64,000 bases of DNA, taken from assembly GCF_000764655.1 (NCBI RefSeq), contig NZ_JRGL01000007.1, positions 1-64,000 of the forward strand. The letters are read 5' to 3'. Shown here piece by piece: positions 1 to 64,000 of the stretch. Numbering within the stretch: position 1 is the stretch's first letter; every line of letters starts with the position of its first letter. The notes under the pieces were generated by a model. The model saw only the letters and a program-made list of their open reading frames with translations. It was not told where the DNA came from and made no database searches. The position numbers and the translations under genes are program-made. The DNA comes from Aeromonas aquatica. GTDB lineage: Bacteria; Pseudomonadota; Gammaproteobacteria; Enterobacterales; Aeromonadaceae.

Positions 1-139
1 AACCGGAGCAGCCCCCCCCAGTGATATAGACCCGCAGCTTGAGCTCGGTATTTTCTTCTTCGGTAATCAAGGTCTTTACCTTGTTAGCCGCCGCATCCGT
101 CATCTGGATTGGCAACGGGGCTTCTGCTACTGCACTCAT
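1..139 (-). CDS. erpA: Iron-sulfur cluster insertion protein ErpA (partial, 5' part)
   Basis: Only the first 46 codons lie in the window; the gene runs off the left edge. ErpA is an A-type carrier that hands Fe-S clusters to apoproteins, including isoprenoid-synthesis enzymes. The visible part reads [20 protein letters not shown] and then reaches [10 protein letters not shown], which carries the first of the three conserved cluster-binding cysteines. The other two, near the C-terminus, are outside the window. The neighbours clcA and hemL give the same hemL-clcA-erpA order as in E. coli, which supports the call. The ATG at 139 is the natural start because the conserved domain begins about 12 residues later. 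Confidence 0.93.
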
Positions 140-228
140 TACTGACCTCACAACCGTTAAATCCACAAACATGGAAACTGTGAAATTATCCAATACCCGA
201 CCATTTAGTTCAAGTATTCACCGCTCTG

Positions 229-921
229 TTACTGTGCCGCAGGCAGTGGGGCGGGTTGCGTCACCAGAGGCTTGAGCACCTCGCTCCACTCAGCCAGCAA
301 CTCCTGGGCGGGTTGGCGACCCTCTTTGGCAATGGTGACACTCACCCGATCCGGGATAAAACCTGCCGGCAATTGCCAGTTCCCTTCCAACAACTGGAAG
401 TAGCGCAGCGCATAGCGCCCCTCCCCTACCTTCATGCCGAGATCCCGACCGCTGAGGGTCTTGGGCTTGTCAGCCAGGCTGCCCTCCACCTTTATCTGTA
501 TCTGACCACGGAACAGCTCACGCTTCTTGGCGGGCTGGGTCAGGGCCAGACGATAGTGGTAACGGCCGGGTACGCTGGTCTCTTGCAGGGTGAGATTATC
601 GATCACCACCCCCACTTGCTCACCCGTGGGCCTCATGATCCGCTCGAAGAAGGCCAACTGGCGCTTCTGCTCCTGTACCTGCGCCTCCTGATCCTTGAGG
701 GTCTGCTGCAACTGTTCGAAGGCCGCCTTCTGGGTCGCCAGCAAGGTATCCTTTACCCCCAGATCGGTCTTGAGCAGGCCGATCGCCTTGCTCTGACGCT
801 CCAGGGTCTCCTGCTGCACTGTCAGCAAACTGCTCTGAGCCAGATCCTGTCGATTACCGACGAAATAACCGATGATCACCCCCACCATCAGCACCACCAA
901 TACCTTCACGATTCGGGACAT
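229..921 (-). CDS. Single-pass membrane protein with coiled coil (DUF6776-like)
   Basis: A 230-residue protein of unknown function. Residues about 5-23 form one hydrophobic segment (VLVVLMVGVIIGYFVG), which should anchor it in the inner membrane. Residues about 30-95 are rich in Q, E, K and L with heptad-like spacing (coiled coil). The C-terminal half looks like a beta-rich periplasmic domain and ends in a Pro/Ala tail. The layout matches gammaproteobacterial proteins annotated DUF6776 beside erpA, but the family name is from memory and tentative. It lies 89 nt upstream of erpA and 87 nt downstream of clcA on the same strand, so the three may be co-transcribed. No enzymatic motif is visible. 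Confidence 0.75.
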   Translation of the reverse strand: MSRIVKVLVVLMVGVIIGYFVGNRQDLAQSSLLTVQQETLERQSKAIGLLKTDLGVKDTLLATQKAAFEQLQQTLKDQEAQVQEQKRQLAFFERIMRPTGEQVGVVIDNLTLQETSVPGRYHYRLALTQPAKKRELFRGQIQIKVEGSLADKPKTLSGRDLGMKVGEGRYALRYFQLLEGNWQLPAGFIPDRVSVTIAKEGRQPAQELLAEWSEVLKPLVTQPAPLPAAQ

Positions 922-1008
922 AGGGCCTCTTTATATGACTCCGTCGCACACGGCCACTCTCCCTTCACTATACGCGACATCCTCTGATTGATGCGGATAA
1001 ACAAGGAG

Positions 1009-2403
1009 TTAACCGGCCGTCACGCTGCTTTCTCCCCGTTTTTGACGCGCCGCCAGCCGTAAAGTTCGCTCCAGGATCTGGGAATAGATGGGACGCCCCC
1101 CCAGCCATTGCGCCACCAGGGTCGCCCCTATAGTGGTGATCATCATGGGCAGGATCAGCTGATAGTTATCCGTCATCTCGGTCACCAGCACTATGCCGGT
1201 GATGGGAGCCCGTACCGTGGCGGCAAACAGTGCCCCCATGCCAGCGATGGCGAAGGCGCCCGGCTCGATGCCAAGTTCGGGGAAGGCCGTATGAAACAGA
1301 TGGCCGAATACCACACCGAACAGGGTGCCAAGCGCCAGGGTCGGGGCAAAGACCCCGCCCGGCGCCCCTGAGCAGAAGCAGATCAGGGTTGCAATCAGCC
1401 GTACAGAGAAGAGGAGGAACAGGGTCGCCAGCGCATACTCATTGCCCAGCAGATGCGGAATGAGCTCGGTACCGCCGCCGGTGACCGAGGGGACAAACAG
1501 CGACAGCACGCCGAAGATGCCCGCCACCAGCATGCCGATGGCGACGAAACGGTGCCGCTTGTTCTGGTGCAAGGCCAGATAGCCGTCCTGACAGGCGAGC
1601 ACCAGCTTGTTGAAGACGAAGCCCAACACGCCAAAACAGCCCCCCATGAAGAGAAACAGCCAGAGTGCCTTCAGGGCGGGGGCATCGTAATGAGGGAGGC
1701 TTATCACCGGCCCCTGCCCCCTCATGTTTTGCAGCATCAGGGTCGCCATGACGGCGGAGATCCCCACCGCCTTGATGGCGAGGAAGGAGTAACGGAACTG
1801 CGGCCGCATCTCCTCCATCACGAACAGGATCCCCGCCAAGGGGGCGTTGAAGGCGGCGGCCAGGCCACCCGCGGCGCCGGCGGCCAGCAGGGCATGGCCA
1901 TGCTCCTTGGGCAGCCGGAAGATATCGGCCACCATCTTGCCGAGATTGCCGCCGATCTGCACCGAGGGCCCCTCCCGTCCCAGCACCATGCCCGAACTCA
2001 GGGTGCAGATGCCGCCGAAGAACTTGACCGGCAGCACCCGCCACCAGCGCACCGGCCGCAGATCGTCCATGGCCCCCTCGATCTCGGGAATGCCGGATCC
2101 CCCCGCCTCGGGGGCGAAGGTGTGGGTGAGGAAATAACCGACCAGGCCCAGCAGGGCGCTGAACCCGAAGCCCAGCAGACCGAGTTGCCACCAGGGGCGA
2201 TCCGCCAGCAGCGCTAGCCGCAGCTCCCCCAGCCAGCGTACCGAGAATTCGAACAGTCCACATACCAGTCCGGCCAGGATGCCGACCAGGGCCGCCAGCA
2301 GCAACACCAGCAATGGCATCTTGTCCTGCTGAATGAGGCGAAAAAAGACGGGTCTGCGGTGTGGCGCAGCCGGTTCAGAAGAGAAGAGAGATTCTTGCAC
2401 CAT
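1009..2403 (-). CDS. clcA: H+/Cl- exchange transporter ClcA
   Basis: A 464-residue CLC-family antiporter of the inner membrane that exchanges two chloride ions for one proton. In E. coli it supports extreme acid resistance. The diagnostic motifs are present: GSGIP near residue 103 (chloride-coordinating Ser), GREGP near 142-146 (gating Glu), EEM near 197-199 (internal proton-transfer Glu) and a C-terminal PIYSQIL (chloride-coordinating Tyr). Many hydrophobic helices span the protein, and the length agrees with the family (about 470). It is divergent from hemL across a 220-nt gap, as in Enterobacteriaceae. Confidence 0.95.
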   Translation of the reverse strand: MVQESLFSSEPAAPHRRPVFFRLIQQDKMPLLVLLLAALVGILAGLVCGLFEFSVRWLGELRLALLADRPWWQLGLLGFGFSALLGLVGYFLTHTFAPEAGGSGIPEIEGAMDDLRPVRWWRVLPVKFFGGICTLSSGMVLGREGPSVQIGGNLGKMVADIFRLPKEHGHALLAAGAAGGLAAAFNAPLAGILFVMEEMRPQFRYSFLAIKAVGISAVMATLMLQNMRGQGPVISLPHYDAPALKALWLFLFMGGCFGVLGFVFNKLVLACQDGYLALHQNKRHRFVAIGMLVAGIFGVLSLFVPSVTGGGTELIPHLLGNEYALATLFLLFSVRLIATLICFCSGAPGGVFAPTLALGTLFGVVFGHLFHTAFPELGIEPGAFAIAGMGALFAATVRAPITGIVLVTEMTDNYQLILPMMITTIGATLVAQWLGGRPIYSQILERTLRLAARQKRGESSVTAG

Positions 2404-2478
2404 GGGATACCATATTCATCTAACCAGGATCGGAAACACCCTGCCTCGGCTCGGCTGCCCAGCACAGGGCCTTTCTGC

Positions 2479-2484
2479 TATAGT
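2479..2484 (+). promoter_or_regulatory. Probable -10 element for hemL
   Basis: TATAGT sits 140 nt before the hemL ATG in the clcA-hemL divergent gap. No convincing -35 box lies 16-18 nt upstream (TGCCCA at best), so the promoter is weak or activator dependent. Confidence 0.35.
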
Positions 2485-2623
2485 CGGCCCGTTTCATGTG
2501 CCACGGAGCAGGCCAGGGCCCGGGTAACGAGAGCGCAAAGCATACTCCACCCCCTCCTGGCTGCCGAGCCTCATTCGGCCATCTTCCCGGGTACGACAAC
2601 CAAAATCCCACTAAGGATGATCC

Positions 2624-3909
2624 ATGTCAAAATCAGATCAGCTGTTTGAACAGGCCCGCCAGACCATACCGGGTGGCGTCAACTCCCCGGTCCGCGCCTT
2701 CAACGGGGTCGGTGGCACGCCCCGCTTCATCGATCACGCCGACGGTGCCTATCTCTATGATGTGGATGGTCAGGCCTATGTGGACTACATCGGTTCCTGG
2801 GGCCCCATGCTGCTCGGCCACAATCACCCCGCCATCAAGGCCGCCGTCATCCAGGCGGTGGAGAAGGGGCTGAGCTTCGGCGCGCCGACCGAGATCGAAG
2901 TGCTGATGGCCGAGAAGGTCGCCAGATAGTCCCCTCCATGGAACAGGTCCGGATGGTCAACTCCGGCACCGAAGCCACCATGAGCGCCATCCGCCTCGCC
3001 CGCGGCTACACCGGCCGCGACAAGATCGTCAAATTCGAGGGTTGCTACCACGGCCACGCCGACTCCCTGCTGGTGAAGGCCGGCTCCGGCGCCCTGACCC
3101 TGGGCCAGCCCAACAGCCCGGGCGTACCGGCCGACTTTGCCAAACACACTCTCACCTGTGTGTTCAACGATCTGGACTCGGTGCGCGAAGCCTTCACCCA
3201 GTACGGCAGCGAGATCGCCTGCATCATAGTCGAGCCGGTGGCGGGCAACATGAACTGCATCCCGCCGGTCCCCGGCTTCCTGGAAGGACTGCGCGCCATC
3301 TGTGACGAGTTTGGCGCCCTGCTGATCCTGGACGAAGTCATGACCGGCTTCCGGGTCTCCCTGCGCGGCGCCCAGGGCCACTACAACATAGATCCCGACC
3401 TCACCACCCTCGGCAAGATCATCGGGGCCGGCATGCCGGTGGGCGCCTTCGGCGGCAAGAAGAAGGTGATGCAATACATAGCCCCGACCGGCCCCGTCTA
3501 TCAGGCGGGCACCCTCTCCGGCAACCCGGTGGCCATGGCTGCCGGCCTCGCCATGCTGGACCTGCTGCAAGCGCCTGGCCTCTATGAGCAACTGAGCGCC
3601 AAGACCACCCAAGTGGCCGAGGGGCTGAAGGCCGCCGCTGCCAAACACGGCATCCCGCTCGCCATCACCCATGTGGGCGGCATGTTCGGCTTCTTCTTCA
3701 CCGACGAAGCCGAGATCACCCGCTATGAGCAGGTGACCCGCTGCGACATGGAACGCTTCAAGCGCTTCTACCATCTGATGCTGGAAGAGGGTGTCTATCT
3801 GGCGCCGAGCGCCTACGAGGCGGGCTTCCTGTCACTGGCCCACGGCGACAAGGAGATTGAACACACCCTGGCCGCCGCCGAGCGCAGCTTCGCCAAACTG
3901 GCGGGCTGA
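2624..3909 (+). pseudogene. hemL: Glutamate-1-semialdehyde 2,1-aminomutase, frameshifted
   Basis: HemL is the PLP enzyme that converts glutamate-1-semialdehyde to 5-aminolevulinate, the second committed step of C5 heme synthesis. Residues 1-101 run from the ATG at 2624 to ...MAEKVAR and hit TAG at 2927-2929. The rest continues one frame over as [18 protein letters not shown] and on to TGA at 3909. Re-inserting one G after gcc at 2921-2923 (gcc gag ata gtc) restores VAEIVPSMEQ and gives about 428 residues, the usual length. The PLP-lysine region [16 protein letters not shown] and all other blocks are intact. HemL is needed for heme synthesis in C5-pathway bacteria, so a sequencing or assembly indel is more likely than a true pseudogene. 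A real disruption cannot be excluded. Confidence 0.93.
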
Positions 3910-3927
3910 GCCCTGCCGGTATGAACC

Positions 3928-3952
3928 AAGGGCCCGTGAAGGGCCCTTTTTT
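3928..3952 (+). terminator. Rho-independent terminator of hemL
   Basis: Perfect 8-bp stem AAGGGCCC/GGGCCCTT with a 5-nt loop, followed by a T run, 18 nt after the hemL stop. Confidence 0.85.
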
Positions 3953-4117
3953 GTTGCCTCTGTCGTCTCGCCGTGCCAGAGCCCCCTTCTGGTGCAGACC
4001 CCTCTCTTCTCGCCGATGTTTGCCACTAGCTGGTGCATCCACCACCACATTGGCTGTCATAAAGCGGGCCCACTATTTGCACGAGTTCATGCAGGAGCCC
4101 ACTTGACCGAGGTGTGT

Positions 4118-4927
4118 ATGGCAGAGATGAGCCCTATCGATGTGCTGCGGCGCTATCAGGAGTACGAGACCGAGCTGAGCCCCCTGCTGCTGGGGCTGCT
4201 CAGCCTGCCCCCGGAGGCCCTCAAGGGTTATCCCTTCGTGCAGAGCATAGGCCAGAGCCAGGCAAGCCCCGGCATACTGGCACCCATCCCCGCCCCGCAG
4301 GGGCAGCTTCGACTGGTGGTGCAGGGCCATGGCCGCGAGCTCGGTATCAATCTGCATCAGCTGATCGCCTGGTTGATGGGGGACAGGGAGCGGCGCCGTG
4401 CCATCCCCTGGTTCAGGGCCGTGTATGTGATCCTGAGTCTGGCGCTGTTTCTCATTGTCGCGACCCTGATCTGGCATGGGCTGGAGCAGATCTATTTGCT
4501 GCTGTGCGGCACCCAGCAGAACAAGCTCGGCGCCTTCAGCGCCATCATCTTCCTGACCCTGGCGCTGGCGGTGTTCGATCTGGGCAAGACCATTCTGGAG
4601 GAGGAGGTGCTGCTGCATAAGGACATCTTCCGCCACAGCGCCATTCGCCGCACCATCACCCGCTTCATCGCCGCCATCCTGATCGCGGTTTCCATCGAGG
4701 GCTTGTTGCTGCTGTTCAAGGGATCCCTCGGCCAGATCGAGCTGCTCTGGCCTGCGGTGGGGGTGATGGGCTGCGCCGTGGGGCTGCTGCTGGCGCTTGG
4801 GCTCTATGTCTTCCTTGGGGCCAAGGCCGAGGCGGCATTGGTCGCCTCCAGCCAGCGTCCCCCGCCGAGTACGGGTCAAATGAAGACGGGGACACTCGCC
4901 AGACGCGGGATCCGGCGATCCAAATGA
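4118..4927 (+). CDS. Conserved inner-membrane protein of unknown function
   Basis: A 269-residue protein. The first 95 residues are soluble (MAEMSPIDVLRRYQEYETEL onward). Four hydrophobic segments follow, at roughly 105-125, 140-160, 190-210 and 220-240, then a basic tail rich in R and K. I do not recognise a family. The ATG at 4118 is preferred over upstream in-frame starts because those lie in or before the hemL terminator region and code for low-complexity sequence; GAGGTG lies just upstream. It stands alone between hemL and the TauE gene. Confidence 0.7.
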   Translation: MAEMSPIDVLRRYQEYETELSPLLLGLLSLPPEALKGYPFVQSIGQSQASPGILAPIPAPQGQLRLVVQGHGRELGINLHQLIAWLMGDRERRRAIPWFRAVYVILSLALFLIVATLIWHGLEQIYLLLCGTQQNKLGAFSAIIFLTLALAVFDLGKTILEEEVLLHKDIFRHSAIRRTITRFIAAILIAVSIEGLLLLFKGSLGQIELLWPAVGVMGCAVGLLLALGLYVFLGAKAEAALVASSQRPPPSTGQMKTGTLARRGIRRSK

Positions 4928-4983
4928 CAGGCCCAGCCGCTATCCGCCTGATGGGCCTTGTGACGCTATCGGGTAGCAGCGAG

Positions 4984-5041
4984 CCAGCCACTTCAGCATC
5001 TGCATGTCGGTGGACTACACCGGAACATGACCGCCAGAACC
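4984..5041 (-). pseudogene. Decayed fragment of a TauE-like gene 3' end
   Basis: This stretch aligns with the last part of the intact TauE gene (5161-5215). The first 25 positions differ at one base, and the rest is recognisable with small indels. On the minus strand one frame still reads TDMQMLKWL, matching MDMQMLKWL of the intact protein. No open frame of useful length remains. It reads as the leftover of a tandem duplication or of a paralogous neighbour that was deleted. Confidence 0.6.
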
Positions 5042-5062
5042 GTCCTGCCTGGTTGGTAGCAG

Positions 5063-5965
5063 CTAGCCGGTGGCACCCGCCAGTTGGGGCTGAGGTTGAT
5101 GGCGCGCCGCCTTCCAGGAGGCATACATGGTCCAGGAGGTGTAGATGACGATGAAGGCCACCAGCCATTTCAGCATCTGCATGTCCATGGATTGCACCAG
5201 CATGGCCGCCAGCACCACCCCGATCGGGCCGAAGATGGCCACCGCCAGCACCGCCTTGGCATCGAAGGCTCCCTTGCGGATGAAGGTGCCCGCCGAGAAG
5301 ACGCTGAGCACGGCGGTGGAGCCCATCATGATGGGGAAGGCCGCCAGCGGGTTCATTCCCAGCAGGTAGACCAGGGTCATGCAAGGGGCGAACAGGCCGA
5401 TGCCGACATTCATCAGCACGCCGAAGATGAAGTTGCCGAGCAGCGCTATCCCCAACTTGTAACCGGTCAGCCCCATGGCCGCGCCCCCCAGGGGGAACAG
5501 GCCCAGCAACCCGGCGAAGATCAGCCCCGCCACCACCAGCAGGGAAACCGCCATCACCAGCCGGATGGTCTGCCTGTCGAAGGAGGCGACGTGACGAGCA
5601 CCCCAGGCGGCCCCCGCCGCCGCCGCCGCCATCATGCCGATGAGGGTGACAGGATCCACCTTGACTGCGCCGACGAAGATGAGGGACTGGACCACGGTCG
5701 GCAACACGCACTGGCCGTTGAGGGTACCGGGCAACAGCCGGTCATCGATGAGCTTGAACTGCTTGTAGCAGGCTGTCTTCACCGCGAAGCTGCCGACCCC
5801 CAGGGTGTCGAGAAAGTTGGCGACAAACCCGATGCCCGCCACCGGCCAGAACGGCGTGGACTCAAGTTCGCCCTGACGCCGTTTGTGCCACCAGGCACGG
5901 ACCAACATGAAGATGAAAACCAGGGCACAGCCAATAAACAACAGGCGTAAAAAAGTAATGAGCAT
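5063..5965 (-). CDS. TauE/SafE-family sulfite/anion exporter
   Basis: A 300-residue polytopic inner-membrane protein of the TauE/SafE (DUF81) permease family, proposed to export sulfite, sulfoacetate or related organosulfur anions. Two repeats of hydrophobic helices are visible. The N-terminal half contains GIGFVANFLDTLGVGSFA, the typical first-repeat signature, and the second half contains GIGLFAPCMTLVYLLGMNP, with the conserved proline and small residues. Length and topology are normal. It is transcribed alone on the minus strand, and a relic of its own 3' end lies just downstream. The substrate cannot be told from sequence. Confidence 0.85.
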   Translation of the reverse strand: MLITFLRLLFIGCALVFIFMLVRAWWHKRRQGELESTPFWPVAGIGFVANFLDTLGVGSFAVKTACYKQFKLIDDRLLPGTLNGQCVLPTVVQSLIFVGAVKVDPVTLIGMMAAAAAGAAWGARHVASFDRQTIRLVMAVSLLVVAGLIFAGLLGLFPLGGAAMGLTGYKLGIALLGNFIFGVLMNVGIGLFAPCMTLVYLLGMNPLAAFPIMMGSTAVLSVFSAGTFIRKGAFDAKAVLAVAIFGPIGVVLAAMLVQSMDMQMLKWLVAFIVIYTSWTMYASWKAARHQPQPQLAGATG

Positions 5966-6186
5966 ACGAAGTCCTCCAGCGACGGGCGGCGATTCTAAGG
6001 CAGCAAGAATAAAAAATCTTGGTCAGGATCAACCCTTCAGCCAATGCAAACGATTAACTGGAGGATCTCTCGACAAGCACGCCCGAACGACTCTGCTAAT
6101 ACTTGTCTATGAGGGCGCAAGCCCGGGTTCATCGGTCGTAATCATGGTCATTTCGCGACGACCACAGATTCCGATGGTGCATCACC

Positions 6187-6219
6187 AAAAGAAGGCGGCT
6201 CACAACCGCCTTCTTTTTT
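6187..6219. terminator. Bidirectional terminator
   Basis: GAAGGCGG/CCGCCTTC stem flanked by AAAA on the left and a T run on the right. It serves the PAP2 gene on the minus strand and could also end a short plus-strand transcript. The rest of 5966-6249 holds no gene I can support. Confidence 0.8.
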
Positions 6220-6249
6220 ATCGTTCGTGGGTCGGTGAGGGAGAAAACA

Positions 6250-6931
6250 TCAGGACAGGCAGCGAGACAGTCTGGGGACGAGGCGCGCGATCAATCGATC
6301 CGACAATGGGGTCAGCAGCAGCGGCGGCAGGCAGAGCAGGGCCAGACTGAGGGCCCCCACATAGACATCCGTCAGCCAGTGGGCACCGGCAAGAATACGG
6401 GGGGCCGAGAACAGGGGCACCATCAGCACGGCTGACGACAGCGCCCGGCGCGGCAGGTAACGCAAGGCAAAACCGGCGAAGATCATCAGGAACAGGGCGT
6501 GATCGCCGGGAAAGCTGTTGCCGGCAGAGTCCTTGGTCGGGATCTGGCTAAGCTCGCTCACCCGCAGCGCCCGCCACCATCAAGGTGAGGCTGGAGCGGC
6601 TGATCGGCAGCAGGTGGACGACCTGATTGATAAGCAAGGCGCCGAGCAGCATGACCACCCCCATCGCCACCAGCCGGTGGCGTGCCTCACCCTGGACACG
6701 GAAGAAACAGGTGGCCAGGATCCCCCCCATGCAGGCCAGCACGGCCAGATCGAACAGCCGGTGATTGGTGATGGCAACCAGATAGGCCCAGTGCGGGGAG
6801 GCGCCAAGCCAGCCATTGACCAGCTGGAAGGTGGCGAGATCCCATCTATCCCAGGGGCCATGACCCGGCAGGACGGTCCAACTGAGGGCGATCAGGCCCC
6901 CGACCAGATAGAAAGGGATGAACTTGCTCAT
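6250..6931 (-). pseudogene. PAP2-family membrane phosphatase, frameshifted
   Basis: Acid phosphatases of the PAP2 superfamily act on lipid phosphates such as undecaprenyl or lipid A phosphates at the membrane. The N-terminal part (from 6931, MSKFIPFYLVGGLIALSW) has several helices and ends prematurely as VAGAAGERA. The C-terminal part, in another frame, carries the catalytic motifs NSFPGDH and PRILAGAHWLTD. The shift lies in the GC-rich run at 6561-6578; restoring two lost bases (or removing one) fuses the halves into a normal protein of about 226 residues. Whether this is a natural mutation or a base-calling error cannot be decided here. Confidence 0.8.
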
Positions 6932-7136
6932 GCCAACGCCTCCTTCGAAAAGGGCCCATGTTAAGGCAGAGTTTTGGTGATCTGAATCACAAAAATGTAA
7001 GGGCGAGCGTCAAACACAGGCACCATCGATACTGACCCAGCCGCCTCTGCCTGCGTCGGGATCGGTGAACGCGCCGCCTTGGATCGCCCGCAACTTGCGG
7101 CTAGTATGGACTCTCCCCTCACTCAGGATGATGACG

Positions 7137-7649
7137 ATGCGCAGCTACCTTCGCATGATGTTGTTTGCTCTCGGTTTGCTGGCAGGCGTGCAGATACCGG
7201 GGCTGATCGATCTCTACTACCAGCGGCTGGATGCCCGGCTGCAACAGGCCAACCTCAGTCTGGCGCCCTTCCAGGGCACCGCGGAACAGCATTTTGGCGG
7301 GGATCTGAATGCCTTGATCGCCCATTACGGCGCCAGCCAGGATCCCGTCTTCACCCAGGATGCCACCAGCCTGCAACTGCTGGTGAGCCAGCAACAGCGC
7401 CTGCAGCAGGAAAGCCTCTTCCAGGATTCCCCCTGGTATCGGCAGCTGTCCCACCTGCTGCTGCAACCGGATCCCCAGCTCTGGCAAGACACCCTGCACA
7501 ACTACAGCTATGTGGTGCCCATCAAGCAGGCCGCCATCTTCTGTGGGATGATGGGGGGCCTGTTCGCGGCCCTGCTGGGGGATCTGCTGCTGGGGATAGT
7601 ACTGCTGCCATTTAGCCAACGCCCTCCCTCCCGTCATAGCCTGCGCTGA
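7137..7649 (+). CDS. DUF2937-family membrane protein
   Basis: A 170-residue protein of unknown function. An N-terminal membrane helix (LRMMLFALGLLAGVQIPGLI) is followed by a Gln-rich helical region (residues about 30-125) and a C-terminal hydrophobic segment (AAIFCGMMGGLFAALLGDLL). This layout fits the DUF2937 family known from Vibrio and Shewanella. The ATG at 7137 is preferred because AGG lies 9 nt upstream; in-frame ATGs at 7128 and 7131 would add 2-3 residues. It is a single gene ending in a strong terminator shared with the LysR gene. Confidence 0.75.
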   Translation: MRSYLRMMLFALGLLAGVQIPGLIDLYYQRLDARLQQANLSLAPFQGTAEQHFGGDLNALIAHYGASQDPVFTQDATSLQLLVSQQQRLQQESLFQDSPWYRQLSHLLLQPDPQLWQDTLHNYSYVVPIKQAAIFCGMMGGLFAALLGDLLLGIVLLPFSQRPPSRHSLR

Positions 7650-7665
7650 GCCGGCGTCAGTGCAG

Positions 7666-7701
7666 AAAAGCAAGAGGGGCCCCGAGGCCCCTCTTGCTTT
7701 T
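7666..7701. terminator. Strong bidirectional terminator
   Basis: A perfect 16-bp inverted repeat, from AAAAGCAAGAGGGGCC to its complement, with a 4-nt loop. It lies between the convergent DUF2937 and LysR genes. Confidence 0.92.
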
Positions 7702-7719
7702 CCCCTTCCCCCGAGGCGG

Positions 7720-8601
7720 CTACTCGAAGGGTTCGAGGTAGGCCTGGATCGCCTTCTTCAACCAGGCGAGCACCTTGCCGTGGTGGGCGTTCTCCGCCAG
7801 ATAGACGCCGTAATCGCGCCACTGCAGGCTGAACTTGTGCTTGAGGGTCAACAGCTCCCCTTGCCGCAACTGGCTCTGGATCAGCGGCGAGGGCAGCACG
7901 GCCCAACCGAGGCCATCCAGCACGGCGTCCCGCATCAGCTCGAAGCTCGACAGGCCGATGTGCTGGCCGCCGATGGGCAGCAGGCTCTTGACCGAATACT
8001 CGTCGACGTAGGAGAGGGTGACCTGGGTATGGCCGGCCAGATCCTGCTGCAGCACCCGCTTCAGGCTGGCGAGGGGGTGGCTCGGCGCCACCACCATCAG
8101 GGTGCGGATCGGGTTCAGCACATCGATGCACAGACCGCTGCGCTCCTGCTCATCGGTGATGAGGCCGAAGGCGGCATCCACAAACCCCTCCTCCACCAGG
8201 GCCGGCAGTTCGGGGGGCGAGGCCAGCACCAGCGAAATACTGGTGCCCGGAAACTGGCGGCGCAGGGTGCCCAGCATGTCCCGCCAGACGGGTTCGGGGA
8301 TGGCATCGTCCCGCGCCACCCGCAGCGCCACCTCGGCGCCTGAGGCGTGATGCTCGCACTTGAGCTTCAGACTGTTGGCCGCCTGCAGCAGCCGCTTGCA
8401 GTCGTCCAGCACCTGCTCCCCTATCTCGGTCAGCCGACTCTGGTTGGCCCCTCGTTCAAAAAGATCGACGCCAAGCTCCAGCTCCAGTGCCGCAATCGCC
8501 GTGCTAACCGCGCTGCGACTCTTGCCAAGCCGGCGCGCGGCATGGGCAATGGAGCCGCAGTCAGCTGATTCGACGAAGAGTTGTATCTGGTTAAGCTTCA
8601 T
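7720..8601 (-). CDS. LysR-family transcriptional regulator
   Basis: A 293-residue LysR-type regulator. The N-terminal winged helix-turn-helix (residues about 1-60) contains the typical AARRLGKSRSAVSTAIAALE, and the ligand-binding domain follows from residue 90. It is divergent from the mdtJ-mdtI pair across 156 nt. LysR proteins usually control the divergent neighbour, so it may regulate that exporter; this is inference. The effector is unknown. Confidence 0.9.
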   Translation of the reverse strand: MKLNQIQLFVESADCGSIAHAARRLGKSRSAVSTAIAALELELGVDLFERGANQSRLTEIGEQVLDDCKRLLQAANSLKLKCEHHASGAEVALRVARDDAIPEPVWRDMLGTLRRQFPGTSISLVLASPPELPALVEEGFVDAAFGLITDEQERSGLCIDVLNPIRTLMVVAPSHPLASLKRVLQQDLAGHTQVTLSYVDEYSVKSLLPIGGQHIGLSSFELMRDAVLDGLGWAVLPSPLIQSQLRQGELLTLKHKFSLQWRDYGVYLAENAHHGKVLAWLKKAIQAYLEPFE

Positions 8602-8757
8602 AAGGATCGCGGATGGTGGAGTTTCCTATGACTACCTTAGCTCGCCCCCAATGCACAAGGCAAACCCACAGCGTCCGATTTCTCGACGCTCAGCGATTCC
8701 CGAGCCGGCTGTCACCACGGCTATCATCTCAGGGTCGCAGTCACAAAAGGACGTCGT

Positions 8758-9159
8758 ATGTTAATCAGTCGCATGCTATTGGCCCGGATCTTTCTGACCG
8801 GCGCCATCCTGACCGAGGTGGCGGGCACCTCGACCATGGCCCTGATCCCGGACAATGAAGCCGGATGGCTCAACTATCTGCCCATGTGGGGGCTCATCGC
8901 CCTCTCCTATCTGTTGCTGGCCAAAGCCGCCAAAACAATCTCTATTGGGGTCGCCTTCGCCTTGTGGGAGGGGCTGGGGATCGGCCTCATCACCCTGGTC
9001 TCCATGCTGTTCATGGATTACGACCTCGGCACGCAGGAGCTGATCGGTCTGGCGCTGGCCATAGTGGGGATTGTTATGGTGACCCTGGGTGAAACCCATG
9101 AGGAGCCGCGCAGCCAGAATGGCCCGAGCAAGCTGAAGGAGGCGGTATGCACCCCCTGA
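8758..9159 (+). CDS. mdtJ: SMR-family efflux subunit, MdtJ-like
   Basis: A 133-residue small multidrug resistance protein with four membrane helices. It resembles E. coli MdtJ through the block LSYLLLAKAAKTISIGVAFALWEGLGIGLIT, shown here in full only up to its first residues as LSYLLLAKAAKTISIGVAFA. The conserved glutamate of SMR helix 1 is in ILTEVAGT. MdtJ pairs with MdtI to export spermidine in E. coli. AAAAGG lies upstream of the ATG. Its 3' end overlaps mdtI by 13 nt, so translation is probably coupled. The C-terminal tail (residues 110-133) is hydrophilic and longer than the minimal SMR fold. Confidence 0.85.
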   Translation: MLISRMLLARIFLTGAILTEVAGTSTMALIPDNEAGWLNYLPMWGLIALSYLLLAKAAKTISIGVAFALWEGLGIGLITLVSMLFMDYDLGTQELIGLALAIVGIVMVTLGETHEEPRSQNGPSKLKEAVCTP

Positions 9160-9467
9160 TCATCGTGCTCGGCGCGGCGCTGCTGGATATCTGTGCCAAC
9201 ATGGCGATCAACCGATCGGTCGGCTTTCGCTACAAGGGCTGGGGCTTTCTCGGCATCCTGCTGGTGCTCTGCGCCTTCACCCTGCTCTCGGAGGCGGTGA
9301 GCACCGGCAAGATAGATCTCGCCATCGCCTATGCCACCTGGGGCGCCATCGGCATCCTCGGTACCGCGCTCGGCGGTCTCTTGCTGTTTGGCGAGCGGCT
9401 CAAGCCCATCGGCTGGGCCGGGATCCTGGTGATGGCCGTGGCGGTGGCGCTGTTGACCACCGCCTGA
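9147..9467 (+). CDS. mdtI: SMR-family efflux subunit, MdtI-like
   Basis: A 106-residue partner of the preceding gene, with four helices and a typical SMR C-terminal block (IAYATWGAIGILGTALGGLL). The helix-1 acidic residue is an aspartate (LLDICANMA) where most SMR proteins have glutamate, a difference worth noting. GGAGG lies 6 nt before the ATG. By analogy with E. coli the pair works as a heterodimer for spermidine or cation export; the substrate here is inferred. A strong terminator follows. Confidence 0.83.
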   Translation: MHPLIIVLGAALLDICANMAINRSVGFRYKGWGFLGILLVLCAFTLLSEAVSTGKIDLAIAYATWGAIGILGTALGGLLLFGERLKPIGWAGILVMAVAVALLTTA

Positions 9468-9487
9468 TTCTCTACCAGTTGCACATA

Positions 9488-9519
9488 AAAAAGCCGCCCG
9501 GTTTGCCGGGCGGCTTTTT
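9488..9519. terminator. Terminator after mdtI
   Basis: Perfect GC-rich stem AAAAAGCCGCCCGG with its complement and a 4-nt loop. It has A and T runs on either side, so it also serves the convergent yaeR gene. Confidence 0.93.
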
Positions 9520-9547
9520 GTTGGATAAAACCTCTACAGCAGATGAC

Positions 9548-9958
9548 TCAGGCAGCGGAAGTCGCTACCTCATACAGCTCCAGCGGCAGGCCGTCCGGGT
9601 CGGCGAAGAAGGTGAAACGCCGGCCCGTCAGCTCGTCCAGCCGCACCGGCTCCACCTCGATCTGATGGGCTTGCAGATGGGCGATGACCCGCTCCAGATC
9701 CCCCACCCGAAACGCCAGATGACGCAGGCCGCAGGCCTCGGGCCGGGAGGGCCGCGCCGGCGGCGCCGGGAAGCTGAACAGCTCGAGCTGGCTGCCATCC
9801 GGCAGGCCCAGATCCAGCTTCCAGGACTCGCGCTCGGCACGCAGGGTCTCAGCGATGATGGGCAGCCCCAGCAGCTCGTGATAGAAGCGGCGAGAGCGGG
9901 CATAGTCGCTGGCGATGATGGCCACGTGATGAATGCCGTCAAACAGGGGCACTGTCAT
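9548..9958 (-). CDS. yaeR: VOC/glyoxalase-family protein YaeR
   Basis: A 136-residue vicinal-oxygen-chelate protein closely resembling E. coli YaeR (conserved blocks HHVAIIASDYARSRRFYHEL and RPSRPEACGLRHLAFRV, and the ending DPDGLPLELYE). The His at the start of strand 1, the His in GLRHLAF and the Glu in LELYE are the expected metal ligands of the VOC fold. The reaction is unknown. The start at 9958 gives the family N-terminus; an upstream in-frame start would overlap the mrcB 3' end. Confidence 0.85.
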   Translation of the reverse strand: MTVPLFDGIHHVAIIASDYARSRRFYHELLGLPIIAETLRAERESWKLDLGLPDGSQLELFSFPAPPARPSRPEACGLRHLAFRVGDLERVIAHLQAHQIEVEPVRLDELTGRRFTFFADPDGLPLELYEVATSAA

Positions 9959-9998
9959 ATCGACTCCGTGAAGACGGGCGACCAGGCCGCCCGCCTCG

Positions 9999-12326
9999 TT
10001 AGTTGAAGAAACCGTTGAACCAGTTGTCCAGGGCATTGACCGGGTTCGGGTTGGAGACCGGGCTGGCGCAGCTCATGGGTTCCCCCAGCCCCGCCAGTTT
10101 GGCCGGTACCTGCAGACTGCCGGGGCAATCGTTGGTGACCCGGGCACCGCTGGCGCGGGAGAAGCTGGCCCAGCTCACCCCTTCCGGCATGTTCAGGCTC
10201 AGGCTGTTGACCCCGCGCTGGCTCATGTAACCGCTGAACAGCTGCAAGGCGCCGCTGGCCCCGGTCAGTCCGGCCGGGGTGTTGTCGTCGCGGCCGACCC
10301 AGACGCTCACCAGCTCGTTGTTGTCGAGGCCCGCAAACCAGGAGTCCCGCAGCTCGTTGGTGGTCCCCGTCTTGGCGGCCATAGTGGCGCCGGGGAATTT
10401 GGCGCTCAGGGCGCGGGCCGTGCCCTGGCTCACCGTCTTGGTCATGGCGAACAGGGTCAGCCAGCTCGCCTGGGGATCCGTCACCCGCTTGGCGGCCTCA
10501 TCGTGCTGATAGAGCTGGCTGCCATCGCTGTTCACCACGGCGCGAATGGCCGACAGCGGCTGGGTCAGCCCCTGGTTGGCGATGGGCAGGTACATCTGGT
10601 TCACCTCCATCGGCGACAGGGCCACAGCCCCCAGCACCAGGGACGGATAGGGCTGGATCTCCTGGGAGACGCCGAGCTTGTGCAGGGTGTCCACCACCTT
10701 GTCCAGGCCTACCTGCAGGCCGAGGTTGACGGTCGGCACGTTGAGGGAGCTGGCCAGCGCCTCCATCAGCGGCACGCTCTGGCGGAACTTGCGATCGTAG
10801 TTCTGGGGCGTCCAGATCTGGCCGTCCTGACCACGGATGCGGATCGGCTGATCTTTCAGCGGCGTGCCCAGGGTCAGGCCGTTGGAGAGGCCGGTCAGAT
10901 AGACCGCAGGTTTGACCAGGGAGCCGATCTGGCGGCGGGCATCCAGCGCCCGGTTGAAGCCGGCGTAGCGCGGATCCCGCCCCCCCACCATGGCGACCAC
11001 CTCGCCCTTGTGCCAGTCGGAGACCACCATGGCCGCCTCCAGCTTCTTCTTGCCACGCTGCTTCTCGATGGTGGCCAGACCGGACTCCACCGCCTGCTCG
11101 GCGGCGTGCTGGGCGATGGGATCCAGGCTGGTGAAGATCTTGAGGCCGGACTGCTTGAGCAGATCCGGGCCGAAGCGGCTCTGGATCTCGCGCTTGAGCA
11201 GGCCCATGAAGGCCGGGGTGCGACCATAGCTCATCTGGCCCCGGGTGATGATGCCGAGCGGCTGCTTGCTGGCCAGTTCATATTCCGGCTGGGTCAGGCT
11301 GCCGTGATCCATCAGCAACTTGAGCACCAGATCCCGGCGTGCCTTGGCCCGCTCGGGGAAGCGCCAGGGATCGTAATAGGAAGGCCCCTTCACCATGCCC
11401 ACCAGCAGGGCCACCTGATCGATGTCCAGCTCGTTGACCGGGATGCCGAAGTAGAAGTAGGAGGCGAGCCCGAAGCCATAGACCCCCTGGGAGAAGTTCT
11501 GCCCCAGATAGACCTCGTTGAGGTAGGCCTCCAGGATCTCGTCCTTGCTGTAGCGATAGTCGATGAGTACCGCCATATAGGCTTCCTGCGCCTTGCGCCA
11601 CAGGCTGCGCTCGCGGGTCAGGAAGAAGTTCTTGGCGAGCTGCTGAGTGAGAGTACTGCCCCCCTGCACCGTGCGGCCGGCCAGCACGTTGGCCACCATG
11701 GCACGCATGATGGCCACCGGCGAGACGCCGCCGTGCTGATAGAAGTCTCTATCTTCGGTGGTGAGCAGGGTCACCAGCAGGCTGTCCGGCACCTCGGCGA
11801 TACGCACCAGCAGACGATCCTCCCGATCCTCGGTGTTGAGGCGGTCCAGCAAGACAGGGTCCATCTGGGCATAACCGAGCTGACGCTGGTTCTCGAGGGA
11901 CTGGATCCCCTCCAGCCGCGCACCGTTGAAGCTCAGGCGCAGGCCGCGCGCCGCATCGGCACCGTCATGGAAGGCGAACGGACGACGAATGAGATCGATG
12001 CGATTGCCGTTGACCGCATATTCCCCCGGGGTGTGGGGCTGGCGCACCTGCTTGTAGCTCAGCATGCTGAGCTCGCGCAGCATCTGGGCCTGGGAGAGAC
12101 GCTGGCTGGGGTAGAGCTCCAGCGGACGGCTGTAGACCATCACCGGCAGCTGCCACTTCTCACCGTCGAAGCGCTCGCGCACCTTGGTATCGAGATAGAT
12201 ACCGAAGACCACCATGAAGGCGCCCACCACCAGGGAGAGCTTGAAGCCAAGCCAGAACAGCTTGCGCCATATGGTGCGGTTGGGCGCCGCCTTCTTGGGC
12301 GCGCTCTTGCGTCTTTGGGTTGCCAT
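9999..12326 (-). CDS. mrcB: Penicillin-binding protein 1B
   Basis: A 775-residue bifunctional class A PBP that polymerises and cross-links peptidoglycan. A short basic cytoplasmic tail is followed by one membrane anchor (LFWLGFKLSLVVGAFMVVFG), a UB2H-type regulatory domain (residues about 70-155), a glycosyltransferase domain with EDRDFYQHGG and QGGSTLTQQLAKN, and a transpeptidase domain with SLVKP (active Ser), SSLN and KTGTTNE. The UB2H region is the docking site for the lipoprotein activator LpoB in E. coli. It is monocistronic on the minus strand. Confidence 0.95.
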   Translation of the reverse strand: MATQRRKSAPKKAAPNRTIWRKLFWLGFKLSLVVGAFMVVFGIYLDTKVRERFDGEKWQLPVMVYSRPLELYPSQRLSQAQMLRELSMLSYKQVRQPHTPGEYAVNGNRIDLIRRPFAFHDGADAARGLRLSFNGARLEGIQSLENQRQLGYAQMDPVLLDRLNTEDREDRLLVRIAEVPDSLLVTLLTTEDRDFYQHGGVSPVAIMRAMVANVLAGRTVQGGSTLTQQLAKNFFLTRERSLWRKAQEAYMAVLIDYRYSKDEILEAYLNEVYLGQNFSQGVYGFGLASYFYFGIPVNELDIDQVALLVGMVKGPSYYDPWRFPERAKARRDLVLKLLMDHGSLTQPEYELASKQPLGIITRGQMSYGRTPAFMGLLKREIQSRFGPDLLKQSGLKIFTSLDPIAQHAAEQAVESGLATIEKQRGKKKLEAAMVVSDWHKGEVVAMVGGRDPRYAGFNRALDARRQIGSLVKPAVYLTGLSNGLTLGTPLKDQPIRIRGQDGQIWTPQNYDRKFRQSVPLMEALASSLNVPTVNLGLQVGLDKVVDTLHKLGVSQEIQPYPSLVLGAVALSPMEVNQMYLPIANQGLTQPLSAIRAVVNSDGSQLYQHDEAAKRVTDPQASWLTLFAMTKTVSQGTARALSAKFPGATMAAKTGTTNELRDSWFAGLDNNELVSVWVGRDDNTPAGLTGASGALQLFSGYMSQRGVNSLSLNMPEGVSWASFSRASGARVTNDCPGSLQVPAKLAGLGEPMSCASPVSNPNPVNALDNWFNGFFN

Positions 12327-12390
12327 GAATCCTCTTTGTTATTCGTCGTTATGCGTTGTGTCGCCTGAGTGGCGTGATCATTGATTCACC

Positions 12391-12413
12391 ACCCTCTCCC
12401 GTCGGGAGAGGGT
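12391..12413. repeat. REP-like palindrome between hrpB and mrcB
   Basis: Perfect 10-bp inverted repeat ACCCTCTCCC/GGGAGAGGGT with a 3-nt loop. Related but imperfect sequences lie between cysC and cysN (40639-40733), which suggests a dispersed REP-type repeat rather than a dedicated terminator. Confidence 0.6.
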
Positions 12414-12418
12414 CAGGG

Positions 12419-14884
12419 TTAGATCCCCATCTTCTTCTTGGTCACCCTGGTCGGCATCGCCTCCAGCGGATTGTCCGGCCAATAGTGGCGGGGATAGCGC
12501 CCCTTCATCTCTTTCTTCACCTCGCCGTAGGAGCCGGCCCAGAAGGCGGCGAGATCGGCGGTGATCTGCAGCGGCCGCTGGGCCGGGGAGAGCAGCTCCA
12601 CCACCAGGGGCACCCGGCCATCGGCCACGCAGGGGGTGGTGCCTTGCCCGAACATCTCCTGGATACGCACCGGGATCACCGGCGCCTGTCCCGGCTCATA
12701 GCGAATGCGCACCCGGCTGCCGGTGGGAGCGGTGAAGTGGCTCGGCAGCGCCTCGTCCAACCGCCTCGGCAGCGGCCAGGGCAGGGACTGGCGCAATATG
12801 TCCACCAGATTGAGGCGCTTGAGCTGCTCCAGCCGGCTCATGCCCGCGAGGGCGGGCAGCAACCACTCCTCGAGGCGCGCCAGCAGGCTCTCCTCATCCA
12901 TGGCGGGCCAGCCCTCGTCCGGCAGCCAGCCCTCGTCCGGCAGCCAGTCGGCGGCGCAGCGCAGCCGGGCCAGCAGCCCTTCGCTGCCCTCATCCCAGGG
13001 CAGCACGTGCAACCCCTTGCGCCGGATCCCTTGCAGCAGGCAGCACCCCTTCTGCTCGTCGGAGAGATCCGTCAGCGGCCGCTGGCTCAGCACCAGTTCG
13101 CCGATCACCTGCTGGCGCTCGGCCCGCACCCGTTCCTCCCGCTCGTCCCAGTCGAACCACTGGCGCTCGCTCACCAGCTCCGGCAGTTGGCGCACCAGCT
13201 CGTCCAGCTCCACCGGCTCGGCGATGAAGATGCGGCTGCCGCGCTCGTTCTGCCCCATCTCCACGGCAACGATCGCCGCTTGTCCCTGACAGGGATGACC
13301 TTCTACCAGATCGCAGCTCACCCCACCACTGAGTTGATAACGCTGACCGCTGCGCAGCTTGCCGATCCGATCCGGCCAGGCGAGGGCGCACAGCAGCCCG
13401 AGCCATTGACCCTGGGCGACCGCAGGCCTTGCGCCGAGGCGCTCGAACCAGCGGGCGGCGCCCTGACGCAGGGCTCCTTGCCGGCGATGGAACAGCACGG
13501 AGAGACGCTCGGATCCTCGCAGATCCTCTTCCAGCAGCGCCACCAGATAGGCCGCGTCGGCGACAATCCCTGTCAGACCCCCGGCCTCCAGCGCCCGCGC
13601 GCGCAGCAGCAGGCGTGCGAGCCGGGGATGGGTACCGAACGCCGCCATGGCTCTGCCCTCGGGGGTGAGTTGCCGATCCGCCTCCGGCCGCATGGCGCCG
13701 AGTGCCACCAGCAACCGCTGGGCGCTGGCCAGGGCGGCGGCGGGAGGCATGTCCAGCAGCGGCAGGCTCTCGACCCTGGCGCCCCACTGGGCGGCGTCCA
13801 GCAACAGGCCGGTCAGCTCCTGGGTCAGGATATCCGGTGGGCTCTGCTCGGCGAGGCGCTCCTGCCCTTCACTGCTCCACAGCCGGTAGCAGACGCCGGG
13901 GCCGAGGCGGCCGGCGCGGCCCGCCCGCTGGGTGGCGGACGCCCTGGCGATCTGGCGGGTCTCCAGCCGGGTGACGCCGCTCTTCAAGTCGAAGGAGGCG
14001 CGCCGCTCCAGGCCGCTGTCGATGACGATGGAGACCCCCTCTATGGTGAGGGAGGTCTCCGCCACATTGGTGGTGAGCACCAGCTTGCGACGGCCCGCCG
14101 GGGCCGGCTCTATGGCGGCCTGCTGGGCCGCCATGTCCAGGCGGCCATAGAGCGGTGCGAGGCGTACGTCCTCCGGCAACCGCCCCTCCAGCCATTGTGC
14201 CAGCCGCTCTATCTCCCCCTGCCCCGGCAGGAACACCAGGGCGCTGCCGGCATGACTGGCCAGCGCCTCCAGCACCACGGCGCCGACTTGCGGCTCCAGC
14301 CACTGCTGACGGTTGGCGGGGCGATAGTGATAGTCGATGGGAAAGCCGCGTCCCTCGGAGCGGATGACGGGGGCATCCGGCAGCAGGCGCTCAAGCGCCA
14401 TGCCATCCAGGGTGGCGGACATGATCAGCAGCTTGAGATCGTCCCGCAGCCCTTGCTGACTCTCGATGGCAAAGGCGAGCGCGGTGTCCGCATGCAGGCT
14501 GCGCTCGTGAAATTCGTCGAAGATGACCAGGGAGACGCCCGTCAGCTCGGGATCCTGCTGCAACATCCGGGTCAGCACCCCCTCTGTCACTATCTCGAGC
14601 CGGGTCTGTGCACTGGTACGGCTCTCGCCGCGCACCCGCAGGCCGATGCGCTCTCCCACCTTCTCCCCCAGCTGACGGGCCAGGAAGCTCGCAATGTTGC
14701 GCGCCGCCAGACGGCGGGGCTCCAGCATGATGATGCGACCGGGCAGCCGGTTTTGGCGCACCAGCTCCAGCGGCAGCAGGGTCGATTTGCCCGCGCCCGG
14801 GGGCGCCTGCAGGATCACGCTCGGATGAGCAGCGATGGCATCAAACAGCCCGGACAGCACCGAGACGATGGGGAGTTGGGACAA
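12419..14884 (-). CDS. hrpB: ATP-dependent helicase HrpB
   Basis: A DEAH/RHA-type helicase of about 821 residues. Motifs: Walker A PPGAGKST near the N-terminus, DEFHE in the DEAH position, SATL (motif III), and QRAGRAGRLGPG (motif VI), followed by the HrpB-specific C-terminal domain. The cellular role is poorly known in gammaproteobacteria. The start is uncertain. The TTG at 14884 gives LSQLPIVSVL, aligned with the E. coli N-terminus, and has AGAAGG upstream; ATGs at 14935 and 14953 would add non-conserved residues. The gene is divergent from thpR. Confidence 0.9.
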   Translation of the reverse strand: MSQLPIVSVLSGLFDAIAAHPSVILQAPPGAGKSTLLPLELVRQNRLPGRIIMLEPRRLAARNIASFLARQLGEKVGERIGLRVRGESRTSAQTRLEIVTEGVLTRMLQQDPELTGVSLVIFDEFHERSLHADTALAFAIESQQGLRDDLKLLIMSATLDGMALERLLPDAPVIRSEGRGFPIDYHYRPANRQQWLEPQVGAVVLEALASHAGSALVFLPGQGEIERLAQWLEGRLPEDVRLAPLYGRLDMAAQQAAIEPAPAGRRKLVLTTNVAETSLTIEGVSIVIDSGLERRASFDLKSGVTRLETRQIARASATQRAGRAGRLGPGVCYRLWSSEGQERLAEQSPPDILTQELTGLLLDAAQWGARVESLPLLDMPPAAALASAQRLLVALGAMRPEADRQLTPEGRAMAAFGTHPRLARLLLRARALEAGGLTGIVADAAYLVALLEEDLRGSERLSVLFHRRQGALRQGAARWFERLGARPAVAQGQWLGLLCALAWPDRIGKLRSGQRYQLSGGVSCDLVEGHPCQGQAAIVAVEMGQNERGSRIFIAEPVELDELVRQLPELVSERQWFDWDEREERVRAERQQVIGELVLSQRPLTDLSDEQKGCCLLQGIRRKGLHVLPWDEGSEGLLARLRCAADWLPDEGWLPDEGWPAMDEESLLARLEEWLLPALAGMSRLEQLKRLNLVDILRQSLPWPLPRRLDEALPSHFTAPTGSRVRIRYEPGQAPVIPVRIQEMFGQGTTPCVADGRVPLVVELLSPAQRPLQITADLAAFWAGSYGEVKKEMKGRYPRHYWPDNPLEAMPTRVTKKKMGI

Positions 14885-15128
14885 AACGGCGAAGACCTTC
14901 TGTGGCGACCTTAAAAACGGGGTCCATTCTGCCATAGCATCCGCCAAGACCATAAGCGGATGTCGCAGGCGCACCACAACAACCCAGGCATTAAGGCTAC
15001 GGCGCGCGCTTCCACACGGCGGTTGCCACCATAAGCCAGGGATTGCCGGGCAGCGATGGCGAGACAGGGGCCGGCTCGCTGCCATAGAATGGGCCATTCC
15101 ACTGTGCCCACGAGGACCGACGACTCGC

Positions 15129-15680
15129 ATGCCCAAACTCTTCTTTGCCCTGCCTCTGCACGAGCTGGCTCCCACCCTGATCGCGTGGCGTGAGCGGTGT
15201 CCCTGGCCCGGTCAGCCGGTGCCGGAGATCAACCTGCATCTGACCCTGGCCTTTCTCGGGGAGGCCGACGAGACCACCCTGGTCCAGCTGATGGCGGCCG
15301 CCGAACTGCAACACTGCCCGCCATTCAGTGTCCGGCTCGATCAGACCGGCTGGTTCAATCGCGCCAAGGCCGCCTGGGTGGGGCCCAGCGAGTGGCCGAA
15401 CGAGCTGAACGTGCTGGCCAGGGCGCTGCGTCGCCACGGCGAGAAGCTGGGACTTGGCAACGGCGAGCAGGGCTATCGCCCCCACGTCACCCTGTCGCGC
15501 AAGGCCGCCGAAGCCCCGGCCGAGCTGCCAGCACCGGATTTCATGCTGCACGCCGATCGCTTCTGCCTCTATCGATCCGCCAGCACGCCGGACGGAGTGC
15601 AATACGAGCCGCTGGCCTGCTGGCCGCTGCGGGCCCGCGCCAAAGACAAAGCACAGCAGAGTGAGGAGCTAAGCCGATGA
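15129..15680 (+). CDS. thpR: RNA 2',3'-cyclic phosphodiesterase (2'-5' RNA ligase family)
   Basis: A 183-residue member of the 2H phosphoesterase superfamily. The two signature motifs are HLTLAFLG (residues about 38-45) and HVTLSR (about 118-123). ThpR opens 2',3'-cyclic phosphates on RNA and was first described as a 2'-5' RNA ligase. Its stop overlaps the sfsA start by 4 nt (ATGA), so the two genes are translationally coupled, as in many gammaproteobacteria. Confidence 0.9.
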
Positions 15681-16420
15681 TCTTCGATCCTCCCCTGCAG
15701 TCCGGGCAACTGATCGCCCGCTACAAGCGCTTCCTGACCGACGTCCTGCTCGACAGCGGCGAGCAGATCACCATCCACTGCGCCAACACAGGTGCCATGA
15801 CCGGCTGCGCCCTGCCAGGCACCCGGGTCTGGTACTCCACATCAAGCAATCCCAAACGCAAGCTGGCCCACAGTTGGGAGATCGCCGAGAGCCCGGCGGG
15901 GCACTTCATCTGCGTCAACACGGCGCGCGCGAATCAAATCGCCAGGGAGCTGATAGAACAGGGGCTGCTCGCCCCGCTGACGGGCTATGCCAGGCTGCGC
16001 ACCGAGGTGAAATATGGCGAGGAGAACAGCCGCATCGATCTGCTGCTGGAAGACGATGACAAGCCCCGCTGTTACATAGAGGTGAAGTCCGTCACCTTGC
16101 TGGATGAGCGGGAACAGGCCGGCATGGGCTACTTCCCCGATGCGGTCACCAGCCGTGGCGCCAAGCACTTGCGTGAATTAATGGCCATGAAGGCGGCCGG
16201 TCACAGAGCCGTGCTGTTGTTCATGGTGTTGCACTCGGGGATTGAGCGGATGCGTCCTGCAGCCCATATAGATCCGCACTATAGTCTGCTTGTTGAGCAG
16301 GCAATGGCGGCAGGGGTTGAAATTTTATGCTATCGCCCCCATGTTGGGGTGCAGGGCATGGTGGCCCAGAGTTTTATTCCATTTGAATCTGACCACCTGC
16401 GACCCGAGGGCTGCGAATAA
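15677..16420 (+). CDS. sfsA: DNA/RNA nuclease SfsA
   Basis: A 247-residue SfsA protein, known in E. coli as a sugar-fermentation stimulator that binds DNA. An OB-like N-terminal domain is followed by a PD-(D/E)XK-type core. Visible blocks: [20 protein letters not shown] and the nuclease-like [20 protein letters not shown], with the Asp and Glu-x-Lys catalytic set. Length is normal (E. coli 234). It starts inside the thpR stop and precedes dksA, the common sfsA-dksA order. Confidence 0.92.
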
Positions 16421-16455
16421 ATACTGGAGTGGGTAACATAATTGGCAAGGCTTGT

Positions 16456-16484
16456 TTGCCTCCGGTTAACCCTTCTGCTATAGA
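16456..16484 (+). promoter_or_regulatory. Probable sigma70 promoter of dksA
   Basis: TTGCCT, 17-nt spacer, TATAGA, ending 55 nt before the dksA ATG. Fits the consensus in spacing and -10. Confidence 0.5.
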
Positions 16485-16539
16485 TACGGCCCTCAATTTA
16501 CGGATGGCACGGGTAGCGTGCTGAATTAGGAGACAGGGC

Positions 16540-16989
16540 ATGCCAACAGGCGAAAACAGGAAATCTCTGGGCCCCCTGGCCATTGCGGGTGTAGAGCCTT
16601 ACCAGGTCAAAGCCGGTGAGGAGTACATGAATGACCAACAGAAGGTACATTTTCGCAAGATCCTGGGAGCCTGGCGCAACCAACTGATGCAGGAAGTTGA
16701 CCGCACCGTTGACCATATGAAGGATGAGGCTGCCAATTTCCCGGATCCAGTCGATCGCGCTGCGCAGGAAGAAGAGTTTGCTCTCGAACTGCGGACCCGC
16801 GACCGCGAACGCAAGCTGATCAAGAAGATCGAGAAGACCTTGCTGCTGCTCGAAGAAGACGACTTTGGTTACTGCGAACACTGCGGTATCGAAATCGGCA
16901 TTCGTCGTCTCGAGGCCCGTCCGACTGCAGACCTCTGTGTCGACTGCAAGACGCTGGCCGAGATCAAGGAAAAGCAGATGGCTGGCTGA
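16540..16989 (+). CDS. dksA: RNA polymerase-binding transcription factor DksA
   Basis: A 149-residue DksA that inserts its coiled coil into the RNA polymerase secondary channel and works with ppGpp in the stringent response. The acidic tip is conserved ([20 protein letters not shown]), and the C-terminal zinc finger is complete with four cysteines (CEHCGI and CVDCKTLAE). AGGAGA lies 8 nt upstream of the ATG. It sits upstream of gluQRS as in E. coli, but has its own terminator. Confidence 0.97.
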
Positions 16990-17009
16990 TGCCGACCGTC
17001 CAGATGCAC

Positions 17010-17039
17010 AAAAGGGGGCCTGCGAGCTCCCTTTTTTAT
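17010..17039 (+). terminator. Terminator after dksA
   Basis: Imperfect stem (AAAAGGG...CCCTTTT) followed by a T run, 20 nt past the stop. gluQRS probably depends on read-through or its own weak promoter. Confidence 0.7.
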
Positions 17040-17105
17040 TGAGCTTTTGGCCGCAGCGTCCCAAAATGCTGCCTCAATGTACCCCTTGCCCGAATCGCCA
17101 CGCCC

Positions 17106-18008
17106 GTGAACCCAGTTCCCCCTTCCCAGCCTCGTCCTTATATAGGCCGCTTCGCCCCCTCCCCCTCGGGTCCGCTTCACTTTGGCTCCCTGGTGGCGGC
17201 CCTTGGCAGCTTCCTGCAGGCCAGATCGCAACAAGGGCGCTGGCTGGTGCGGATCGAAGACATAGATCCGCCGCGAGAGATGGCGGGAGCCAGCAGCCTC
17301 ATCCTCCAGACCCTGGAGGCTCACGGCCTGCACTGGGATGGGGAGCCGATGTTCCAGAGCCGACGCCACGCCCGTTATGACGAGATCATCGAGCAACTCT
17401 ACCAGGTAGGGGCGCTCTACTGGTGCCGCTGCACCCGGCGCGAGATCATGGCCAGCGGCGGCCTGTATTACGGCCACTGCCGTGAGCTGGGGCTGAGCCC
17501 ACAAGACTGCGCCGCCCGACTGCGCCAGCCTCATCCCGTCTACCGCTTCGACGATGGGCTGCAAGGCGAGATAATCGTGTCCGCCGGGCTCGCGGAGGAA
17601 GACTTCATCGTCCGCCGCCGGGACGGGCTCTACGCCTATAACCTGGCGGTGGTGGTGGATGACATGGACAGCGGTATCACCGAGATAGTGCGCGGCGCCG
17701 ATCTGCTGGAACCCACGGTGCGCCAGATTGCGCTCTACCAGACCCTGGGAGCCACGGTGCCCGGCTGGGTGCACCTGCCGCTGGCGGTGCTGGCCGATGG
17801 CAACAAGCTGTCCAAGCAGAACCATGCGCCGGCACTGGCGCTGGATGACGTCAGGCCGGCCCTGTGGCAGGCGCTCGCGTTTCTCGGTCAACGTCCTCCG
17901 CCAGAACTCAGAGAAGGCGAGGTCGATGAGATCATCGCCTGGGCTATCGCCCACTGGCGGCTGGCACAAGTCCCTCGCCAGCAAAAGATCGTCATGGGAT
18001 CCCGATAA
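17106..18008 (+). CDS. gluQRS: Glutamyl-Q tRNA(Asp) synthetase
   Basis: A 300-residue truncated glutamyl-tRNA synthetase paralogue that attaches glutamate to queuosine in the tRNA(Asp) anticodon. The class I motifs are RFAPSPSGPLHFGSL (HIGH equivalent) and GNKLSKQN (KMSKS equivalent). The zinc-binding cysteines are in YWCRCTRRE and YGHCRE. The anticodon-binding domain of full GluRS is absent, as expected. The start is taken as GTG at 17106 (MNPVPPSQPRPYIGRFAPS); no clear ribosome-binding site is visible and no later Met precedes the catalytic core. Confidence 0.92.
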   Translation: MNPVPPSQPRPYIGRFAPSPSGPLHFGSLVAALGSFLQARSQQGRWLVRIEDIDPPREMAGASSLILQTLEAHGLHWDGEPMFQSRRHARYDEIIEQLYQVGALYWCRCTRREIMASGGLYYGHCRELGLSPQDCAARLRQPHPVYRFDDGLQGEIIVSAGLAEEDFIVRRRDGLYAYNLAVVVDDMDSGITEIVRGADLLEPTVRQIALYQTLGATVPGWVHLPLAVLADGNKLSKQNHAPALALDDVRPALWQALAFLGQRPPPELREGEVDEIIAWAIAHWRLAQVPRQQKIVMGSR

Positions 18009-18111
18009 GCAGGCCCAAACCAAGTGAGCAGACCACACCGTTTCTCATTTGGTCAGGGCTGAGCTATGATAGGCCGCTATTTTTTGGCCTCCCGTCAATT
18101 TGAAGTCATGA

Positions 18112-18125
18112 AGAGGTGTACCATT
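18112..18125 (+). promoter_or_regulatory. Ribosome-binding site and AUU start of pcnB
   Basis: AGAGGT, a 5-6-nt gap and ATT at 18123-18125. The codons that follow encode FSQIANFCRKVL, collinear with the start of E. coli PcnB (MFTRVANFCRKVL), which is known to begin at AUU. An in-frame ATG at 18108 overlaps the Shine-Dalgarno sequence itself and would be the automatic choice. Confidence 0.6.
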
Positions 18126-19583
18126 TTTTCCCAGATCGCAAACTTTTGCCGCAAGGTGCTCGGCAAGGAAGACGGCGAGCAGTCGATGGAGTCTCCCATT
18201 CCAGCCCGTGTCGCCGGTCAACGCCGAACCTTGAGCCGTGACCAGCACCCCATCTCGCGCAAAGAGATCAGCGAGAATGCGCTCAAGGTGCTCTACCGCC
18301 TGAACAAGGGGGGCTACGAAGCCTACCTGGTGGGTGGTGGCGTCCGGGATATTCTGCTCGGGAGAACGCCAAAGGATTTCGACATCGCCACCGATGCCAC
18401 GCCGGAGCAGATCAAGGCGTTGTTCAGCAACTGCCGCCTGATCGGCCGTCGTTTCCGCCTGGCCCACATCGTCTTTGGTCGTGACGTGATCGAAGTGGCT
18501 ACCTTCCGTGGTCACCACCATCAGGTCAATACCAGCAAGCACGTGTCGGCCCAGTCTGATGAAGGCATGCTGCTGCGTGACAACGTCTACGGCACCATCG
18601 AAGAAGATGCCGAGCGCCGCGACTTCACCGTCAACGCCCTCTACTACAGTGCCAAGGACTTCACCCTGCACGACTTCGAGGGTGGCATCGAGGATCTCGC
18701 CCAGCGCAAGCTGGAGCTGATCGGTGACCCCGAGACACGCTACCGGGAAGATCCTGTGCGGATGCTGCGTGCCGTGCGCTTCGCCGCCAAGCTGGACATG
18801 ACCATCAGCCCGCGCACCGCCGCCCCCATCAAGGAGCTGGCGCCGCTGCTGCAGGACATCCCGGCCGCGCGCCTGTTTGAGGAGACCCTCAAGCTGTTCC
18901 TGGCCGGCGATGGCCTCGCGACCTACAAACTGCTGAGGGAATACGGGCTGTTCCAGCCGCTGTTCCCGCAGGTCGCCGCCCTGCTCACCCCGCACGGCAG
19001 CTCGCCGTTCGAGCAGTTCATCGAGCAGGCGCTGATGGACACCGACAACCGGGTCCGTGAAGACAAGCGGGTCAACCCGGCCTTCCTCTACGCCACCCTG
19101 CTGTGGGGCGCCGTCGAGGCCCGTGCCCGAGTGCTGGAAAACGAGAGCGGCCTGCCTTGGCACGATGCCTTCATGCTGGCCATCAACGAGGTGCTGGACG
19201 CCCAGGTACGGATCATCGCCGTGCCGCGCCGCTTCACCACGGACGTGCGGGACATCTGGGCGCTGCAACAGCGACTGACCCGTCGCCAGGGTCGTCACCC
19301 CGAGCGCGCCATGGAGCATCCGAAGTTCCGTGCGGCCTTTGACTTCCTGTTGCTGCGCAACCGGGTCGAACGGGGCCTCGGCGAGCTTGCCAGCTGGTGG
19401 GAGCGCTACGTGGCCTCCAATCCGGATGTGCGCCCGCAGCTGCAACGGGAAGCGACCCGTCGCCCGGCGAGCGGTGAACGCGCCCCGGCGGCTGAGCCGC
19501 ACAGCGGGGACGGTGAGAAACGTGGCACCAACAGCCGCAATCGCCGTCGCCCCCGCCGCCGCAAACCGAAAGCGGCCGAGTGA
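18123..19583 (+). CDS. pcnB: Poly(A) polymerase I
   Basis: About 486 residues. PAP I adds 3' poly(A) tails that mark RNAs for decay and controls plasmid copy number through RNA I. The nucleotidyltransferase core is clear: VGGGVRDILLG, then KDFDIATDATPEQI with the catalytic Asp pair, RRFRLAHIVFG and RRDFTVNALYY. The C-terminus is a very basic Arg/Pro/Lys tail ending NRRRPRRRKPKAAE. The start is set at AUU (18123) by alignment and Shine-Dalgarno spacing; ATG 18108 or 18066 are alternatives. folK follows 7 nt later. Confidence 0.93.
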   Translation: MFSQIANFCRKVLGKEDGEQSMESPIPARVAGQRRTLSRDQHPISRKEISENALKVLYRLNKGGYEAYLVGGGVRDILLGRTPKDFDIATDATPEQIKALFSNCRLIGRRFRLAHIVFGRDVIEVATFRGHHHQVNTSKHVSAQSDEGMLLRDNVYGTIEEDAERRDFTVNALYYSAKDFTLHDFEGGIEDLAQRKLELIGDPETRYREDPVRMLRAVRFAAKLDMTISPRTAAPIKELAPLLQDIPAARLFEETLKLFLAGDGLATYKLLREYGLFQPLFPQVAALLTPHGSSPFEQFIEQALMDTDNRVREDKRVNPAFLYATLLWGAVEARARVLENESGLPWHDAFMLAINEVLDAQVRIIAVPRRFTTDVRDIWALQQRLTRRQGRHPERAMEHPKFRAAFDFLLLRNRVERGLGELASWWERYVASNPDVRPQLQREATRRPASGERAPAAEPHSGDGEKRGTNSRNRRRPRRRKPKAAE

Positions 19584-19590
19584 TACTCTG

Positions 19591-20088
19591 ATGATCGAGG
19601 CCTTCGTTGCCATCGGCTCCAACCTGGGCAATCCCATTGCCCAGGCCCGGCGTGCCATCGCTGCCCTGGCGATGCTGCCGGAATCCGAGCTGCAACAGGC
19701 CTCGCAACTTTACGGCAGCCGCCCCATGGGCCCTGCGGACCAGCCGGACTACGTCAATGCCGTGGTGCGACTTCATACCCGGCTCGGCCCCCTCGCCTTG
19801 CTGGATCAACTGCAGAAAATCGAGTTGGAACAGGGACGTGTGCGCAAGGACGAGCGTTGGGGGCCAAGAACCCTGGATCTGGATCTGCTGCTGTACGGCG
19901 AGCAAGTCATCCAGCATGAACGCCTGACCGTTCCCCACTACGGCATGAAGGAGCGGGAGTTTGTCCTGCTCCCCCTTGCCGAGCTCGCACCCGCCCTGGT
20001 GCTGCCCTGCGGCACCCCACTCACCGAACTGGTTGCCCGCTGCCCGCGCAATGGTCTCGCGATCCTTGCCTGCGCCACGGGTGAGTAG
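19591..20088 (+). CDS. folK: HPPK, folate pyrophosphokinase
   Basis: A 165-residue 2-amino-4-hydroxy-6-hydroxymethyldihydropteridine pyrophosphokinase, which moves pyrophosphate from ATP to the pterin before dihydropteroate synthesis. Signature blocks: FVAIGSNLGNP at the N-terminus, GPRTLDLDLLLYG (magnesium-binding Asp pair) and HYGMKEREFVLLPLAEL. It begins 7 nt after pcnB and ends 18 nt before panB, so pcnB-folK-panB look like one transcript, as in E. coli. Confidence 0.95.
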   Translation: MIEAFVAIGSNLGNPIAQARRAIAALAMLPESELQQASQLYGSRPMGPADQPDYVNAVVRLHTRLGPLALLDQLQKIELEQGRVRKDERWGPRTLDLDLLLYGEQVIQHERLTVPHYGMKEREFVLLPLAELAPALVLPCGTPLTELVARCPRNGLAILACATGE

Positions 20089-20106
20089 AGGAGTAGGAGC
20101 AACGTT

Positions 20107-20901
20107 ATGAGCAAGATAACCACCACCAGCCTGTTGAAAATGAAGCAGGACGGGCAAAAAATCACCGCCATCACCGCCTATGATGCCAGCTTCGCCAAGC
20201 TGTTCGACGACGAAGGCGCTCAGGTGCTGCTCATCGGTGATTCCCTCGGCATGGTGCTGCAGGGAGGTGAAGACACCCTGGGCGTCAACATGGATGAGAT
20301 GGTCTACCACACGCGCTGCGTGGTGCGTGGCACCAGCAAGGCGCTGGTGGTCAGCGACATGCCGTTCATGAGCTACGCCACCCCCGAGCAGACCTACCAG
20401 AATGCCGCCCGCCTGATGGCCGCCGGTGCCCGCATGGTGAAGATGGAAGGGGGCGACTGGCTGTGTGACAGCATCCGCCACCTGACGCGTAACGGCGTGC
20501 CGGTCTGCGGTCACCTCGGCCTGACACCGCAATCCGTGCACGTGTTTGGTGGCTTCAAGATCCAGGGTCGCGACGAGTTCCAGGCCCAGGAAATGTATCG
20601 CCATGCGCTCGAGCTGCAAGCTGCCGGTATCCAGCTGCTGGTGCTCGAATGCGTGCCAGTTGCCCTGGCCGATCGCATCACCAAGGCGCTGCGCATCCCG
20701 GTGATCGGTATAGGGGCCGGCCCCGCCACCGATGGCCAGATCCTGGTCATGCACGATGCCTTCGGCATCACCTCCGGCTATGTGCCCAAGTTCACCAAGA
20801 ACTTCCTGGCCGAGACCGGTGACATGCATGCCGCCATCCGCCTCTATGTGAAGCAGGTCAGCGAGGGCACCTTCCCCGGCCCCGAACACTGCTTCAACTG
20901 A
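20107..20901 (+). CDS. panB: 3-methyl-2-oxobutanoate hydroxymethyltransferase
   Basis: A 264-residue PanB, first enzyme of pantothenate synthesis: it adds a hydroxymethyl group from methylene-THF to alpha-ketoisovalerate. Conserved blocks: [37 protein letters not shown] and [17 protein letters not shown]. Length equals E. coli PanB. GAGTAGGAGC precedes the ATG. A hairpin follows before panC. Confidence 0.97.
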
Positions 20902-20920
20902 TTGCACGCCTCAGGGCAAT

Positions 20921-20942
20921 AGCGGGGGCATAGGCCCCCGCT
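20921..20942 (+). terminator. Hairpin between panB and panC
   Basis: Perfect 9-bp stem AGCGGGGGC/GCCCCCGCT with a 4-nt loop but no T tract. It may be an attenuator or an mRNA-stabilising element rather than a full terminator. Confidence 0.5.
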
Positions 20943-21001
20943 TCGTCATTCTTAACTGGTCGATTTTGTCTCTCTTTGAAGTATCTGAAGGTGAACTCTT
21001 G

Positions 21002-21856
21002 ATGTTGGTCGTTAATAATCCCGTCGCGCTGCGTGAGCAGATCAATCAATGGCGTCGCGAAGGCCGTGCCATCGCATTCGTGCCCACCATGGGCAATCTT
21101 CATCAGGGCCACCTGACCCTGGTCAACGAGGCCCGCAGCCACGGTGAGAAGGTGGTCGTCAGCATCTTCGTCAACCCCCTGCAGTTCGACAAGGCCGAGG
21201 ATCTCACCAACTACCCGCGCACCCTGGAACAGGACTGCGCCGCCCTGCGCGCCGCCGGGGTGGATCTGGTGTTCACCCCGACCCCGGAGCTGATGTACCC
21301 CCATGGGCTGGCAAGCCAGACCTTCGTGGAGGTGCCCGGCCTCTCCGGCCTGCTGGAGGGCGCGCTGCGCCCCGGCCATTTCCGCGGCGTCAGCACCGTC
21401 GTCACCAAGCTGTTCAATCTGGTGCAGCCGGACGTGGCCTGCTTCGGTCAGAAGGATTACCAGCAGTTGGCGCTGATCCGCAAGATGGTGGCCGACATGG
21501 CCATGCCGGTCCAGATCGTCGGCGTGCCGACCGTGCGGGCCGAGGACGGGCTGGCGCTCTCCTCGCGCAACGGCTACCTCACCGAGAGCGAGCGGGCGCT
21601 GGCCCCCGAGCTCGCACGCACCATGAACTGGATAGCCGAGCAGATTGAGGCCGGGGATCACCACCTGCCCTCCCTGGTGGCCCAGGCCAGTCAGCGCCTC
21701 GATAACGCCGGCTTCAGGACCGACGCCATCGACATCGTCGATGCCGATACGCTCGAATCCGCCACCGAGGCCAGCGAGCGGCTGGTGATCCTGATGGCCG
21801 CCTATCTGGGCAAGGCCCGCCTCATCGACAATTGTGTGGTCACGCTCGGGGCCTGA
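21002..21856 (+). CDS. panC: Pantothenate synthetase
   Basis: A 284-residue enzyme that joins pantoate and beta-alanine with ATP. Motifs: [14 protein letters not shown] (HIGH-like), [15 protein letters not shown] and [10 protein letters not shown]. The start at 21002 gives [14 protein letters not shown] and the family length, with AAGGTG upstream. panD, which supplies beta-alanine and lies nearby in E. coli, is not in this cluster. Confidence 0.96.
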
Positions 21857-21879
21857 CAGGTCCCGACAAGGAGAAAGAG

Positions 21880-22227
21880 ATGTCCAAGAAGGTTTATTGC
21901 ATCGCCCAGTTCCAGCCCAAGGCCGGTCAGGAGCAGGCGCTGTTCCAGGTGTTGCAGGGACTGGAGCCCAACACCCTGCGCGAGGATGGCTGCCAGCAAT
22001 ACATAGTCACCCGCCGCATCCCGAGCCCCTTCGCCGAAGGGGATAGCTTCCCCATCGTGTTCAACGAGGTCTGGCGCGACATGGCGAGCTTCGAGGCCCA
22101 CTGTCAGCGGGCCGAGATCAAGGCCTTCTTCGAGCGTTACTGCCTCGCCGATGACGGCCTGGCGGCCAAATGGAACGTCTGCGTTTACAGCGACGAGCCC
22201 GAAGCCTACGACGCCCCCGTCCTCTGA
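21880..22227 (+). CDS. ABM-domain (antibiotic biosynthesis monooxygenase-like) protein
   Basis: A 115-residue dimeric alpha/beta-barrel protein of the ABM superfamily, like E. coli YgiN. Visible features are the opening strand KVYCIAQFQPKAGQEQALFQ, the middle EVWRDMASFEAHCQ and the C-terminal region. Family members include quinol monooxygenases, but no specific substrate can be inferred. AAGGAG lies 9 nt before the ATG. It starts 23 nt after panC and shares its terminator. Confidence 0.78.
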   Translation: MSKKVYCIAQFQPKAGQEQALFQVLQGLEPNTLREDGCQQYIVTRRIPSPFAEGDSFPIVFNEVWRDMASFEAHCQRAEIKAFFERYCLADDGLAAKWNVCVYSDEPEAYDAPVL

Positions 22228-22247
22228 CTCCATTACGTCCACAAAAC

Positions 22248-22272
22248 AAAAGGCGCCCGTAGGCGCCTTTTT
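22248..22272. terminator. Bidirectional terminator
   Basis: AAAAGGCGCC/GGCGCCTTTT stem with a 4-nt loop between the convergent ABM gene and yadH. Confidence 0.9.
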
Positions 22273-22286
22273 CATGGTTCGAATAC

Positions 22287-23060
22287 TCAGTGCCGCAGGC
22301 CGGTGCCACGGGAGATGAGCCACCAGGCCAGGGCGTAGAACACCACGATGAAGCCGATGATGATGAGGTAGGCGGTGCCGAGCGGCACGTCCGAGATGCC
22401 AAGGAAGCCGTAACGGAACGCGTTCACCATGTAGATGATGGGGTTCACCTGGGAGACCCCCTGCCAGAAGGGGGGCAACAGGCTGATGGAGTAGAAGACC
22501 CCGCCAAGGTAGGTGAGCGGCGTCAACACGAAGGTCGGGATGATGCTGATGTCGTCGAAGGTCTTGGCGAACACCGCATTGATGAGCCCTGCCAGGGAGA
22601 ACAGGATGGCGGTCAGCAGTACGGTGAAGCAGACGCTGAACAAATGGTGGATCTGCAGCGGCACGAAGAACAGCGACACCAGGGTGACGATGAGGCCAAC
22701 GCAGAGTCCACGGGCCACGCCGCCGCCTACATAGCCGGCGATGATGACGTAGTTCGGCACCGGCGCCACCAGCAGCTCCTCCACGTTGCGCTGGAACTTG
22801 GCGCTGAAGAAGGAGGAGGCGACGTTGGAGTAGGCGTTGGTGATGACCGACATCATGATGAGGCCGGGCACGATGAACTCCATGTAGCTGAAGCCCCCCA
22901 TGTCACCGATACGCGACCCGATAAGGTTGCCGAAGATGACGAAGTAGAGGCTCATGGTGATGGCCGGTGGCACCAGGGTCTGCAGCCAGATCCGGGTGAA
23001 GCGGACCACTTCCTTGGTCAGGATGCTCTTGAAGGCGATGTAATAGGTGTTGGCGTTCAT
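22287..23060 (-). CDS. yadH: ABC-2 type transporter permease YadH
   Basis: A 257-residue inner-membrane permease with six hydrophobic segments. It is nearly collinear with E. coli YadH; shared blocks include RIWLQTLVPPAITMSLYFVI, FSYMEFIVPGLIMMSVITNA and KTFDDISIIPTFVLTPLTYL. It partners the ATPase YadG encoded just upstream (46-nt gap). The exported substrate of YadGH is unknown. The start at 23060 (MNANTYYIAFKS) matches the family. Confidence 0.92.
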   Translation of the reverse strand: MNANTYYIAFKSILTKEVVRFTRIWLQTLVPPAITMSLYFVIFGNLIGSRIGDMGGFSYMEFIVPGLIMMSVITNAYSNVASSFFSAKFQRNVEELLVAPVPNYVIIAGYVGGGVARGLCVGLIVTLVSLFFVPLQIHHLFSVCFTVLLTAILFSLAGLINAVFAKTFDDISIIPTFVLTPLTYLGGVFYSISLLPPFWQGVSQVNPIIYMVNAFRYGFLGISDVPLGTAYLIIIGFIVVFYALAWWLISRGTGLRH

Positions 23061-23106
23061 GCGCTGTGACTCTCTTCCACCAGGGTGATGCAATTAGGGT
23101 TGGTCT

Positions 23107-24024
23107 TCATGCCTTGCGGCCCTCTTCCACCAGATTGACGAACAGCTCTTCCAGCCGGTTGGCCTTGTTGCGCATGCTCTGCACCTGCACCCCCTGGGCC
23201 GAGAGCTGTTCGAACAGGCTGTTGAGGGACTGGCTCTTGTCCAGCTCCACCTCCAGGGTACGTTCATCCTGCATGCGGCCCTGGAATTCAGGCACGTTCG
23301 GCATGGCCGATCCCGGGGCCAGGTCCAGCATGAAGGTCTCCCGCCCCAGCTTGCCCAGCAGGTTCTTCATGCTGGTGTTCTCGATGAGGCGGCCCTTGTC
23401 GATGATGCCGATATTGCGGCACAGCATCTCCGCCTCTTCCAGATAGTGGGTGGTGAGTATGATGGTGACGCCCTGCTCGTTGAGCTGTTGCAGGAACTGC
23501 CACATGGAGCGGCGGATCTCGATGTCCACCCCCGCAGTCGGTTCATCCAGGATCAGCAGCTTGGGTTCATGCATCAGGGCACGGGCTATCATCAGCCTGC
23601 GCTTCATGCCACCGGACAGGGTGCGGGCCGGCATGTCGCGCTTGTCCCACAGATCGAGCTGGCGCAAGTACTTTTCGGCGCGCACCTTGGCCTCGCCGCT
23701 CGGCACGCCGTAGAAGCCGGCCTGGTGAGTGATGATCTGGCTCACCTTCTCGAACATGCTGAAGTTGAATTCCTGGGGCACCAGGCCGAGCTGGGCCTTG
23801 GCCTGCTCCAGCTGGCCATCGATGTCGTAGCCGAACACCTTCACCTTGCCGGCGCTCTTGTTCACCAGTGAGCTGATGATGCCGATGGTGGTGGACTTGC
23901 CCGCCCCGTTCGGACCGAGCAGGGCGAAGAAATCCCCCTGCTTGACGGTAAGATCTATGCCCTTAAGGGCTTCGACGCCCCCCTGATAGGTCTTTTTCAG
24001 GCCGGTGATTTCCAATGCGTTCAT
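23107..24024 (-). CDS. yadG: ABC transporter ATP-binding protein YadG
   Basis: A 305-residue ATPase. Walker A is GPNGAGKST, the signature is LSGGMKRRLMIARAL, Walker B is LLILDEPTAGVD and the switch His is in LTTHYLEEAE. After residue 220 there is an extra C-terminal domain typical of exporters of the DrrA/CcmA class. First gene of the yadG-yadH pair. The start at 24024 gives MNALEITGLKKTY. Confidence 0.94.
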   Translation of the reverse strand: MNALEITGLKKTYQGGVEALKGIDLTVKQGDFFALLGPNGAGKSTTIGIISSLVNKSAGKVKVFGYDIDGQLEQAKAQLGLVPQEFNFSMFEKVSQIITHQAGFYGVPSGEAKVRAEKYLRQLDLWDKRDMPARTLSGGMKRRLMIARALMHEPKLLILDEPTAGVDIEIRRSMWQFLQQLNEQGVTIILTTHYLEEAEMLCRNIGIIDKGRLIENTSMKNLLGKLGRETFMLDLAPGSAMPNVPEFQGRMQDERTLEVELDKSQSLNSLFEQLSAQGVQVQSMRNKANRLEELFVNLVEEGRKA

Positions 24025-24064
24025 TGCAACCCCTGTGATGGATGATGCGCCCATCTCGAGACAG

Positions 24065-24085
24065 AAAAGGCGGCCAAGGCCGCCT
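24065..24085 (-). terminator. Terminator of hpt
   Basis: On the minus strand AGGCGGCC-TT-GGCCGCCT followed by TTTCTGT, about 50 nt past the hpt stop. Confidence 0.7.
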
Positions 24086-24137
24086 GCTGACAGTGATGGC
24101 GGACCACCATACTGCCTTTGCCACTTCCGAGCCTTGC

Positions 24138-24668
24138 TTATTCTTGCGGAACAACCTTGCCGATGAACGGCAGGTTACGATATTTCTGGGCGTAGTCGAT
24201 ACCACAACCCACCACGAATTCATCCGGAATGGCGAAGCCTACCCAGTCTATCGGCACCTGTACTTCACGGCGGGACGGTTTGTCCAGCAGGGTGCAGATG
24301 GCCAGGGACTTGGGTTCACGCAGGGAGAGGATCTCGCGCACCTTGTTGAGGGTGTAACCGGTATCGATGATGTCTTCGACGATCACGATATCCTTGCCCT
24401 TGATGTCATCATCCAGATCTTTGAGGATGCGCACGTCACGGGTGCTGTGCATACCGGAGCCATAGCTGGAGGCGGTCATAAAATCCAGGGTGACGGGCAG
24501 CTGGGTCTGACGGCACAGATCGGCCAGGAAGACGCAGGAGCCGCGCAAGAGGCCGATCATGACCACTTCATCCGAACCCTGATAACGGGCGGTGATCTCT
24601 TCACCCAGTTTGGCGATCCGGGCGGCCACGTCGGCCTCGGAGATCATCACCTCGACAATGTGTTTCAT
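24138..24668 (-). CDS. hpt: Hypoxanthine phosphoribosyltransferase
   Basis: A 176-residue purine-salvage enzyme that makes IMP from hypoxanthine and PRPP. The PRPP-binding loop [12 protein letters not shown] is clear, and the TASSYGSG and [12 protein letters not shown] blocks match E. coli Hpt. The start at 24668 has GGAG 8 nt upstream; a further ATG at 24680 would add four residues. It is divergent from litR, the same arrangement as hpt-luxR/hapR in Vibrio. Confidence 0.95.
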
Positions 24669-24808
24669 CACATACTCCATTAATGGCCAAAGGGTTATTG
24701 GCCGTTCATTAACATCAAAACCGAAGATTCTACCATTCCAACCGGAGGGCGTCAGGCATACGTGATGCTTTTATCGGCTTATTTTAATTGATAGAGTTAG
24801 CGAGCCTT

Positions 24809-24836
24809 TTGGCATTATCGGTGACAATACTATAAA
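24809..24836 (+). promoter_or_regulatory. Probable sigma70 promoter of litR
   Basis: TTGGCA, 16-nt spacer, TATAAA, ending 33 nt before the litR ATG. It lies in the AT-rich hpt-litR divergent region. Confidence 0.5.
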
Positions 24837-24869
24837 CACCATAATCAATAACTATTAGATGAAAAAACT

Positions 24870-25484
24870 ATGGAACCACGCGCAGAAATAAGACGTCGGA
24901 CCCGGCTCTCGCCGGAGGCTCGCCGTGATCAATTGATGGAATGTGCCATCGAGGTGTTCTCCCGTCGCGGCATCGGCCGTGCGGGGCATGCCGAGATTGC
25001 CGAGCAGGCCAAGGTATCGGTCGCGACCGTGTTCAACTACTTCAACACCCGTGAAGAACTGGTCGATGAAGTACTGGCCGAGATCGAAGGCTTTGTGCAA
25101 CAGATCCTCGAGCAGGCATACAGTGGCCAGGGTCCAGTCAGGGACAGCATCCACCGCCACGTGAAACTGTTTGTCGATGCGGCCTATGATCAGCCAGATC
25201 ACGCCAGTATCTGGCTGGAGTGGAGCTCATCGGTACGCGAAGAGGTATGGCCTCGCTATACCCGCTTGCTGGACAAGGCGCTGGAACGCATCGCGCCCCA
25301 CCTGCAAGCCGCCATGGACAGTGGCGAGATCCAGAGCGTGCTGTCGGCGCAGGATCTGGCCCGCTCCCTGACCGGGTTTGGCTATGTCATGATGCAGATG
25401 ATCAATCAACCTCAACGCCCGTCCCGGGAAGAGGTGACCGATTTTCTGTTCAAATATGTGACGGCCCCCATTCAGGCTGCATAA
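24870..25484 (+). CDS. litR: LuxR/HapR/LitR-type quorum-sensing master regulator
   Basis: A 204-residue TetR-family protein. The N-terminal part is very like Vibrio HapR and LuxR: RTRLSPEARRDQLMECAIEV, FSRRGIGRAGHAEIAEQAKV and SVATVFNYFNTREELVDEVL, which is the helix-turn-helix. In Vibrio these proteins are the output regulators of quorum sensing and are adjacent to hpt, as here, so orthology is well supported. Start ATG 24870 (MEPRAEIRRRTRLS). No strong Shine-Dalgarno sequence is visible, which fits a post-transcriptionally controlled mRNA but does not prove it. Confidence 0.9.
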   Translation: MEPRAEIRRRTRLSPEARRDQLMECAIEVFSRRGIGRAGHAEIAEQAKVSVATVFNYFNTREELVDEVLAEIEGFVQQILEQAYSGQGPVRDSIHRHVKLFVDAAYDQPDHASIWLEWSSSVREEVWPRYTRLLDKALERIAPHLQAAMDSGEIQSVLSAQDLARSLTGFGYVMMQMINQPQRPSREEVTDFLFKYVTAPIQAA

Positions 25485-25498
25485 CCCGCCTCGCCAAT

Positions 25499-25540
25499 AA
25501 AAAGCGGCGCCGGACTGTTCAGGTCGGCGCCGCTTTTGTT
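25499..25540. terminator. Strong bidirectional terminator after litR
   Basis: Stem AAAAGCGGCGCCG with its complement and a 12-nt loop, then TTTTGTTTG. It is shared with the convergent ubiX. Confidence 0.92.
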
Positions 25541-25559
25541 TGTCTGCCCTCTACCCGGC

Positions 25560-26171
25560 TCAGGGCTGGGCATAACCCCAGCGTTGGGTCAGATCCTGCT
25601 TTATCCCCAGATGGTCGAGGATCCGCGCCACCATGAAGTCCACCAGATCCTCGATGCTCTTGGGCTCGTGATAAAAACCAGGCGCCGCCGGCATGATGGT
25701 CACCCCTAGCCGCGCCAGTTTCAGCATGTTCTCCAGATGGATGGCGGAGAAGGGGCTCTCCCGTGGCATCAGGATGAGCTGGCCGCGCTCCTTGATCACC
25801 ACATCCGCCGCCCGCTCCAGCAAGTTGTCGGAGGCGCCGTTGGCAATGGCGGAGACGGTGCCCATGGAGCAGGGGCAGACCACCATCTGTTTCGGCGCCG
25901 CCGAGCCCGAGGCCACCGGCGAGAACCACTCCTCCTTGCCGCAGGCCACTATCTGCCCTTCTTTTGCGCCATATTGGCGACAGAGGTAGGCGGACAGCTC
26001 CTTGGGTGACCCCGGCCAATCCACCCGCTGCTCGGTCTTGAGCACCACCCGGGCGGCCGAGGAGGCCAGCAGATAGACCCGATAATCGGCTTGTACCAGA
26101 CATTGGAGCAGCCGCAGGGCATAAGGAGCGCCGGAGGCGCCCGTCAGCGCCAGAGTGATCTGTTTATCCAT
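25560..26171 (-). CDS. ubiX: Flavin prenyltransferase UbiX
   Basis: A 203-residue enzyme that builds prenylated FMN, the cofactor of the UbiD decarboxylase in ubiquinone synthesis. Motifs: [47 protein letters not shown] and [13 protein letters not shown]. It follows mpl by 1 nt on the same strand, so the two are co-transcribed, an arrangement common in gammaproteobacteria. Confidence 0.95.
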
Positions 26172-26172
26172 G

Positions 26173-27540
26173 CTAGTTCGCGATCTTTTGCTGGAGGCGG
26201 GCAAGCAGCTTGTCGTGAATGCCGCCAAAACCGCCGTTGCTCATGATCAGAATATGATCGCCCGGACGGCTCTCGGCCACCAGCCGCTCGATCAGGGCAT
26301 CCAGCTCGCCGAACACGGTCGCCGGACGGCGCATGTGGGCAGTGACCTCCCCCAGATCCCAGCCGATGTTGGACGGCTGGAAGAAGAACACCTCGTCGGC
26401 GCCGTCGAAGCAGGCGGCCAGCTCCTGCTTGTGCACCCCGAGCTTCATGGTGTTGGAGCGTGGTTCCAGCACTGCCAGGATGCGGGCCTTGCCCACCTTG
26501 GCACGCAGGCCACCCAGTGTGGTGTCGATGGCGGTCGGGTGGTGGGCGAAGTCGTCATAGACGCTGATCCCCGCCACCTCACCCTTGAGCTCCATCCGCC
26601 GTTTCGGCGACTTGAACTGGCACAGAGCTTTGATCCCGTGCTCCACCATGACACCGGCATGACGGGCGGCGGCGATGGCCATCAGGCCATTGCTGACGTT
26701 GTGTTCGCCGATGCACTCCCAGTGCACCTCGCCCTGCTTGGCGCCGTCCAGCCACACCTCGAAGGCGGAGCCGTCGTCCGCCAGCTTGACCGCCTTCCAC
26801 TTGGCGTCGTCCTGACCCACCAGCTCCACCTCGCTCCAGCAGCCCATCTCGCGCACGACCCTGAGGTTGTGATCGGCTTGGGGGAACAGCACCCGGCCAT
26901 TGCTCGGCACGGTGCGCATCAGGTGGTGGAACTGGCGCTGGATGGCGGCGAGATCCGGGAAGATGTCCGCGTGGTCGAATTCCAGGTTGTTCATGATCAG
27001 GGTGCGCGGATGGTAGTGCACGAATTTGGAGCGCTTGTCGAAGAAGGCGCAGTCATACTCGTCCGCCTCGATGACGAAGAAGGGGGCGTCCCCCAGGCGG
27101 GCGGAAACCGGGAAAGTGCCCGGCACGCCACCGATGAGGAAACCGGGCTCCAGCTTGGCGTACTCCAGCACCCAGGCCAGCATGCTGGCGGTGGTGGTCT
27201 TGCCATGGGTGCCCGCCACGGCCAGCACCCAGCGATCTTTCAGCACATGCTCGAGCAGCCACTGCGGGCCCGAGATATAAGGCAGGTTGCGATCCAGCAC
27301 ATATTCCACGCAAGGGTTGCCACGGCTCATGGCGTTGCCGACCACCACCAGATCCGGCGCCGGATCGAGCTGGGACGGGTCATAGCCTTCGGTCAACTCG
27401 ATGCCCTGCTGCTCGAGCTGGGTGCTCATGGGGGGATAGACGTTGGCATCGGAGCCCGTGACTCTATAACCCAGCTGCTTGGCCAGCACGGCGACGCCGC
27501 CCATGAAGGTGCCGCAGATACCGAGGATGTGAATATGCAT
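26173..27540 (-). CDS. mpl: Murein tripeptide ligase
   Basis: A 455-residue UDP-N-acetylmuramate:L-Ala-gamma-D-Glu-meso-DAP ligase for cell-wall recycling. It resembles MurC: an N-terminal nucleotide fold ([20 protein letters not shown]), ATP loop [28 protein letters not shown], and the C-terminal [11 protein letters not shown]. The start at 27540 is a good match to E. coli Mpl. It is divergent from ppa. Confidence 0.96.
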
Positions 27541-27649
27541 ACCGCTTCCCGTTCCTGTAGAGAGAGCGAGCATTCTAGCAAGATGGCGCCAATTTGGCAG
27601 ACCCAAGCTGACCGGCTGCAGCCAACTCTGTCGCACTGCCCTTGAAATA

Positions 27650-27677
27650 TGGTCATTTGATGCGACATCGCTATAAT
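27650..27677 (+). promoter_or_regulatory. Probable promoter of ppa
   Basis: A consensus TATAAT at 27672-27677 lies 41 nt before the ppa ATG. The -35 is weak (TGGTCA at 27650, 16-nt spacer). Confidence 0.55.
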
Positions 27678-27718
27678 ATCGGCCTGCAAACTTGACTCAA
27701 ACACTCAAAGGAAACGTC

Positions 27719-28252
27719 ATGAGCCTGAACCTGGTACCGGCTGGCAAGAGCCTGCCCGACGACATCTACGTCATCATCGAGATCCCGCAGAATGCCGATC
27801 CGATCAAATACGAAGTCGACAAGGACAGCGGTGCCATCTTCGTTGACCGCTTCATGTCCACCCCCATGTTCTACCCGTGCAACTACGGCTACGTGAACGC
27901 CACCCTGTCTCTGGATGGGGATCCGGTCGACGTGCTGGTACCGACTCCTTATCCGCTGCTGGCTGGCTCCGTCATTCGCTGCCGCCCGGTCGGCGTGCTG
28001 AAGATGACCGACGAGTCTGGCGAAGATGCCAAGATCGTGGCCGTGCCGCACTCCAAGCTGACCAAGCAATACGATCACATCAAGGATGTGAACGATCTGC
28101 CCGAGCTGCTGAAAGCCCAGATCCAGCACTTCTTCGAGCGCTACAAAGAGCTGGAAGCAGGTAAGTGGGTCAAGGTTGAAGGTTGGGGCGACAAGGCTGC
28201 CGCCGAAGCCGAGATCGTCACCTCCGCCGAGCGTTACGCTGCCGCCAAGTAA
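27719..28252 (+). CDS. ppa: Inorganic pyrophosphatase
   Basis: A 177-residue family I soluble pyrophosphatase that hydrolyses PPi to phosphate and pulls biosynthetic reactions forward. The metal- and PPi-binding residues are in [32 protein letters not shown] and AKIVAVP. Length matches E. coli Ppa (176). The gene is monocistronic between a good -10 element and a strong terminator. Confidence 0.97.
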
Positions 28253-28265
28253 GCGTATCCCTCGC

Positions 28266-28293
28266 AAAAAAGGCGCCTCATGGCGCCTTTTTT
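28266..28293. terminator. Terminator of ppa, overlapping the convergent gene's stop
   Basis: Perfect AAAAAAGGCGCC/GGCGCCTTTTTT with a TCAT loop. The minus-strand gene at 28278 ends inside this hairpin. Confidence 0.92.
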
Positions 28294-28613
28294 ATGTGAC
28301 TTTGCGAACGTGAGCCCGGCGGATCACCCTGGATATAGAGGTCGCGCCCATTCTGCCGATAGGGGCGATAGTAGCTGTCACCACAGCGGTAATCCCCACC
28401 CGCTCCCCCCACCAGATCGCAGTTGACCGGCAACACCTCCAGCCACTTGACCGCCTGCTGGAAACGCAGCCACTCCTGCCATTCATGTTCCCGCGCCAGC
28501 TGATCCCGCAGGGCAAAGGTGTCGGCCGTGGACATGCCCTGATTGACGAAAACCTGACCCGCTGCCGCCGGCAACGAGAGCAATAGCAGAAAGAAGGTGG
28601 CGACAGCTTTCAT
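28278..28613 (-). CDS. Small exported protein of unknown function
   Basis: 111 residues with a clean signal peptide (MKAVATFFLLLLSLPAAAGQ, cleavage near residue 19). The mature part is rich in W, Q and Y and has two cysteines (NCDLVGG and YRCGDS) that could form a disulfide in the periplasm. No family is recognised. Its last codons lie inside the ppa terminator hairpin, so on its own strand the mRNA must end very close to the stop codon. Confidence 0.65.
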   Translation of the reverse strand: MKAVATFFLLLLSLPAAAGQVFVNQGMSTADTFALRDQLAREHEWQEWLRFQQAVKWLEVLPVNCDLVGGAGGDYRCGDSYYRPYRQNGRDLYIQGDPPGSRSQSHIKKAP

Positions 28614-28753
28614 GGTGGTTCCCCGTGTGACTTATTTTCAAAATTAAATTTAAAGCCTTATCAAATCATTACCAACTTATGTGCAATTGGAACAATCCAA
28701 ATTCTGCCGCCTAACCTAGTTGTTTAGTATTACCCGGCGCAGGATGCAGCATC

Positions 28754-29629
28754 ATGAAACTGGCACAAGCTCTGCTGTGGAGTCTGGCACTTGGCTCAGC
28801 CGCCGCCCACGAGGTCAACTTCAGCTGGCAATGGCAGTCTGCCGACGGCCAGCAGAAACACCTGCAGCTAAGCACGGATGAGCGCGTCATCTCCGCCAGT
28901 CGTCACGAGATGACGCTGATCGACACCTCCCTCAACTTTCCGCTGGAGACGCTCTACTCCTACATCAGCCCGCGGCTTTACAGCAGCATCAACCAGATCA
29001 ATCAGAGCAGCCCCGAAACCGCCACCAAATTCCGCAACCTGGAGCAGGCGTTTACCCTGCACGACGACAGCCTGGAGTCGACCCAGTTCTGGCAGGCCTA
29101 TCAGCAGTATCAGGAAGATGCCTTCTACCAGATGCGGGTGCTGCCCTGCGTTCATCCGGCCAATCGTAAACTGCCCTGTGTGAGACCCAATTATTCCCAG
29201 TTATTCTATCAATTCAAGGGGGATCTGAAGCCGCTTGCCCAGCAGTTCTCGGCCAAGGATCTGGCCACCAGCATCAACCTGCTGCAGGAGTGGTTGAACG
29301 CCATCCCCACCCCACCGGAACAGATGGACCACTTCGCCCCGCCCTTGCAGGCGCTGCAGGACAACAAGGCCGACAGCGACGAGAAGGCGCTGCTGATGGC
29401 CAGCCTCCTGGCCGAGCTGGCGCCGCAATATATGCTCAGCATCATCTACCCGAACATCAGCATCGGCAGCGTCTCCCCAGCCTGGCTCGCCATCACGGCC
29501 GACAGCGGACTGAAGGGGGATACCGTGGTGATCGACAATCAGCGCCACGTCTTGCTGACCGGCTCCCCCCTGCTGGCCCAGCAGATGACCATGGCCCAGA
29601 TCCCGCTGGTCAGCGAGCCGCTCTACTGA
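28754..29629 (+). CDS. Exported protein, possibly degenerate transglutaminase-like
   Basis: 291 residues with a short signal peptide (MKLAQALLWSLALGSAAAHE). The block DEKALLMASLLAELAPQYML near residues 213-232 and the following IDNQRHVLLTG resemble the core of transglutaminase-like domains, where a Cys starts the helix and a His and Asp follow. Here the Cys position is Ser and the His is not obvious, so an inactive relative is possible. This is pattern recognition only. Two cysteines (LPCVHP and LPCVRP) form a duplicated motif at about residues 134 and 145. It stands alone before the zinc cluster. Confidence 0.6.
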   Translation: MKLAQALLWSLALGSAAAHEVNFSWQWQSADGQQKHLQLSTDERVISASRHEMTLIDTSLNFPLETLYSYISPRLYSSINQINQSSPETATKFRNLEQAFTLHDDSLESTQFWQAYQQYQEDAFYQMRVLPCVHPANRKLPCVRPNYSQLFYQFKGDLKPLAQQFSAKDLATSINLLQEWLNAIPTPPEQMDHFAPPLQALQDNKADSDEKALLMASLLAELAPQYMLSIIYPNISIGSVSPAWLAITADSGLKGDTVVIDNQRHVLLTGSPLLAQQMTMAQIPLVSEPLY

Positions 29630-29820
29630 CTTTGACTCCTCAAACCAGTTAATAACGGGTTGATTATTAACTGCTGCATGCCATTCTAGCCGCCCTCGCC
29701 AGCCAGCGTTCTGCGTTGACACGAAGCATCGCCTGATCATTTGCGACTTCATTTAACACTTTTTAAACACATCCGATCAGTTTAGGATGAGTACTACCCC
29801 ATTCCCTCAATCATAAAATC

Positions 29821-29833
29821 GTTATAACATAAC
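29821..29833 (+). promoter_or_regulatory. Zur-like operator upstream of ytfJ
   Basis: GTTATAACATAAC matches the core of the enterobacterial Zur consensus (GTTATA-N-TATAAC) at 12 of 13 positions. It lies 18 nt before the ytfJ ATG, where a bound repressor would block transcription or initiation. The zinc-uptake genes lie downstream. Confidence 0.5.
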
Positions 29834-29850
29834 AAAGGAGTGTCATCAGG

Positions 29851-30393
29851 ATGAAACATCTCGTACTTACCCTGGCGCTGCTGCCAAGCTTGGTCATGGC
29901 CCACAACATCAAGGAATCCGCCCAAGTGCCGCTGGTCAATATCAGTGACAAGGGTGAGCTGGTGCTGAAGGACAAAGAGATCAGCTACCAGCCATGGCAG
30001 AGCCAGGTGCTGACCGGCAAGGTATTTCTGATCCAGCACATCGCGGGTCGCTCCAGTGCCAAGGAGCTCAATGCCCCCATGATCGAGGCGATCAAGGCGG
30101 CCAAACTGCCCCACGATCAGTACCAGACGGTCACCATCATCAACAGCAATGACGCCATCTGGGGAACCTCCGGCTTCGTGAAGAGCAGTGCCGAAGACAC
30201 CAAGAAAGAGTTCCCCTGGTCCGCGCTGATACTGGATGCCAAGGGCATGGCCCGTAACGCCTGGGCGCTCGCGCCGGAGAGTTCGGCCATCGTACTGCTG
30301 GATAAAGAAGGCAAGGTGCTGTTCGCCAAAGATGGCCAGCTCGATGCCACCGACATCACCAAGGTGATGGGGCTCATCAAGTCCCATCTCTGA
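29851..30393 (+). CDS. ytfJ: YtfJ-family periplasmic protein
   Basis: 180 residues with a signal peptide (MKHLVLTLALLPSLVMAHN) and a thioredoxin-like fold typical of YtfJ, although no CXXC motif is visible. Conserved blocks: WQSQVLTGKVFLIQHIAGRS and FPWSALILDAKGMARNAWAL. The function of the family is not established. AAAGGAG lies 13 nt before the ATG. It is preceded by a Zur-like palindrome and followed by zinc-uptake genes, so a role in metal stress is a reasonable hypothesis. Confidence 0.85.
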   Translation: MKHLVLTLALLPSLVMAHNIKESAQVPLVNISDKGELVLKDKEISYQPWQSQVLTGKVFLIQHIAGRSSAKELNAPMIEAIKAAKLPHDQYQTVTIINSNDAIWGTSGFVKSSAEDTKKEFPWSALILDAKGMARNAWALAPESSAIVLLDKEGKVLFAKDGQLDATDITKVMGLIKSHL

Positions 30394-30402
30394 ATCAGAG
30401 AG

Positions 30403-30424
30403 AAGGGGCGCTGATGGCGCCCTT
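30403..30424 (+). terminator. Weak hairpin after ytfJ
   Basis: AAGGG(G)CGC/GCGCCCTT with a 5-nt loop and one bulge, no long T tract. More an attenuator than a full stop, so read-through into the zinc genes is plausible. Confidence 0.45.
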
Positions 30425-30437
30425 TCCAAAAGGGTCT

Positions 30438-30728
30438 ATGGGTCGTACCAAGCTGAAAATCTGGTTGCTGCTGCTGGGCTGGTTGTGGTTGCAACCGGCA
30501 CTGGCACAGCATCCGCTGGAAGCTGATCTGCCCGATCACAGCCACCATTGCCTCATCTGCGCCCTCCACCTGGATGGCAAGTTGGCCCTGACCCCCAACT
30601 CCCTTGCCCCAGCCCACCCCTTTGTCGCCTACCAACCCCTCTCCACCGAGATCACCCGCATCTCGAGTCTGGATACCCCTCACTACAGCATCCGTGCCCC
30701 TCCCCTGCTTCAGCGTTTCACCATTTAA
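30438..30728 (+). CDS. Small exported His/Cys protein in the zinc cluster
   Basis: 96 residues: signal peptide (MGRTKLKIWLLLLGWLWLQP, cleavage near ALA-Q), then a motif HSHHCLIC near residues 35-42 that looks like a metal-binding site. DUF2946-type proteins have a comparable His/Cys cluster, but the family call is tentative. The start at 30438 is preferred because the upstream ATG at 30414 lies inside the ytfJ hairpin. It precedes zrgA by 40 nt, suggesting a zinc-binding accessory role. Confidence 0.65.
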   Translation: MGRTKLKIWLLLLGWLWLQPALAQHPLEADLPDHSHHCLICALHLDGKLALTPNSLAPAHPFVAYQPLSTEITRISSLDTPHYSIRAPPLLQRFTI

Positions 30729-30768
30729 ACATTTCCCTTAACGATCAATGGTTTTAAAAGGAATCACG

Positions 30769-31344
30769 ATGAAAGCAGTCACCCTGTTGCTGGCGGCCGC
30801 CGCCTTTGGCGCACAAGCGAATCACGATGAACACGAGAGTCACGGTCACGGTCACGGTGCCCACGAGCATGGTCACGGCCACCTCAATCTGGTGCTCGAT
30901 GGCAACCAGCTGATGATCGAGCTGCAGGCCCCCGCCGCCGATCTGGTGGGCTTCGAACACGCCGCCAAGAACGATGCGGAGAAGGCGCAATATGCCAAGG
31001 CAATGACCCAGCTCAAGCAGCCGGATGCCCTGTTCCGCCTCGATCCCGCCGCCGGTTGCACCCTGACCCAGCAGGAGCTCAATGCCCCCAAGGACGATCA
31101 TGACCATGATCACGACCATGACAAGGCTGACGGCGCCAAGGATGAGCACCACCACGAAGACGGCCACGCCGATATGGGCGCCATGTACACCTACACCTGC
31201 GCGGCCCCGGCCAAGCTGACCGGGCTGGAGGCCACCCTCTTTACCGTCTACCCGAGCCTGGAGAAGCTGAGCGTGCAGGGCATCCTGCCCACCGGCCAGA
31301 CCGCGGCCGAGCTGACCCCGTCCGCCTACAAGCTGAGCTGGTGA
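30769..31344 (+). CDS. zrgA: His-rich periplasmic zinc-uptake protein ZrgA (DUF2796)
   Basis: 191 residues with a signal peptide (MKAVTLLLAAAAFGAQA). The mature N-terminus is a dense His stretch (HESHGHGHGAHEHGHGH, residues 22-38), and a second lies at about residues 107-130 (HDHDHDHD and DEHHHEDGH). This is the pattern of DUF2796 proteins, known in Vibrio cholerae as ZrgA, part of a zinc-regulated uptake system beside ZnuABC. AAAAGGA precedes the ATG. The ATPase gene follows 4 nt after the stop. Confidence 0.88.
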   Translation: MKAVTLLLAAAAFGAQANHDEHESHGHGHGAHEHGHGHLNLVLDGNQLMIELQAPAADLVGFEHAAKNDAEKAQYAKAMTQLKQPDALFRLDPAAGCTLTQQELNAPKDDHDHDHDHDKADGAKDEHHHEDGHADMGAMYTYTCAAPAKLTGLEATLFTVYPSLEKLSVQGILPTGQTAAELTPSAYKLSW

Positions 31345-31348
31345 TCCC

Positions 31349-32035
31349 ATGAACAACGCCGTGGTTGAGATCCGCGATCTGGCCTTCGCCTGGCCAGGTG
31401 GCGAGGCTGTACTCGATCTGCCCGCCCTGCGTATCGCGCAAGGGGAGCGGGTGTTTATCAAGGGGCCTTCGGGCTCCGGCAAGTCGACCCTGCTCGGGCT
31501 GCTTGCCGGGATCCAGACCGCCAACCACGGCACCCTGGAGGTGCTGGGCCAACCCCTGGCCCAGCTCTCCGGCCGTGCCCGTGATCACTTCCGGGCGGCC
31601 AATCTGGGTTACATCTTCCAGCAGTTCAATCTGCTGCCTTTTTTATCCGTGCTGGATAATGTCACTACGGCGCTCAGCTTCTCCCCACAGAAACGATCCC
31701 GCCTGCGCGGCAGTCCAGAACAGGAAGCCCGTCGCCTGCTGGGAGAGTTGCAGTTGCCGGATGAGGCGCTGCACAGGCCGGTCCATGCCTTGAGCATCGG
31801 CCAACAGCAGCGGGTCGCCGCAGCCCGGGCGCTGATCGGCTCGCCGCCCCTGGTGATCGCCGACGAGCCCACCTCGGCGCTCGATACCGACAACAGGGCC
31901 GCCTTCATCAAGCTGTTGTTCGAGGAGTGCGACAAACGGGGCTCGACCCTCATCTTCGTCAGTCACGACCCCTATCTCGAGCCCCTCTTCCCCCGGGTGG
32001 AAAACCTGCAACAGCTCAACCGGAGGGCGGCATGA
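31349..32035 (+). CDS. ABC transporter ATPase (zinc cluster)
   Basis: A 228-residue ATPase of the MacB/LolD class. Walker A is GPSGSGKST, the Q-loop is IFQQFNLLPF, the signature is LSIGQQQRVAAARAL (Ile where Gly is usual) and Walker B is LVIADEPTSALD with FVSHD. It is paired with the FtsX-like permease downstream. In V. cholerae the corresponding genes belong to the zrg zinc-uptake operon; the specific letter is not assigned here. Confidence 0.88.
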   Translation: MNNAVVEIRDLAFAWPGGEAVLDLPALRIAQGERVFIKGPSGSGKSTLLGLLAGIQTANHGTLEVLGQPLAQLSGRARDHFRAANLGYIFQQFNLLPFLSVLDNVTTALSFSPQKRSRLRGSPEQEARRLLGELQLPDEALHRPVHALSIGQQQRVAAARALIGSPPLVIADEPTSALDTDNRAAFIKLLFEECDKRGSTLIFVSHDPYLEPLFPRVENLQQLNRRAA

Positions 32036-32114
32036 TGAGATCTGCTAACCAGAACCTCTGCCCACGCGCGCCCGCACAGGCAGGCTGCCAGCCATCCAGG
32101 ATGCGGAGGTCGCC

Positions 32115-33362
32115 ATGCTGAAACTCGCCCTGCAAAGTCTCTGGGCCCGCCGCCTCACCGCCGGGCTCACCCTCTTGGCCGTGGCCATCAGCGTCACCCT
32201 GCTGCTCGGGGTGGAGCGGGTGCGCACCGAGGCGCGCGAGAGCTTCGCCAACACCGTCTCCGGCACCGATCTCATCGTCGGCGCCCGATCCGGCCAGGTG
32301 AACCTCTTGCTCTACTCGGTGTTTCGCATCGGCAACCCCACCAACAACGTGGGCTGGGACACCTATCAGGCCATCAAGCAGCGTCCCGGTATCGCCTGGA
32401 CCATTCCCCTCTCCCTCGGGGATTCTCACAAGGGCTTCCGGGTGCTCGGCACCAATGGCGACTACTTCACTCACCTGAAGTACGGCCAGCAACAGTCGTT
32501 GCAGATGCGGGAGGGGCGCCCGTTCGAGACGCCGTTCGAGGCGGTGCTCGGCGCCCAGGTGGCCGAGAAGCTCGGCTACAAGCTGGATCAGTCCATCGTC
32601 ATCGCCCACGGCGCCGGCAACACCTCCTTCAGCCAGCACGACAACCTGCCGTTCAAGGTGGTGGGGATACTGGCGCCGACCGGCACCCCGGTCGATCGCA
32701 CCGTGCACGTGCCGCTGGCCGGTATCGAAGCCATCCACCTCGGCTGGGACACCGGCCGCCACAGCAAGAACGTCACCGCCGAGCAGGCGCTGGCCCAGGA
32801 TCTCACCCCCAAGACCATCACCGCCTTTATGGTGGGCCTGAGCAACCGGATCCTGGCGTTCCAGCTGCAGCGCGGCATCAACACCTACACGGGTGAACCC
32901 CTGATGGCCATCTTGCCGGGAGCCGCCTTGCAGGAGCTGTGGGGCATGATGAGCGTGATGGAAACGGCGCTCACCGTCATCGCCGGCTTCGTGGTGGTGG
33001 CGGGCCTCATCGGCATGCTGACCACCCTGCTGGCGGGGCTCAACGAGCGGCGCCGTGAGCTCGCCATCTTGCGCTCCCTCGGCGCCGGCCCGTCCCACCT
33101 GTTCCTGCTGCTGGCGCTGGAGGCCATGGCCCTCACCACCCTCGGCATCGCCCTCGGGGTCGGGGTGCTCTACCTCGGACAAGGGCTTGCCACCCCCTGG
33201 CTGCTCAGCCACTATGGCCTGCAACTCGGCCTCGGCCTGCCGAGCGCCTATGAATGGCAACTGCTGGGACTGGTGTGGCTGGCGGGCATGGTGATAGGGC
33301 TGCTGCCCGCCGCCCGCGCGTATCGCTACAGCCTGAGCGATGGCATGAGTATCCGGATATGA
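32115..33362 (+). CDS. FtsX-like ABC permease (zinc cluster)
   Basis: A 415-residue permease with one N-terminal helix, a large periplasmic MacB-core-like domain (residues about 40-265) and three C-terminal helices (ALTVIAGFVVVAGLIGMLTT; LLLALEAMALTTLGIALGVG; LLGLVWLAGMVIGLLPAARA). This is the type VII ABC layout used in mechanotransmission rather than classical import, so how it would serve zinc acquisition is open. It starts 79 nt after the ATPase gene; that gap holds no convincing gene. The stop overlaps possible starts of the next gene. Confidence 0.85.
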   Translation: MLKLALQSLWARRLTAGLTLLAVAISVTLLLGVERVRTEARESFANTVSGTDLIVGARSGQVNLLLYSVFRIGNPTNNVGWDTYQAIKQRPGIAWTIPLSLGDSHKGFRVLGTNGDYFTHLKYGQQQSLQMREGRPFETPFEAVLGAQVAEKLGYKLDQSIVIAHGAGNTSFSQHDNLPFKVVGILAPTGTPVDRTVHVPLAGIEAIHLGWDTGRHSKNVTAEQALAQDLTPKTITAFMVGLSNRILAFQLQRGINTYTGEPLMAILPGAALQELWGMMSVMETALTVIAGFVVVAGLIGMLTTLLAGLNERRRELAILRSLGAGPSHLFLLLALEAMALTTLGIALGVGVLYLGQGLATPWLLSHYGLQLGLGLPSAYEWQLLGLVWLAGMVIGLLPAARAYRYSLSDGMSIRI

Positions 33363-33385
33363 CAATGATCAAAGGAAAGATGACG

Positions 33386-33856
33386 ATGTGGAGAATGCTG
33401 GCGCTGCTGCTGGGTGTGTTGGCATTGCCTGCCCATGCTGTGGATTACAAGACAATCGACTGGGATGTACTCATTCCAGAGGGTGAAAAGCTGCTACCGC
33501 CGCCCCAGGTCAGCCACGACGGCAACCTGGCCTCGGTGCCGCAGCCGGTCGGCGGGGTCAACAAGAAGCTGGACAACCAGGATCTGCGCATCCCGGGCTT
33601 CGTGGTGCCGCTGGAGGGGGATGCCAAGAAGATCACCGCCTTCCTGCTGGTGCCCTACTTCGGCGCCTGCATCCATGTGCCGCCGCCCCCCACCAACCAG
33701 GTGATCTATGTGAGCTACCCCAAGGGCGCACCGGTGGATGATCTCTGGGACGCCATCTGGGTGAAGGGCAAGATGCGCACCATCAGTTCCAGCCACGAGA
33801 TGGCCACCGCCTCCTACTCCATGGAGGCGACCGAGGTCAGCGTCTACGAGGAGTAA
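33386..33856 (+). CDS. DUF3299 exported protein (zinc cluster)
   Basis: About 156 residues with a signal peptide (MWRMLALLLGVLALPAHA). The mature part has DLRIPGFVVPLEGDAKKITA and FGACIHVPPPPTNQ, the hallmarks of DUF3299, with one conserved Cys and His next to a poly-proline run. Function is unknown, but it consistently travels with ZrgA-type operons. The start is chosen at 33386 because AAAGGA lies about 9 nt upstream; ATGs at 33359, 33365 and 33380 are in frame. Confidence 0.82.
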   Translation: MWRMLALLLGVLALPAHAVDYKTIDWDVLIPEGEKLLPPPQVSHDGNLASVPQPVGGVNKKLDNQDLRIPGFVVPLEGDAKKITAFLLVPYFGACIHVPPPPTNQVIYVSYPKGAPVDDLWDAIWVKGKMRTISSSHEMATASYSMEATEVSVYEE

Positions 33857-34027
33857 GCCGCTGCGTCTATTGCCTTGATACGCAATCAAAATGGCCTCCC
33901 TTGGGAGGTCATTTTGTTATACGGCCTGCACATCGGGGGCCCAGCACCGCCTGAGGGATTGCTCGTTTGGCTGCTTGGGGTAACATTGAATACCAGCCTG
34001 ATCCACCCCTGCCATCACGGAGCCAGC

Positions 34028-34879
34028 ATGGCCGATCTTCCGCCCCCCAAGAAAGAGAGTTCCATTCTGAGCAGCCAGGAGCAGACCCTGCGCCTGGCCC
34101 GCAGCCGCAACATCGATGGCATGCTGACCCGCAACAGCGACAGCACCTTCGAGCAGCGCGCCACCTTCCGCCAGCTGGCGGATCAGGCCTCCCGTCAGCG
34201 CAACCTGGAATCCATCATGGTGATGGCGGCGCGCCACTGCGAGGAGACGGCCGCCGGCGGTGAGATGGACAGCGACTGGCTGACCCGCTTCCTGCAGCTG
34301 GCCGAGGAGATCAGCATGGTGCCCATGCAGCAGCTTTGGGGGCGGATCTTTGCGCTGGAAGTGGCGACCCCCGGTCGCTTCTCCATCCGGGCCCTCAGCA
34401 CCCTCAAGGAGATGACCCAGCGCGAGGCCCAGCTGTTCCAGCGCATCTGCGCCCTCTGCTGCCACTACGAGGGCAGCGACGAGCAGCGCCTGCTGCTCGG
34501 CATGCACAAGGGCGCCAGCTTGCTCAGCCGCGCCAGGGTCACCCGCATGGGGCTTGGCAAATATCGGGTGCCCTACAGCGCCCTGCTGTTGCTGTTCGAT
34601 CTGGGCCTGCTGCACCGGGGGGAGCTGGAATCCGGGCCGCTGCCGGCAGACGGGGTGGAGCTCGCCTTCGGTAACCAGCATTGGCGACTGCGTCAGCGTC
34701 AGAACGGCCTGACCCTGCTCTATTACCGCCTCACCCCGGTCGGCAACGAACTCGCCCTGCTGCTGGATGAACCGCCCCTGGAGGAGTACCTGCAGGACTT
34801 GAAGACCCTGCTCTCGACCAACCTGCAGATCGAAACCCTGACAGCCCCCCCCACCAGCACGCCGGAGATCCCCGCCTGA
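34028..34879 (+). CDS. TIGR03899-family protein
   Basis: 283 residues, cytoplasmic, mostly helical. It resembles proteins annotated TIGR03899 in Vibrio, Shewanella and Aeromonas (core block EEISMVPMQQLWGRIFALEV; also RALSTLKEMTQREAQLFQRI). Function unknown. The start at 34028 (MADLPPPKKESSIL) has GGAG 8 nt upstream. It is single and ends in a terminator. The name is from memory. Confidence 0.7.
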   Translation: MADLPPPKKESSILSSQEQTLRLARSRNIDGMLTRNSDSTFEQRATFRQLADQASRQRNLESIMVMAARHCEETAAGGEMDSDWLTRFLQLAEEISMVPMQQLWGRIFALEVATPGRFSIRALSTLKEMTQREAQLFQRICALCCHYEGSDEQRLLLGMHKGASLLSRARVTRMGLGKYRVPYSALLLLFDLGLLHRGELESGPLPADGVELAFGNQHWRLRQRQNGLTLLYYRLTPVGNELALLLDEPPLEEYLQDLKTLLSTNLQIETLTAPPTSTPEIPA

Positions 34880-34885
34880 ATCGGC

Positions 34886-34909
34886 CGGGAGCCCGTCTGG
34901 GCTCCCGCT
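34886..34909 (+). terminator. Terminator-like hairpin
   Basis: Perfect 9-bp stem CGGGAGCCC/GGGCTCCCG with a 4-nt loop, 7 nt past the stop, short T tract only. Confidence 0.6.
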
Positions 34910-35130
34910 TCACGGCTTGCCAAATTGCGAAACCGGGGGTTTTATTCCCAAAACGGCTCCCAAAAAGCGAATCGATTCAGCAACCCATCAATCCCCTGCC
35001 CTGTCGCCCTCCTCCACCGACAAATTTTCTTCGAATAACCCCCATCAAGCCCATTATTTGAGCTTTTTCCGCCACTCTGGTGCACGGCTTGCAGACGGGA
35101 CTCATAGCCCCAATCCCAGTCGGAATCCCT

Positions 35131-36759
35131 ATGAGAGTCAATCAACCCGTAACCCAGCGTGAGCGCCTCTTTCCGGAGCATCAGAGCCTGATCTCGACCA
35201 CGGATCTGGAGAGTCGCATCACCTATGCCAACGAGGAGTTCTGCCAGATCGCCGGCTTCGCGCTGGAGGAGCTGCAAGGCGCCCCCCACAACCTGGTGCG
35301 CCACCCCGACATGCCGAGCCAGGCCTTCGCCGACATGTGGGCACACCTGCGCCAGAACAAGAGCTGGATGGGACCGGTCAAGAACCGCTGCAAGAATGGC
35401 GATCACTACTGGGTCAATGCCTTCGTCACCCCCATTCAGGATGCCAACGGCAAGGTGGTGGAGTATCAATCCGTGCGCACCGCGCCGGATGGGGAGCTGA
35501 AACAGCGGGCGGAGCAGGTCTATGCCCAGCTCAGGGAAGACAAGCAGCCCCTGGCCCTGCGTCTGCCGGCCTTCTCCCACACGCTGGTACTCAACCTCTG
35601 CCTGCTGCTTGCCCTGGTGGCCATGCTGGCGCTGGGCTATCGCCACGAGTCGGGTTGGCTGCTGGCCGCAGCCGTCCTGCCACTGGCAGGCGCCGCCCTG
35701 ATCGTCAACGCCCTCTCCCGGCGCCTCGGCAAACTCGGCAAGCTGGCCCGCAACCGCTTCGACAACCCGCTGATGCAGTTGCTTTACACGGGCCGGGTCG
35801 ACAACCTGGCCGCCGTCGAGCTCGCCATGCGGATGAATCAGGCCGAGTTCAATGCCGTGCTGGCCCGCACCCAGCAAACCTGCCAGCAAATCTTGCGGGC
35901 GGCGCAGACGGACCTGCACAACGCCGAGGCCATCACCGACAACCTGCAGCAACAACAGGCGCAGACCAACCAAGTCGCCACCGCCATCACCGAAATGGCG
36001 GAATCCATCCGCGAGGTTTCCCACAGCTCGACCGCCTCCTCCGATCGATTGGACGAAACCGCCGATCTGTTCAAGGAGGGCAACCGCAGCGTGCTGGAGA
36101 CAATGACGGCGGTGGAAGGGATGCACAGCGAGCTGGTCACCTCCAAGGGGGTGATCAACACGCTAGCCAGCCAGTGCCGGGCCATCGACGGCATCCTGGA
36201 TGTGATCAACAGCATCGCCAACCAGACCAACCTGCTGGCCCTCAACGCCGCCATCGAGGCCGCCCGGGCCGGTGAGGCGGGGCGTGGCTTCTCGGTGGTG
36301 GCGGACGAGATCCGCTCCCTTGCCATCAAGACCCAGTCCTCCACCGGCGAGATCCAGAAGATGATAAGCCTCTTGCAAGGCAGTGCCGGGGATGCGGAGC
36401 AGGCCATGGAGAAGGGAGAGCAGCTCTCGGCCAGCTGCCGCCTCAAGGCCTCCGCCACCGGCGACGTGCTGCAGCAGATAAGCGACCGCTTGCTGCAGGT
36501 GGCCGCCGGCAGCAGCCAGATTGCTCAGGCGGTGCAGGAACAATCCCAGGTCACCATGGACATCAACCGCAACGTGCTCAACATCAAGAGCCTCGCGGAT
36601 GACTCCAGTCAGGGCAGCCAGCACGCGGTGCAGGGCGTCATAGCGCTGGTGCGCCAGTTGAACGAACTGGAGCGGCTGGTGCGCCAGTTCCAGCAACGCC
36701 CCGCCCCCCACGCAGCCAGTGAACCGCAACCCAATGGTCGAACCCTGCTCGCCCGCTGA
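35131..36759 (+). CDS. Aer-like methyl-accepting chemotaxis protein with PAS domain
   Basis: 542 residues. The N-terminal PAS domain (residues about 20-110; [20 protein letters not shown] and [16 protein letters not shown]) is of the type found in aerotaxis receptors and often binds FAD or heme. Two adjacent membrane helices follow ([19 protein letters not shown] and [20 protein letters not shown]), then a HAMP-like linker and the cytoplasmic signalling domain with the hairpin tip block [20 protein letters not shown]. It signals through CheA/CheW. The stimulus (oxygen, redox or other) is not decided by sequence. Confidence 0.92.
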
Positions 36760-36800
36760 GCCGATCCCGTCACCACCAAGAACTAAGTAGGCCGTGCGCT

Positions 36801-36841
36801 AAAAAAGAATGGGCCCGTATCGTCACCGGTACAGGGCCCAT
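36801..36841 (-). terminator. Orphan minus-strand terminator
   Basis: ATGGGCCC/GGGCCCAT hairpin whose T run (TTCTTTTTT) lies on the minus-strand 3' side. No minus-strand gene now ends here; the nearest upstream on that strand is cysC at 39993. Confidence 0.6.
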
Positions 36842-37003
36842 CGACATTATGAGGCTAAGGGCTGAGCCCTAAATCAGCCCCCGATTACACAGGACGGCCA
36901 GCCGCTCATTCACCATCACCGCCACCGGCTTCCTTTACCGATCTTTAATGGTTGCTGCACGACACCGTACTCAAAATGGCCCTAACTCCGCCCCGATGCA
37001 CGA

Positions 37004-37031
37004 TGAGCGTTGAGCGTTGAGCGTTGAGCGT
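37004..37031. repeat. Tandem 7-nt repeat, four copies
   Basis: TGAGCGT repeated four times without a mismatch, then TGAGGGA. Probably a simple-sequence tract, with no coding role seen. Confidence 0.9.
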
Positions 37032-37169
37032 TGAGGGAGTTGAACCGGCCATTACCACCCAATAGTCACTCAATTTATTGATCTCGCCCGAGAAACCACT
37101 ATCTCCCCCTTCCCTCACCAGCCCCGTTCGATAACATAGCCATCAGGAAAATCTCTCGTCGGAGTCACC

Positions 37170-37342
37170 ATGAATCAGGCCAGAGCAACACCGCAGGTAA
37201 ACATCAGCAAACTGGAGGCTGTCATTCAGGGGCAGTAGCTTTGTCTGATGAAATAGATAAGCAAGTGGCGGCATGTAGTGCGTCACTCAAACATAGTGGC
37301 AGTCCCAATTTCATTACAAATTTTTTATTTCTGTGGGTGTAA
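37170..37342 (+). pseudogene. Remnant of a small gene at the island's left edge
   Basis: After GGAGTCACC, an ATG opens MNQARATPQVNISKLEAVIQ and stops at 37236. Shifting one frame continues with AVALSDEIDKQVAACSASLK to a stop at 37342, where the sequence is already AT-rich. This looks like one small reading frame broken by a frameshift and perhaps cut by insertion of the island. The original product is not recognised. Confidence 0.4.
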
Positions 37343-37420
37343 CTAGTTTTTCAAACACCGAGAAGTCAGAAATTAAATAACTATTTACCCCTCTCATAAG
37401 CATTGGTAACAAAGGAGGAT

Positions 37421-38143
37421 ATGTTGATATTATATAAATACATGCCATGCAATGAATTTACTTTCAAAGCATTAGCTGTGAGAGGATTATGGTGTCATAA
37501 CCCTAGAGAAATGAATGATCCTTCTGAATGTTTGGATATACTTGAACGAACTTTACCTGTTCCTGAGATTGTGAAGCTTCACGAGCTAATTAAATCAACT
37601 CCAAACTCACCACTAGCTATGCTGGCTAATTTACCTAATAATCAAGTAAACAAAATACTCTCTGAGTCCAGAAAGAGAATGGCTAATTCATTTGCCTTTT
37701 GCTCACTAAGCACAAAGTGCGATGACGTATTAATGTGGTCTCATTATGCTAATTGTCACAAGGGAATGGTAATTGGTATTGAGCCTGATACGGACGAAGC
37801 TCAAGACAGTTTACAAAAAGTTGAATACTTGAATCATTTGCCAGATTGGAACGTTGAAGAATACTTTAGATTTATGAATGGTGAAGACGAGTTCAGGCAT
37901 ATATTCCTGAGAGACTTATCTGTTAAGTCAAAACATTGGCATCAAGAATCTGAATATAGAATTTGGAGAAAACAACCAGGATATTGGCTTTACAAAGAAG
38001 AGCAGATTAAAGAAGTATATTTTGGGGTTGATTGCGATTTAATCACTAAGAAAGTTGTTTTGGAATTATTGAATTTCCTACCAGAGAATTTCCCTATATA
38101 TGAAATGGAAATAAACAAGGAAACATTAGACCTGACTTGGTAA
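37421..38143 (+). CDS. DUF2971 domain protein
   Basis: 240 residues. The family pattern is clear: LYKYMP at the start, NPREMNDPSE (27-36), FAFCSLS (91-97), MWSHYANCHKG (105-115), HWHQESEYRIW (172-182) and EVYFGVD (198-204). DUF2971 proteins are of unknown biochemical function and are scattered through accessory regions of bacterial genomes. GGAGG precedes the start with only 2 nt before the ATG at 37421; TTG at 37424 (5-nt gap) or TTG at 37403 are alternatives. It is AT-rich and lies 142 nt upstream of the SIR2 gene on the same strand, so the two may act together. Confidence 0.85.
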   Translation: MLILYKYMPCNEFTFKALAVRGLWCHNPREMNDPSECLDILERTLPVPEIVKLHELIKSTPNSPLAMLANLPNNQVNKILSESRKRMANSFAFCSLSTKCDDVLMWSHYANCHKGMVIGIEPDTDEAQDSLQKVEYLNHLPDWNVEEYFRFMNGEDEFRHIFLRDLSVKSKHWHQESEYRIWRKQPGYWLYKEEQIKEVYFGVDCDLITKKVVLELLNFLPENFPIYEMEINKETLDLTW

Positions 38144-38285
38144 TGTCACCTCACAATATTTTAATAGTGATTCGCAACGCATGTCGCTTTTACTATGCAT
38201 TGTGTTTAGCAATTAAGGTTCCTGCAGATTATTATGTATTGCGTTACTCACACATTTAAAAAGCAGTATATTTACAAGGATAATT

Positions 38286-39803
38286 ATGAGCTGTATCAAC
38301 CAATTGAATTATGATGTAAAAATAAGCCTTTTTTCATCAATATACTTAAAAAACTACTTTCTCTGGATAGGTTCAGGATTTTCATATAATTTTGGATTTG
38401 GTAGCTGGGAAGATGTTTTAAAAAAGATTAGTGATAAAATTAAATATCCGCTGGATCTCGATGTTAAAAATCCCCTCAAAGCTGCAGAACTACTATGTGC
38501 ATTTTCAAAACAAGAAAAAGGGTTTGATGAAATCAAGTTTAACTCTTTAGTTGCTGAATCACTCTTAGAGCTAAAAAGTGATAATGTTGAACCTGACTGG
38601 GTTCGACGTTTTAGAGCATTTTCTCCCAATATGATAGTGACTACCAACTGGGATAACCAATTAGAAACTATATATGATAACCTCGTAAATGTTGTAGTTA
38701 GAAAAGATAGAGCACCTCAAGTTTCAAATACGGGTAAAAATTTATTTAAAATTCATGGTGATGTGGGAAGACCGGCAAGTATAGTAGTCACCCAAAGCCA
38801 ATACTTTTCATTTCAAAGAGAGGACACTTACCTCAACAGGAAAATATACACCTTATTTTCAGAGGCTTCTCCAATTTTCCTTGGCTATAGCCTGACAGAT
38901 CCAAATATTGGATTTTTATATGACGAAGTTTATGCCCACTTAGGAGAAGAAAAGCCGCCTGCATTTATGGTTGTTCACCCAACAGTTGATGACAAGGTTT
39001 TACAAGAATCAAAATTACTATTTAAAGATAAAAACATTCATATTATAAAAGCTGAAATAGGTGAGTTCTTAGAAGATCTTTCAAGTGAATTCAGAGAGTA
39101 TAAAAAATCCGGAAAACGATTTTTTGTGGAGCATGCAAATATAAAAGTGAGATTAAAGGAAATTGTAGATCTTATTATTGTCAATAAAAAAATATCTCAA
39201 GATGATGTATTGAAACGCTTTAATAATCGTGACTCTAGACAGCAATCTGTTAAAGCTTTTGTAGAAATACTATCTAATCAATTGCTGTATGTAGAATTTG
39301 GTGGGAAACTATTATCCCCTGAAAACATAATGTCTTATAGAGAAATCGATCAAATAGTTAACTCTATAGTTTTATTGGTAAATGAAGATGGGTATCCTAA
39401 CCAAGTTGTAAGAGAAAATTTTTACACATCGGTAATGAGATTGTGCTCCAAGTCAGATGGAGTATGGGATTTTTATAGTGCCAAACAGCCATTCTATAAC
39501 GTATTGAGAATTTCACCAGGCGTCGAAAGCTCAATATACAGTGAACGAATCTCTCACATAATAGAAGTTTTAAGGTGGTCTGGAAAAGGTAAACTTGGTA
39601 AGTGCTGGGATACATGGGATGTGTTTTGCAAGCAAATAAATTGGTTTAGTGAATCAGATATTGAAGGAATTCTCATTGAAATGGAAAAAGATGAACTCTC
39701 ATTTTATCGAGAATCTGACCAAGCTTGGCTATCAAAATTAAAGGATTGTAAAAACATTACTAACGCACAAAAAATGCGTATAGATAGCATTGTTAACATA
39801 TAA
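38286..39803 (+). CDS. SIR2-domain protein, candidate anti-phage NADase
   Basis: 505 residues. Residues about 20-275 form a SIR2-like Rossmann domain: GSGFS (29-33) for NAD binding, TTNWD (119-123) with the conserved Asn121, KIHGD (155-159) with His157, and FLGYSLTDPNI (198-208). These are the positions used by NAD-consuming defence sirtuins such as ThsA and the DSR proteins. Residues about 280-505 form a helical, charged region with no known motif, which could be a sensor or oligomerisation domain. It is shorter than DSR1/DSR2 and lacks the SLOG domain of ThsA as far as I can see. NAD depletion on infection is an inference from the family. Confidence 0.85.
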   Translation: MSCINQLNYDVKISLFSSIYLKNYFLWIGSGFSYNFGFGSWEDVLKKISDKIKYPLDLDVKNPLKAAELLCAFSKQEKGFDEIKFNSLVAESLLELKSDNVEPDWVRRFRAFSPNMIVTTNWDNQLETIYDNLVNVVVRKDRAPQVSNTGKNLFKIHGDVGRPASIVVTQSQYFSFQREDTYLNRKIYTLFSEASPIFLGYSLTDPNIGFLYDEVYAHLGEEKPPAFMVVHPTVDDKVLQESKLLFKDKNIHIIKAEIGEFLEDLSSEFREYKKSGKRFFVEHANIKVRLKEIVDLIIVNKKISQDDVLKRFNNRDSRQQSVKAFVEILSNQLLYVEFGGKLLSPENIMSYREIDQIVNSIVLLVNEDGYPNQVVRENFYTSVMRLCSKSDGVWDFYSAKQPFYNVLRISPGVESSIYSERISHIIEVLRWSGKGKLGKCWDTWDVFCKQINWFSESDIEGILIEMEKDELSFYRESDQAWLSKLKDCKNITNAQKMRIDSIVNI

Positions 39804-39842
39804 CTAGCAGTTTATAGATGGGACGTAAACAATTTGACTTAC

Positions 39843-39869
39843 GGTGCAATGCGCTGCACTTATTGCACC
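39843..39869. repeat. Inverted repeat at the island's right edge
   Basis: Perfect 8-bp arms GGTGCAAT/ATTGCACC around an 11-nt centre, followed by CTAC. It looks like the small dispersed GGTGCAAT-type palindromes seen in many gammaproteobacterial intergenic regions; the assignment is tentative. Confidence 0.55.
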
Positions 39870-39942
39870 CTACATCCATCTCAAAAACGCTCGGCGGAGA
39901 AATAGCGGCAGCGACAAAGGGAATGGTTGGCAGGCAGTAAGC

Positions 39943-39958
39943 GGGGGCACCTGCCCCC
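39943..39958. terminator. GC hairpin downstream of cysC
   Basis: GGGGGCA/TGCCCCC, 35 nt beyond the cysC stop. There is no strong T run on either strand, so efficiency is uncertain. Confidence 0.5.
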
Positions 39959-39992
39959 CTCTTATATCAATGCTCGTTATGGTCAAGCGACC

Positions 39993-40586
39993 TCAGTCGA
40001 GAAGCTCCCGCTGGCGCAGGGCGGTCAGCAGCTCATCCACCAGCACGGCCGCCGGCTTACCGGCGTTTAGCAGATGGATCTCGGGTTGCTCCGGCGCCTC
40101 GTAGGCGGAATCGATGCCGGTGAAATTGCGGATCTCCCCCGCCCTCGCCTTCTTGTATAACCCCTTGGGGTCGCGCTCTTCACAGACGGAGAGCGGTGCA
40201 TCGACAAATACCTCGACGAACTCGTCCGCCCCCAGAAGGTTTCGCACCAGATCCCGCTCGGCACGGAACGGCGAGATAAAGGCGGTGAGGACGATTAGGC
40301 CCGCATCCACCATTAATTTCGCCACTTCGCCGACCCGGCGGATGTTCTCCTGCCGGGCGGCATCGTCGAAGCCGAGATCACCACAGAGGCCGTGGCGCAC
40401 GTTATCGCCATCCAGCAGATAGGTGTGCTTGCCCTCGGCCGCCAGTGCCTGCTCCAGCGCCCCCGCCAGGGTGGACTTGCCCGCCCCGGACAAGCCGGTA
40501 AACCAGAGCACCAGCGGTTTCTGTGCCTTCAACTGCGATCGGCTCTGCTTGCTGACGGCATGCTGATGCCACACGACATTGTTCAT
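39993..40586 (-). CDS. cysC: Adenylylsulfate kinase
   Basis: A 197-residue APS kinase that phosphorylates APS to PAPS in sulfate assimilation. P-loop [31 protein letters not shown] and the C-terminal lid are all present. Last gene of the cysG-cysD-cysN-cysC minus-strand cluster. The start at 40586 ([14 protein letters not shown]) matches the family. Confidence 0.96.
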
Positions 40587-40638
40587 CCAGACTCCTTCTC
40601 TACGGCTCGATCCCTCGCCCTCTTCCAGAGGAAGTAAC

Positions 40639-40733
40639 CCCCTCTCCTTCTCTTTTTAATGGCGGGAGAAAGGGCTGGGGATGAGGGGGAAGCTCTTCAT
40701 CGTGCTCTCCCCCCGAGGGAGAGGGCACCAGGC
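40639..40733. repeat. CCCTCTCC-type repeats between cysC and cysN
   Basis: Two imperfect inverted repeats (CCCTCTCCTTCTC...GGGAGAAAGGG and GCTCTCCC...GGGAGAGGGC) in a 148-nt gap. They resemble the palindrome at 12391-12413, so a dispersed REP-like family is likely. Confidence 0.5.
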
Positions 40734-40734
40734 T

Positions 40735-42177
40735 CTATTGCTTGCCGCTGTCGTTGCCGACGGCCAGCGCCTGCCAGTGGGGGAAATGCTTGCGCACCAG
40801 GGCGTTGAGCTCAACTTCAAACTCGCTGTACTGCTCCGCTTTGCCACCAAGAGTCACCACTTTCGCGGCCAGCCCTTCCACTATCATTCCGGCGCCGACG
40901 GTGACGTTGGTCAGCCGGTCAATGAGGATGAAGCTGCCGGTGTCGCGGATATCCGTATAGGGATCGTACGCCACCGGGTCTGTCAGGCTCAGCTCGCACA
41001 GGCCGATCTCGTTGAGCTTGAGCTCGCTCGCCGCCAGCTCGCCCAACTTATTGATCTCGATGCGATGGCGGATGGCCTCCACCTGACCGCGGCTCTTCTT
41101 GGTGGCCAGCTTGACGTCATAGACCCGGCCCGGTTGCAGGGACTCCTCCCCCATCCAGACGATGTGAGCAAGTACGTTCTGGGTCACCTTGGGCTGGCGA
41201 GCGGCGTCCACCAAGAGATCCCCGCGGCTGATGTCGATCTCGTCCGCGAAGGTGACGGTAATGGCCTGACCCGGCAGGGCGTACTCCAGATCCCCGTCGA
41301 AGGTGACGATGCGCGTCACCTTGCTCTGCTTGCCGGACGGCAGCACCGCCAGGGTATCTCCCACCCGCAAGATGCCGGATGCCAGGGTGCCCGCGAAGCC
41401 GCGAAAATCCAGGTTCGGACGGCTGACGTACTGCACCGGCAGGCGCACCGGATGGCGTTCCAGCTCGCGCTCCACCTCGGCAGTTTCCAGCAGGGAGAGC
41501 AGGGTCTCCCCCTGATACCAGGCCAGCTTGTCGCTTTGGTTGACCACGTTGTCCCCGTCCAGCGCCGAGACCGGCACTATCTGGATAGTCTCGACGTTGA
41601 GCTTCTTGGCGAACTCCCGATACTCGGCGCTGATGCGATCGAACACCGGCTGGCTGAACTCCACCAGATCCATCTTGTTGACCGCCACCACGAACTGCTT
41701 GATGCCGAGCAGGCTGGCGATAAAGCTGTGGCGACGGGTCTGATCCAGCACCCCCTTGCGGGCATCGATGAGGATGATGGCGAGATCGCAGGTGGAGGCA
41801 CCGGTGGCCATGTTGCGGGTGTACTGCTCGTGGCCCGGGGTGTCCGAGATGATGAACTTGCGCTTCGCCGTGGAGAAATAGCGGTAGGCCACGTCTATGG
41901 TGATGCCCTGCTCGCGCTCGGCCTGCAGGCCGTCCACCAGCAACGCCAGGTCGAGCTTCTCGCCCGTGGTGCCGAGCTTCTGGCTGTCGGACTCCAGCGC
42001 CTTGAGCTGATCTTCATAGATCTGTTGGGAGTCGTGCAGCAGGCGGCCAATGAGAGTGCTCTTGCCGTCATCCACGCTGCCGCAGGTGAGAAAACGCAGC
42101 AGGCTCTTATGCTGCTGGGCGTGCAGGTAGGCTTCGATACCCTGCTCTGTGATGGCGGTCTGAATGTGGTTGTTCAT
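40735..42177 (-). CDS. cysN: Sulfate adenylyltransferase subunit 1 (GTPase)
   Basis: A 480-residue regulatory GTPase of ATP sulfurylase, related to EF-Tu. G1 motif [16 protein letters not shown], the G3 [12 protein letters not shown], the G4 NKMDLV and downstream beta-barrel domains are visible. It drives APS formation by CysD. It lies 11 nt after cysD, so the two are co-transcribed. Confidence 0.97.
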
Positions 42178-42188
42178 GTGTCGATTCC

Positions 42189-43097
42189 TTAGAAATATCC
42201 CTGACGCTTCTTCTGCTCCATGGAGCCCGCCTGATCGTGGTCGATGAGCCGTCCCTGCCGCTCGCTGGAGGTGGTCAGCAGCATCTCCTCGATGATCTCC
42301 GGCAAGGTGGTGGCATCGGATTCGATGGCCCCGGTCAGCGGGTAGCAGCCGAGGGTGCGGAAGCGCACCAGCTCCTGCTTCACCTCGTCTTCCGGGCCTA
42401 TGGGCATGCGCTCGTCATCTACCATGATCTTGATACCGCTGCGCTCCACCACGGGGCGCACGGCGGCGAAGTAGAGCGGCACTATGTCGATGTTTTCCAG
42501 GTAGATGTATTGCCAGATGTCGAGCTCGGTCCAGTTGGAGAGCGGGAACACCCGGATGCTCTCCCCCTTGTTGACCTGGCTGTTGTAGACGCGCCACAGC
42601 TCGGGCCTCTGGTTCTTGGGATCCCAGCGGTGGGACTTGTCGCGGAAGGAGTAGACCCGCTCCTTGGCGCGGGACTTCTCCTCGTCCCGGCGGGCGCCAC
42701 CGAAGGCGGCATCGAAGCCGTATTTGTTCAGCGCCTGCTTGAGCCCCTCGGTCTTCATGATGTCGGTGTGCTTGCCACTGCCGTGCACGAAGGGGTTGAT
42801 GTCCATGGCGAGGCCATCCGGGTTCTTGTGGACGATGAGATCCAGCCCGTACTTGGCGGCGGTCTCGTCCCGGAACTTGATCATCTCCTTGAACTTCCAG
42901 TTGGTGTCCACGTGCAGCAGCGGGAAAGGGATCTTGCCCGGGTAGAAGGCCTTGCGGGCCAGGTGCAGCATGACAGAGGAGTCCTTGCCGATGGAGTACA
43001 TCATCACCGGGTTTTCAAATTCGGCGGCCACCTCGCGGATGATGTGGATGCTCTCGGCTTCCAGTTGTTGCAGGTGGGTTAGTCTTTCACGATCCAT
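42189..43097 (-). CDS. cysD: Sulfate adenylyltransferase subunit 2
   Basis: 302 residues, the same length as E. coli CysD. The PP-loop-type motif is [20 protein letters not shown], followed by [16 protein letters not shown] and the sulfate/AMP-binding [20 protein letters not shown]. The start at 43097 ([20 protein letters not shown]) is chosen by alignment and by GAGG upstream; in-frame ATGs at 43115 and 43172 would add non-conserved residues. Confidence 0.96.
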
Positions 43098-43202
43098 GTC
43101 TGGGTCCTCAGTCATTACCAGCACGCCTTGGCGTGCCGTGGGTTCAGTGCGGCGCCGCGTTGGCGGCGCCAAAAAATCGATTCGTCTTTGGCGGGAGATG
43201 GC

Positions 43203-44630
43203 TCAGGCCAGGCTGACCAGCTTCAGATCCGTGCTGCCCGCATCGGCAGCCTGCTCTCGCCCTTGCTCGCCAAACCAGGCCAGCTGCTCGCGCAGGGCCA
43301 CCACCTCACCGATGACGATAAGGGAGGGGCTGGCCGCCTGGGCGGCCAGTGTGGCCAGCTCGCCAAGCGTGCCGGTCAGCACACGCTGACTGGCCTGGGT
43401 GCCTCTCTCTATGATGGCGATGGGGGTGGCTCGGCTTCGGCCATGGCTGACCAGCTGCTGTTGAATGTGTTCCGAGCGCATCAGCCCCATGTAGATGACC
43501 AGGGTCTGGTTGGTCACTGCAAGCTGCTGCCAATCCGGCTCCTTGCCATCCCCCTGGCAGTGGCCAGTGATGAAGACGGCGCTCTGGGCATGATCACGGT
43601 GGGTGAGCGGGATGCCCGCATAGGCGGTGGCACCGGCGGCGGCCGTGATGCCCGGCACCACGGAGAAGGGAATACCCTCGGCGGCCAGCACTTCCAGCTC
43701 CTCGCCACCCCGGCCAAACATGAAGGGATCCCCGCCCTTGAGGCGCACCACCCGGTTGCCCGCCCTGGCATATTCCACCAGCAGGCGGTTGGTCTCCTCC
43801 TGGGGCACGCTGTGGGCGCCGGCCTTCTTGCCGACCGACACCAGGGTGGCATCACGGCGCACCAGATCCAGGATCTCGGGGGAGACCAGCTGATCGTAAA
43901 GCACCACTTCCGCCTGCTGGATCTGTTGCAGCGCCTTGAGGGTCAGCAGGCCCGGATCGCCGGGACCGGCCCCGACCAGCACCACCTCGCCGACTTCGGT
44001 CTGTGCCTTGTCCAGCCCCTCGTTGAGCCAGCGCTCGGCCCCCTGCCAATCCTGCTTCTCGATCAAACTGGCGAGGCTGTTGGAGGCGAAGGCCCGCTCC
44101 CAGAAACGGCGGCGATCCGAGATGGACGCAAGCAGCTGCTTGGCCTTGCCGCGCACCCGGCCGGAGAGCTCCGCCAGCCCGCCCAGATGGCGGGGCAGCA
44201 GGCTTTCGAGCCGCTCGCGCAGCAACCGCACCAGCACCGGTGCCTTGCCGCCGCTGGAGACGGCGACCATGATGGGACTGCGATCGATGATCGAAGGGAA
44301 GATAAAACTGGAGCGCTGTGGATCGTCCACCACATTGACGAACAGGCCGAGCGCGTCGGCGCTCTGATAGACCAAGGCATTGACTTCCAAGCTGTCGGTG
44401 GCGGCCACCACCAACTGCTGGCCCGCCAGGTGATCCGGCGTGAAGCGCTCCGCCAGATGGGTGAAACGGTCGCCGAATTCATGAAACGCCGGGTCGAGCT
44501 CGGGGGAAACCAGGGTCAGCTTGGCACCCGCCGCCAGCAGCAGGCGCGCCTTGCGCAGGGCAACCTCGCCCCCACCCACCAGCAATACCGGGCGGCCTTC
44601 CAACCTGGCAAACATAGGTAAATAATCCAT
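43203..44630 (-). CDS. cysG: Siroheme synthase CysG
   Basis: A 475-residue trifunctional enzyme making siroheme for sulfite reductase. The N-terminal half (CysGB) has [20 protein letters not shown], the dehydrogenase/ferrochelatase NAD fold. The C-terminal half (CysGA) is the uroporphyrinogen III methyltransferase: [33 protein letters not shown] and [20 protein letters not shown]. Upstream, the minus strand has a TATAGT -10 and an A/T-rich region with GGAATAA, the half-site typical of CysB operators; this is weak evidence for CysB control. It starts the cysG-cysDNC cluster. Confidence 0.96.
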
Positions 44631-44828
44631 CAGGGCCCACTCCTCGGCATACGACGACATCTGGGGCGACTATAGGCAGGCTGCTTATTCCTTCAAAATA
44701 ATAAAAAATGCTCTTTAATGCGTTTTGGTAATTAGTAAAGCCCCAAGCTGGCAAAGGCGAGTGAATGTCCTTGTGGTGCCGGGCACCAGACTCTAGGCTA
44801 ATGAAAGTGTTTCATAAGGAGCTTAATA

Positions 44829-45752
44829 ATGAATGAGTCATTGATTGTATTGGGGATCTTTGTATTCCTGGTGCTCGCTACCCTGAGCGCCGGCATCAAG
44901 ATAGTGCCCCAGGGTTATAACTGGACGGTGGAGCGCTTCGGCCGCTACACCCGTACCCTGACACCCGGCCTCAACCTGCTCATTCCCTATGTGGACCGCG
45001 TGGGCCACAAGATCATCATGATGGAGCAGGTGCTCGACATCCCCGCCCAGGAGGTGATCTCCCGCGACAACGCCAACGTCACCATAGACGCCATCAGCTT
45101 CGTGCAGGTGGTGGATGCCCGCAAGGGCGCTTATGAGGTCAACGATCTCACCAGCGCCATCCGCAATCTCACCATGACCAACATGCGGACGGTGCTGGGG
45201 GCCATGGAGCTGGACGAGATGCTCTCCCAGCGCGACACCATCAACGAGAAGCTGCTGCGCACCATGGATGCGGCCACCGCCCCCTGGGGCATCAAGGTGA
45301 CCCGGATCGAGATCAAGGATGTGCGCCCGCCGCTGGCGCTGGTGGAAGCCATGAACGCCCAGATGAAGGCCGAGCGGCAGAAACGGGCCGAGATACTGGA
45401 GGCCGAAGGGGTACGCCAGTCCAAGATCCTGAAAGCCGAGGGCGAGAAGCAGTCCCAGATACTCAAGGCCGAGGGTGAACGCCAGGCCGCCTTCCTCGCC
45501 GCCGAGGCACGGGAGCGGGCCGCCGAGGCGGAGGCCAAGGCGACCAACATGGTCTCCAAAGCCATTGCCGAGGGGGATATGCAGGCCATCAACTACTTCG
45601 TGGCCCAGAAATACACAGAGGCGCTGGCCCGCATCGGTGAAGGCCCCAACAGCAAGATCATCATGATGCCGCTGGAGGCGGGCAGCCTGATAGGCTCGGT
45701 CGCCGGCATGGCCGAACTGTTCAACAAGGATGGCAAGGGCAGCAAATCATGA
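44829..45752 (+). CDS. qmcA: SPFH/Band 7 membrane protein QmcA
   Basis: 307 residues with an N-terminal membrane helix ([20 protein letters not shown]), an SPFH domain ([19 protein letters not shown] to [10 protein letters not shown]) and a long coiled coil with near-repeats of [20 protein letters not shown]. Very close to E. coli QmcA (YbbK). Such proteins form membrane microdomain scaffolds. AAGGAG precedes the ATG. It is coupled to the NfeD partner by a 4-nt overlap (ATGA). Confidence 0.95.
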
Positions 45753-46204
45753 CAGCCCTGTTCGAGGGGCTGACGCACTGGCACTGGCTGGGGCTGGGCT
45801 TCGCCTTGCTGGCCATCGAGGTGCTGGGCTCGGTGGGCTTCCTGCTCTGGACCGGCATAGCCGCGCTGGAGGTCGGGATCCTGCTGCTGCTGTGGCCCTT
45901 CGGCTGGCAGGCACAGCTGCTGCTGTTCGCGGTGCAGTCCCTGTTCACCACCTGGGCCTGGTGGCGCTGGCAGCACAGGCGCGACCGCTCGAGCCGCGAT
46001 GCGGCCGCCCCCATCAACGAGCGGATGCACAGCTACCTGGGGCGGGAGCTGACCCTGCTGGATGATGTGACTCAGGGCACCAGTCGGGTGCACCTGGACG
46101 ACACCGTCTGGACGGTACGCTGCGAGGTCGCCCTGCCGGCGGGCAGCAAGGTCAGGGTGGTGGGTGCGGATTCCCACATCCTGCTGGTGGAGCCGCTGAC
46201 CTGA
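45749..46204 (+). CDS. ybbJ: NfeD-family membrane protein (YbbJ)
   Basis: 151 residues: two or three membrane helices, then a small beta-barrel (OB-like) NfeD domain from about residue 90 ([20 protein letters not shown] to [16 protein letters not shown]). NfeD proteins pair with SPFH proteins of the QmcA type, and the 4-nt overlap fits a joint complex. Confidence 0.92.
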
Positions 46205-46241
46205 GCGCGGCACCAGCCTCATAACCTCGTGAGAGCCCCAT

Positions 46242-46280
46242 AAAAAAACGGGCCCGGCGCACAAGCGCCGGGCCCGTCTT
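46242..46280. terminator. Strong terminator between ybbJ and the lipoprotein gene
   Basis: Perfect 13-bp stem ACGGGCCCGGCGC with its complement and a 4-nt loop. The T run lies on the minus-strand side, so it mainly ends the lipoprotein transcript and also shields it from the convergent ybbJ. Confidence 0.9.
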
Positions 46281-46296
46281 CAGATGAGGTGCAGGC

Positions 46297-46530
46297 TTAG
46301 TTGGCCTTGGCATCGCTCACTGCAGCTTCCGCCTTGGTGGCTACGTCAGCAGCAGCCTTCTCGACGGTAGCAGAGGCTTCGGAAGCAGCCTTCTCTACGG
46401 TAGAGGCAGCTTCGCTAACAGTTGCAGCAACTTCGGCGGCCGGAGTAGCGGCCGGAGCGGCGGCTTCTTCTTTTTGACCACAGGCGGTCAACATCAGACC
46501 CAGGATACCGGCTACCAGTACTTTGTTCAT
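46297..46530 (-). CDS. Small Ala/Glu-rich lipoprotein
   Basis: 77 residues. The N-terminus MNKVLVAGILGLMLTACGQK is a lipoprotein signal with lipobox LTAC; cysteine at residue 17 would be lipidated. The mature part is almost entirely Ala, Glu, Ser, Val, Lys and Asp with a repeating VEKAAS pattern, so it is probably a long amphipathic helix or coiled coil, somewhat reminiscent of Lpp. A TATATT -10 is visible upstream on the minus strand. The upstream gap to the next gene (46531-46840) holds no other gene. Confidence 0.75.
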   Translation of the reverse strand: MNKVLVAGILGLMLTACGQKEEAAAPAATPAAEVAATVSEAASTVEKAASEASATVEKAAADVATKAEAAVSDAKAN

Positions 46531-46840
46531 GTGCATACCCTCAAAAAAAGATGGAGAGATAGTCTCGACGACCATCACTGTGCGTCTTCACCCCCGGTAA
46601 GCAAAGCCATACACCGGGAGCCAAGAGGCGCGCGAAATATAGCGCCATACGCCGCCAATGAAAACGCATATCACAATGATATTTTCTCGTGGGCTGGATG
46701 AAAAGGACTACTGCAACGACAAATATTAATACAATCCACTATAAATAGCCGAAAGTTGCATAATAAAACACCACCATCATGGTCATTGTCAGCCATGAAT
46801 TGCCGTTTCAGCCAGCCGGCACCGGCCCCGAAAATCAACC

Positions 46841-47890
46841 TCAGTCAGACAGCTTCTGACAGCTCAACCGTTTGCCCTGGCTGTCGCTCTCCCTGGCCAG
46901 ATCCAGCAGCGCCATCACCGCCAGCGCCTCCTGCGCCGGCACCGGATTGGCGGCCTCTCCCCTGATGGCGGCGCAGACCCCGCGGTAATAGGCACCGTAG
47001 TCACCGGCCTCGCCGTTTACCGGCTGGGATTGAGACTGCCCGTCAACCACACGGCTGAGCTGGCCCGACTCGGGATCCCGACCCCAGTCGGCGGCGGGTG
47101 GACGTAGCCCGAGCTTGAGCTGCTCTTCCTGCACATCCATGCCGAACTTGATGAAGGAGCCTGTGCTGCCGTGGATCACGAAACGCGGCATGGTGGCGGA
47201 CACCAGGCAGCTGCCGTGCAGTATCACCCGCAGCGCCCCATAGCCCAGCACCACGTGGAAGTAGTCATCGCTCAGAGCGCCGGGACGCTGCTGGGCGAGA
47301 TCGGCCTGGATCCAGTCGGGCTGACCGAACAGCTGCAGGGACTGGTCGAGGATGTGAGGGCCGAGATCGAACCACAGGCCGGAGCCCGGGCCGCCAGCCT
47401 CCCGCCAGCGCTGACGCACCTCGGGACGGTAGCGGTCAAAGTGCGACTCGAACTGGGCAATCTCGCCCAGGGCTCCCTCGGCCAGCAGCCGGCGCACCGT
47501 GAGAAAGTCCCCGTCCCAGCGCCGGTTGTGGAAGATGCTGAGCAGCCGGTCCTGCTTCTGTGCCAGTGCCACCAGGGCCTCGGCCTCGGCCAAGTCCAGC
47601 GCGAACGGCTTGTCGATCACCACGTGCTTGCCGGCCAGCAGCGCCTGACGGGCGATGGGGGCATGGGTGTCGTTCGGCGTGGCGATCACCACCAGATCCA
47701 CGCTCGCATCGGCCAGCACCTGCTCCAGCGAGCCGACCTGGCAGCCGGGCAGTTCGGCCTGCACCTTGGCGGCATCCCGGCTCACCACCCAACCGAGGGA
47801 GAGACCCGGGGTGCTGGTCAGGAAGGGGGCATGAAAGGTCTGGCCTGCAAAGCCATAGCCCACCAGGGCGGCATTAATTGTGTGACTCAT
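46841..47890 (-). CDS. ydgJ: Gfo/Idh/MocA-family oxidoreductase, YdgJ-like
   Basis: 349 residues. The N-terminal Rossmann domain has ALVGYGFAGQTFHAPFL and VVIATPNDTHAPIARQAL, and GKHVVIDKPFALDL carries the conserved Lys of the EKP/DKP motif. The C-terminal domain holds FHNRRWDGDFLTVRRLL and PGSGLWFDLGPHILDQSL. Very close to E. coli YdgJ. NAD(P)-dependent; the sugar or other substrate is unknown. Confidence 0.9.
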   Translation of the reverse strand: MSHTINAALVGYGFAGQTFHAPFLTSTPGLSLGWVVSRDAAKVQAELPGCQVGSLEQVLADASVDLVVIATPNDTHAPIARQALLAGKHVVIDKPFALDLAEAEALVALAQKQDRLLSIFHNRRWDGDFLTVRRLLAEGALGEIAQFESHFDRYRPEVRQRWREAGGPGSGLWFDLGPHILDQSLQLFGQPDWIQADLAQQRPGALSDDYFHVVLGYGALRVILHGSCLVSATMPRFVIHGSTGSFIKFGMDVQEEQLKLGLRPPAADWGRDPESGQLSRVVDGQSQSQPVNGEAGDYGAYYRGVCAAIRGEAANPVPAQEALAVMALLDLARESDSQGKRLSCQKLSD

Positions 47891-47946
47891 CCGGTTGTCT
47901 CCACGGGCATCTGTGTCATGAGTATCAGGCGAGTTGCCTGCAAAAG

Positions 47947-47970
47947 AAAAGGGGGCCTAAGCCCCCGTTT
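47947..47970 (-). terminator. Terminator of the Bcr/CflA gene
   Basis: GGGGGC-loop-GCCCCC followed on the minus strand by TTTTCTTTTG, 80 nt past the gene. Confidence 0.75.
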
Positions 47971-48050
47971 GTGCTCATCAGAGCACAGGATTTATTGCCA
48001 ACACAAGCCGCGTTATCCATCAGCCCTGAGGAAATGGGCGGCCCGCACCA

Positions 48051-49217
48051 TCAAGGCTGCAGGCAGAGGCGACGGCCCTGACGGGTCATCAGCAGCAACA
48101 GCGGCGGCAACAGCAGCCACATGTGCAGCGCCAGCTGGCTGAGGGGGTCCGGCATCAACGCGCCTGTGATCCCCACCAGGGCGCCGGAGCCGCTCATCTG
48201 GAACAGGCCGAGCAGGGCCGCCGCGGTGCCGGCACAGTGGCCGAACGGTGCCAGCGCCATGCCGGCTGCGGCCCCCAGGATCATGGCAAAGCCGATGCTG
48301 GAGAGGAACACAGGGCCCATCATGGCCAGCGGGTGCGCGAGGTGCATGCTCAGCGTCAGCACCACGGCCGATACCAGCAATACCAGCAGGCCGATGCGCA
48401 GGGTGCGTCTCGGGCCCACCCTGGCGATGAAGCGCGGCGCCAGGAAGCAGGCCAGGATGTTCAGCGCCGCGTTGGCGGTAAACCAGTAGCTGAAGCCGTT
48501 CATGTCCAGACCCAGCTTCACCATCAGTTGCACGGGCGCGGCGGTGACATAGGCCAGGATCACCGCCATCGCCAGCATGCAGAGGCTGGCGTTGAACAGG
48601 AAGCTTGGGCTGCGCAGCACAGGGCTGTAGCGGGACCAGCTGATCAACTGGCCGTGGCTGCTGGTCTCCTCCGGACGGGTCTCCGGCATGCGCCACAGCA
48701 GCCAGCTACCGACGATAACCGCGTAACCGGCCATGAACCAGAAGTTCGCCGACCAGCCCGCCTTGGCGGTGAGCCAGCCACCGAGCAGCGGTGCCAGCGC
48801 GGGAATGAAGCAGATGGCGCCATTGAGGTAGGAGATCATCTGGCCGCTCTTCTTGGGGCCATAGCTGTCACGCACCACCGAGAAGGCGGCGACCGAGGTA
48901 GCGCAGGCGCCGAAGCCTTGCAGCACCCGCGCCAGCATCAGCTCACCCAGGCTGGCGGCAAAACCCGCAGCCAGGGCGCTCAGGCCGTAGAGCAAGACGC
49001 CGCCCAGGGCGATGGGTTTGCGGCCATAGCGATCGGCGAGCGGCCCCACCAGCAGCTGGCCCAGCCCCATGCTGAACAGGAACCAGGTGATGGTGCCCTG
49101 CATCAGGGTGACCTCGGCGCCGAGCTGCTCGGCCATCTGCGGGATGGCGGGCAGGTAGATGTCGATGGCCAGCGGACTGAACAGCACCAGGAGTACAAGC
49201 AGAAGAATCAATGGCAT
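48051..49217 (-). CDS. Bcr/CflA-family multidrug efflux MFS transporter
   Basis: 388 residues with twelve helices. The family signature is near the N-terminus (LAIDIYLPAIPQMAEQLGAE), MFS motif A is GPLADRYGRKPIALGG, and motif C-like glycine-rich sequences appear around helix 5 (ALAPLLGGWL). Bcr/CflA proteins are proton-drug antiporters (bicyclomycin, chloramphenicol and others). The actual substrate is not known. It is divergent from rdgB. Confidence 0.9.
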   Translation of the reverse strand: MPLILLLVLLVLFSPLAIDIYLPAIPQMAEQLGAEVTLMQGTITWFLFSMGLGQLLVGPLADRYGRKPIALGGVLLYGLSALAAGFAASLGELMLARVLQGFGACATSVAAFSVVRDSYGPKKSGQMISYLNGAICFIPALAPLLGGWLTAKAGWSANFWFMAGYAVIVGSWLLWRMPETRPEETSSHGQLISWSRYSPVLRSPSFLFNASLCMLAMAVILAYVTAAPVQLMVKLGLDMNGFSYWFTANAALNILACFLAPRFIARVGPRRTLRIGLLVLLVSAVVLTLSMHLAHPLAMMGPVFLSSIGFAMILGAAAGMALAPFGHCAGTAAALLGLFQMSGSGALVGITGALMPDPLSQLALHMWLLLPPLLLLMTRQGRRLCLQP

Positions 49218-49394
49218 CAGTCACCTCAAGCCGTGGGGAATTTCGATTGGGGCGCGAGTCTACTGACTCAGAGTAATGAATTGAAATGGTATTTAATCAC
49301 TTCGGTTATTCCATTATGGAAAGATGTATTTTACTTGCTCCTCAGCGTCCCGTGATCCGGGCCCGGGGCGGCCCTGCCAAGGGGTAATTGAGCT

Positions 49395-49422
49395 TTGACT
49401 AAATGCCTGCCCCGCATAGAAT
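49395..49422 (+). promoter_or_regulatory. Probable sigma70 promoter of rdgB
   Basis: TTGACT, 16-nt spacer, TAGAAT, ending 28 nt before the rdgB start. Confidence 0.6.
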
Positions 49423-49450
49423 GCGCAGATAATTTTTGCGGAGATGCGTG

Positions 49451-50047
49451 ATGAGCAAGCTTGTCCTGGCAACAGGTAACCAGAAGAAGGTGAAGGAATT
49501 GGCCGCCATGCTGGCCGATATGAAGATCCAGGTGATCCCGCAGAGCGAGTTCGCCGTCTCCGATGCCGAGGAGACCGGCACCACCTTCGTCGAGAATGCC
49601 ATCATCAAGGCCCGCCACGCCGCCCGCATCACCGGCCTGCCTGCCGTCGCCGACGACTCGGGTCTGGAAGTGGACCTGCTGCACGGTCGCCCCGGTGTCT
49701 ACTCCGCCCGTTTCGCCGGTGTGGGCGCCAGCGACAAGGAGAACATCGACAAGCTGCTGGAAGAGCTCAAGGGTGCACCAGATTACCTCAAGAGCGCCCG
49801 CTTCTGGTGTGTGCTGGTCTACATGCGTCACGCCGACGACCCCACTCCCATCATCTGCCAGGCGAGCTGGGAGGGGACAATCCTCGATGAGCCCCGCGGC
49901 CAGCACGGCTTTGGCTACGATCCCGTATTCTTCGTGCCGGATCACGACTGCACCTCGGCCCAGATGCCGGCGGAGCTGAAGAACCAGCTCAGCCACCGTG
50001 GTCAGGCGCTGGCCAAGCTCAAGGCCGCCCTGGCGGCGGCGCACTGA
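49451..50047 (+). CDS. rdgB: XTP/dITP pyrophosphatase RdgB
   Basis: A 198-residue house-cleaning nucleotidase (Ham1 family) that removes dITP, XTP and related bases. Motifs: VLATGNQKKVKELAAML, ADDSGLEVDLLHGRPGVYSA and the C-terminal FGYDPVFF and LSHRGQALAKL. The start at 49451 is used because it begins the conserved MSKLVLATGN; an ATG at 49436 is in frame. rdgB-hemW is a common pair. Confidence 0.96.
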   Translation: MSKLVLATGNQKKVKELAAMLADMKIQVIPQSEFAVSDAEETGTTFVENAIIKARHAARITGLPAVADDSGLEVDLLHGRPGVYSARFAGVGASDKENIDKLLEELKGAPDYLKSARFWCVLVYMRHADDPTPIICQASWEGTILDEPRGQHGFGYDPVFFVPDHDCTSAQMPAELKNQLSHRGQALAKLKAALAAAH

Positions 50048-50093
50048 GACCCGACCGGGTTCCGGATACGCCGGAGCGCATTTCATCTACAAT

Positions 50094-50115
50094 GGGGGCC
50101 GTCGGCCCCCGTTTT
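50094..50115 (+). terminator. First hairpin after rdgB
   Basis: GGGGGCC-GTC-GGCCCCC followed by GTTTTG, 46 nt past the rdgB stop. Confidence 0.75.
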
Positions 50116-50157
50116 GCTCGCTGCATCGCCGATCTGCAAACACACATTGTCATCTGC

Positions 50158-50195
50158 AACGGGGGTCAGTTCCATCAGCCCCCGTTCTGATTTTT
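50158..50195 (+). terminator. Second hairpin, just before hemW
   Basis: AACGGGGG/CCCCCGTT with a 13-nt loop, then CTGATTTTTG. It ends 17 nt before the hemW ATG, so it is placed like an attenuator or could hide the start region. Confidence 0.65.
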
Positions 50196-50211
50196 GATTA
50201 CTGGAAACCCC

Positions 50212-51357
50212 ATGCTGCAACTGCCGCCCCTCTCCCTCTATATCCATGTGCCCTGGTGCGTCCAGAAGTGCCCCTACTGCGACTTCAACTCCCACGCCCA
50301 GAAGGGGGAGCTGCCGCACCTCGAGTATGTGGCGGCCCTGCTGGAGGATCTGGATCAGGATCTGCACTGGGCCCAGGGGCGTCCGCTCTCCTCCATCTTT
50401 ATCGGTGGCGGCACCCCGAGCCTGCTGAGCGTCGAAGCCATGCAGACCCTGCTGGACGGTGTGCGGGCGCGCATCGCCCTGACCCCGGACTGCGAGATCA
50501 CCATGGAGGCGAACCCGGGCACGGTAGAGGCGGACAAGTTCGCCGGCTTCCAGCGGGCGGGCATCAACCGCATCTCCATCGGGGTGCAGAGCTTCCAGCA
50601 GGAGAAGCTGACCCGGCTCGGCCGCATCCACGGCCCCGAGGAGGCGCGCAAGGCCGCCGAGTTGGCTCACGCCATAGCGCTTCCCACCTTCAACCTGGAT
50701 CTGATGCACGGCCTGCCGGATCAGAGCCTGGAGGATGCGCTCTATGACCTGCAGCAAGCCATCGACTGCGCGCCGCCGCACCTGTCCTGGTATCAGCTCA
50801 CCATAGAGCCGAACACCGCCTTCGCCTCCAAGCCCCCCAAGCTGCCAGAGGATGACACCCTGTGGGACATCTACGAGCAGGGCCACGCCATGCTCACCGC
50901 CCAGGGTTACCACCAGTACGAGATCTCGGCCTACGCCAAGGTGGGCTATCAGTGCCGCCACAACCTCAACTACTGGCGCTTTGGCGACTATCTGGGCATC
51001 GGCTGCGGTGCCCACGGCAAGATGACGGATCTGGCCGGTCAGCGGATCCTACGCAGCGCCAAGGTGAAGCACCCGAAAGGTTATCTGGATCCCGCCCGTC
51101 CCTACCTGGACAACCAGTGGACTGTGACCGAGGACGATCTGCCGCTGGAATACTTTATGAACCGGTTCCGGCTCTTCGAGCCGGCCCCCAAGGCGGAGTT
51201 CGAGGCCTATACCGGTCTGGCGCTGGAGCGGGTGGAGACCATGCTGGCGATTGCCCAGACCAAGGAGCTGATCGAGGATCTCGGCGACAGCTGGCAGCTG
51301 ACCTCCCTCGGCCATCGCTATCTGAACGTCCTGCTCGAGCTCTTTATGGACGAATAA
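50212..51357 (+). CDS. hemW: Heme chaperone HemW (radical SAM)
   Basis: 381 residues. The radical SAM triad is in YIHVPWCVQKCPYCDFN (CX3CX2C). The HNXXYW motif that separates heme chaperone HemW from the coproporphyrinogen oxidase HemN is present as HNLNYW. It was formerly annotated HemN-like. It binds heme and a 4Fe-4S cluster and delivers heme to respiratory proteins. The start at 50212 gives MLQLPPLSLYIHVPWC. Confidence 0.96.
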   Translation: MLQLPPLSLYIHVPWCVQKCPYCDFNSHAQKGELPHLEYVAALLEDLDQDLHWAQGRPLSSIFIGGGTPSLLSVEAMQTLLDGVRARIALTPDCEITMEANPGTVEADKFAGFQRAGINRISIGVQSFQQEKLTRLGRIHGPEEARKAAELAHAIALPTFNLDLMHGLPDQSLEDALYDLQQAIDCAPPHLSWYQLTIEPNTAFASKPPKLPEDDTLWDIYEQGHAMLTAQGYHQYEISAYAKVGYQCRHNLNYWRFGDYLGIGCGAHGKMTDLAGQRILRSAKVKHPKGYLDPARPYLDNQWTVTEDDLPLEYFMNRFRLFEPAPKAEFEAYTGLALERVETMLAIAQTKELIEDLGDSWQLTSLGHRYLNVLLELFMDE

Positions 51358-51390
51358 GCCGACGGGGCATCAAGGTCTGGCTTCACCGCC

Positions 51391-51426
51391 AAAACAGAGA
51401 GGGTGCCCATGGCACCCTCTCTGTTT
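51391..51426. terminator. Bidirectional terminator shared by hemW and arfA
   Basis: Perfect 16-bp stem AAACAGAGAGGGTGCC and complement with a 3-nt loop. Confidence 0.93.
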
Positions 51427-51453
51427 CAGTCATGCCTAGCGGCAGAAACCCGC

Positions 51454-51669
51454 TCAGCAGCAGACGCGTACCATCTGCTGTTGACCGGGCTCCCACCGCT
51501 GGCCCTGCTTGGCCTTGCGTTGGTAGCTGCCCTTGCCCTTCTTGCTTGGTTCGACCCTGGCCTGAAACAGGGTTGAGGTGACCAGCGCCTTGAGGTGATT
51601 GTCCTGGATGACACCCCGCCCATGATCGTGGGCCTGATCGATGATATCGACCCGCTTCTTCTTGGCCAT
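51454..51669 (-). CDS. arfA: Alternative ribosome-rescue factor A
   Basis: 71 residues. ArfA rescues stalled ribosomes with release factor RF2 when trans-translation is overwhelmed. The diagnostic core is GVIQDNHLKALVTSTLFQAR then KKGKGSYQRKAKQG, close to E. coli ArfA (GQIKDNAIEALLHDPLF and KKGKGSYMRKGKHG). The N-terminus is extended (MAKKKRVDIIDQAHDHGR). The tail MVRVCC is shorter than the E. coli hydrophobic tail. A 7-bp hairpin lies in the last codons (51458-51480). In E. coli such a structure makes the message non-stop so that tmRNA controls the protein; the same logic may apply here. Convergent with hemW. Confidence 0.88.
   Translation of the reverse strand: MAKKKRVDIIDQAHDHGRGVIQDNHLKALVTSTLFQARVEPSKKGKGSYQRKAKQGQRWEPGQQQMVRVCC
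51458..51480 (-). promoter_or_regulatory. Hairpin within the arfA 3' codons
   Basis: On the minus strand CAGCAGA-TGGTACGCG-TCTGCTG, perfect 7-bp stem, ending 1 nt before the stop codon TGA. Confidence 0.6.
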
Positions 51670-51786
51670 ATTGGCTCCTGTCTGTGTGGTTGAAACTGGC
51701 TAAAAATACGCCAGTGGAAATAAAAACGCGCCGATTGTGCGCCTCCCGGCCCCCGAGTGCAAGAGGCCGGGGCGGATTGCCCAGGC

Positions 51787-52341
51787 TCAGGGAGCGGGCC
51801 GGTAGATCACCCGCACCAGGCCGCTCGCCAGCACTGCAGTGGAGAGCGGGACAAGCCGCTCTGGCAGCGGCTCGCCGCCAAACAGCGAGACTCCCTTGCC
51901 CAGCACCACCGGCACCCAGAACAGGGTCAGCTCATCCACCAGTCCGGCCTGCAAGCCCTGGCGCACCAGCTCGCCGCCGTCCAGATAGAGGTGCCGTACC
52001 CCCTCCTGCCACAGATCGCGCAGCACTTGCCCAAGCTCCCCTTGCCGGAAGGAGAGGTTAGCACCGGGCTCGGCAGGCCTGTGGGTCAGCACCACCACCG
52101 GCTTGTCGCCGTAGGGCCAGTCGGGGAAGGCGCGCACGACATCGAAGGTGTTACGCCCCATCAGCAGCACATCCGCGCTCGCCATCAGGGCGCTGTAGCC
52201 GGTCTCTTGCGGTGAGTCGCCGGAGAAGGGGGTCAGCCAGTCCAGATCGCCACCCTCCCCCGCGATAAAGCCGTCGAGGGAGAGTGCCAGGAAGGCACAG
52301 ACGCTGGGGCGGCGCTGGGTGCTCAGGGATTCAGTGCTCAT
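51787..52341 (-). CDS. RibD/DHFR-like reductase-family protein
   Basis: 184 residues of the RibD C-terminal (dihydrofolate reductase-like) family. Key blocks: VCAFLALSLDGFIAGEGGDL, ADVLLMGRNTFDVVRAFPDW, HLYLDGGELVRQGL and LTLFWVPVVLGKGVSLFGG. These proteins bind NADPH; substrates are mostly unknown. The start at 52341 is chosen because upstream ATGs lie inside zntR. It overlaps the zntR 3' end by 11 nt, so the two are an operon. Confidence 0.8.
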   Translation of the reverse strand: MSTESLSTQRRPSVCAFLALSLDGFIAGEGGDLDWLTPFSGDSPQETGYSALMASADVLLMGRNTFDVVRAFPDWPYGDKPVVVLTHRPAEPGANLSFRQGELGQVLRDLWQEGVRHLYLDGGELVRQGLQAGLVDELTLFWVPVVLGKGVSLFGGEPLPERLVPLSTAVLASGLVRVIYRPAP

Positions 52342-52768
52342 GATCGTGATGCTCATGTTGAGCGGGCGCACCGGACTCCAGGGTCTCCAGGATGGCGCAG
52401 TGCTCCGCCGAGCGCGGGCCACCGCAGCAGATGTTGGAGAGCTCGCGCAGGTTCTCGCGAAAACGGGTCAGCTCGATGATCTTCTGCTCCACCTGCGCCA
52501 ACTTGGCATCGGCCACCGCCTTCACCTCCTGGCAGGTGACGCTGGCCTTGTTGGTGTCAAGATCCAGCAGCTCGCCTATGTCCGCAAGGGAGAAGCCCAC
52601 CGACTTGGCACGGATGATAAACTCCAGCCGCCGCCTGTCCTGCTCGCCATAGACACGGTAGCCGGAGTCGTTGCGCAGACCCGGCGAGAGCAACCCGTTC
52701 TTCTCGTAAAAGCGCAGGGTATCCGCCTTTACTCCGCATGCCTTGGCCAGTTCTCCGATCCGATACAT
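52331..52768 (-). CDS. zntR: MerR-family zinc-responsive regulator, ZntR-like
   Basis: 145 residues. The N-terminal MerR helix-turn-helix is MYRIGELAKACGVKADTLRF, followed by a long dimer helix. Metal-site cysteines are VTCQEVKA, SNICCGG and AEHCAIL, matching ZntR of E. coli (zinc-responsive activator of the zntA exporter). The C-terminus is unusually His-rich (QHEHHDHEH). zntA is not in the window; the only coupled gene is the RibD-like protein. Zinc specificity is inferred from the cysteines. Confidence 0.83.
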   Translation of the reverse strand: MYRIGELAKACGVKADTLRFYEKNGLLSPGLRNDSGYRVYGEQDRRRLEFIIRAKSVGFSLADIGELLDLDTNKASVTCQEVKAVADAKLAQVEQKIIELTRFRENLRELSNICCGGPRSAEHCAILETLESGAPAQHEHHDHEH

Positions 52769-52907
52769 GTCCGCTCTCCCGCCGGCGTTGGTACTCAATA
52801 TGAAGCGGTTCTCACTATCTCCCCTTTGCCTGCCGATTACCAGCCAAAGGCAGGAAAGCAGTAGATAACGGGCTCCCGCCCGGTCATTTCCAATCAATAC
52901 ACTGAAA

Positions 52908-52948
52908 AGACAAACGTTTCACAAAATACGAGCGGAAAACGTTTAACA
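52908..52948 (+). promoter_or_regulatory. Two PurR-like operators upstream of purH
   Basis: Two copies of the palindromic core AAACGTTT (52912-52919 and 52937-52944), 25 nt apart centre to centre. Flanks match the 16-nt PurR consensus only partly (site 1 better). The gap 52769-53181 otherwise holds a TAGAAT -10-like element at 53007 and a leader of about 170 nt with no gene. Confidence 0.5.
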
Positions 52949-53181
52949 CCGCACCACAAAAGGCTTCGCCATTTCAAAAAATCCACCACGGCTCACATTT
53001 TCTGTGTAGAATACGCGCCCACAAGAGAGCGTCGCGTCAAGCGGGTATTTCCTAAAATACTCTTGCCCAGTGCCGGTGAGAGTGCTTTGCGAAATCCCCC
53101 ACTTCCATTTATTTGGGGACTCTCTGTGTTGAGCCTCGCCTCCCATGGAACGGTCCCCGTTATGCTGAGGACGATAGTGTG

Positions 53182-54774
53182 ATGGAACAAGCTCGACCCA
53201 TTCGCCGTGCGCTGCTGAGTGTGTCTGACAAGACCGGCATCCTGGAATTTGCCGAGGCGCTCAACGAGCGTGGCGTTGCCCTGCTCTCCACCGGTGGCAC
53301 CGCCAAGCTGCTTGCCGAGGCGGGTCTGCCGGTGACCGAGGTCTCCGACTACACCGGATTCCCCGAGATGATGGACGGCCGGGTCAAGACCCTGCATCCC
53401 AAGGTGCACGGTGGCATTCTCGGCCGCCGCGATCGGGATGACGCCATCATGGCCCAGCACGCTATCTCCCCCATCGACATGGTTGTCGTCAACCTCTATC
53501 CCTTCGCCGCCACCGTCGCCAAGCCAGGCTGTACCCTGGAAGACGCGGTCGAGAACATCGACATCGGTGGCCCGACCATGGTGCGCTCCGCCGCCAAGAA
53601 CCACAAAGACGTGGCTATCGTCGTGAAGGCCGCCGACTACGGTCGGGTGATCGCCGAGATGGACGGCAACGGCAACAGTCTGCGCCTTTCCACCCGCTTC
53701 GATCTCGCCATCGCGGCCTTCGAGCACACCGCCGCCTACGACGGCATGATCGCCAACTACTTCGGCACCCTGGTTCCCTCTTACGGTGACAACAAGGAAG
53801 GCGACGCAGAGTCCCGTTTCCCGCGCACCTTCAACAGCCAGTTCATCAAGAAGCAGGACATGCGCTACGGCGAGAACAGCCATCAGGCCGCCGCCTTCTA
53901 TGCCGAGGAGCAGGCCGCCCCTGGCTCGGTGGCGAGCGCCGTCCAGCTGCAGGGCAAGGCACTCTCCTACAACAACATCGCCGACACGGACGCGGCGCTG
54001 GAGTGCGTGAAGGAGTTCAGCGAGCCGGCCTGCGTCATCGTCAAGCACGCCAACCCCTGCGGCGTGGCCATAGGTGCCGATCTGCTGGCGGCCTACGAGC
54101 GCGCCTGGCAGACCGACCCCACCTCCGCCTTCGGCGGCATCATCGCCTTCAACCGTGAACTGGACGGCGCCACCGCCGCCGCCATCGTCGAGCGCCAGTT
54201 TGTGGAGGTGATCATCGCCCCCAGCGTCAGCCAGGAGGCCCGTGACACCGTCGCGGCCAAGCAGAACGTGCGCCTGTTGGAATGCGGTCAGTGGACCGCA
54301 CCGGCGCAAGGGTTTGATCTCAAGCGCGTCAACGGTGGCCTGCTGGTGCAGGAGCGCGATCTGGGCATGGTCACGCTCGGGGATCTGAAGGTCGTCAGCA
54401 AGCGCCAGCCCACCGAGGCCGAGCTCAAAGACCTGCTGTTCTGCTGGAAAGTCGCCAAGTTCGTCAAATCCAACGCCATCGTCTACGCCAAAGACGGCCA
54501 GACCATAGGCGTTGGCGCCGGCCAGATGAGCCGGGTCTACTCCGCCAAGATTGCCGGCATCAAGGCCGAGGATGAAGGGCTGACCGTAGCGGGCTCCGTC
54601 ATGGCCTCCGACGCCTTCTTCCCGTTCCGCGACGGCATCGATGCCGCCGCCGCCGCCGGCATCGCCTGCGTCATCCAGCCCGGTGGCTCGATGCGGGATC
54701 AAGAGGTGATCGACGCCGCCGACGAGCACGGCATGTGCATGCTGTTCACCAACATGCGCCACTTCCGTCACTGA
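53182..54774 (+). CDS. purH: Bifunctional AICAR transformylase/IMP cyclohydrolase
   Basis: 530 residues. Catalyses the last two steps of IMP synthesis. The N-terminal cyclohydrolase has [36 protein letters not shown] and [14 protein letters not shown]. The transformylase has [22 protein letters not shown] and [12 protein letters not shown]. The start at 53182 ([15 protein letters not shown]) fits E. coli (529 residues). It is followed by purD after a hairpin. Confidence 0.97.
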
Positions 54775-54780
54775 TGAGAC

Positions 54781-54808
54781 AGGGCCGCCCCGGGGTGGCC
54801 CTCTTTTC
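54781..54808 (+). terminator. Hairpin between purH and purD
   Basis: AGGGCC(G)CCCC/GGGG(T)GGCCCT then CTTTTC, 6 nt past the purH stop. Possibly partial, since purD usually shares the transcript. Confidence 0.65.
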
Positions 54809-54881
54809 AACGGACTATTTCAACTGACTGGTTTGCACCTGCAAATGCAGTGGGTTATCACGAATAGAAGCGAGCGAGACG

Positions 54882-56171
<1,290 letters not shown>

Positions 56172-56208
56172 TCGGGCACTCGTCTCAAGCTGAACATCAG
56201 GGCCTGCG

Positions 56209-56228
56209 GGCCCTTTTTGCTGCCCGTG
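56209..56228 (+). terminator. Terminator of purD
   Basis: AGGGCC/GGCCCT stem, 4-nt loop, T5. Confidence 0.85.
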
Positions 56229-56428
56229 ACGGCAGTCTCAGGCCCGATTCCCCTCTGGTTTTCCTCACTGGCTTGCTACATATCATCAGCACAATGCGCA
56301 CACTTAGTCACAATTGGTCGCACTTTATCCATACAATTGACCCCGCTTTCATGGCATCATGCTGCATGACGCCGCACTCAAATGAGTGCCATAAAAACTG
56401 CAATGTCGTTACTTCATAAGGAAATCCC

Positions 56429-56803
56429 ATGTTGAAAACTGTGCGCCCCCTGCTGTTGCCCCTGATGTTCGGCCTGATGGCCCTGCCTGCCATGGCCGGC
56501 GATCTGGAGCAGCCGATGAAAAATATCGGCTTCAACTACAAGCAGGCCGTCAAGGCTGACGATGCCGCCACCATGGAGAAACACATCAAGGAGATGAAGG
56601 CCCAGCTCGACATCGCCAAAGCGAAGAACATGCCGACCGCCAAGAAAGAGAAGTTCCTGGAAGGCATGAACGAGGTGCAGACCGAGCTGGATGCCAGCCT
56701 GGCGGCGCTGCAGGCCGGTGATCAGGAAAAGGCCCGCGCTCACCTGGCCAAGATCAACGACCTGAAGAAGGAGTACCACACCTATGCCAAGCAGAAGGGC
56801 TGA
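56429..56803 (+). CDS. cybC: Cytochrome b562
   Basis: 124 residues. Signal peptide MLKTVRPLLLPLMFGLMALP, cleaved near AMA-G. The mature protein is a four-helix bundle with heme ligands Met7 (DLEQPMKN) and a C-terminal His (KKEYHTYAKQ). A soluble periplasmic electron carrier. The 3' end overlaps the next gene by 20 nt, so a soluble and a membrane cytochrome are made together. Confidence 0.9.
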   Translation: MLKTVRPLLLPLMFGLMALPAMAGDLEQPMKNIGFNYKQAVKADDAATMEKHIKEMKAQLDIAKAKNMPTAKKEKFLEGMNEVQTELDASLAALQAGDQEKARAHLAKINDLKKEYHTYAKQKG

Positions 56804-57335
56804 TCCCTTTCGCTGGGATGCGCTGGTTCGCCTCACCCACTGGGGGGTGGCGGCCGCCTGCGTCGCCAACCTCTGGTTCAACGAAGCCGGGGAGACCTGG
56901 CACGAGCGGCTCGGCTATCTGGCCATCATTCTGATCAGTGTCCGGCTGGGCTGGGGCCTCTCCTTTGCGCGGGGTCATGCCCGCCTGAGTTCCCTCATCC
57001 CGAACCGGGTTGAGTTCCGCCAGCAGGCGGCGGCGCTGCGCGAGCGCACCCCTCCCGCCCCCGGCCATCACGGCAGCGGCAAGCTGGCGGTCTGGGCACT
57101 CTGGCTGATCATCCTGGCCACCGCCGGCAGCGGCTGGTTCCAGAACACCGAGCTGGGCTTCGAGCTCGATGCCGATGACTGGCACCAGTGGTGCACCTGG
57201 GCGCTGCAGGCCATGATAGCCCTGCACCTGGGCGCCATCGTCTATACCTCCTGGCGCCAGCGCAACAACCTGGTCGCGCGCATGCTGCCAACGCGCCGCC
57301 GCGCAACCCCGGCCCGGCAAGAAACCCATTCCTGA
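56784..57335 (+). CDS. Cytochrome b/b6-domain membrane protein
   Basis: 183 residues with four helices. Conserved His residues are in RLTHWGVAAA, TWHERLGYLA, DDWHQWCTWALQ and ALHLGAI, placing it in the cytochrome b561 (Ni-Fe hydrogenase b-type) family, which binds two hemes. It overlaps cybC by 20 nt; it may pass electrons from the quinone pool to cytochrome b562. The tail is Arg-rich. Confidence 0.85.
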   Translation: MPSRRADPFRWDALVRLTHWGVAAACVANLWFNEAGETWHERLGYLAIILISVRLGWGLSFARGHARLSSLIPNRVEFRQQAAALRERTPPAPGHHGSGKLAVWALWLIILATAGSGWFQNTELGFELDADDWHQWCTWALQAMIALHLGAIVYTSWRQRNNLVARMLPTRRRATPARQETHS

Positions 57336-57676
57336 GCCAGACGGGCACCCACTTCGGGTGCTCGTTCCATTATCCCGCCAGCCTGATGCCACCTTGCATG
57401 GCCAGGCATGGCGTCCTCCCTCCCCCTCTGAATATGCTCCAGGCTTTCGCAAGCCAACCCTTTACCGAGATGGCACAAATGTCCGATCAGGGTCTCAATA
57501 CAGCCTTTCATGAGCCTCATATGAAAGCATTTTCATTCACAATTCTTAACTAAATCCCGCTGTTCGATTTTCAACCATTTCGATTTCATGAATGCTACTG
57601 ACCGAACGAGGTTGTTCGTCGTCCGTTCGAGACTCAGGCAGTGATAACCAATAACAAAGTCGAAGGGAAAATCGTC
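57336..57676 (+). promoter_or_regulatory. Leader region of the amylase gene
   Basis: 341 nt without a gene. It contains an inverted repeat CGAACG...CGTTCG (about 57602-57629) shortly before the amylase and an AT-rich segment at 57520-57590 that may carry the promoter. No clear MalT or CRP site was recognised. Confidence 0.4.
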
Positions 57677-60253
57677 ATGCACAACACACTGTTTCGAACC
57701 GCCCTGCTCGCGGCGGCGCTTGGCTCATTCAGCCACAGCGCCAGCGCCGAAGGGGTCATGGTCCACCTGTTCCAATGGAAGTTCAACGACATCGCCAACG
57801 AGTGCGAGACCGTGCTCGGGCCCAAGGGATTCGGGGGTGTCCAGATCACGCCACCGGCCGAACACAAGCAGGGCAGCGAGTACTGGTGGACCGTCTACCA
57901 GCCCGTCAGCTTCAAGAACTTCAACAGCTTCGGCGGTAGCGAGGCGGAGCTCAAGAGCATGATCGCCCGCTGCAACGCCGCCGGGGTCAAGATCTACGCC
58001 GATGCCGTCTTCAACCAGCTCGCCTCCGGGACCGGTACCGCCACCGGCGGCGGCAGCTACAACTCGGGCCAGTTCCAGTATCCCCAGTTTGGCTACAACG
58101 ACTTCCACCACAGCGGTGACATCACCAACTACGGCGACAGCAACAACGTCTGGAACGGCGCCCTCTACGGCATGCCGGATCTGAACACCGGCTCCGTCTA
58201 CGTGCAGGATCAGATAGCCACCTACATGAAGACCCTGCTCGGCTGGGGGGTCGCCGGTTTTCGAGTCGATGCGGCCAAACACATGGCCCCGAGCGAGGTG
58301 AAAGCGATCCTCGACAAGGCGGGCAGTCCCAAAGCCTACCTTGAGGTGATAGGCGCCGGCGGTGAGTCCGCCGAGATCCAGCCCAACCGTTACACCTATA
58401 TCGACCGCGTCACCGACTTCAAATACGGCACCAGTCTGGCCGCCAACTTCAACGGCCAGATCAAGAACCTCAAGACCCTGGGCGAGAGCTGGGGCCTGCT
58501 CCCCTCCGACAAGTCCTTCATCTTCGTGGTCAACCACGACCGCGAGCGCGGCCACGGTGGCGGCGGCATGCTCACCTTCATGAACGGCGCCCGCTATGAG
58601 CTGGCCAACGTCTTCATGATGGCCTGGCCCTATGGCTGGAAGCAGGTGATGTCAGGCTATCGTTTCGCCGACATGGGAAAATACGAGACCGACAAGGGGG
58701 CGCCAGGCAGCACGCCTTGCTCCGACAGCCAGTGGAACTGCGAGCAGCGCCGCCCGACCATCATGAACATGGCCCTGTTCCACAACCGCACCGAGGGCAC
58801 GGCGGTCAGCAACTGGTGGGATAACGGCAACAACCAGATCGCCTTCGGCCGGGGTGACAAGGGCTTCGTCGCCATCAACAACGAGGGCGGCAGCCTGGTG
58901 GCCTCGGTGCAGACCGGCCTGCCGGCCGGCGAGTATTGCAACATCTTGAGTGGCAACGACTACTGCAGCGGCGCCTACATCACAGTCGACGGCAGCGGCA
59001 AGGCCAACCTGAACCTCGCCGGCATGAAGGCCGCCGCCATCCTGGCCGGCTGTACCAAGGCCAGCCCCTGTGGCGGGACCACCCTGCCTGGCAACAAGTT
59101 CAGCAGCATGAACCTGCGCGGCACCCACAATGCCTGGGGCAATACCCCTATGACAGTCGATGCCAACCGCGTCTGGTCCGCCACCGTCAACCTGACCGGC
59201 ACAGGTGATGCCACCGGGGCCCAGCGCGTCAAATTCGACGTCTTCGGTAACTGGACCGAAAACTATGGTGACAACGAGGGGGATGGCATCGCCGACAAGG
59301 GCAGCACCAAGGACATCTTCATCAGCGGCGCCGGCCAGTATCGCATCTCCCTCAAGGAGAGCGATCTCAGCTACCAGATCTCTCCGCTGAACGACAACCA
59401 GGCCCCCGTCGCCGTCCTCTCTCCCAAGACCATCAGCGTCAAGCTGGGTGAGAGCGTGGTGTTCGACGCCTCCGCCTCCAGCGACGATGCCGGTGTGCTG
59501 AGCTACGCCTGGTCCACCGGCGGCAGCGCCAAGACAGAGACGGTGCTGTTCGATGCCCTGGGTACCCGCACCATCACGGTCACCGTCACCGACGCCGAGG
59601 GGCTGACCGCCAGTGCCAGCGCCACGGTGACCGTCACCGACAGCAACGGCGCCTACAACAGCGTGCTGCCGACCCTGAGCTTCCGTGGCACTCCCAACGG
59701 CTGGGGGACGCTTGCCATGACGCTGGTCGCCGACAACCAGTGGGAAGCGCTGGTCAGCTTCGACGGCCAGACCAATCAGCGCTTCAAGTTCGACGTCAAG
59801 GGGGACTGGAGCCAGAACTACGGCGATACCAACAAGGATGGCGTGGCCGAGCAGGCCGGTGCCGACATCGCCACCACTGTCACCGGCCTGTACCGCGTGC
59901 GCTTCAACGACCAGACCCTGGCCTACAGCCTGACCCCGGTCAGCGTCGGCTATGCGAAGACCTTCCCCAGCCTGAACCTGCGTGGCACCCCCAACAACTG
60001 GGGCACCACCCCCCTGACCCTGGTCGGCGACCACCTGTGGCAGGCCAGCATCACCTTCAGCGGCACCGGTGATGCCAACGGCGGGCAAAGCTTCAAGTTC
60101 GACGTCAAGGGGGACTGGACCCAGAACTACGGCGACAGCAACCAGGACGGCGTGGCCGAGTCGGCAGGGGCTGACATCGCCACAGCCGTGGTCGGTGCCT
60201 ATCTGGTTCGCTTCAACGACCAGACGCTGGCCTACAACCTGAGCGCCCAATAA
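57677..60253 (+). CDS. Secreted multi-domain alpha-amylase
   Basis: 858 residues. Signal peptide MHNTLFRTALLAAALGSFSH, cleaved near ASA-E. The GH13 catalytic barrel (residues about 26-450) resembles chloride-dependent amylases: nucleophile Asp198 in GFRVDAAKH, acid/base Glu223 in AYLEVIG and Asp288 in VVNHDRERG, with Arg196 and Asn286 as likely chloride ligands. The rest consists of three starch-binding-like modules, each with an LRGT-N-WG opening (about 476, 672 and 771), and a PKD-like domain after the first (VAVLSPKTISVKLGESVVFD). Degrades starch outside the cell. A perfect terminator follows. Confidence 0.93.
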   Translation: MHNTLFRTALLAAALGSFSHSASAEGVMVHLFQWKFNDIANECETVLGPKGFGGVQITPPAEHKQGSEYWWTVYQPVSFKNFNSFGGSEAELKSMIARCNAAGVKIYADAVFNQLASGTGTATGGGSYNSGQFQYPQFGYNDFHHSGDITNYGDSNNVWNGALYGMPDLNTGSVYVQDQIATYMKTLLGWGVAGFRVDAAKHMAPSEVKAILDKAGSPKAYLEVIGAGGESAEIQPNRYTYIDRVTDFKYGTSLAANFNGQIKNLKTLGESWGLLPSDKSFIFVVNHDRERGHGGGGMLTFMNGARYELANVFMMAWPYGWKQVMSGYRFADMGKYETDKGAPGSTPCSDSQWNCEQRRPTIMNMALFHNRTEGTAVSNWWDNGNNQIAFGRGDKGFVAINNEGGSLVASVQTGLPAGEYCNILSGNDYCSGAYITVDGSGKANLNLAGMKAAAILAGCTKASPCGGTTLPGNKFSSMNLRGTHNAWGNTPMTVDANRVWSATVNLTGTGDATGAQRVKFDVFGNWTENYGDNEGDGIADKGSTKDIFISGAGQYRISLKESDLSYQISPLNDNQAPVAVLSPKTISVKLGESVVFDASASSDDAGVLSYAWSTGGSAKTETVLFDALGTRTITVTVTDAEGLTASASATVTVTDSNGAYNSVLPTLSFRGTPNGWGTLAMTLVADNQWEALVSFDGQTNQRFKFDVKGDWSQNYGDTNKDGVAEQAGADIATTVTGLYRVRFNDQTLAYSLTPVSVGYAKTFPSLNLRGTPNNWGTTPLTLVGDHLWQASITFSGTGDANGGQSFKFDVKGDWTQNYGDSNQDGVAESAGADIATAVVGAYLVRFNDQTLAYNLSAQ

Positions 60254-60335
60254 GCCTAGGGCGAGAATGCTCTGGCGGCAGACGGTACCCATGCCGATTG
60301 CCACCGAAGCAGATCCGCCACCATAATGAAGCCGT

Positions 60336-60366
60336 GTCACCGGGTCCTCGACCCGGTGACATTTTT
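60336..60366 (+). terminator. Terminator of the amylase gene
   Basis: Perfect 10-bp stem GTCACCGGGT/ACCCGGTGAC, 5-nt loop, then ATTTTT. Confidence 0.93.
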
Positions 60367-60510
60367 CTACTCGCTCTCCCCCTCACACCCCGACCTCCCA
60401 GCCGAATATTCTCCTGCCTTCTCCTCCGCCGCCAGGGGACCTCGCTTACCCCATTTCCCGACCGCCGACTCACAGGCATACTGGATCGACATCCCCATGC
60501 AGGAGCGCAT

Positions 60511-60981
60511 ATGAAACAGCTGGAAGCCCTCAAGGCCGAGGGAAGGATTGAAGAGGCCCGTCAACACGGCCTGCTGCAGCTCACCGAGCATCCGCAGCAC
60601 GCCGAGCTGCACTACGAGGTGGCCTGTCTGCACGACATGCTCGGGCGCGAGACCCAGGCCATCCCCCTCTACCAGAAGGCCATAGCACTGGGGCTGGGGG
60701 GAGTGACACTGCGCGGTGCCTGGCTCGGCCTCGGCAGCTCCTATCGCAGCATCGGCCAATATGCCGAGGCGCTGGCCGCCTTTGAGCAGGGACAGGCCCG
60801 TTTCCCCGAGGCCAATGAGTTCAAAGTGTTTGGTGCCATGGCCAGCTACAACCTGGGGAACCACAAGGAGGGGATCGAGACGCTGCTGAGGGTACTGGCG
60901 GAGACGACGACGGATCCCGATCTGGTTCCCTATAGACGCGCCATCACGCTCTACGCCGAGGATCTGGACCGGCGCTGGTAA
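60511..60981 (+). CDS. Tetratricopeptide-repeat protein
   Basis: 156 residues with helix-turn-helix repeats typical of TPR (ELHYEVACLHDMLGRETQAI, GLGSSYRSIGQYAEALAAFE, GAMASYNLGNHKEGIETLLR). It is cytoplasmic and has no signal peptide. TPR proteins are interaction scaffolds; the partner is unknown. The start at 60511 (MKQLEALKAEGR) has AGGAG 9 nt upstream. It stands alone between the amylase and the tRNA. Confidence 0.8.
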   Translation: MKQLEALKAEGRIEEARQHGLLQLTEHPQHAELHYEVACLHDMLGRETQAIPLYQKAIALGLGGVTLRGAWLGLGSSYRSIGQYAEALAAFEQGQARFPEANEFKVFGAMASYNLGNHKEGIETLLRVLAETTTDPDLVPYRRAITLYAEDLDRRW

Positions 60982-60993
60982 CGCCAGAAACGA

Positions 60994-61022
60994 CAAAGCC
61001 GCTCATGATGAGCGGCTTTGTC
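60994..61022. terminator. Bidirectional terminator
   Basis: Perfect AAAGCCGCTCA/TGAGCGGCTTT with a 3-nt loop between the TPR gene and the convergent tRNA. Confidence 0.88.
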
Positions 61023-61028
61023 TGAATT

Positions 61029-61105
61029 TGGTGGCCCCTGCCTGACTTGAACAGGCGACCAATCGATTATGAGTCGACTGCTCTAACCAACTGAGCTAAG
61101 GGGCC
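61029..61105 (-). tRNA. ileX: tRNA-Ile2 (anticodon CAU, lysidine-modified)
   Basis: 77 nt including the encoded CCA. The minus strand reads GGCCCCTTAGCTCAG, anticodon loop CTCATAA, and the T-loop GTTCAAGTC. The CAU anticodon with this body is the ileX type, where the first anticodon base becomes lysidine and the tRNA reads AUA. It is not a Met tRNA: the acceptor stem and D-loop match ileX. E. coli ileX is also near rpoD. Confidence 0.93.
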
Positions 61106-61128
61106 AGAATCTTGGTTTTGCGGCGTGG

Positions 61129-61134
61129 ATTATA
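61129..61134 (-). promoter_or_regulatory. -10 element for the tRNA
   Basis: TATAAT on the minus strand, 24 nt before the mature 5' end. No clear -35. Confidence 0.55.
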
Positions 61135-61241
61135 GGGGATGCGAGATACCTCGTCCATAGGCAGATCAATCACTTGCTGATATTTTGTACAGCCCCCGCC
61201 AATATGCGTGATCCCCCCGACTCGTGAAACCCTGATAAAAC

Positions 61242-61265
61242 AAAGCCCCGCATGGCGGGGCTTTT
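61242..61265 (-). terminator. Terminator of the rpoD transcript
   Basis: AAAAGCCCCGC-CAT-GCGGGGCTTT then GTTTTATC on the minus strand, 40 nt past rpoD. Confidence 0.9.
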
Positions 61266-61304
61266 GACAAGGCTGTATCGGGTTGACCACCCCCTACCCT
61301 GAGA

Positions 61305-63161
61305 CTACTCGTCCAGGAAGCTGCGCAGCACTTCCGAGCGGCTCGGATGACGCAGTTTACGCAAGGCCTTGGCTTCGATCTGACGAATACGCTCACGGGT
61401 CACGTCGAACTGCTTACCCACTTCCTCAAGGGTGTGGTCAGTGTTCATGTCGATACCGAAACGCATCCGCAGCACCTTGGCTTCACGGGCAGTCAGGCCA
61501 GCCAGCACTTCGCGGGTAGCGTTGCGCAGGCTCTCGCTGGTGGCCGCATCCGCTGGCAAGGCCAGGGTGGTATCTTCGATGAAGTCGCCCAAGTGGGAAT
61601 CTTCATCATCACCGATGGGCGTCTCCATGGAGATGGGCTCCTTGGCGATCTTCAACACCTTGCGGATCTTGTCTTCCGGCATGCCCATGCGCATCGCCAG
61701 CTCTTCCGGGTTCGGTTCACGACCCATCTCCTGCAGCATCTGACGGGAGATACGGTTGAGCTTGTTGATGGTCTCGATCATGTGCACCGGGATACGGATG
61801 GTACGGGCCTGATCCGCGATGGAGCGGGTAATGGCCTGACGGATCCACCAGGTGGCATAGGTCGAGAACTTGTAGCCACGACGGTACTCAAACTTGTCCA
61901 CAGCCTTCATCAGACCGATGTTGCCCTCCTGGATCAGATCCAGGAACTGCAGACCGCGGTTGGTGTATTTCTTGGCGATGGAGATCACCAGACGCAAGTT
62001 AGCTTCAACCATCTCTTTCTTCGCACGGCGGGCCTTGGCCTCACCGATGCTCATGCGACGGTTGATGTCTTTGATCTGGGCGATGGAGAGGCCGGTTTCC
62101 TCTTCGATCTGCTGCAGCTTGCCGATGGCACGCAGCACGTCTTCGTCCATCTCGAGCAGACGCGGAGACCAGGCCTTGCCAGCCTGTTTCTGGTATTCAA
62201 ACCAGGCGGTCTCGCACTCGTTGTTGGTGAAGGCCGCGACGAAGGTTTTCTTCGGCATCTTGGCCTGCTCAACGCAGAGTTTCATGATGATGCGTTCCTG
62301 CACGCGAACCCGCTCCATCATCTCGCGCATGTTGTTGACCAGGCGATCGAACTGCTTGGGCATCAGGCGGAATTGACGGAACACATCGGCCAGCTGGGCG
62401 ATAGCGGCCTGGGTGTCATCGTGGGCACGACCATTCTTCTGAATGGAGAGACGGGTTACTTCGTACTGGGCACGCAGCTCACCGAACTTCTCACGGGCGA
62501 CTTCAGGATCCGGACCACCGTCCCCCTCGTCATCGGCGTCGTCGCCATCCCCATCTTCGTCTTCGTCTTCGTCTTCGTCTTCGTCAGCCAGGTCATCTTC
62601 GCTGAGCTCGGAGCCGATATGAGTGGCGGTTGGCGCCACGTCATCCGCTTCGTTCGGATCGATAAAGCCGGAGATGATATCGGACAGACGCAGCTGCTCG
62701 GCTTCGTACTTGTCGTACTGTTCGAGCAGGTAAGTGATAGCTTCGGGGTACTCGGCAACGGAGCTTTGTACCTGGTTGATACCGTCTTCGATCCGCTTGG
62801 CGATGTCGATTTCGCCTTCACGGGTCAGCAGTTCGACGGTACCCATTTCCCGCATGTACATGCGGACGGGATCGGTCGTGCGACCAATCTCAGATTCAAC
62901 AGATGCCAGAGCCTGGGCCGCTGCTTCGGCAGCGTCTTCATCGGCGGTACCACCTTCAGCCATGATCAAGTCGTCGGCATCCGGGGCGTTCTCCACCACC
63001 TGGATACCCATGTCGTTGATCATCTGGATGATGTCTTCGATCTGGTCAGAGTCGACAATGTCTTGCGGGAGGTGATCGTTCACCTCGGCATAGGTCAGGT
63101 AGCCCTGTTCTTTACCTTTGGCAACGAGGAGTTTAAGCTGAGACTGCGGGGTTTGCTCCAT
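61305..63161 (-). CDS. rpoD: RNA polymerase sigma factor RpoD (sigma70)
   Basis: 618 residues. All regions are present: 1.1 ([20 protein letters not shown]), 1.2 ([16 protein letters not shown]), an acidic spacer with alternating Asp/Glu (residues about 187-215), 2.3-2.4 ([20 protein letters not shown]), 3 and 4.2 ([20 protein letters not shown]). The start at 63161 aligns with E. coli; an ATG at 63170 would add three residues. The acidic segment is coded by repeats of a CTTCGT-like hexamer (minus strand GAAGAC/GACGAA), a possible site of length variation. It is downstream of dnaG in the conserved macromolecular-synthesis operon. Confidence 0.98.
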
Positions 63162-63239
63162 AGAACTCATCCGGTTGGTGTTGCTAGGTTGCGCGTACAG
63201 TGCGCTGCTGCGCAAATAGCCAATTCTAATAGAAAACCG

Positions 63240-63258
63240 CCAGACATGCTATGTCTGG
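63240..63258 (-). promoter_or_regulatory. Hairpin in the dnaG-rpoD gap
   Basis: Perfect 8-bp stem CCAGACAT/ATGTCTGG with a 3-nt loop, followed on the minus strand by CGGTTTTCT. It sits 79 nt before rpoD. In E. coli the dnaG-rpoD junction carries an RNA-processing site, so a similar role is possible. Confidence 0.5.
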
Positions 63259-63383
63259 TTGCGGCGTCGGTCATGAGAAACCCCTGCCCGCAGTATTGTC
63301 GGGGCCAGGCGGTTATAAAATTTTTGCTTTTAATCCCGTCGATTCGGGCAACAGTAGACATATTGGGGCCCATCACTCAAATA

Positions 63384-64000
63384 TCAAGCCCCGCTCTCAT
63401 TTCTTTTCTCGGTCTGTACTTCTTTGATCAGCATCATCAGCTCCTGTGTTTCCTCAGAGCTTAGTCCCTCCTGAGCCACCTTAGCCTGCAATTCTTCAAT
63501 TCGTTGCTTCAGGAACTGATTGATGAATCCGACGAAGGTATCCTGCAACTCCCCCAAAATATCCGGCTCCTGGTCGAGCTTGATATCTTCAAACAGGTCA
63601 TGCATCGCTAGCTGAGCGAGGATCTCCCCCTCCCGAGTACCGCGCCAATGCTCCAGCAAGATGCCGGTGGTGACAGCGGGTTGGGACAAGATCTGTTGAT
63701 GCAGTTGCAGCAGGAATTTGATGCCCTGCACTCGCAATCCGGCCAGCTCCGGCATGGCCGGCAGCTCGGCCGTCACCGCCGGATATTGCAACATCAACGC
63801 CAGCGCGCGGCGGATCGGCGTCAGCTTGGCGGCCTTGGGTTTGGTCAGCTCGGTCTTTGGCTGACTGTTGCGGGCAAACAGCTCGGCGATCCGCTGCTTG
63901 TTCTCTCCCCAGCGCATCATGCTGGAGAGTCGGGTGATAAGTCCCTCCCGGGTGAAACCTTCCGGCACCCGGCGAATAAGCTCGGCCGCCTTGTTGGCGA
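63384..64000 (-). CDS. dnaG: DNA primase DnaG (partial, C-terminal part)
   Basis: The gene begins beyond the right edge; about 205 C-terminal residues are visible, read from 64000 (ANKAAELIRRVPEGFTREGL). This is the end of the RNA-polymerase-like core and the helicase-binding domain, ending KEVQTEKRNESGA. DnaG primes replication and binds DnaB through this tail. Next in the conserved operon is rpoD, 222 nt downstream. Confidence 0.93.
   Translation of the reverse strand, partial: ANKAAELIRRVPEGFTREGLITRLSSMMRWGENKQRIAELFARNSQPKTELTKPKAAKLTPIRRALALMLQYPAVTAELPAMPELAGLRVQGIKFLLQLHQQILSQPAVTTGILLEHWRGTREGEILAQLAMHDLFEDIKLDQEPDILGELQDTFVGFINQFLKQRIEELQAKVAQEGLSSEETQELMMLIKEVQTEKRNESGA

Follow-up and report, generated by a model that had tools for sequence, protein, structure and literature searches.

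Candidate phage-defence genes behind a JUMPstart/ops leader at an exchange site beside cysC in Aeromonas

In a 64,000-nucleotide stretch of Aeromonas aquatica (contig NZ_JRGL01000007.1, hereafter the window), we identified two genes that are probably independent candidate defence genes, forming the cargo of an exchange site that occurs genus-wide next to the cysC 3' end, behind a leader that would be read by RfaH. Comparison with related genomes establishes a fixed site with differing, mostly AT-rich cargo of nearly uniform direction, preceded by a conserved leader of about 200 bp that ends in JUMPstart/ops. The DUF2971 and SIR2 families are already separate PADLOC candidates; the new part is the upstream JUMPstart/ops leader ahead of defence cargo. 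That RfaH controls these genes is what we infer from the sequences. Features of the locus, by position in the window, are:

36869..36931, minus strand: decayed copy of the cysC C-terminal end, 20 codons KPVAVMVNERLAVLCNRGLI and then a stop, one codon before the real end
37040..37239, plus strand: leader block conserved genus-wide at the cysC site; similarity ends where the ops core ends
37170..37238, plus strand: 22-codon leader ORF of doubtful function with a TAG stop inside ops, in frame in 22 of 27 leaders
37205..37242, plus strand: JUMPstart element RF01707 (covariance model), with ops GGCAGTAGCTTT at 37231-37242
37421..38143, plus strand: cargo gene 1, DUF2971 protein (ORF, Pfam, PADLOC PDC-S31)
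38286..39803, plus strand: cargo gene 2, SIR2_2 protein whose C-terminal region, from about residue 258 to 503, is all helical (ORF, Pfam, PADLOC, homologues, structures, model)
39993..40586, minus strand: intact cysC, identified by sequence and its place by sulphate-assimilation genes (CysN/CysD); the exchange interval is bounded on the right by the 3' end of this gene

The two cargo genes

Two co-directional AT-rich genes between a chemoreceptor gene and the cysteine operon had been described in the first-pass annotation, and we found both ORFs where it placed them, 142 bp apart. GC content is about 0.58-0.67 in the flanks versus 0.30-0.36 at 37.25-39.75 kb (500-bp windows). The whole window has a GC content of 0.612, and this island is the sole stretch with 1-kb steps below 0.45. 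The first gene matches Pfam DUF2971 (6.1e-7) and, over residues 3-244, PADLOC PDC-S31 (8.1e-39). Its start is ambiguous, being ATG 37421 (with AGGAGG shortly upstream), TTG 37424 or TTG 37403. The protein matched no solved chain (best 0.31), and a search for relatives in viral contigs found none.

The second gene matches Pfam SIR2_2 (3.4e-24) and PADLOC PDC-S25 (1.1e-26), the best stretch of the latter match being residues 117-261 only, in the SIR2 domain. The motifs GSGFS, TTNWD, KIHGD and GYSLTDP, which the first-pass annotation had reported as kept, are all present, and N121, H157 and Y201-N207 (YSLTDPN) are unchanged across seven homologues. The SIR2 core matches KomC (6.8e-16) and ThsA (3e-12), and N121 and H157 are retained; H157 lines up with KomC H146, a position occupied by N in the solved chain of a KomC mutant. 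The protein thus has the SIR2 domain with catalytic Asn and His expected of a SIR2 defence NADase, and its assignment to the NADase type is supported at the sequence level. It differs from ThsA and KomC in its C-terminal half, which has neither a Pfam match (E<=1) nor a sequence-matched solved chain. The predicted structure is of moderate quality (mean pLDDT 64.6), and because its core is weak (pLDDT below 50 at residues 112-197), we used the model for the helical C-terminus only.

The JUMPstart/ops leader

The JUMPstart/ops "keep transcribing" signal is better known from surface-sugar and virulence operons, where ops is the recruitment site of the antiterminator RfaH. The window element lies on the sense strand, 178 nt before ATG 37421, and scores 36.2 bits (E 1.1e-5), barely above the gathering cut-off of 35. 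The JUMPstart motif has a single match in the window and none in 100 shuffles. The left coordinate of the first-pass annotation, 37205, is the exact start of the element, which was not named there.

The window ops keeps C3, G5, T6, A7, G8 and T11 and carries A in place of G4; relative to the full E. coli form, it differs at G4, G10 and G12. In E. coli, recruitment and pausing depend most strongly on G5, T6, G8, T11 and also C3, and all single changes tested but one weakened the RfaH effect (PMC5995543). All of these strongest-effect bases are retained here, as expected of a candidate RfaH target.

Among 28 loci, 59-96% of locus pairs have 11-mers in common within the four 50-bp bins that span -200 to 0, and at most 15% do elsewhere; the conservation is also seen in an alignment of 27 cysC-site leaders. 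Of the 75 motif sites, one of them doubtful with three mismatches, 50 have an ORF of roughly 22 codons that terminates within ops. Because the 27 aligned leaders give a pN/pS of 0.69, which hardly points to selection for a peptide, and the frame is broken in several copies, we do not claim a functional leader peptide. A promoter scan gave 14 matches versus 10.6 expected, too small a difference to be informative.

An exchange site common to Aeromonas relatives

As judged from the loci compared, the interval between cysC and the chemoreceptor gene is an exchange site common to nearly all readable Aeromonas relatives. The motif precedes the cargo in 26 of 27 fully read cysC loci; genome G019 retains the flanks, and the motif was not seen there. 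Cargo behind the conserved leader differs between species, is mostly AT-rich and lies nearly all in the same direction. It includes viperin, Hachiman, a defence reverse transcriptase and AbiU. Among loci with singly scanned proteins, which were picked for length or look, 10 of 17 gave a PADLOC match (1e-5), the window's own locus apart and the match in G031 being weak; 8 of 20 ORFs scanned in this way had no defence match. Some cargo that recurs, of hydrolase and SnoaL-like type, does not resemble defence genes.

The site therefore has the fixed flanks and differing, defence-rich cargo of a defence hotspot. It resembles the core hotspots of P. aeruginosa (PMC10250203) and those of P2/P4-like phages (PMC9122126) in its fixed flanks and changing few-kb defence cargo. 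However, the available text of these reports describes no shared antitermination leader at the entry point, whereas the cysC site has one.

A decayed CysC C-terminus flanks the window island, which suggests entry at the cysC 3' end. This relic is a direct repeat of the intact 3' end and scores 44.3 against a 20-residue profile, versus a maximum of 25.5 in 300 shuffles, a result to be read as confirmation and not as a blind test since the profile was set after weak tblastn matches. A 22-residue profile, which is too long for a relic that stops one residue short, found none. Relics are present in four of 26 loci (the window, G011, G017 and G036), and the other 22 show none. In these four, the 3' end of the target gene recurs on the side away from cysC, as in a site-specific island. 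No integrase was found among the ORFs and Pfam matches of the window island, nor among the best 25 of 54 Pfam families in 61 cargo proteins. A strict scan for the attC-like boxes that an integron cassette array would have between cargo genes, which had no known attC as a control, gave 0 in 120,595 bases and 0 in shuffles.

JUMPstart and defence genes across the genus

The JUMPstart motif is present in 37 of 37 genus genomes, with a reversed-pattern control of 0 in all; RF01707 likewise matches in all 37 (256 matches), and RfaH (TIGR01955) is above cut-off in 36, including G000:C128. GC content is 0.597 upstream versus 0.404 downstream of JUMPstart and is lower downstream at 68 of 71 sites. Position 11 of ops is not T in 20 of 75 motif sites, none of the 20 at cysC. 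JUMPstart also precedes defence cargo at several other chromosomal sites. Away from cysC, the cargo consists of short loci that are likewise AT-rich, and many of them contain established or candidate defence genes; JUMPstart is followed there by Septu, Upx, SIR2-HerA, ThsB or O-antigen genes, and 5 of 20 singly scanned ORFs had no defence match. In a test that was not blind, 11 of 53 DUF2971, SIR2_2 and TIR_2 matches lay within 4 kb behind JUMPstart on the same strand versus 0.17 expected, with none antisense; the remaining 42 did not lie within 4 kb behind it. The transposase control was slightly above expectation (2 of 100 versus 0.31).

In E. coli, RfaH works against H-NS and Rho at acquired operons that are AT-rich, and the regulon of strain CFT073 is listed as eight operons, which serve LPS/O-antigen, capsule and haemolysin or encode T6SS-related or uncharacterised proteins (PMC9765446). 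In an Aeromonas O11 cluster, JUMPstart lies 132 bp before ORF1 (PMC4413209). The sites described here share with such operons, including Aeromonas O-antigen, the Rfam element, the ops core, a single ops ahead of acquired genes, and rfaH in the genomes. As far as these reports describe them, the known cases are each one long envelope or virulence operon, whereas the Aeromonas sites lead a few short, unrelated, exchangeable genes, many of defence families. In the literature available to us, no link between JUMPstart/RfaH and defence genes was found.

Proposed mechanism and alternatives

Transcription would start within the conserved leader, and RNA polymerase would pause at ops and take up RfaH, which would exclude NusG, oppose Rho and H-NS-assisted termination, and bring in ribosomes. 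With RfaH taken up, NusG excluded and termination opposed, a foreign AT-rich gene behind ops would thus be expressed. As in ThsA and KomC, the SIR2 protein may be an effector that consumes NAD, with the helical C-terminal region as its sensor; DUF2971 would work separately, by a route of its own. The relics suggest that cargo first integrated at the cysC 3' end, duplicating that end, and it may now be swapped, probably via recombination between the conserved flanks.

Of the reading in the first-pass annotation, a probably acquired and probably anti-phage island with a SIR2 protein of NADase type is supported. The annotation had also proposed the pair as a single system, to be abandoned if the genes showed no recurrent association, and none was found. 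Such a two-gene system, with SIR2 as NADase and DUF2971 as sensor or regulator, would fit two adjacent, co-directional, AT-rich genes of defence-candidate families, but we regard it as very unlikely. A tblastn search (E<=1, flanks of 1.7-8 kb) found DUF2971 beside none of ten other full-length or near-full-length SIR2 homologues of 51-67% identity (L011-L015 and L172-L176; three are E. coli copies of one prophage kind, from seven E. coli genomes found). The two Pfam families adjoin in one of 37 genus genomes, the window's own, and the cysC-site islands carry neighbours that differ by species (for example G014, G021 and G023). The nearest SIR2 homologue (67%, L172) sits between apparent replication-protein and portal/terminase genes, a region described as a P2-like defence hotspot (PMC9122126). 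DUF2971 and SIR2 are probably not one new machine and would instead be two separate candidate phage-defence genes.

The leader could also be a passive homology handle for cargo swaps, with RfaH having little if any effect on expression. In keeping with this, it is the leader block that is conserved and similarity is lost beyond it, genomes hold several JUMPstart copies, three islands contain stacked copies (G014, G021 and G023), and the window ops is altered. We nevertheless consider this explanation unlikely, in that all 31 cysC-site ops copies retain G5, T6, A7, G8 and T11, including the bases RfaH most needs, in a leader that has otherwise diverged, all 11 downstream family matches are on the sense strand, and rfaH is present. 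An ordinary cysC 3'-end island that holds defence genes by chance, its JUMPstart left from one old polysaccharide island with no general tie to defence, would agree with the direct repeat, with the presence of a 56-codon piece of cysC within the island of A. caviae and with polysaccharide-like cargo at L117 and L122. The other JUMPstart sites with defence cargo and the family enrichment relative to the transposase control make it highly improbable.

Wider implications

If exchangeable cargo behind an RfaH-read leader is the correct reading, a fixed antitermination leader would be a simple answer to the early expression of foreign, AT-rich, H-NS-prone defence genes. More tentatively, RfaH in Aeromonas may serve to open up the chromosomal immune arsenal in general, with JUMPstart/ops leaders as fixed landing and expression sites for swapped defence genes. 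Besides cysC, the proposed landing sites include the thrC side and the glyoxalase-eno side. O-antigen is a common phage receptor, and loss of rfaH is a usual route to phage resistance. Were the wider reading true, one factor would express surface O-antigen and internal defences alike, so that rfaH loss would disarm the cell too, and envelope variation and internal immunity would be tied through one regulator. For searches, the rule would be to treat any Aeromonas gene that follows JUMPstart as a defence candidate, among them the cysC-site proteins of 431 and 432 residues (G010 and G030) that have no Pfam or PADLOC match.

The two genes and their neighbours

Four elements of the window are considered here:
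37205–37242 (+), JUMPstart element (RF01707), whose core, ops, recruits the antiterminator RfaH
37421–38143 (+), DUF2971 gene
38286–39803 (+), SIR2_2 gene
39843–39869, palindrome GGTGCAAT...ATTGCACC, just behind cysC

The first-pass annotation described two co-directional AT-rich genes for a DUF2971 and a SIR2 protein; both open reading frames (ORFs) are real, lie on one strand and are AT-rich, and Pfam profile matches bear out both assignments. In a PADLOC profile search the DUF2971 protein falls in the candidate defence family PDC-S31 and the SIR2 domain in PDC-S25. The further proposal, that the two form one system, did not hold. Full-length or near-full-length SIR2 homologues with 51–67% identity occur in Vibrio barjaei, V. 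mimicus, E. coli (7 of 5,426 genomes) and five viral contigs, and the flanking DNA of the ten SIR2-homologue loci read contains no DUF2971 match (0/10). A family search of 37 Aeromonas genomes gave 25 DUF2971 and 19 SIR2_2 matches, which lie side by side only in the window (1/37 genomes). The pair is ordinary, two members of already known candidate families, and the interest of the finding lies in the leader and the site rather than in the gene pair.

The homologue with 67% identity (locus L172) is flanked by an apparent replication-protein end and portal/terminase genes, named by eye, which is the same region as the P2-like defence hotspot placed between gpA and gpQ in passages of Rousset et al. 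(PMC9122126). In contrast, the three E. coli loci read (of seven), all P2-like prophages, carry it with a baseplate V gene on one side and a virion morphogenesis gene on the other. DUF2971 genes are also found on 238 plasmid records, many of 100–120 kb (Salmonella, Klebsiella, Enterobacter), and on SSU5-type phages.

The JUMPstart leader

Between cysC sites of different species, similarity breaks off abruptly at a 26-bp motif present in all 37 Aeromonas genomes, in which a reversed-pattern control had 0 matches. Rfam names the window copy JUMPstart (36.2 bits, E 1.1e-5), which passages of PMC2864571 describe as an element in the leaders of polysaccharide genes that contains a conserved stem-loop. 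RF01707 has 256 matches across the 37 genomes, about 150 of them among the matches listed, and RfaH is above cut-off in 36, the exception being an 80% complete genome (G030). Among 295 genomes sampled from the order, the motif in its Aeromonas form occurs in 16/16 genus members versus 2/279 others; JUMPstart in other genera may take different forms. The first of these two outside matches precedes O-antigen-like genes (L180, by eye). The second (L179, contig G113:C9) is followed by an antisense integrase, integron-integrase-like by eye, and then by several small co-directional ORFs.

An exchange site behind cysC

A cysC orthologue (80–100% identity) is present in 36 of the 37 genomes, G002 having a weak match only, and the interval behind it was read in all 36. 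Twenty-seven intervals extend to the chemoreceptor gene or the next conserved gene, and in 26 of these the motif stands ahead of the differing genes (the cargo) and on their strand; the exception is G019. In G021 and G026 the motif is present and the contig stops within the interval, which brings the total to 28/36. Six further intervals stop at a contig edge, and G027 shows neither a conserved flank nor a motif within 10 kb behind cysC. The 27 complete intervals span about 2 to 8.3 kb (GC 0.37–0.52) and vary in content, with all AT-rich ORFs (GC <0.48, at least 150 residues, no N runs) on the cargo strand. No empty site was seen in the 36 intervals. Cargo is partly common to different species, as in G010 and G004, or G003 and G020.

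A decayed copy of the CysC C-terminus was found in 4 of 26 loci (the window, G011, G017 and G036), in the stretch that separates the leader from the chemoreceptor or next conserved gene, in direct orientation and with its stop one codon early. In a profile scan it scores higher than any of 300 shuffled versions of this stretch. The cys operon matches an A. caviae record at 88.4% identity across the whole query, which places the window in Aeromonas. The A. caviae island contains a 56-codon cysC fragment. CysC C-termini are of two main kinds, ...RGLID-like and ...RQGNYL. These remnants are consistent with integration at the 3' end of cysC and later decay; no integrase turned up in the window's island or among the best 25 of 54 Pfam families of the 61 cargo proteins scanned.

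Two JUMPstart elements are stacked in one island in G014, G023 and G021 (L082, L083, L090) or lie 178 bp apart in G018 (L157, on the thrC side), as if leader and cargo could be added as a unit. The cysC intervals L081 (G004) and L097 (G019) share a 316-residue ORF, REP-associated-transposase-like by eye. The palindrome behind cysC, which has related forms at the same place in G036, G009 and G029, resembles a small palindromic repeat.

Cargo behind JUMPstart

Filtering for the cargo strand, at least 120 residues, GC <0.48 and no N left 73 cysC-site ORFs, of which 61 entered joint family scans (near-duplicates and a few others left out; best 25 families). Twenty proteins from 17 loci, picked for length or look, were searched singly with PADLOC; at 1e-5, 12 of the 20, from 10 of the 17 loci, had matches and eight had none. 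Forty other JUMPstart loci were fetched, and 20 proteins from 15 of them, also picked for length or look, were scanned; 15 proteins in 13 loci matched at 1e-8.

Table. PADLOC matches of cargo proteins (for other JUMPstart sites, a selection)
cysC site, G032: viperin (3.7e-103)
cysC site, G011: Hachiman HamA, HamB (1e-106, 6.1e-182)
cysC site, G015: reverse transcriptase UG17 and SLATT partner (1.4e-157, 4.2e-50)
cysC site, G028: AbiU (1.6e-155)
cysC site, G033: FRG-domain PDC-S15
cysC site, G036: PDC-S31
cysC site, G008: PDC-S50
cysC site, G003: HNH effector-like protein
cysC site, G014: AriA/GajA-like ATPase
cysC site, G031: weak HNH match (2e-6)
Other JUMPstart site: Upx (1.2e-231)
Other JUMPstart site: Septu PtuA/PtuB
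Other JUMPstart site: SIR2+HerA (4.5e-135, 1.2e-242)
Other JUMPstart site: ThsB (2.4e-66)
Other JUMPstart site: SEFIR-NACHT protein
Other JUMPstart site: type IIG RM
Other JUMPstart site: HEC-06
thrC-side site, window's own genome: PDC-M01A (8.6e-221)

At two other JUMPstart sites Pfam identifies SIR2_2 together with an nSTAND domain. The rml-type O-antigen genes behind JUMPstart at L117 and L122, named by eye, represent its classic use.

A non-defence-like cargo gene recurs at the cysC site in six species (L074, L078, L082, L083, L088, L090, by eye); it is a Pfam S9/dienelactone hydrolase in the three scanned and is often adjoined by a SnoaL-like protein. The thrC side (L108, L123, L152–L157) is a second recurring JUMPstart-led exchange site, the name being read from a translation and the common place assigned by eye, using the form of the motif and the surrounding ORFs; its cargo differs by species (PDC-M01A, Upx, SEFIR-NACHT, SIR2-nSTAND, Septu, AriA-like ATPase). 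Genes that by eye resemble glyoxalase, hydrolase and enolase genes lie near a third recurring JUMPstart site (L116, L124, L159, L160, L165, L167, L171). One species, G008, has ten motif copies and further RF01707 matches, several copies preceding different defence loci (ThsB, IIG RM, HEC-06, SIR2-nSTAND, SIR2+HerA).

Enrichment was scored as family matches at most 4 kb downstream of JUMPstart on the same strand, with binomial P and with expected values from all 256 sites and positions from 193. DUF2971 (5/25, expected 0.08, P 1.5e-8), SIR2_2 (4/19, expected 0.06, P 3.5e-7) and TIR_2 (2/9, expected 0.03, P 3.4e-4) are each over-represented behind the element, with P values that are too small because the test was not blind, the matches are not all independent and the finding itself is included. 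Two of the eleven matches are from the finding, the cargo of G011 and G033 is related (766 and 753 residues), and several DUF2971 matches behind the motif, together with one SIR2-like (L113) and one TIR-like (L111) cargo protein, had been noticed before the family searches. None of the three families has an antisense match downstream; one DUF2971 match also lies upstream of a second JUMPstart stacked in the same island. For DDE_Tnp_1, which served as control (first 100 matches listed), two matches were behind JUMPstart (expected 0.31, P 0.04), one was antisense and two were on the upstream side.

A possible role for RfaH

Passages of PMC9765446 describe E. coli RfaH as loading at ops, staying on RNA polymerase, opposing Rho and carrying transcription through H-NS-coated AT-rich DNA. 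GC content is 0.404 downstream of JUMPstart versus 0.597 upstream (71 sites). RfaH would drive the expression of defence genes behind ops. As a genomic pattern an antitermination-led exchange site is well supported by these comparisons; antitermination of defence genes is the proposed mechanism. To our knowledge such a site for defence genes has not been described: no link of RfaH or ops to defence genes appeared in titles and abstract starts of the partially covered open-licence PMC literature, or in term-found passages of PMC13015549, PMC12607645, PMC6391919, PMC10511110 and PMC11288032.

The ops bases with the strongest effect according to passages of PMC5995543 (G5, T6, G8, T11) are retained in all 31 cysC-site ops copies. 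The window copy has G4 changed to A and may be weakened, since all single changes tested except G2C reduced the RfaH effect in the same passages. T11 is missing at 20 of 75 motif sites. At the glyoxalase/enolase-side site, ops frequently has the form GGCGGTAGCCAT, in which position 11 is not T.
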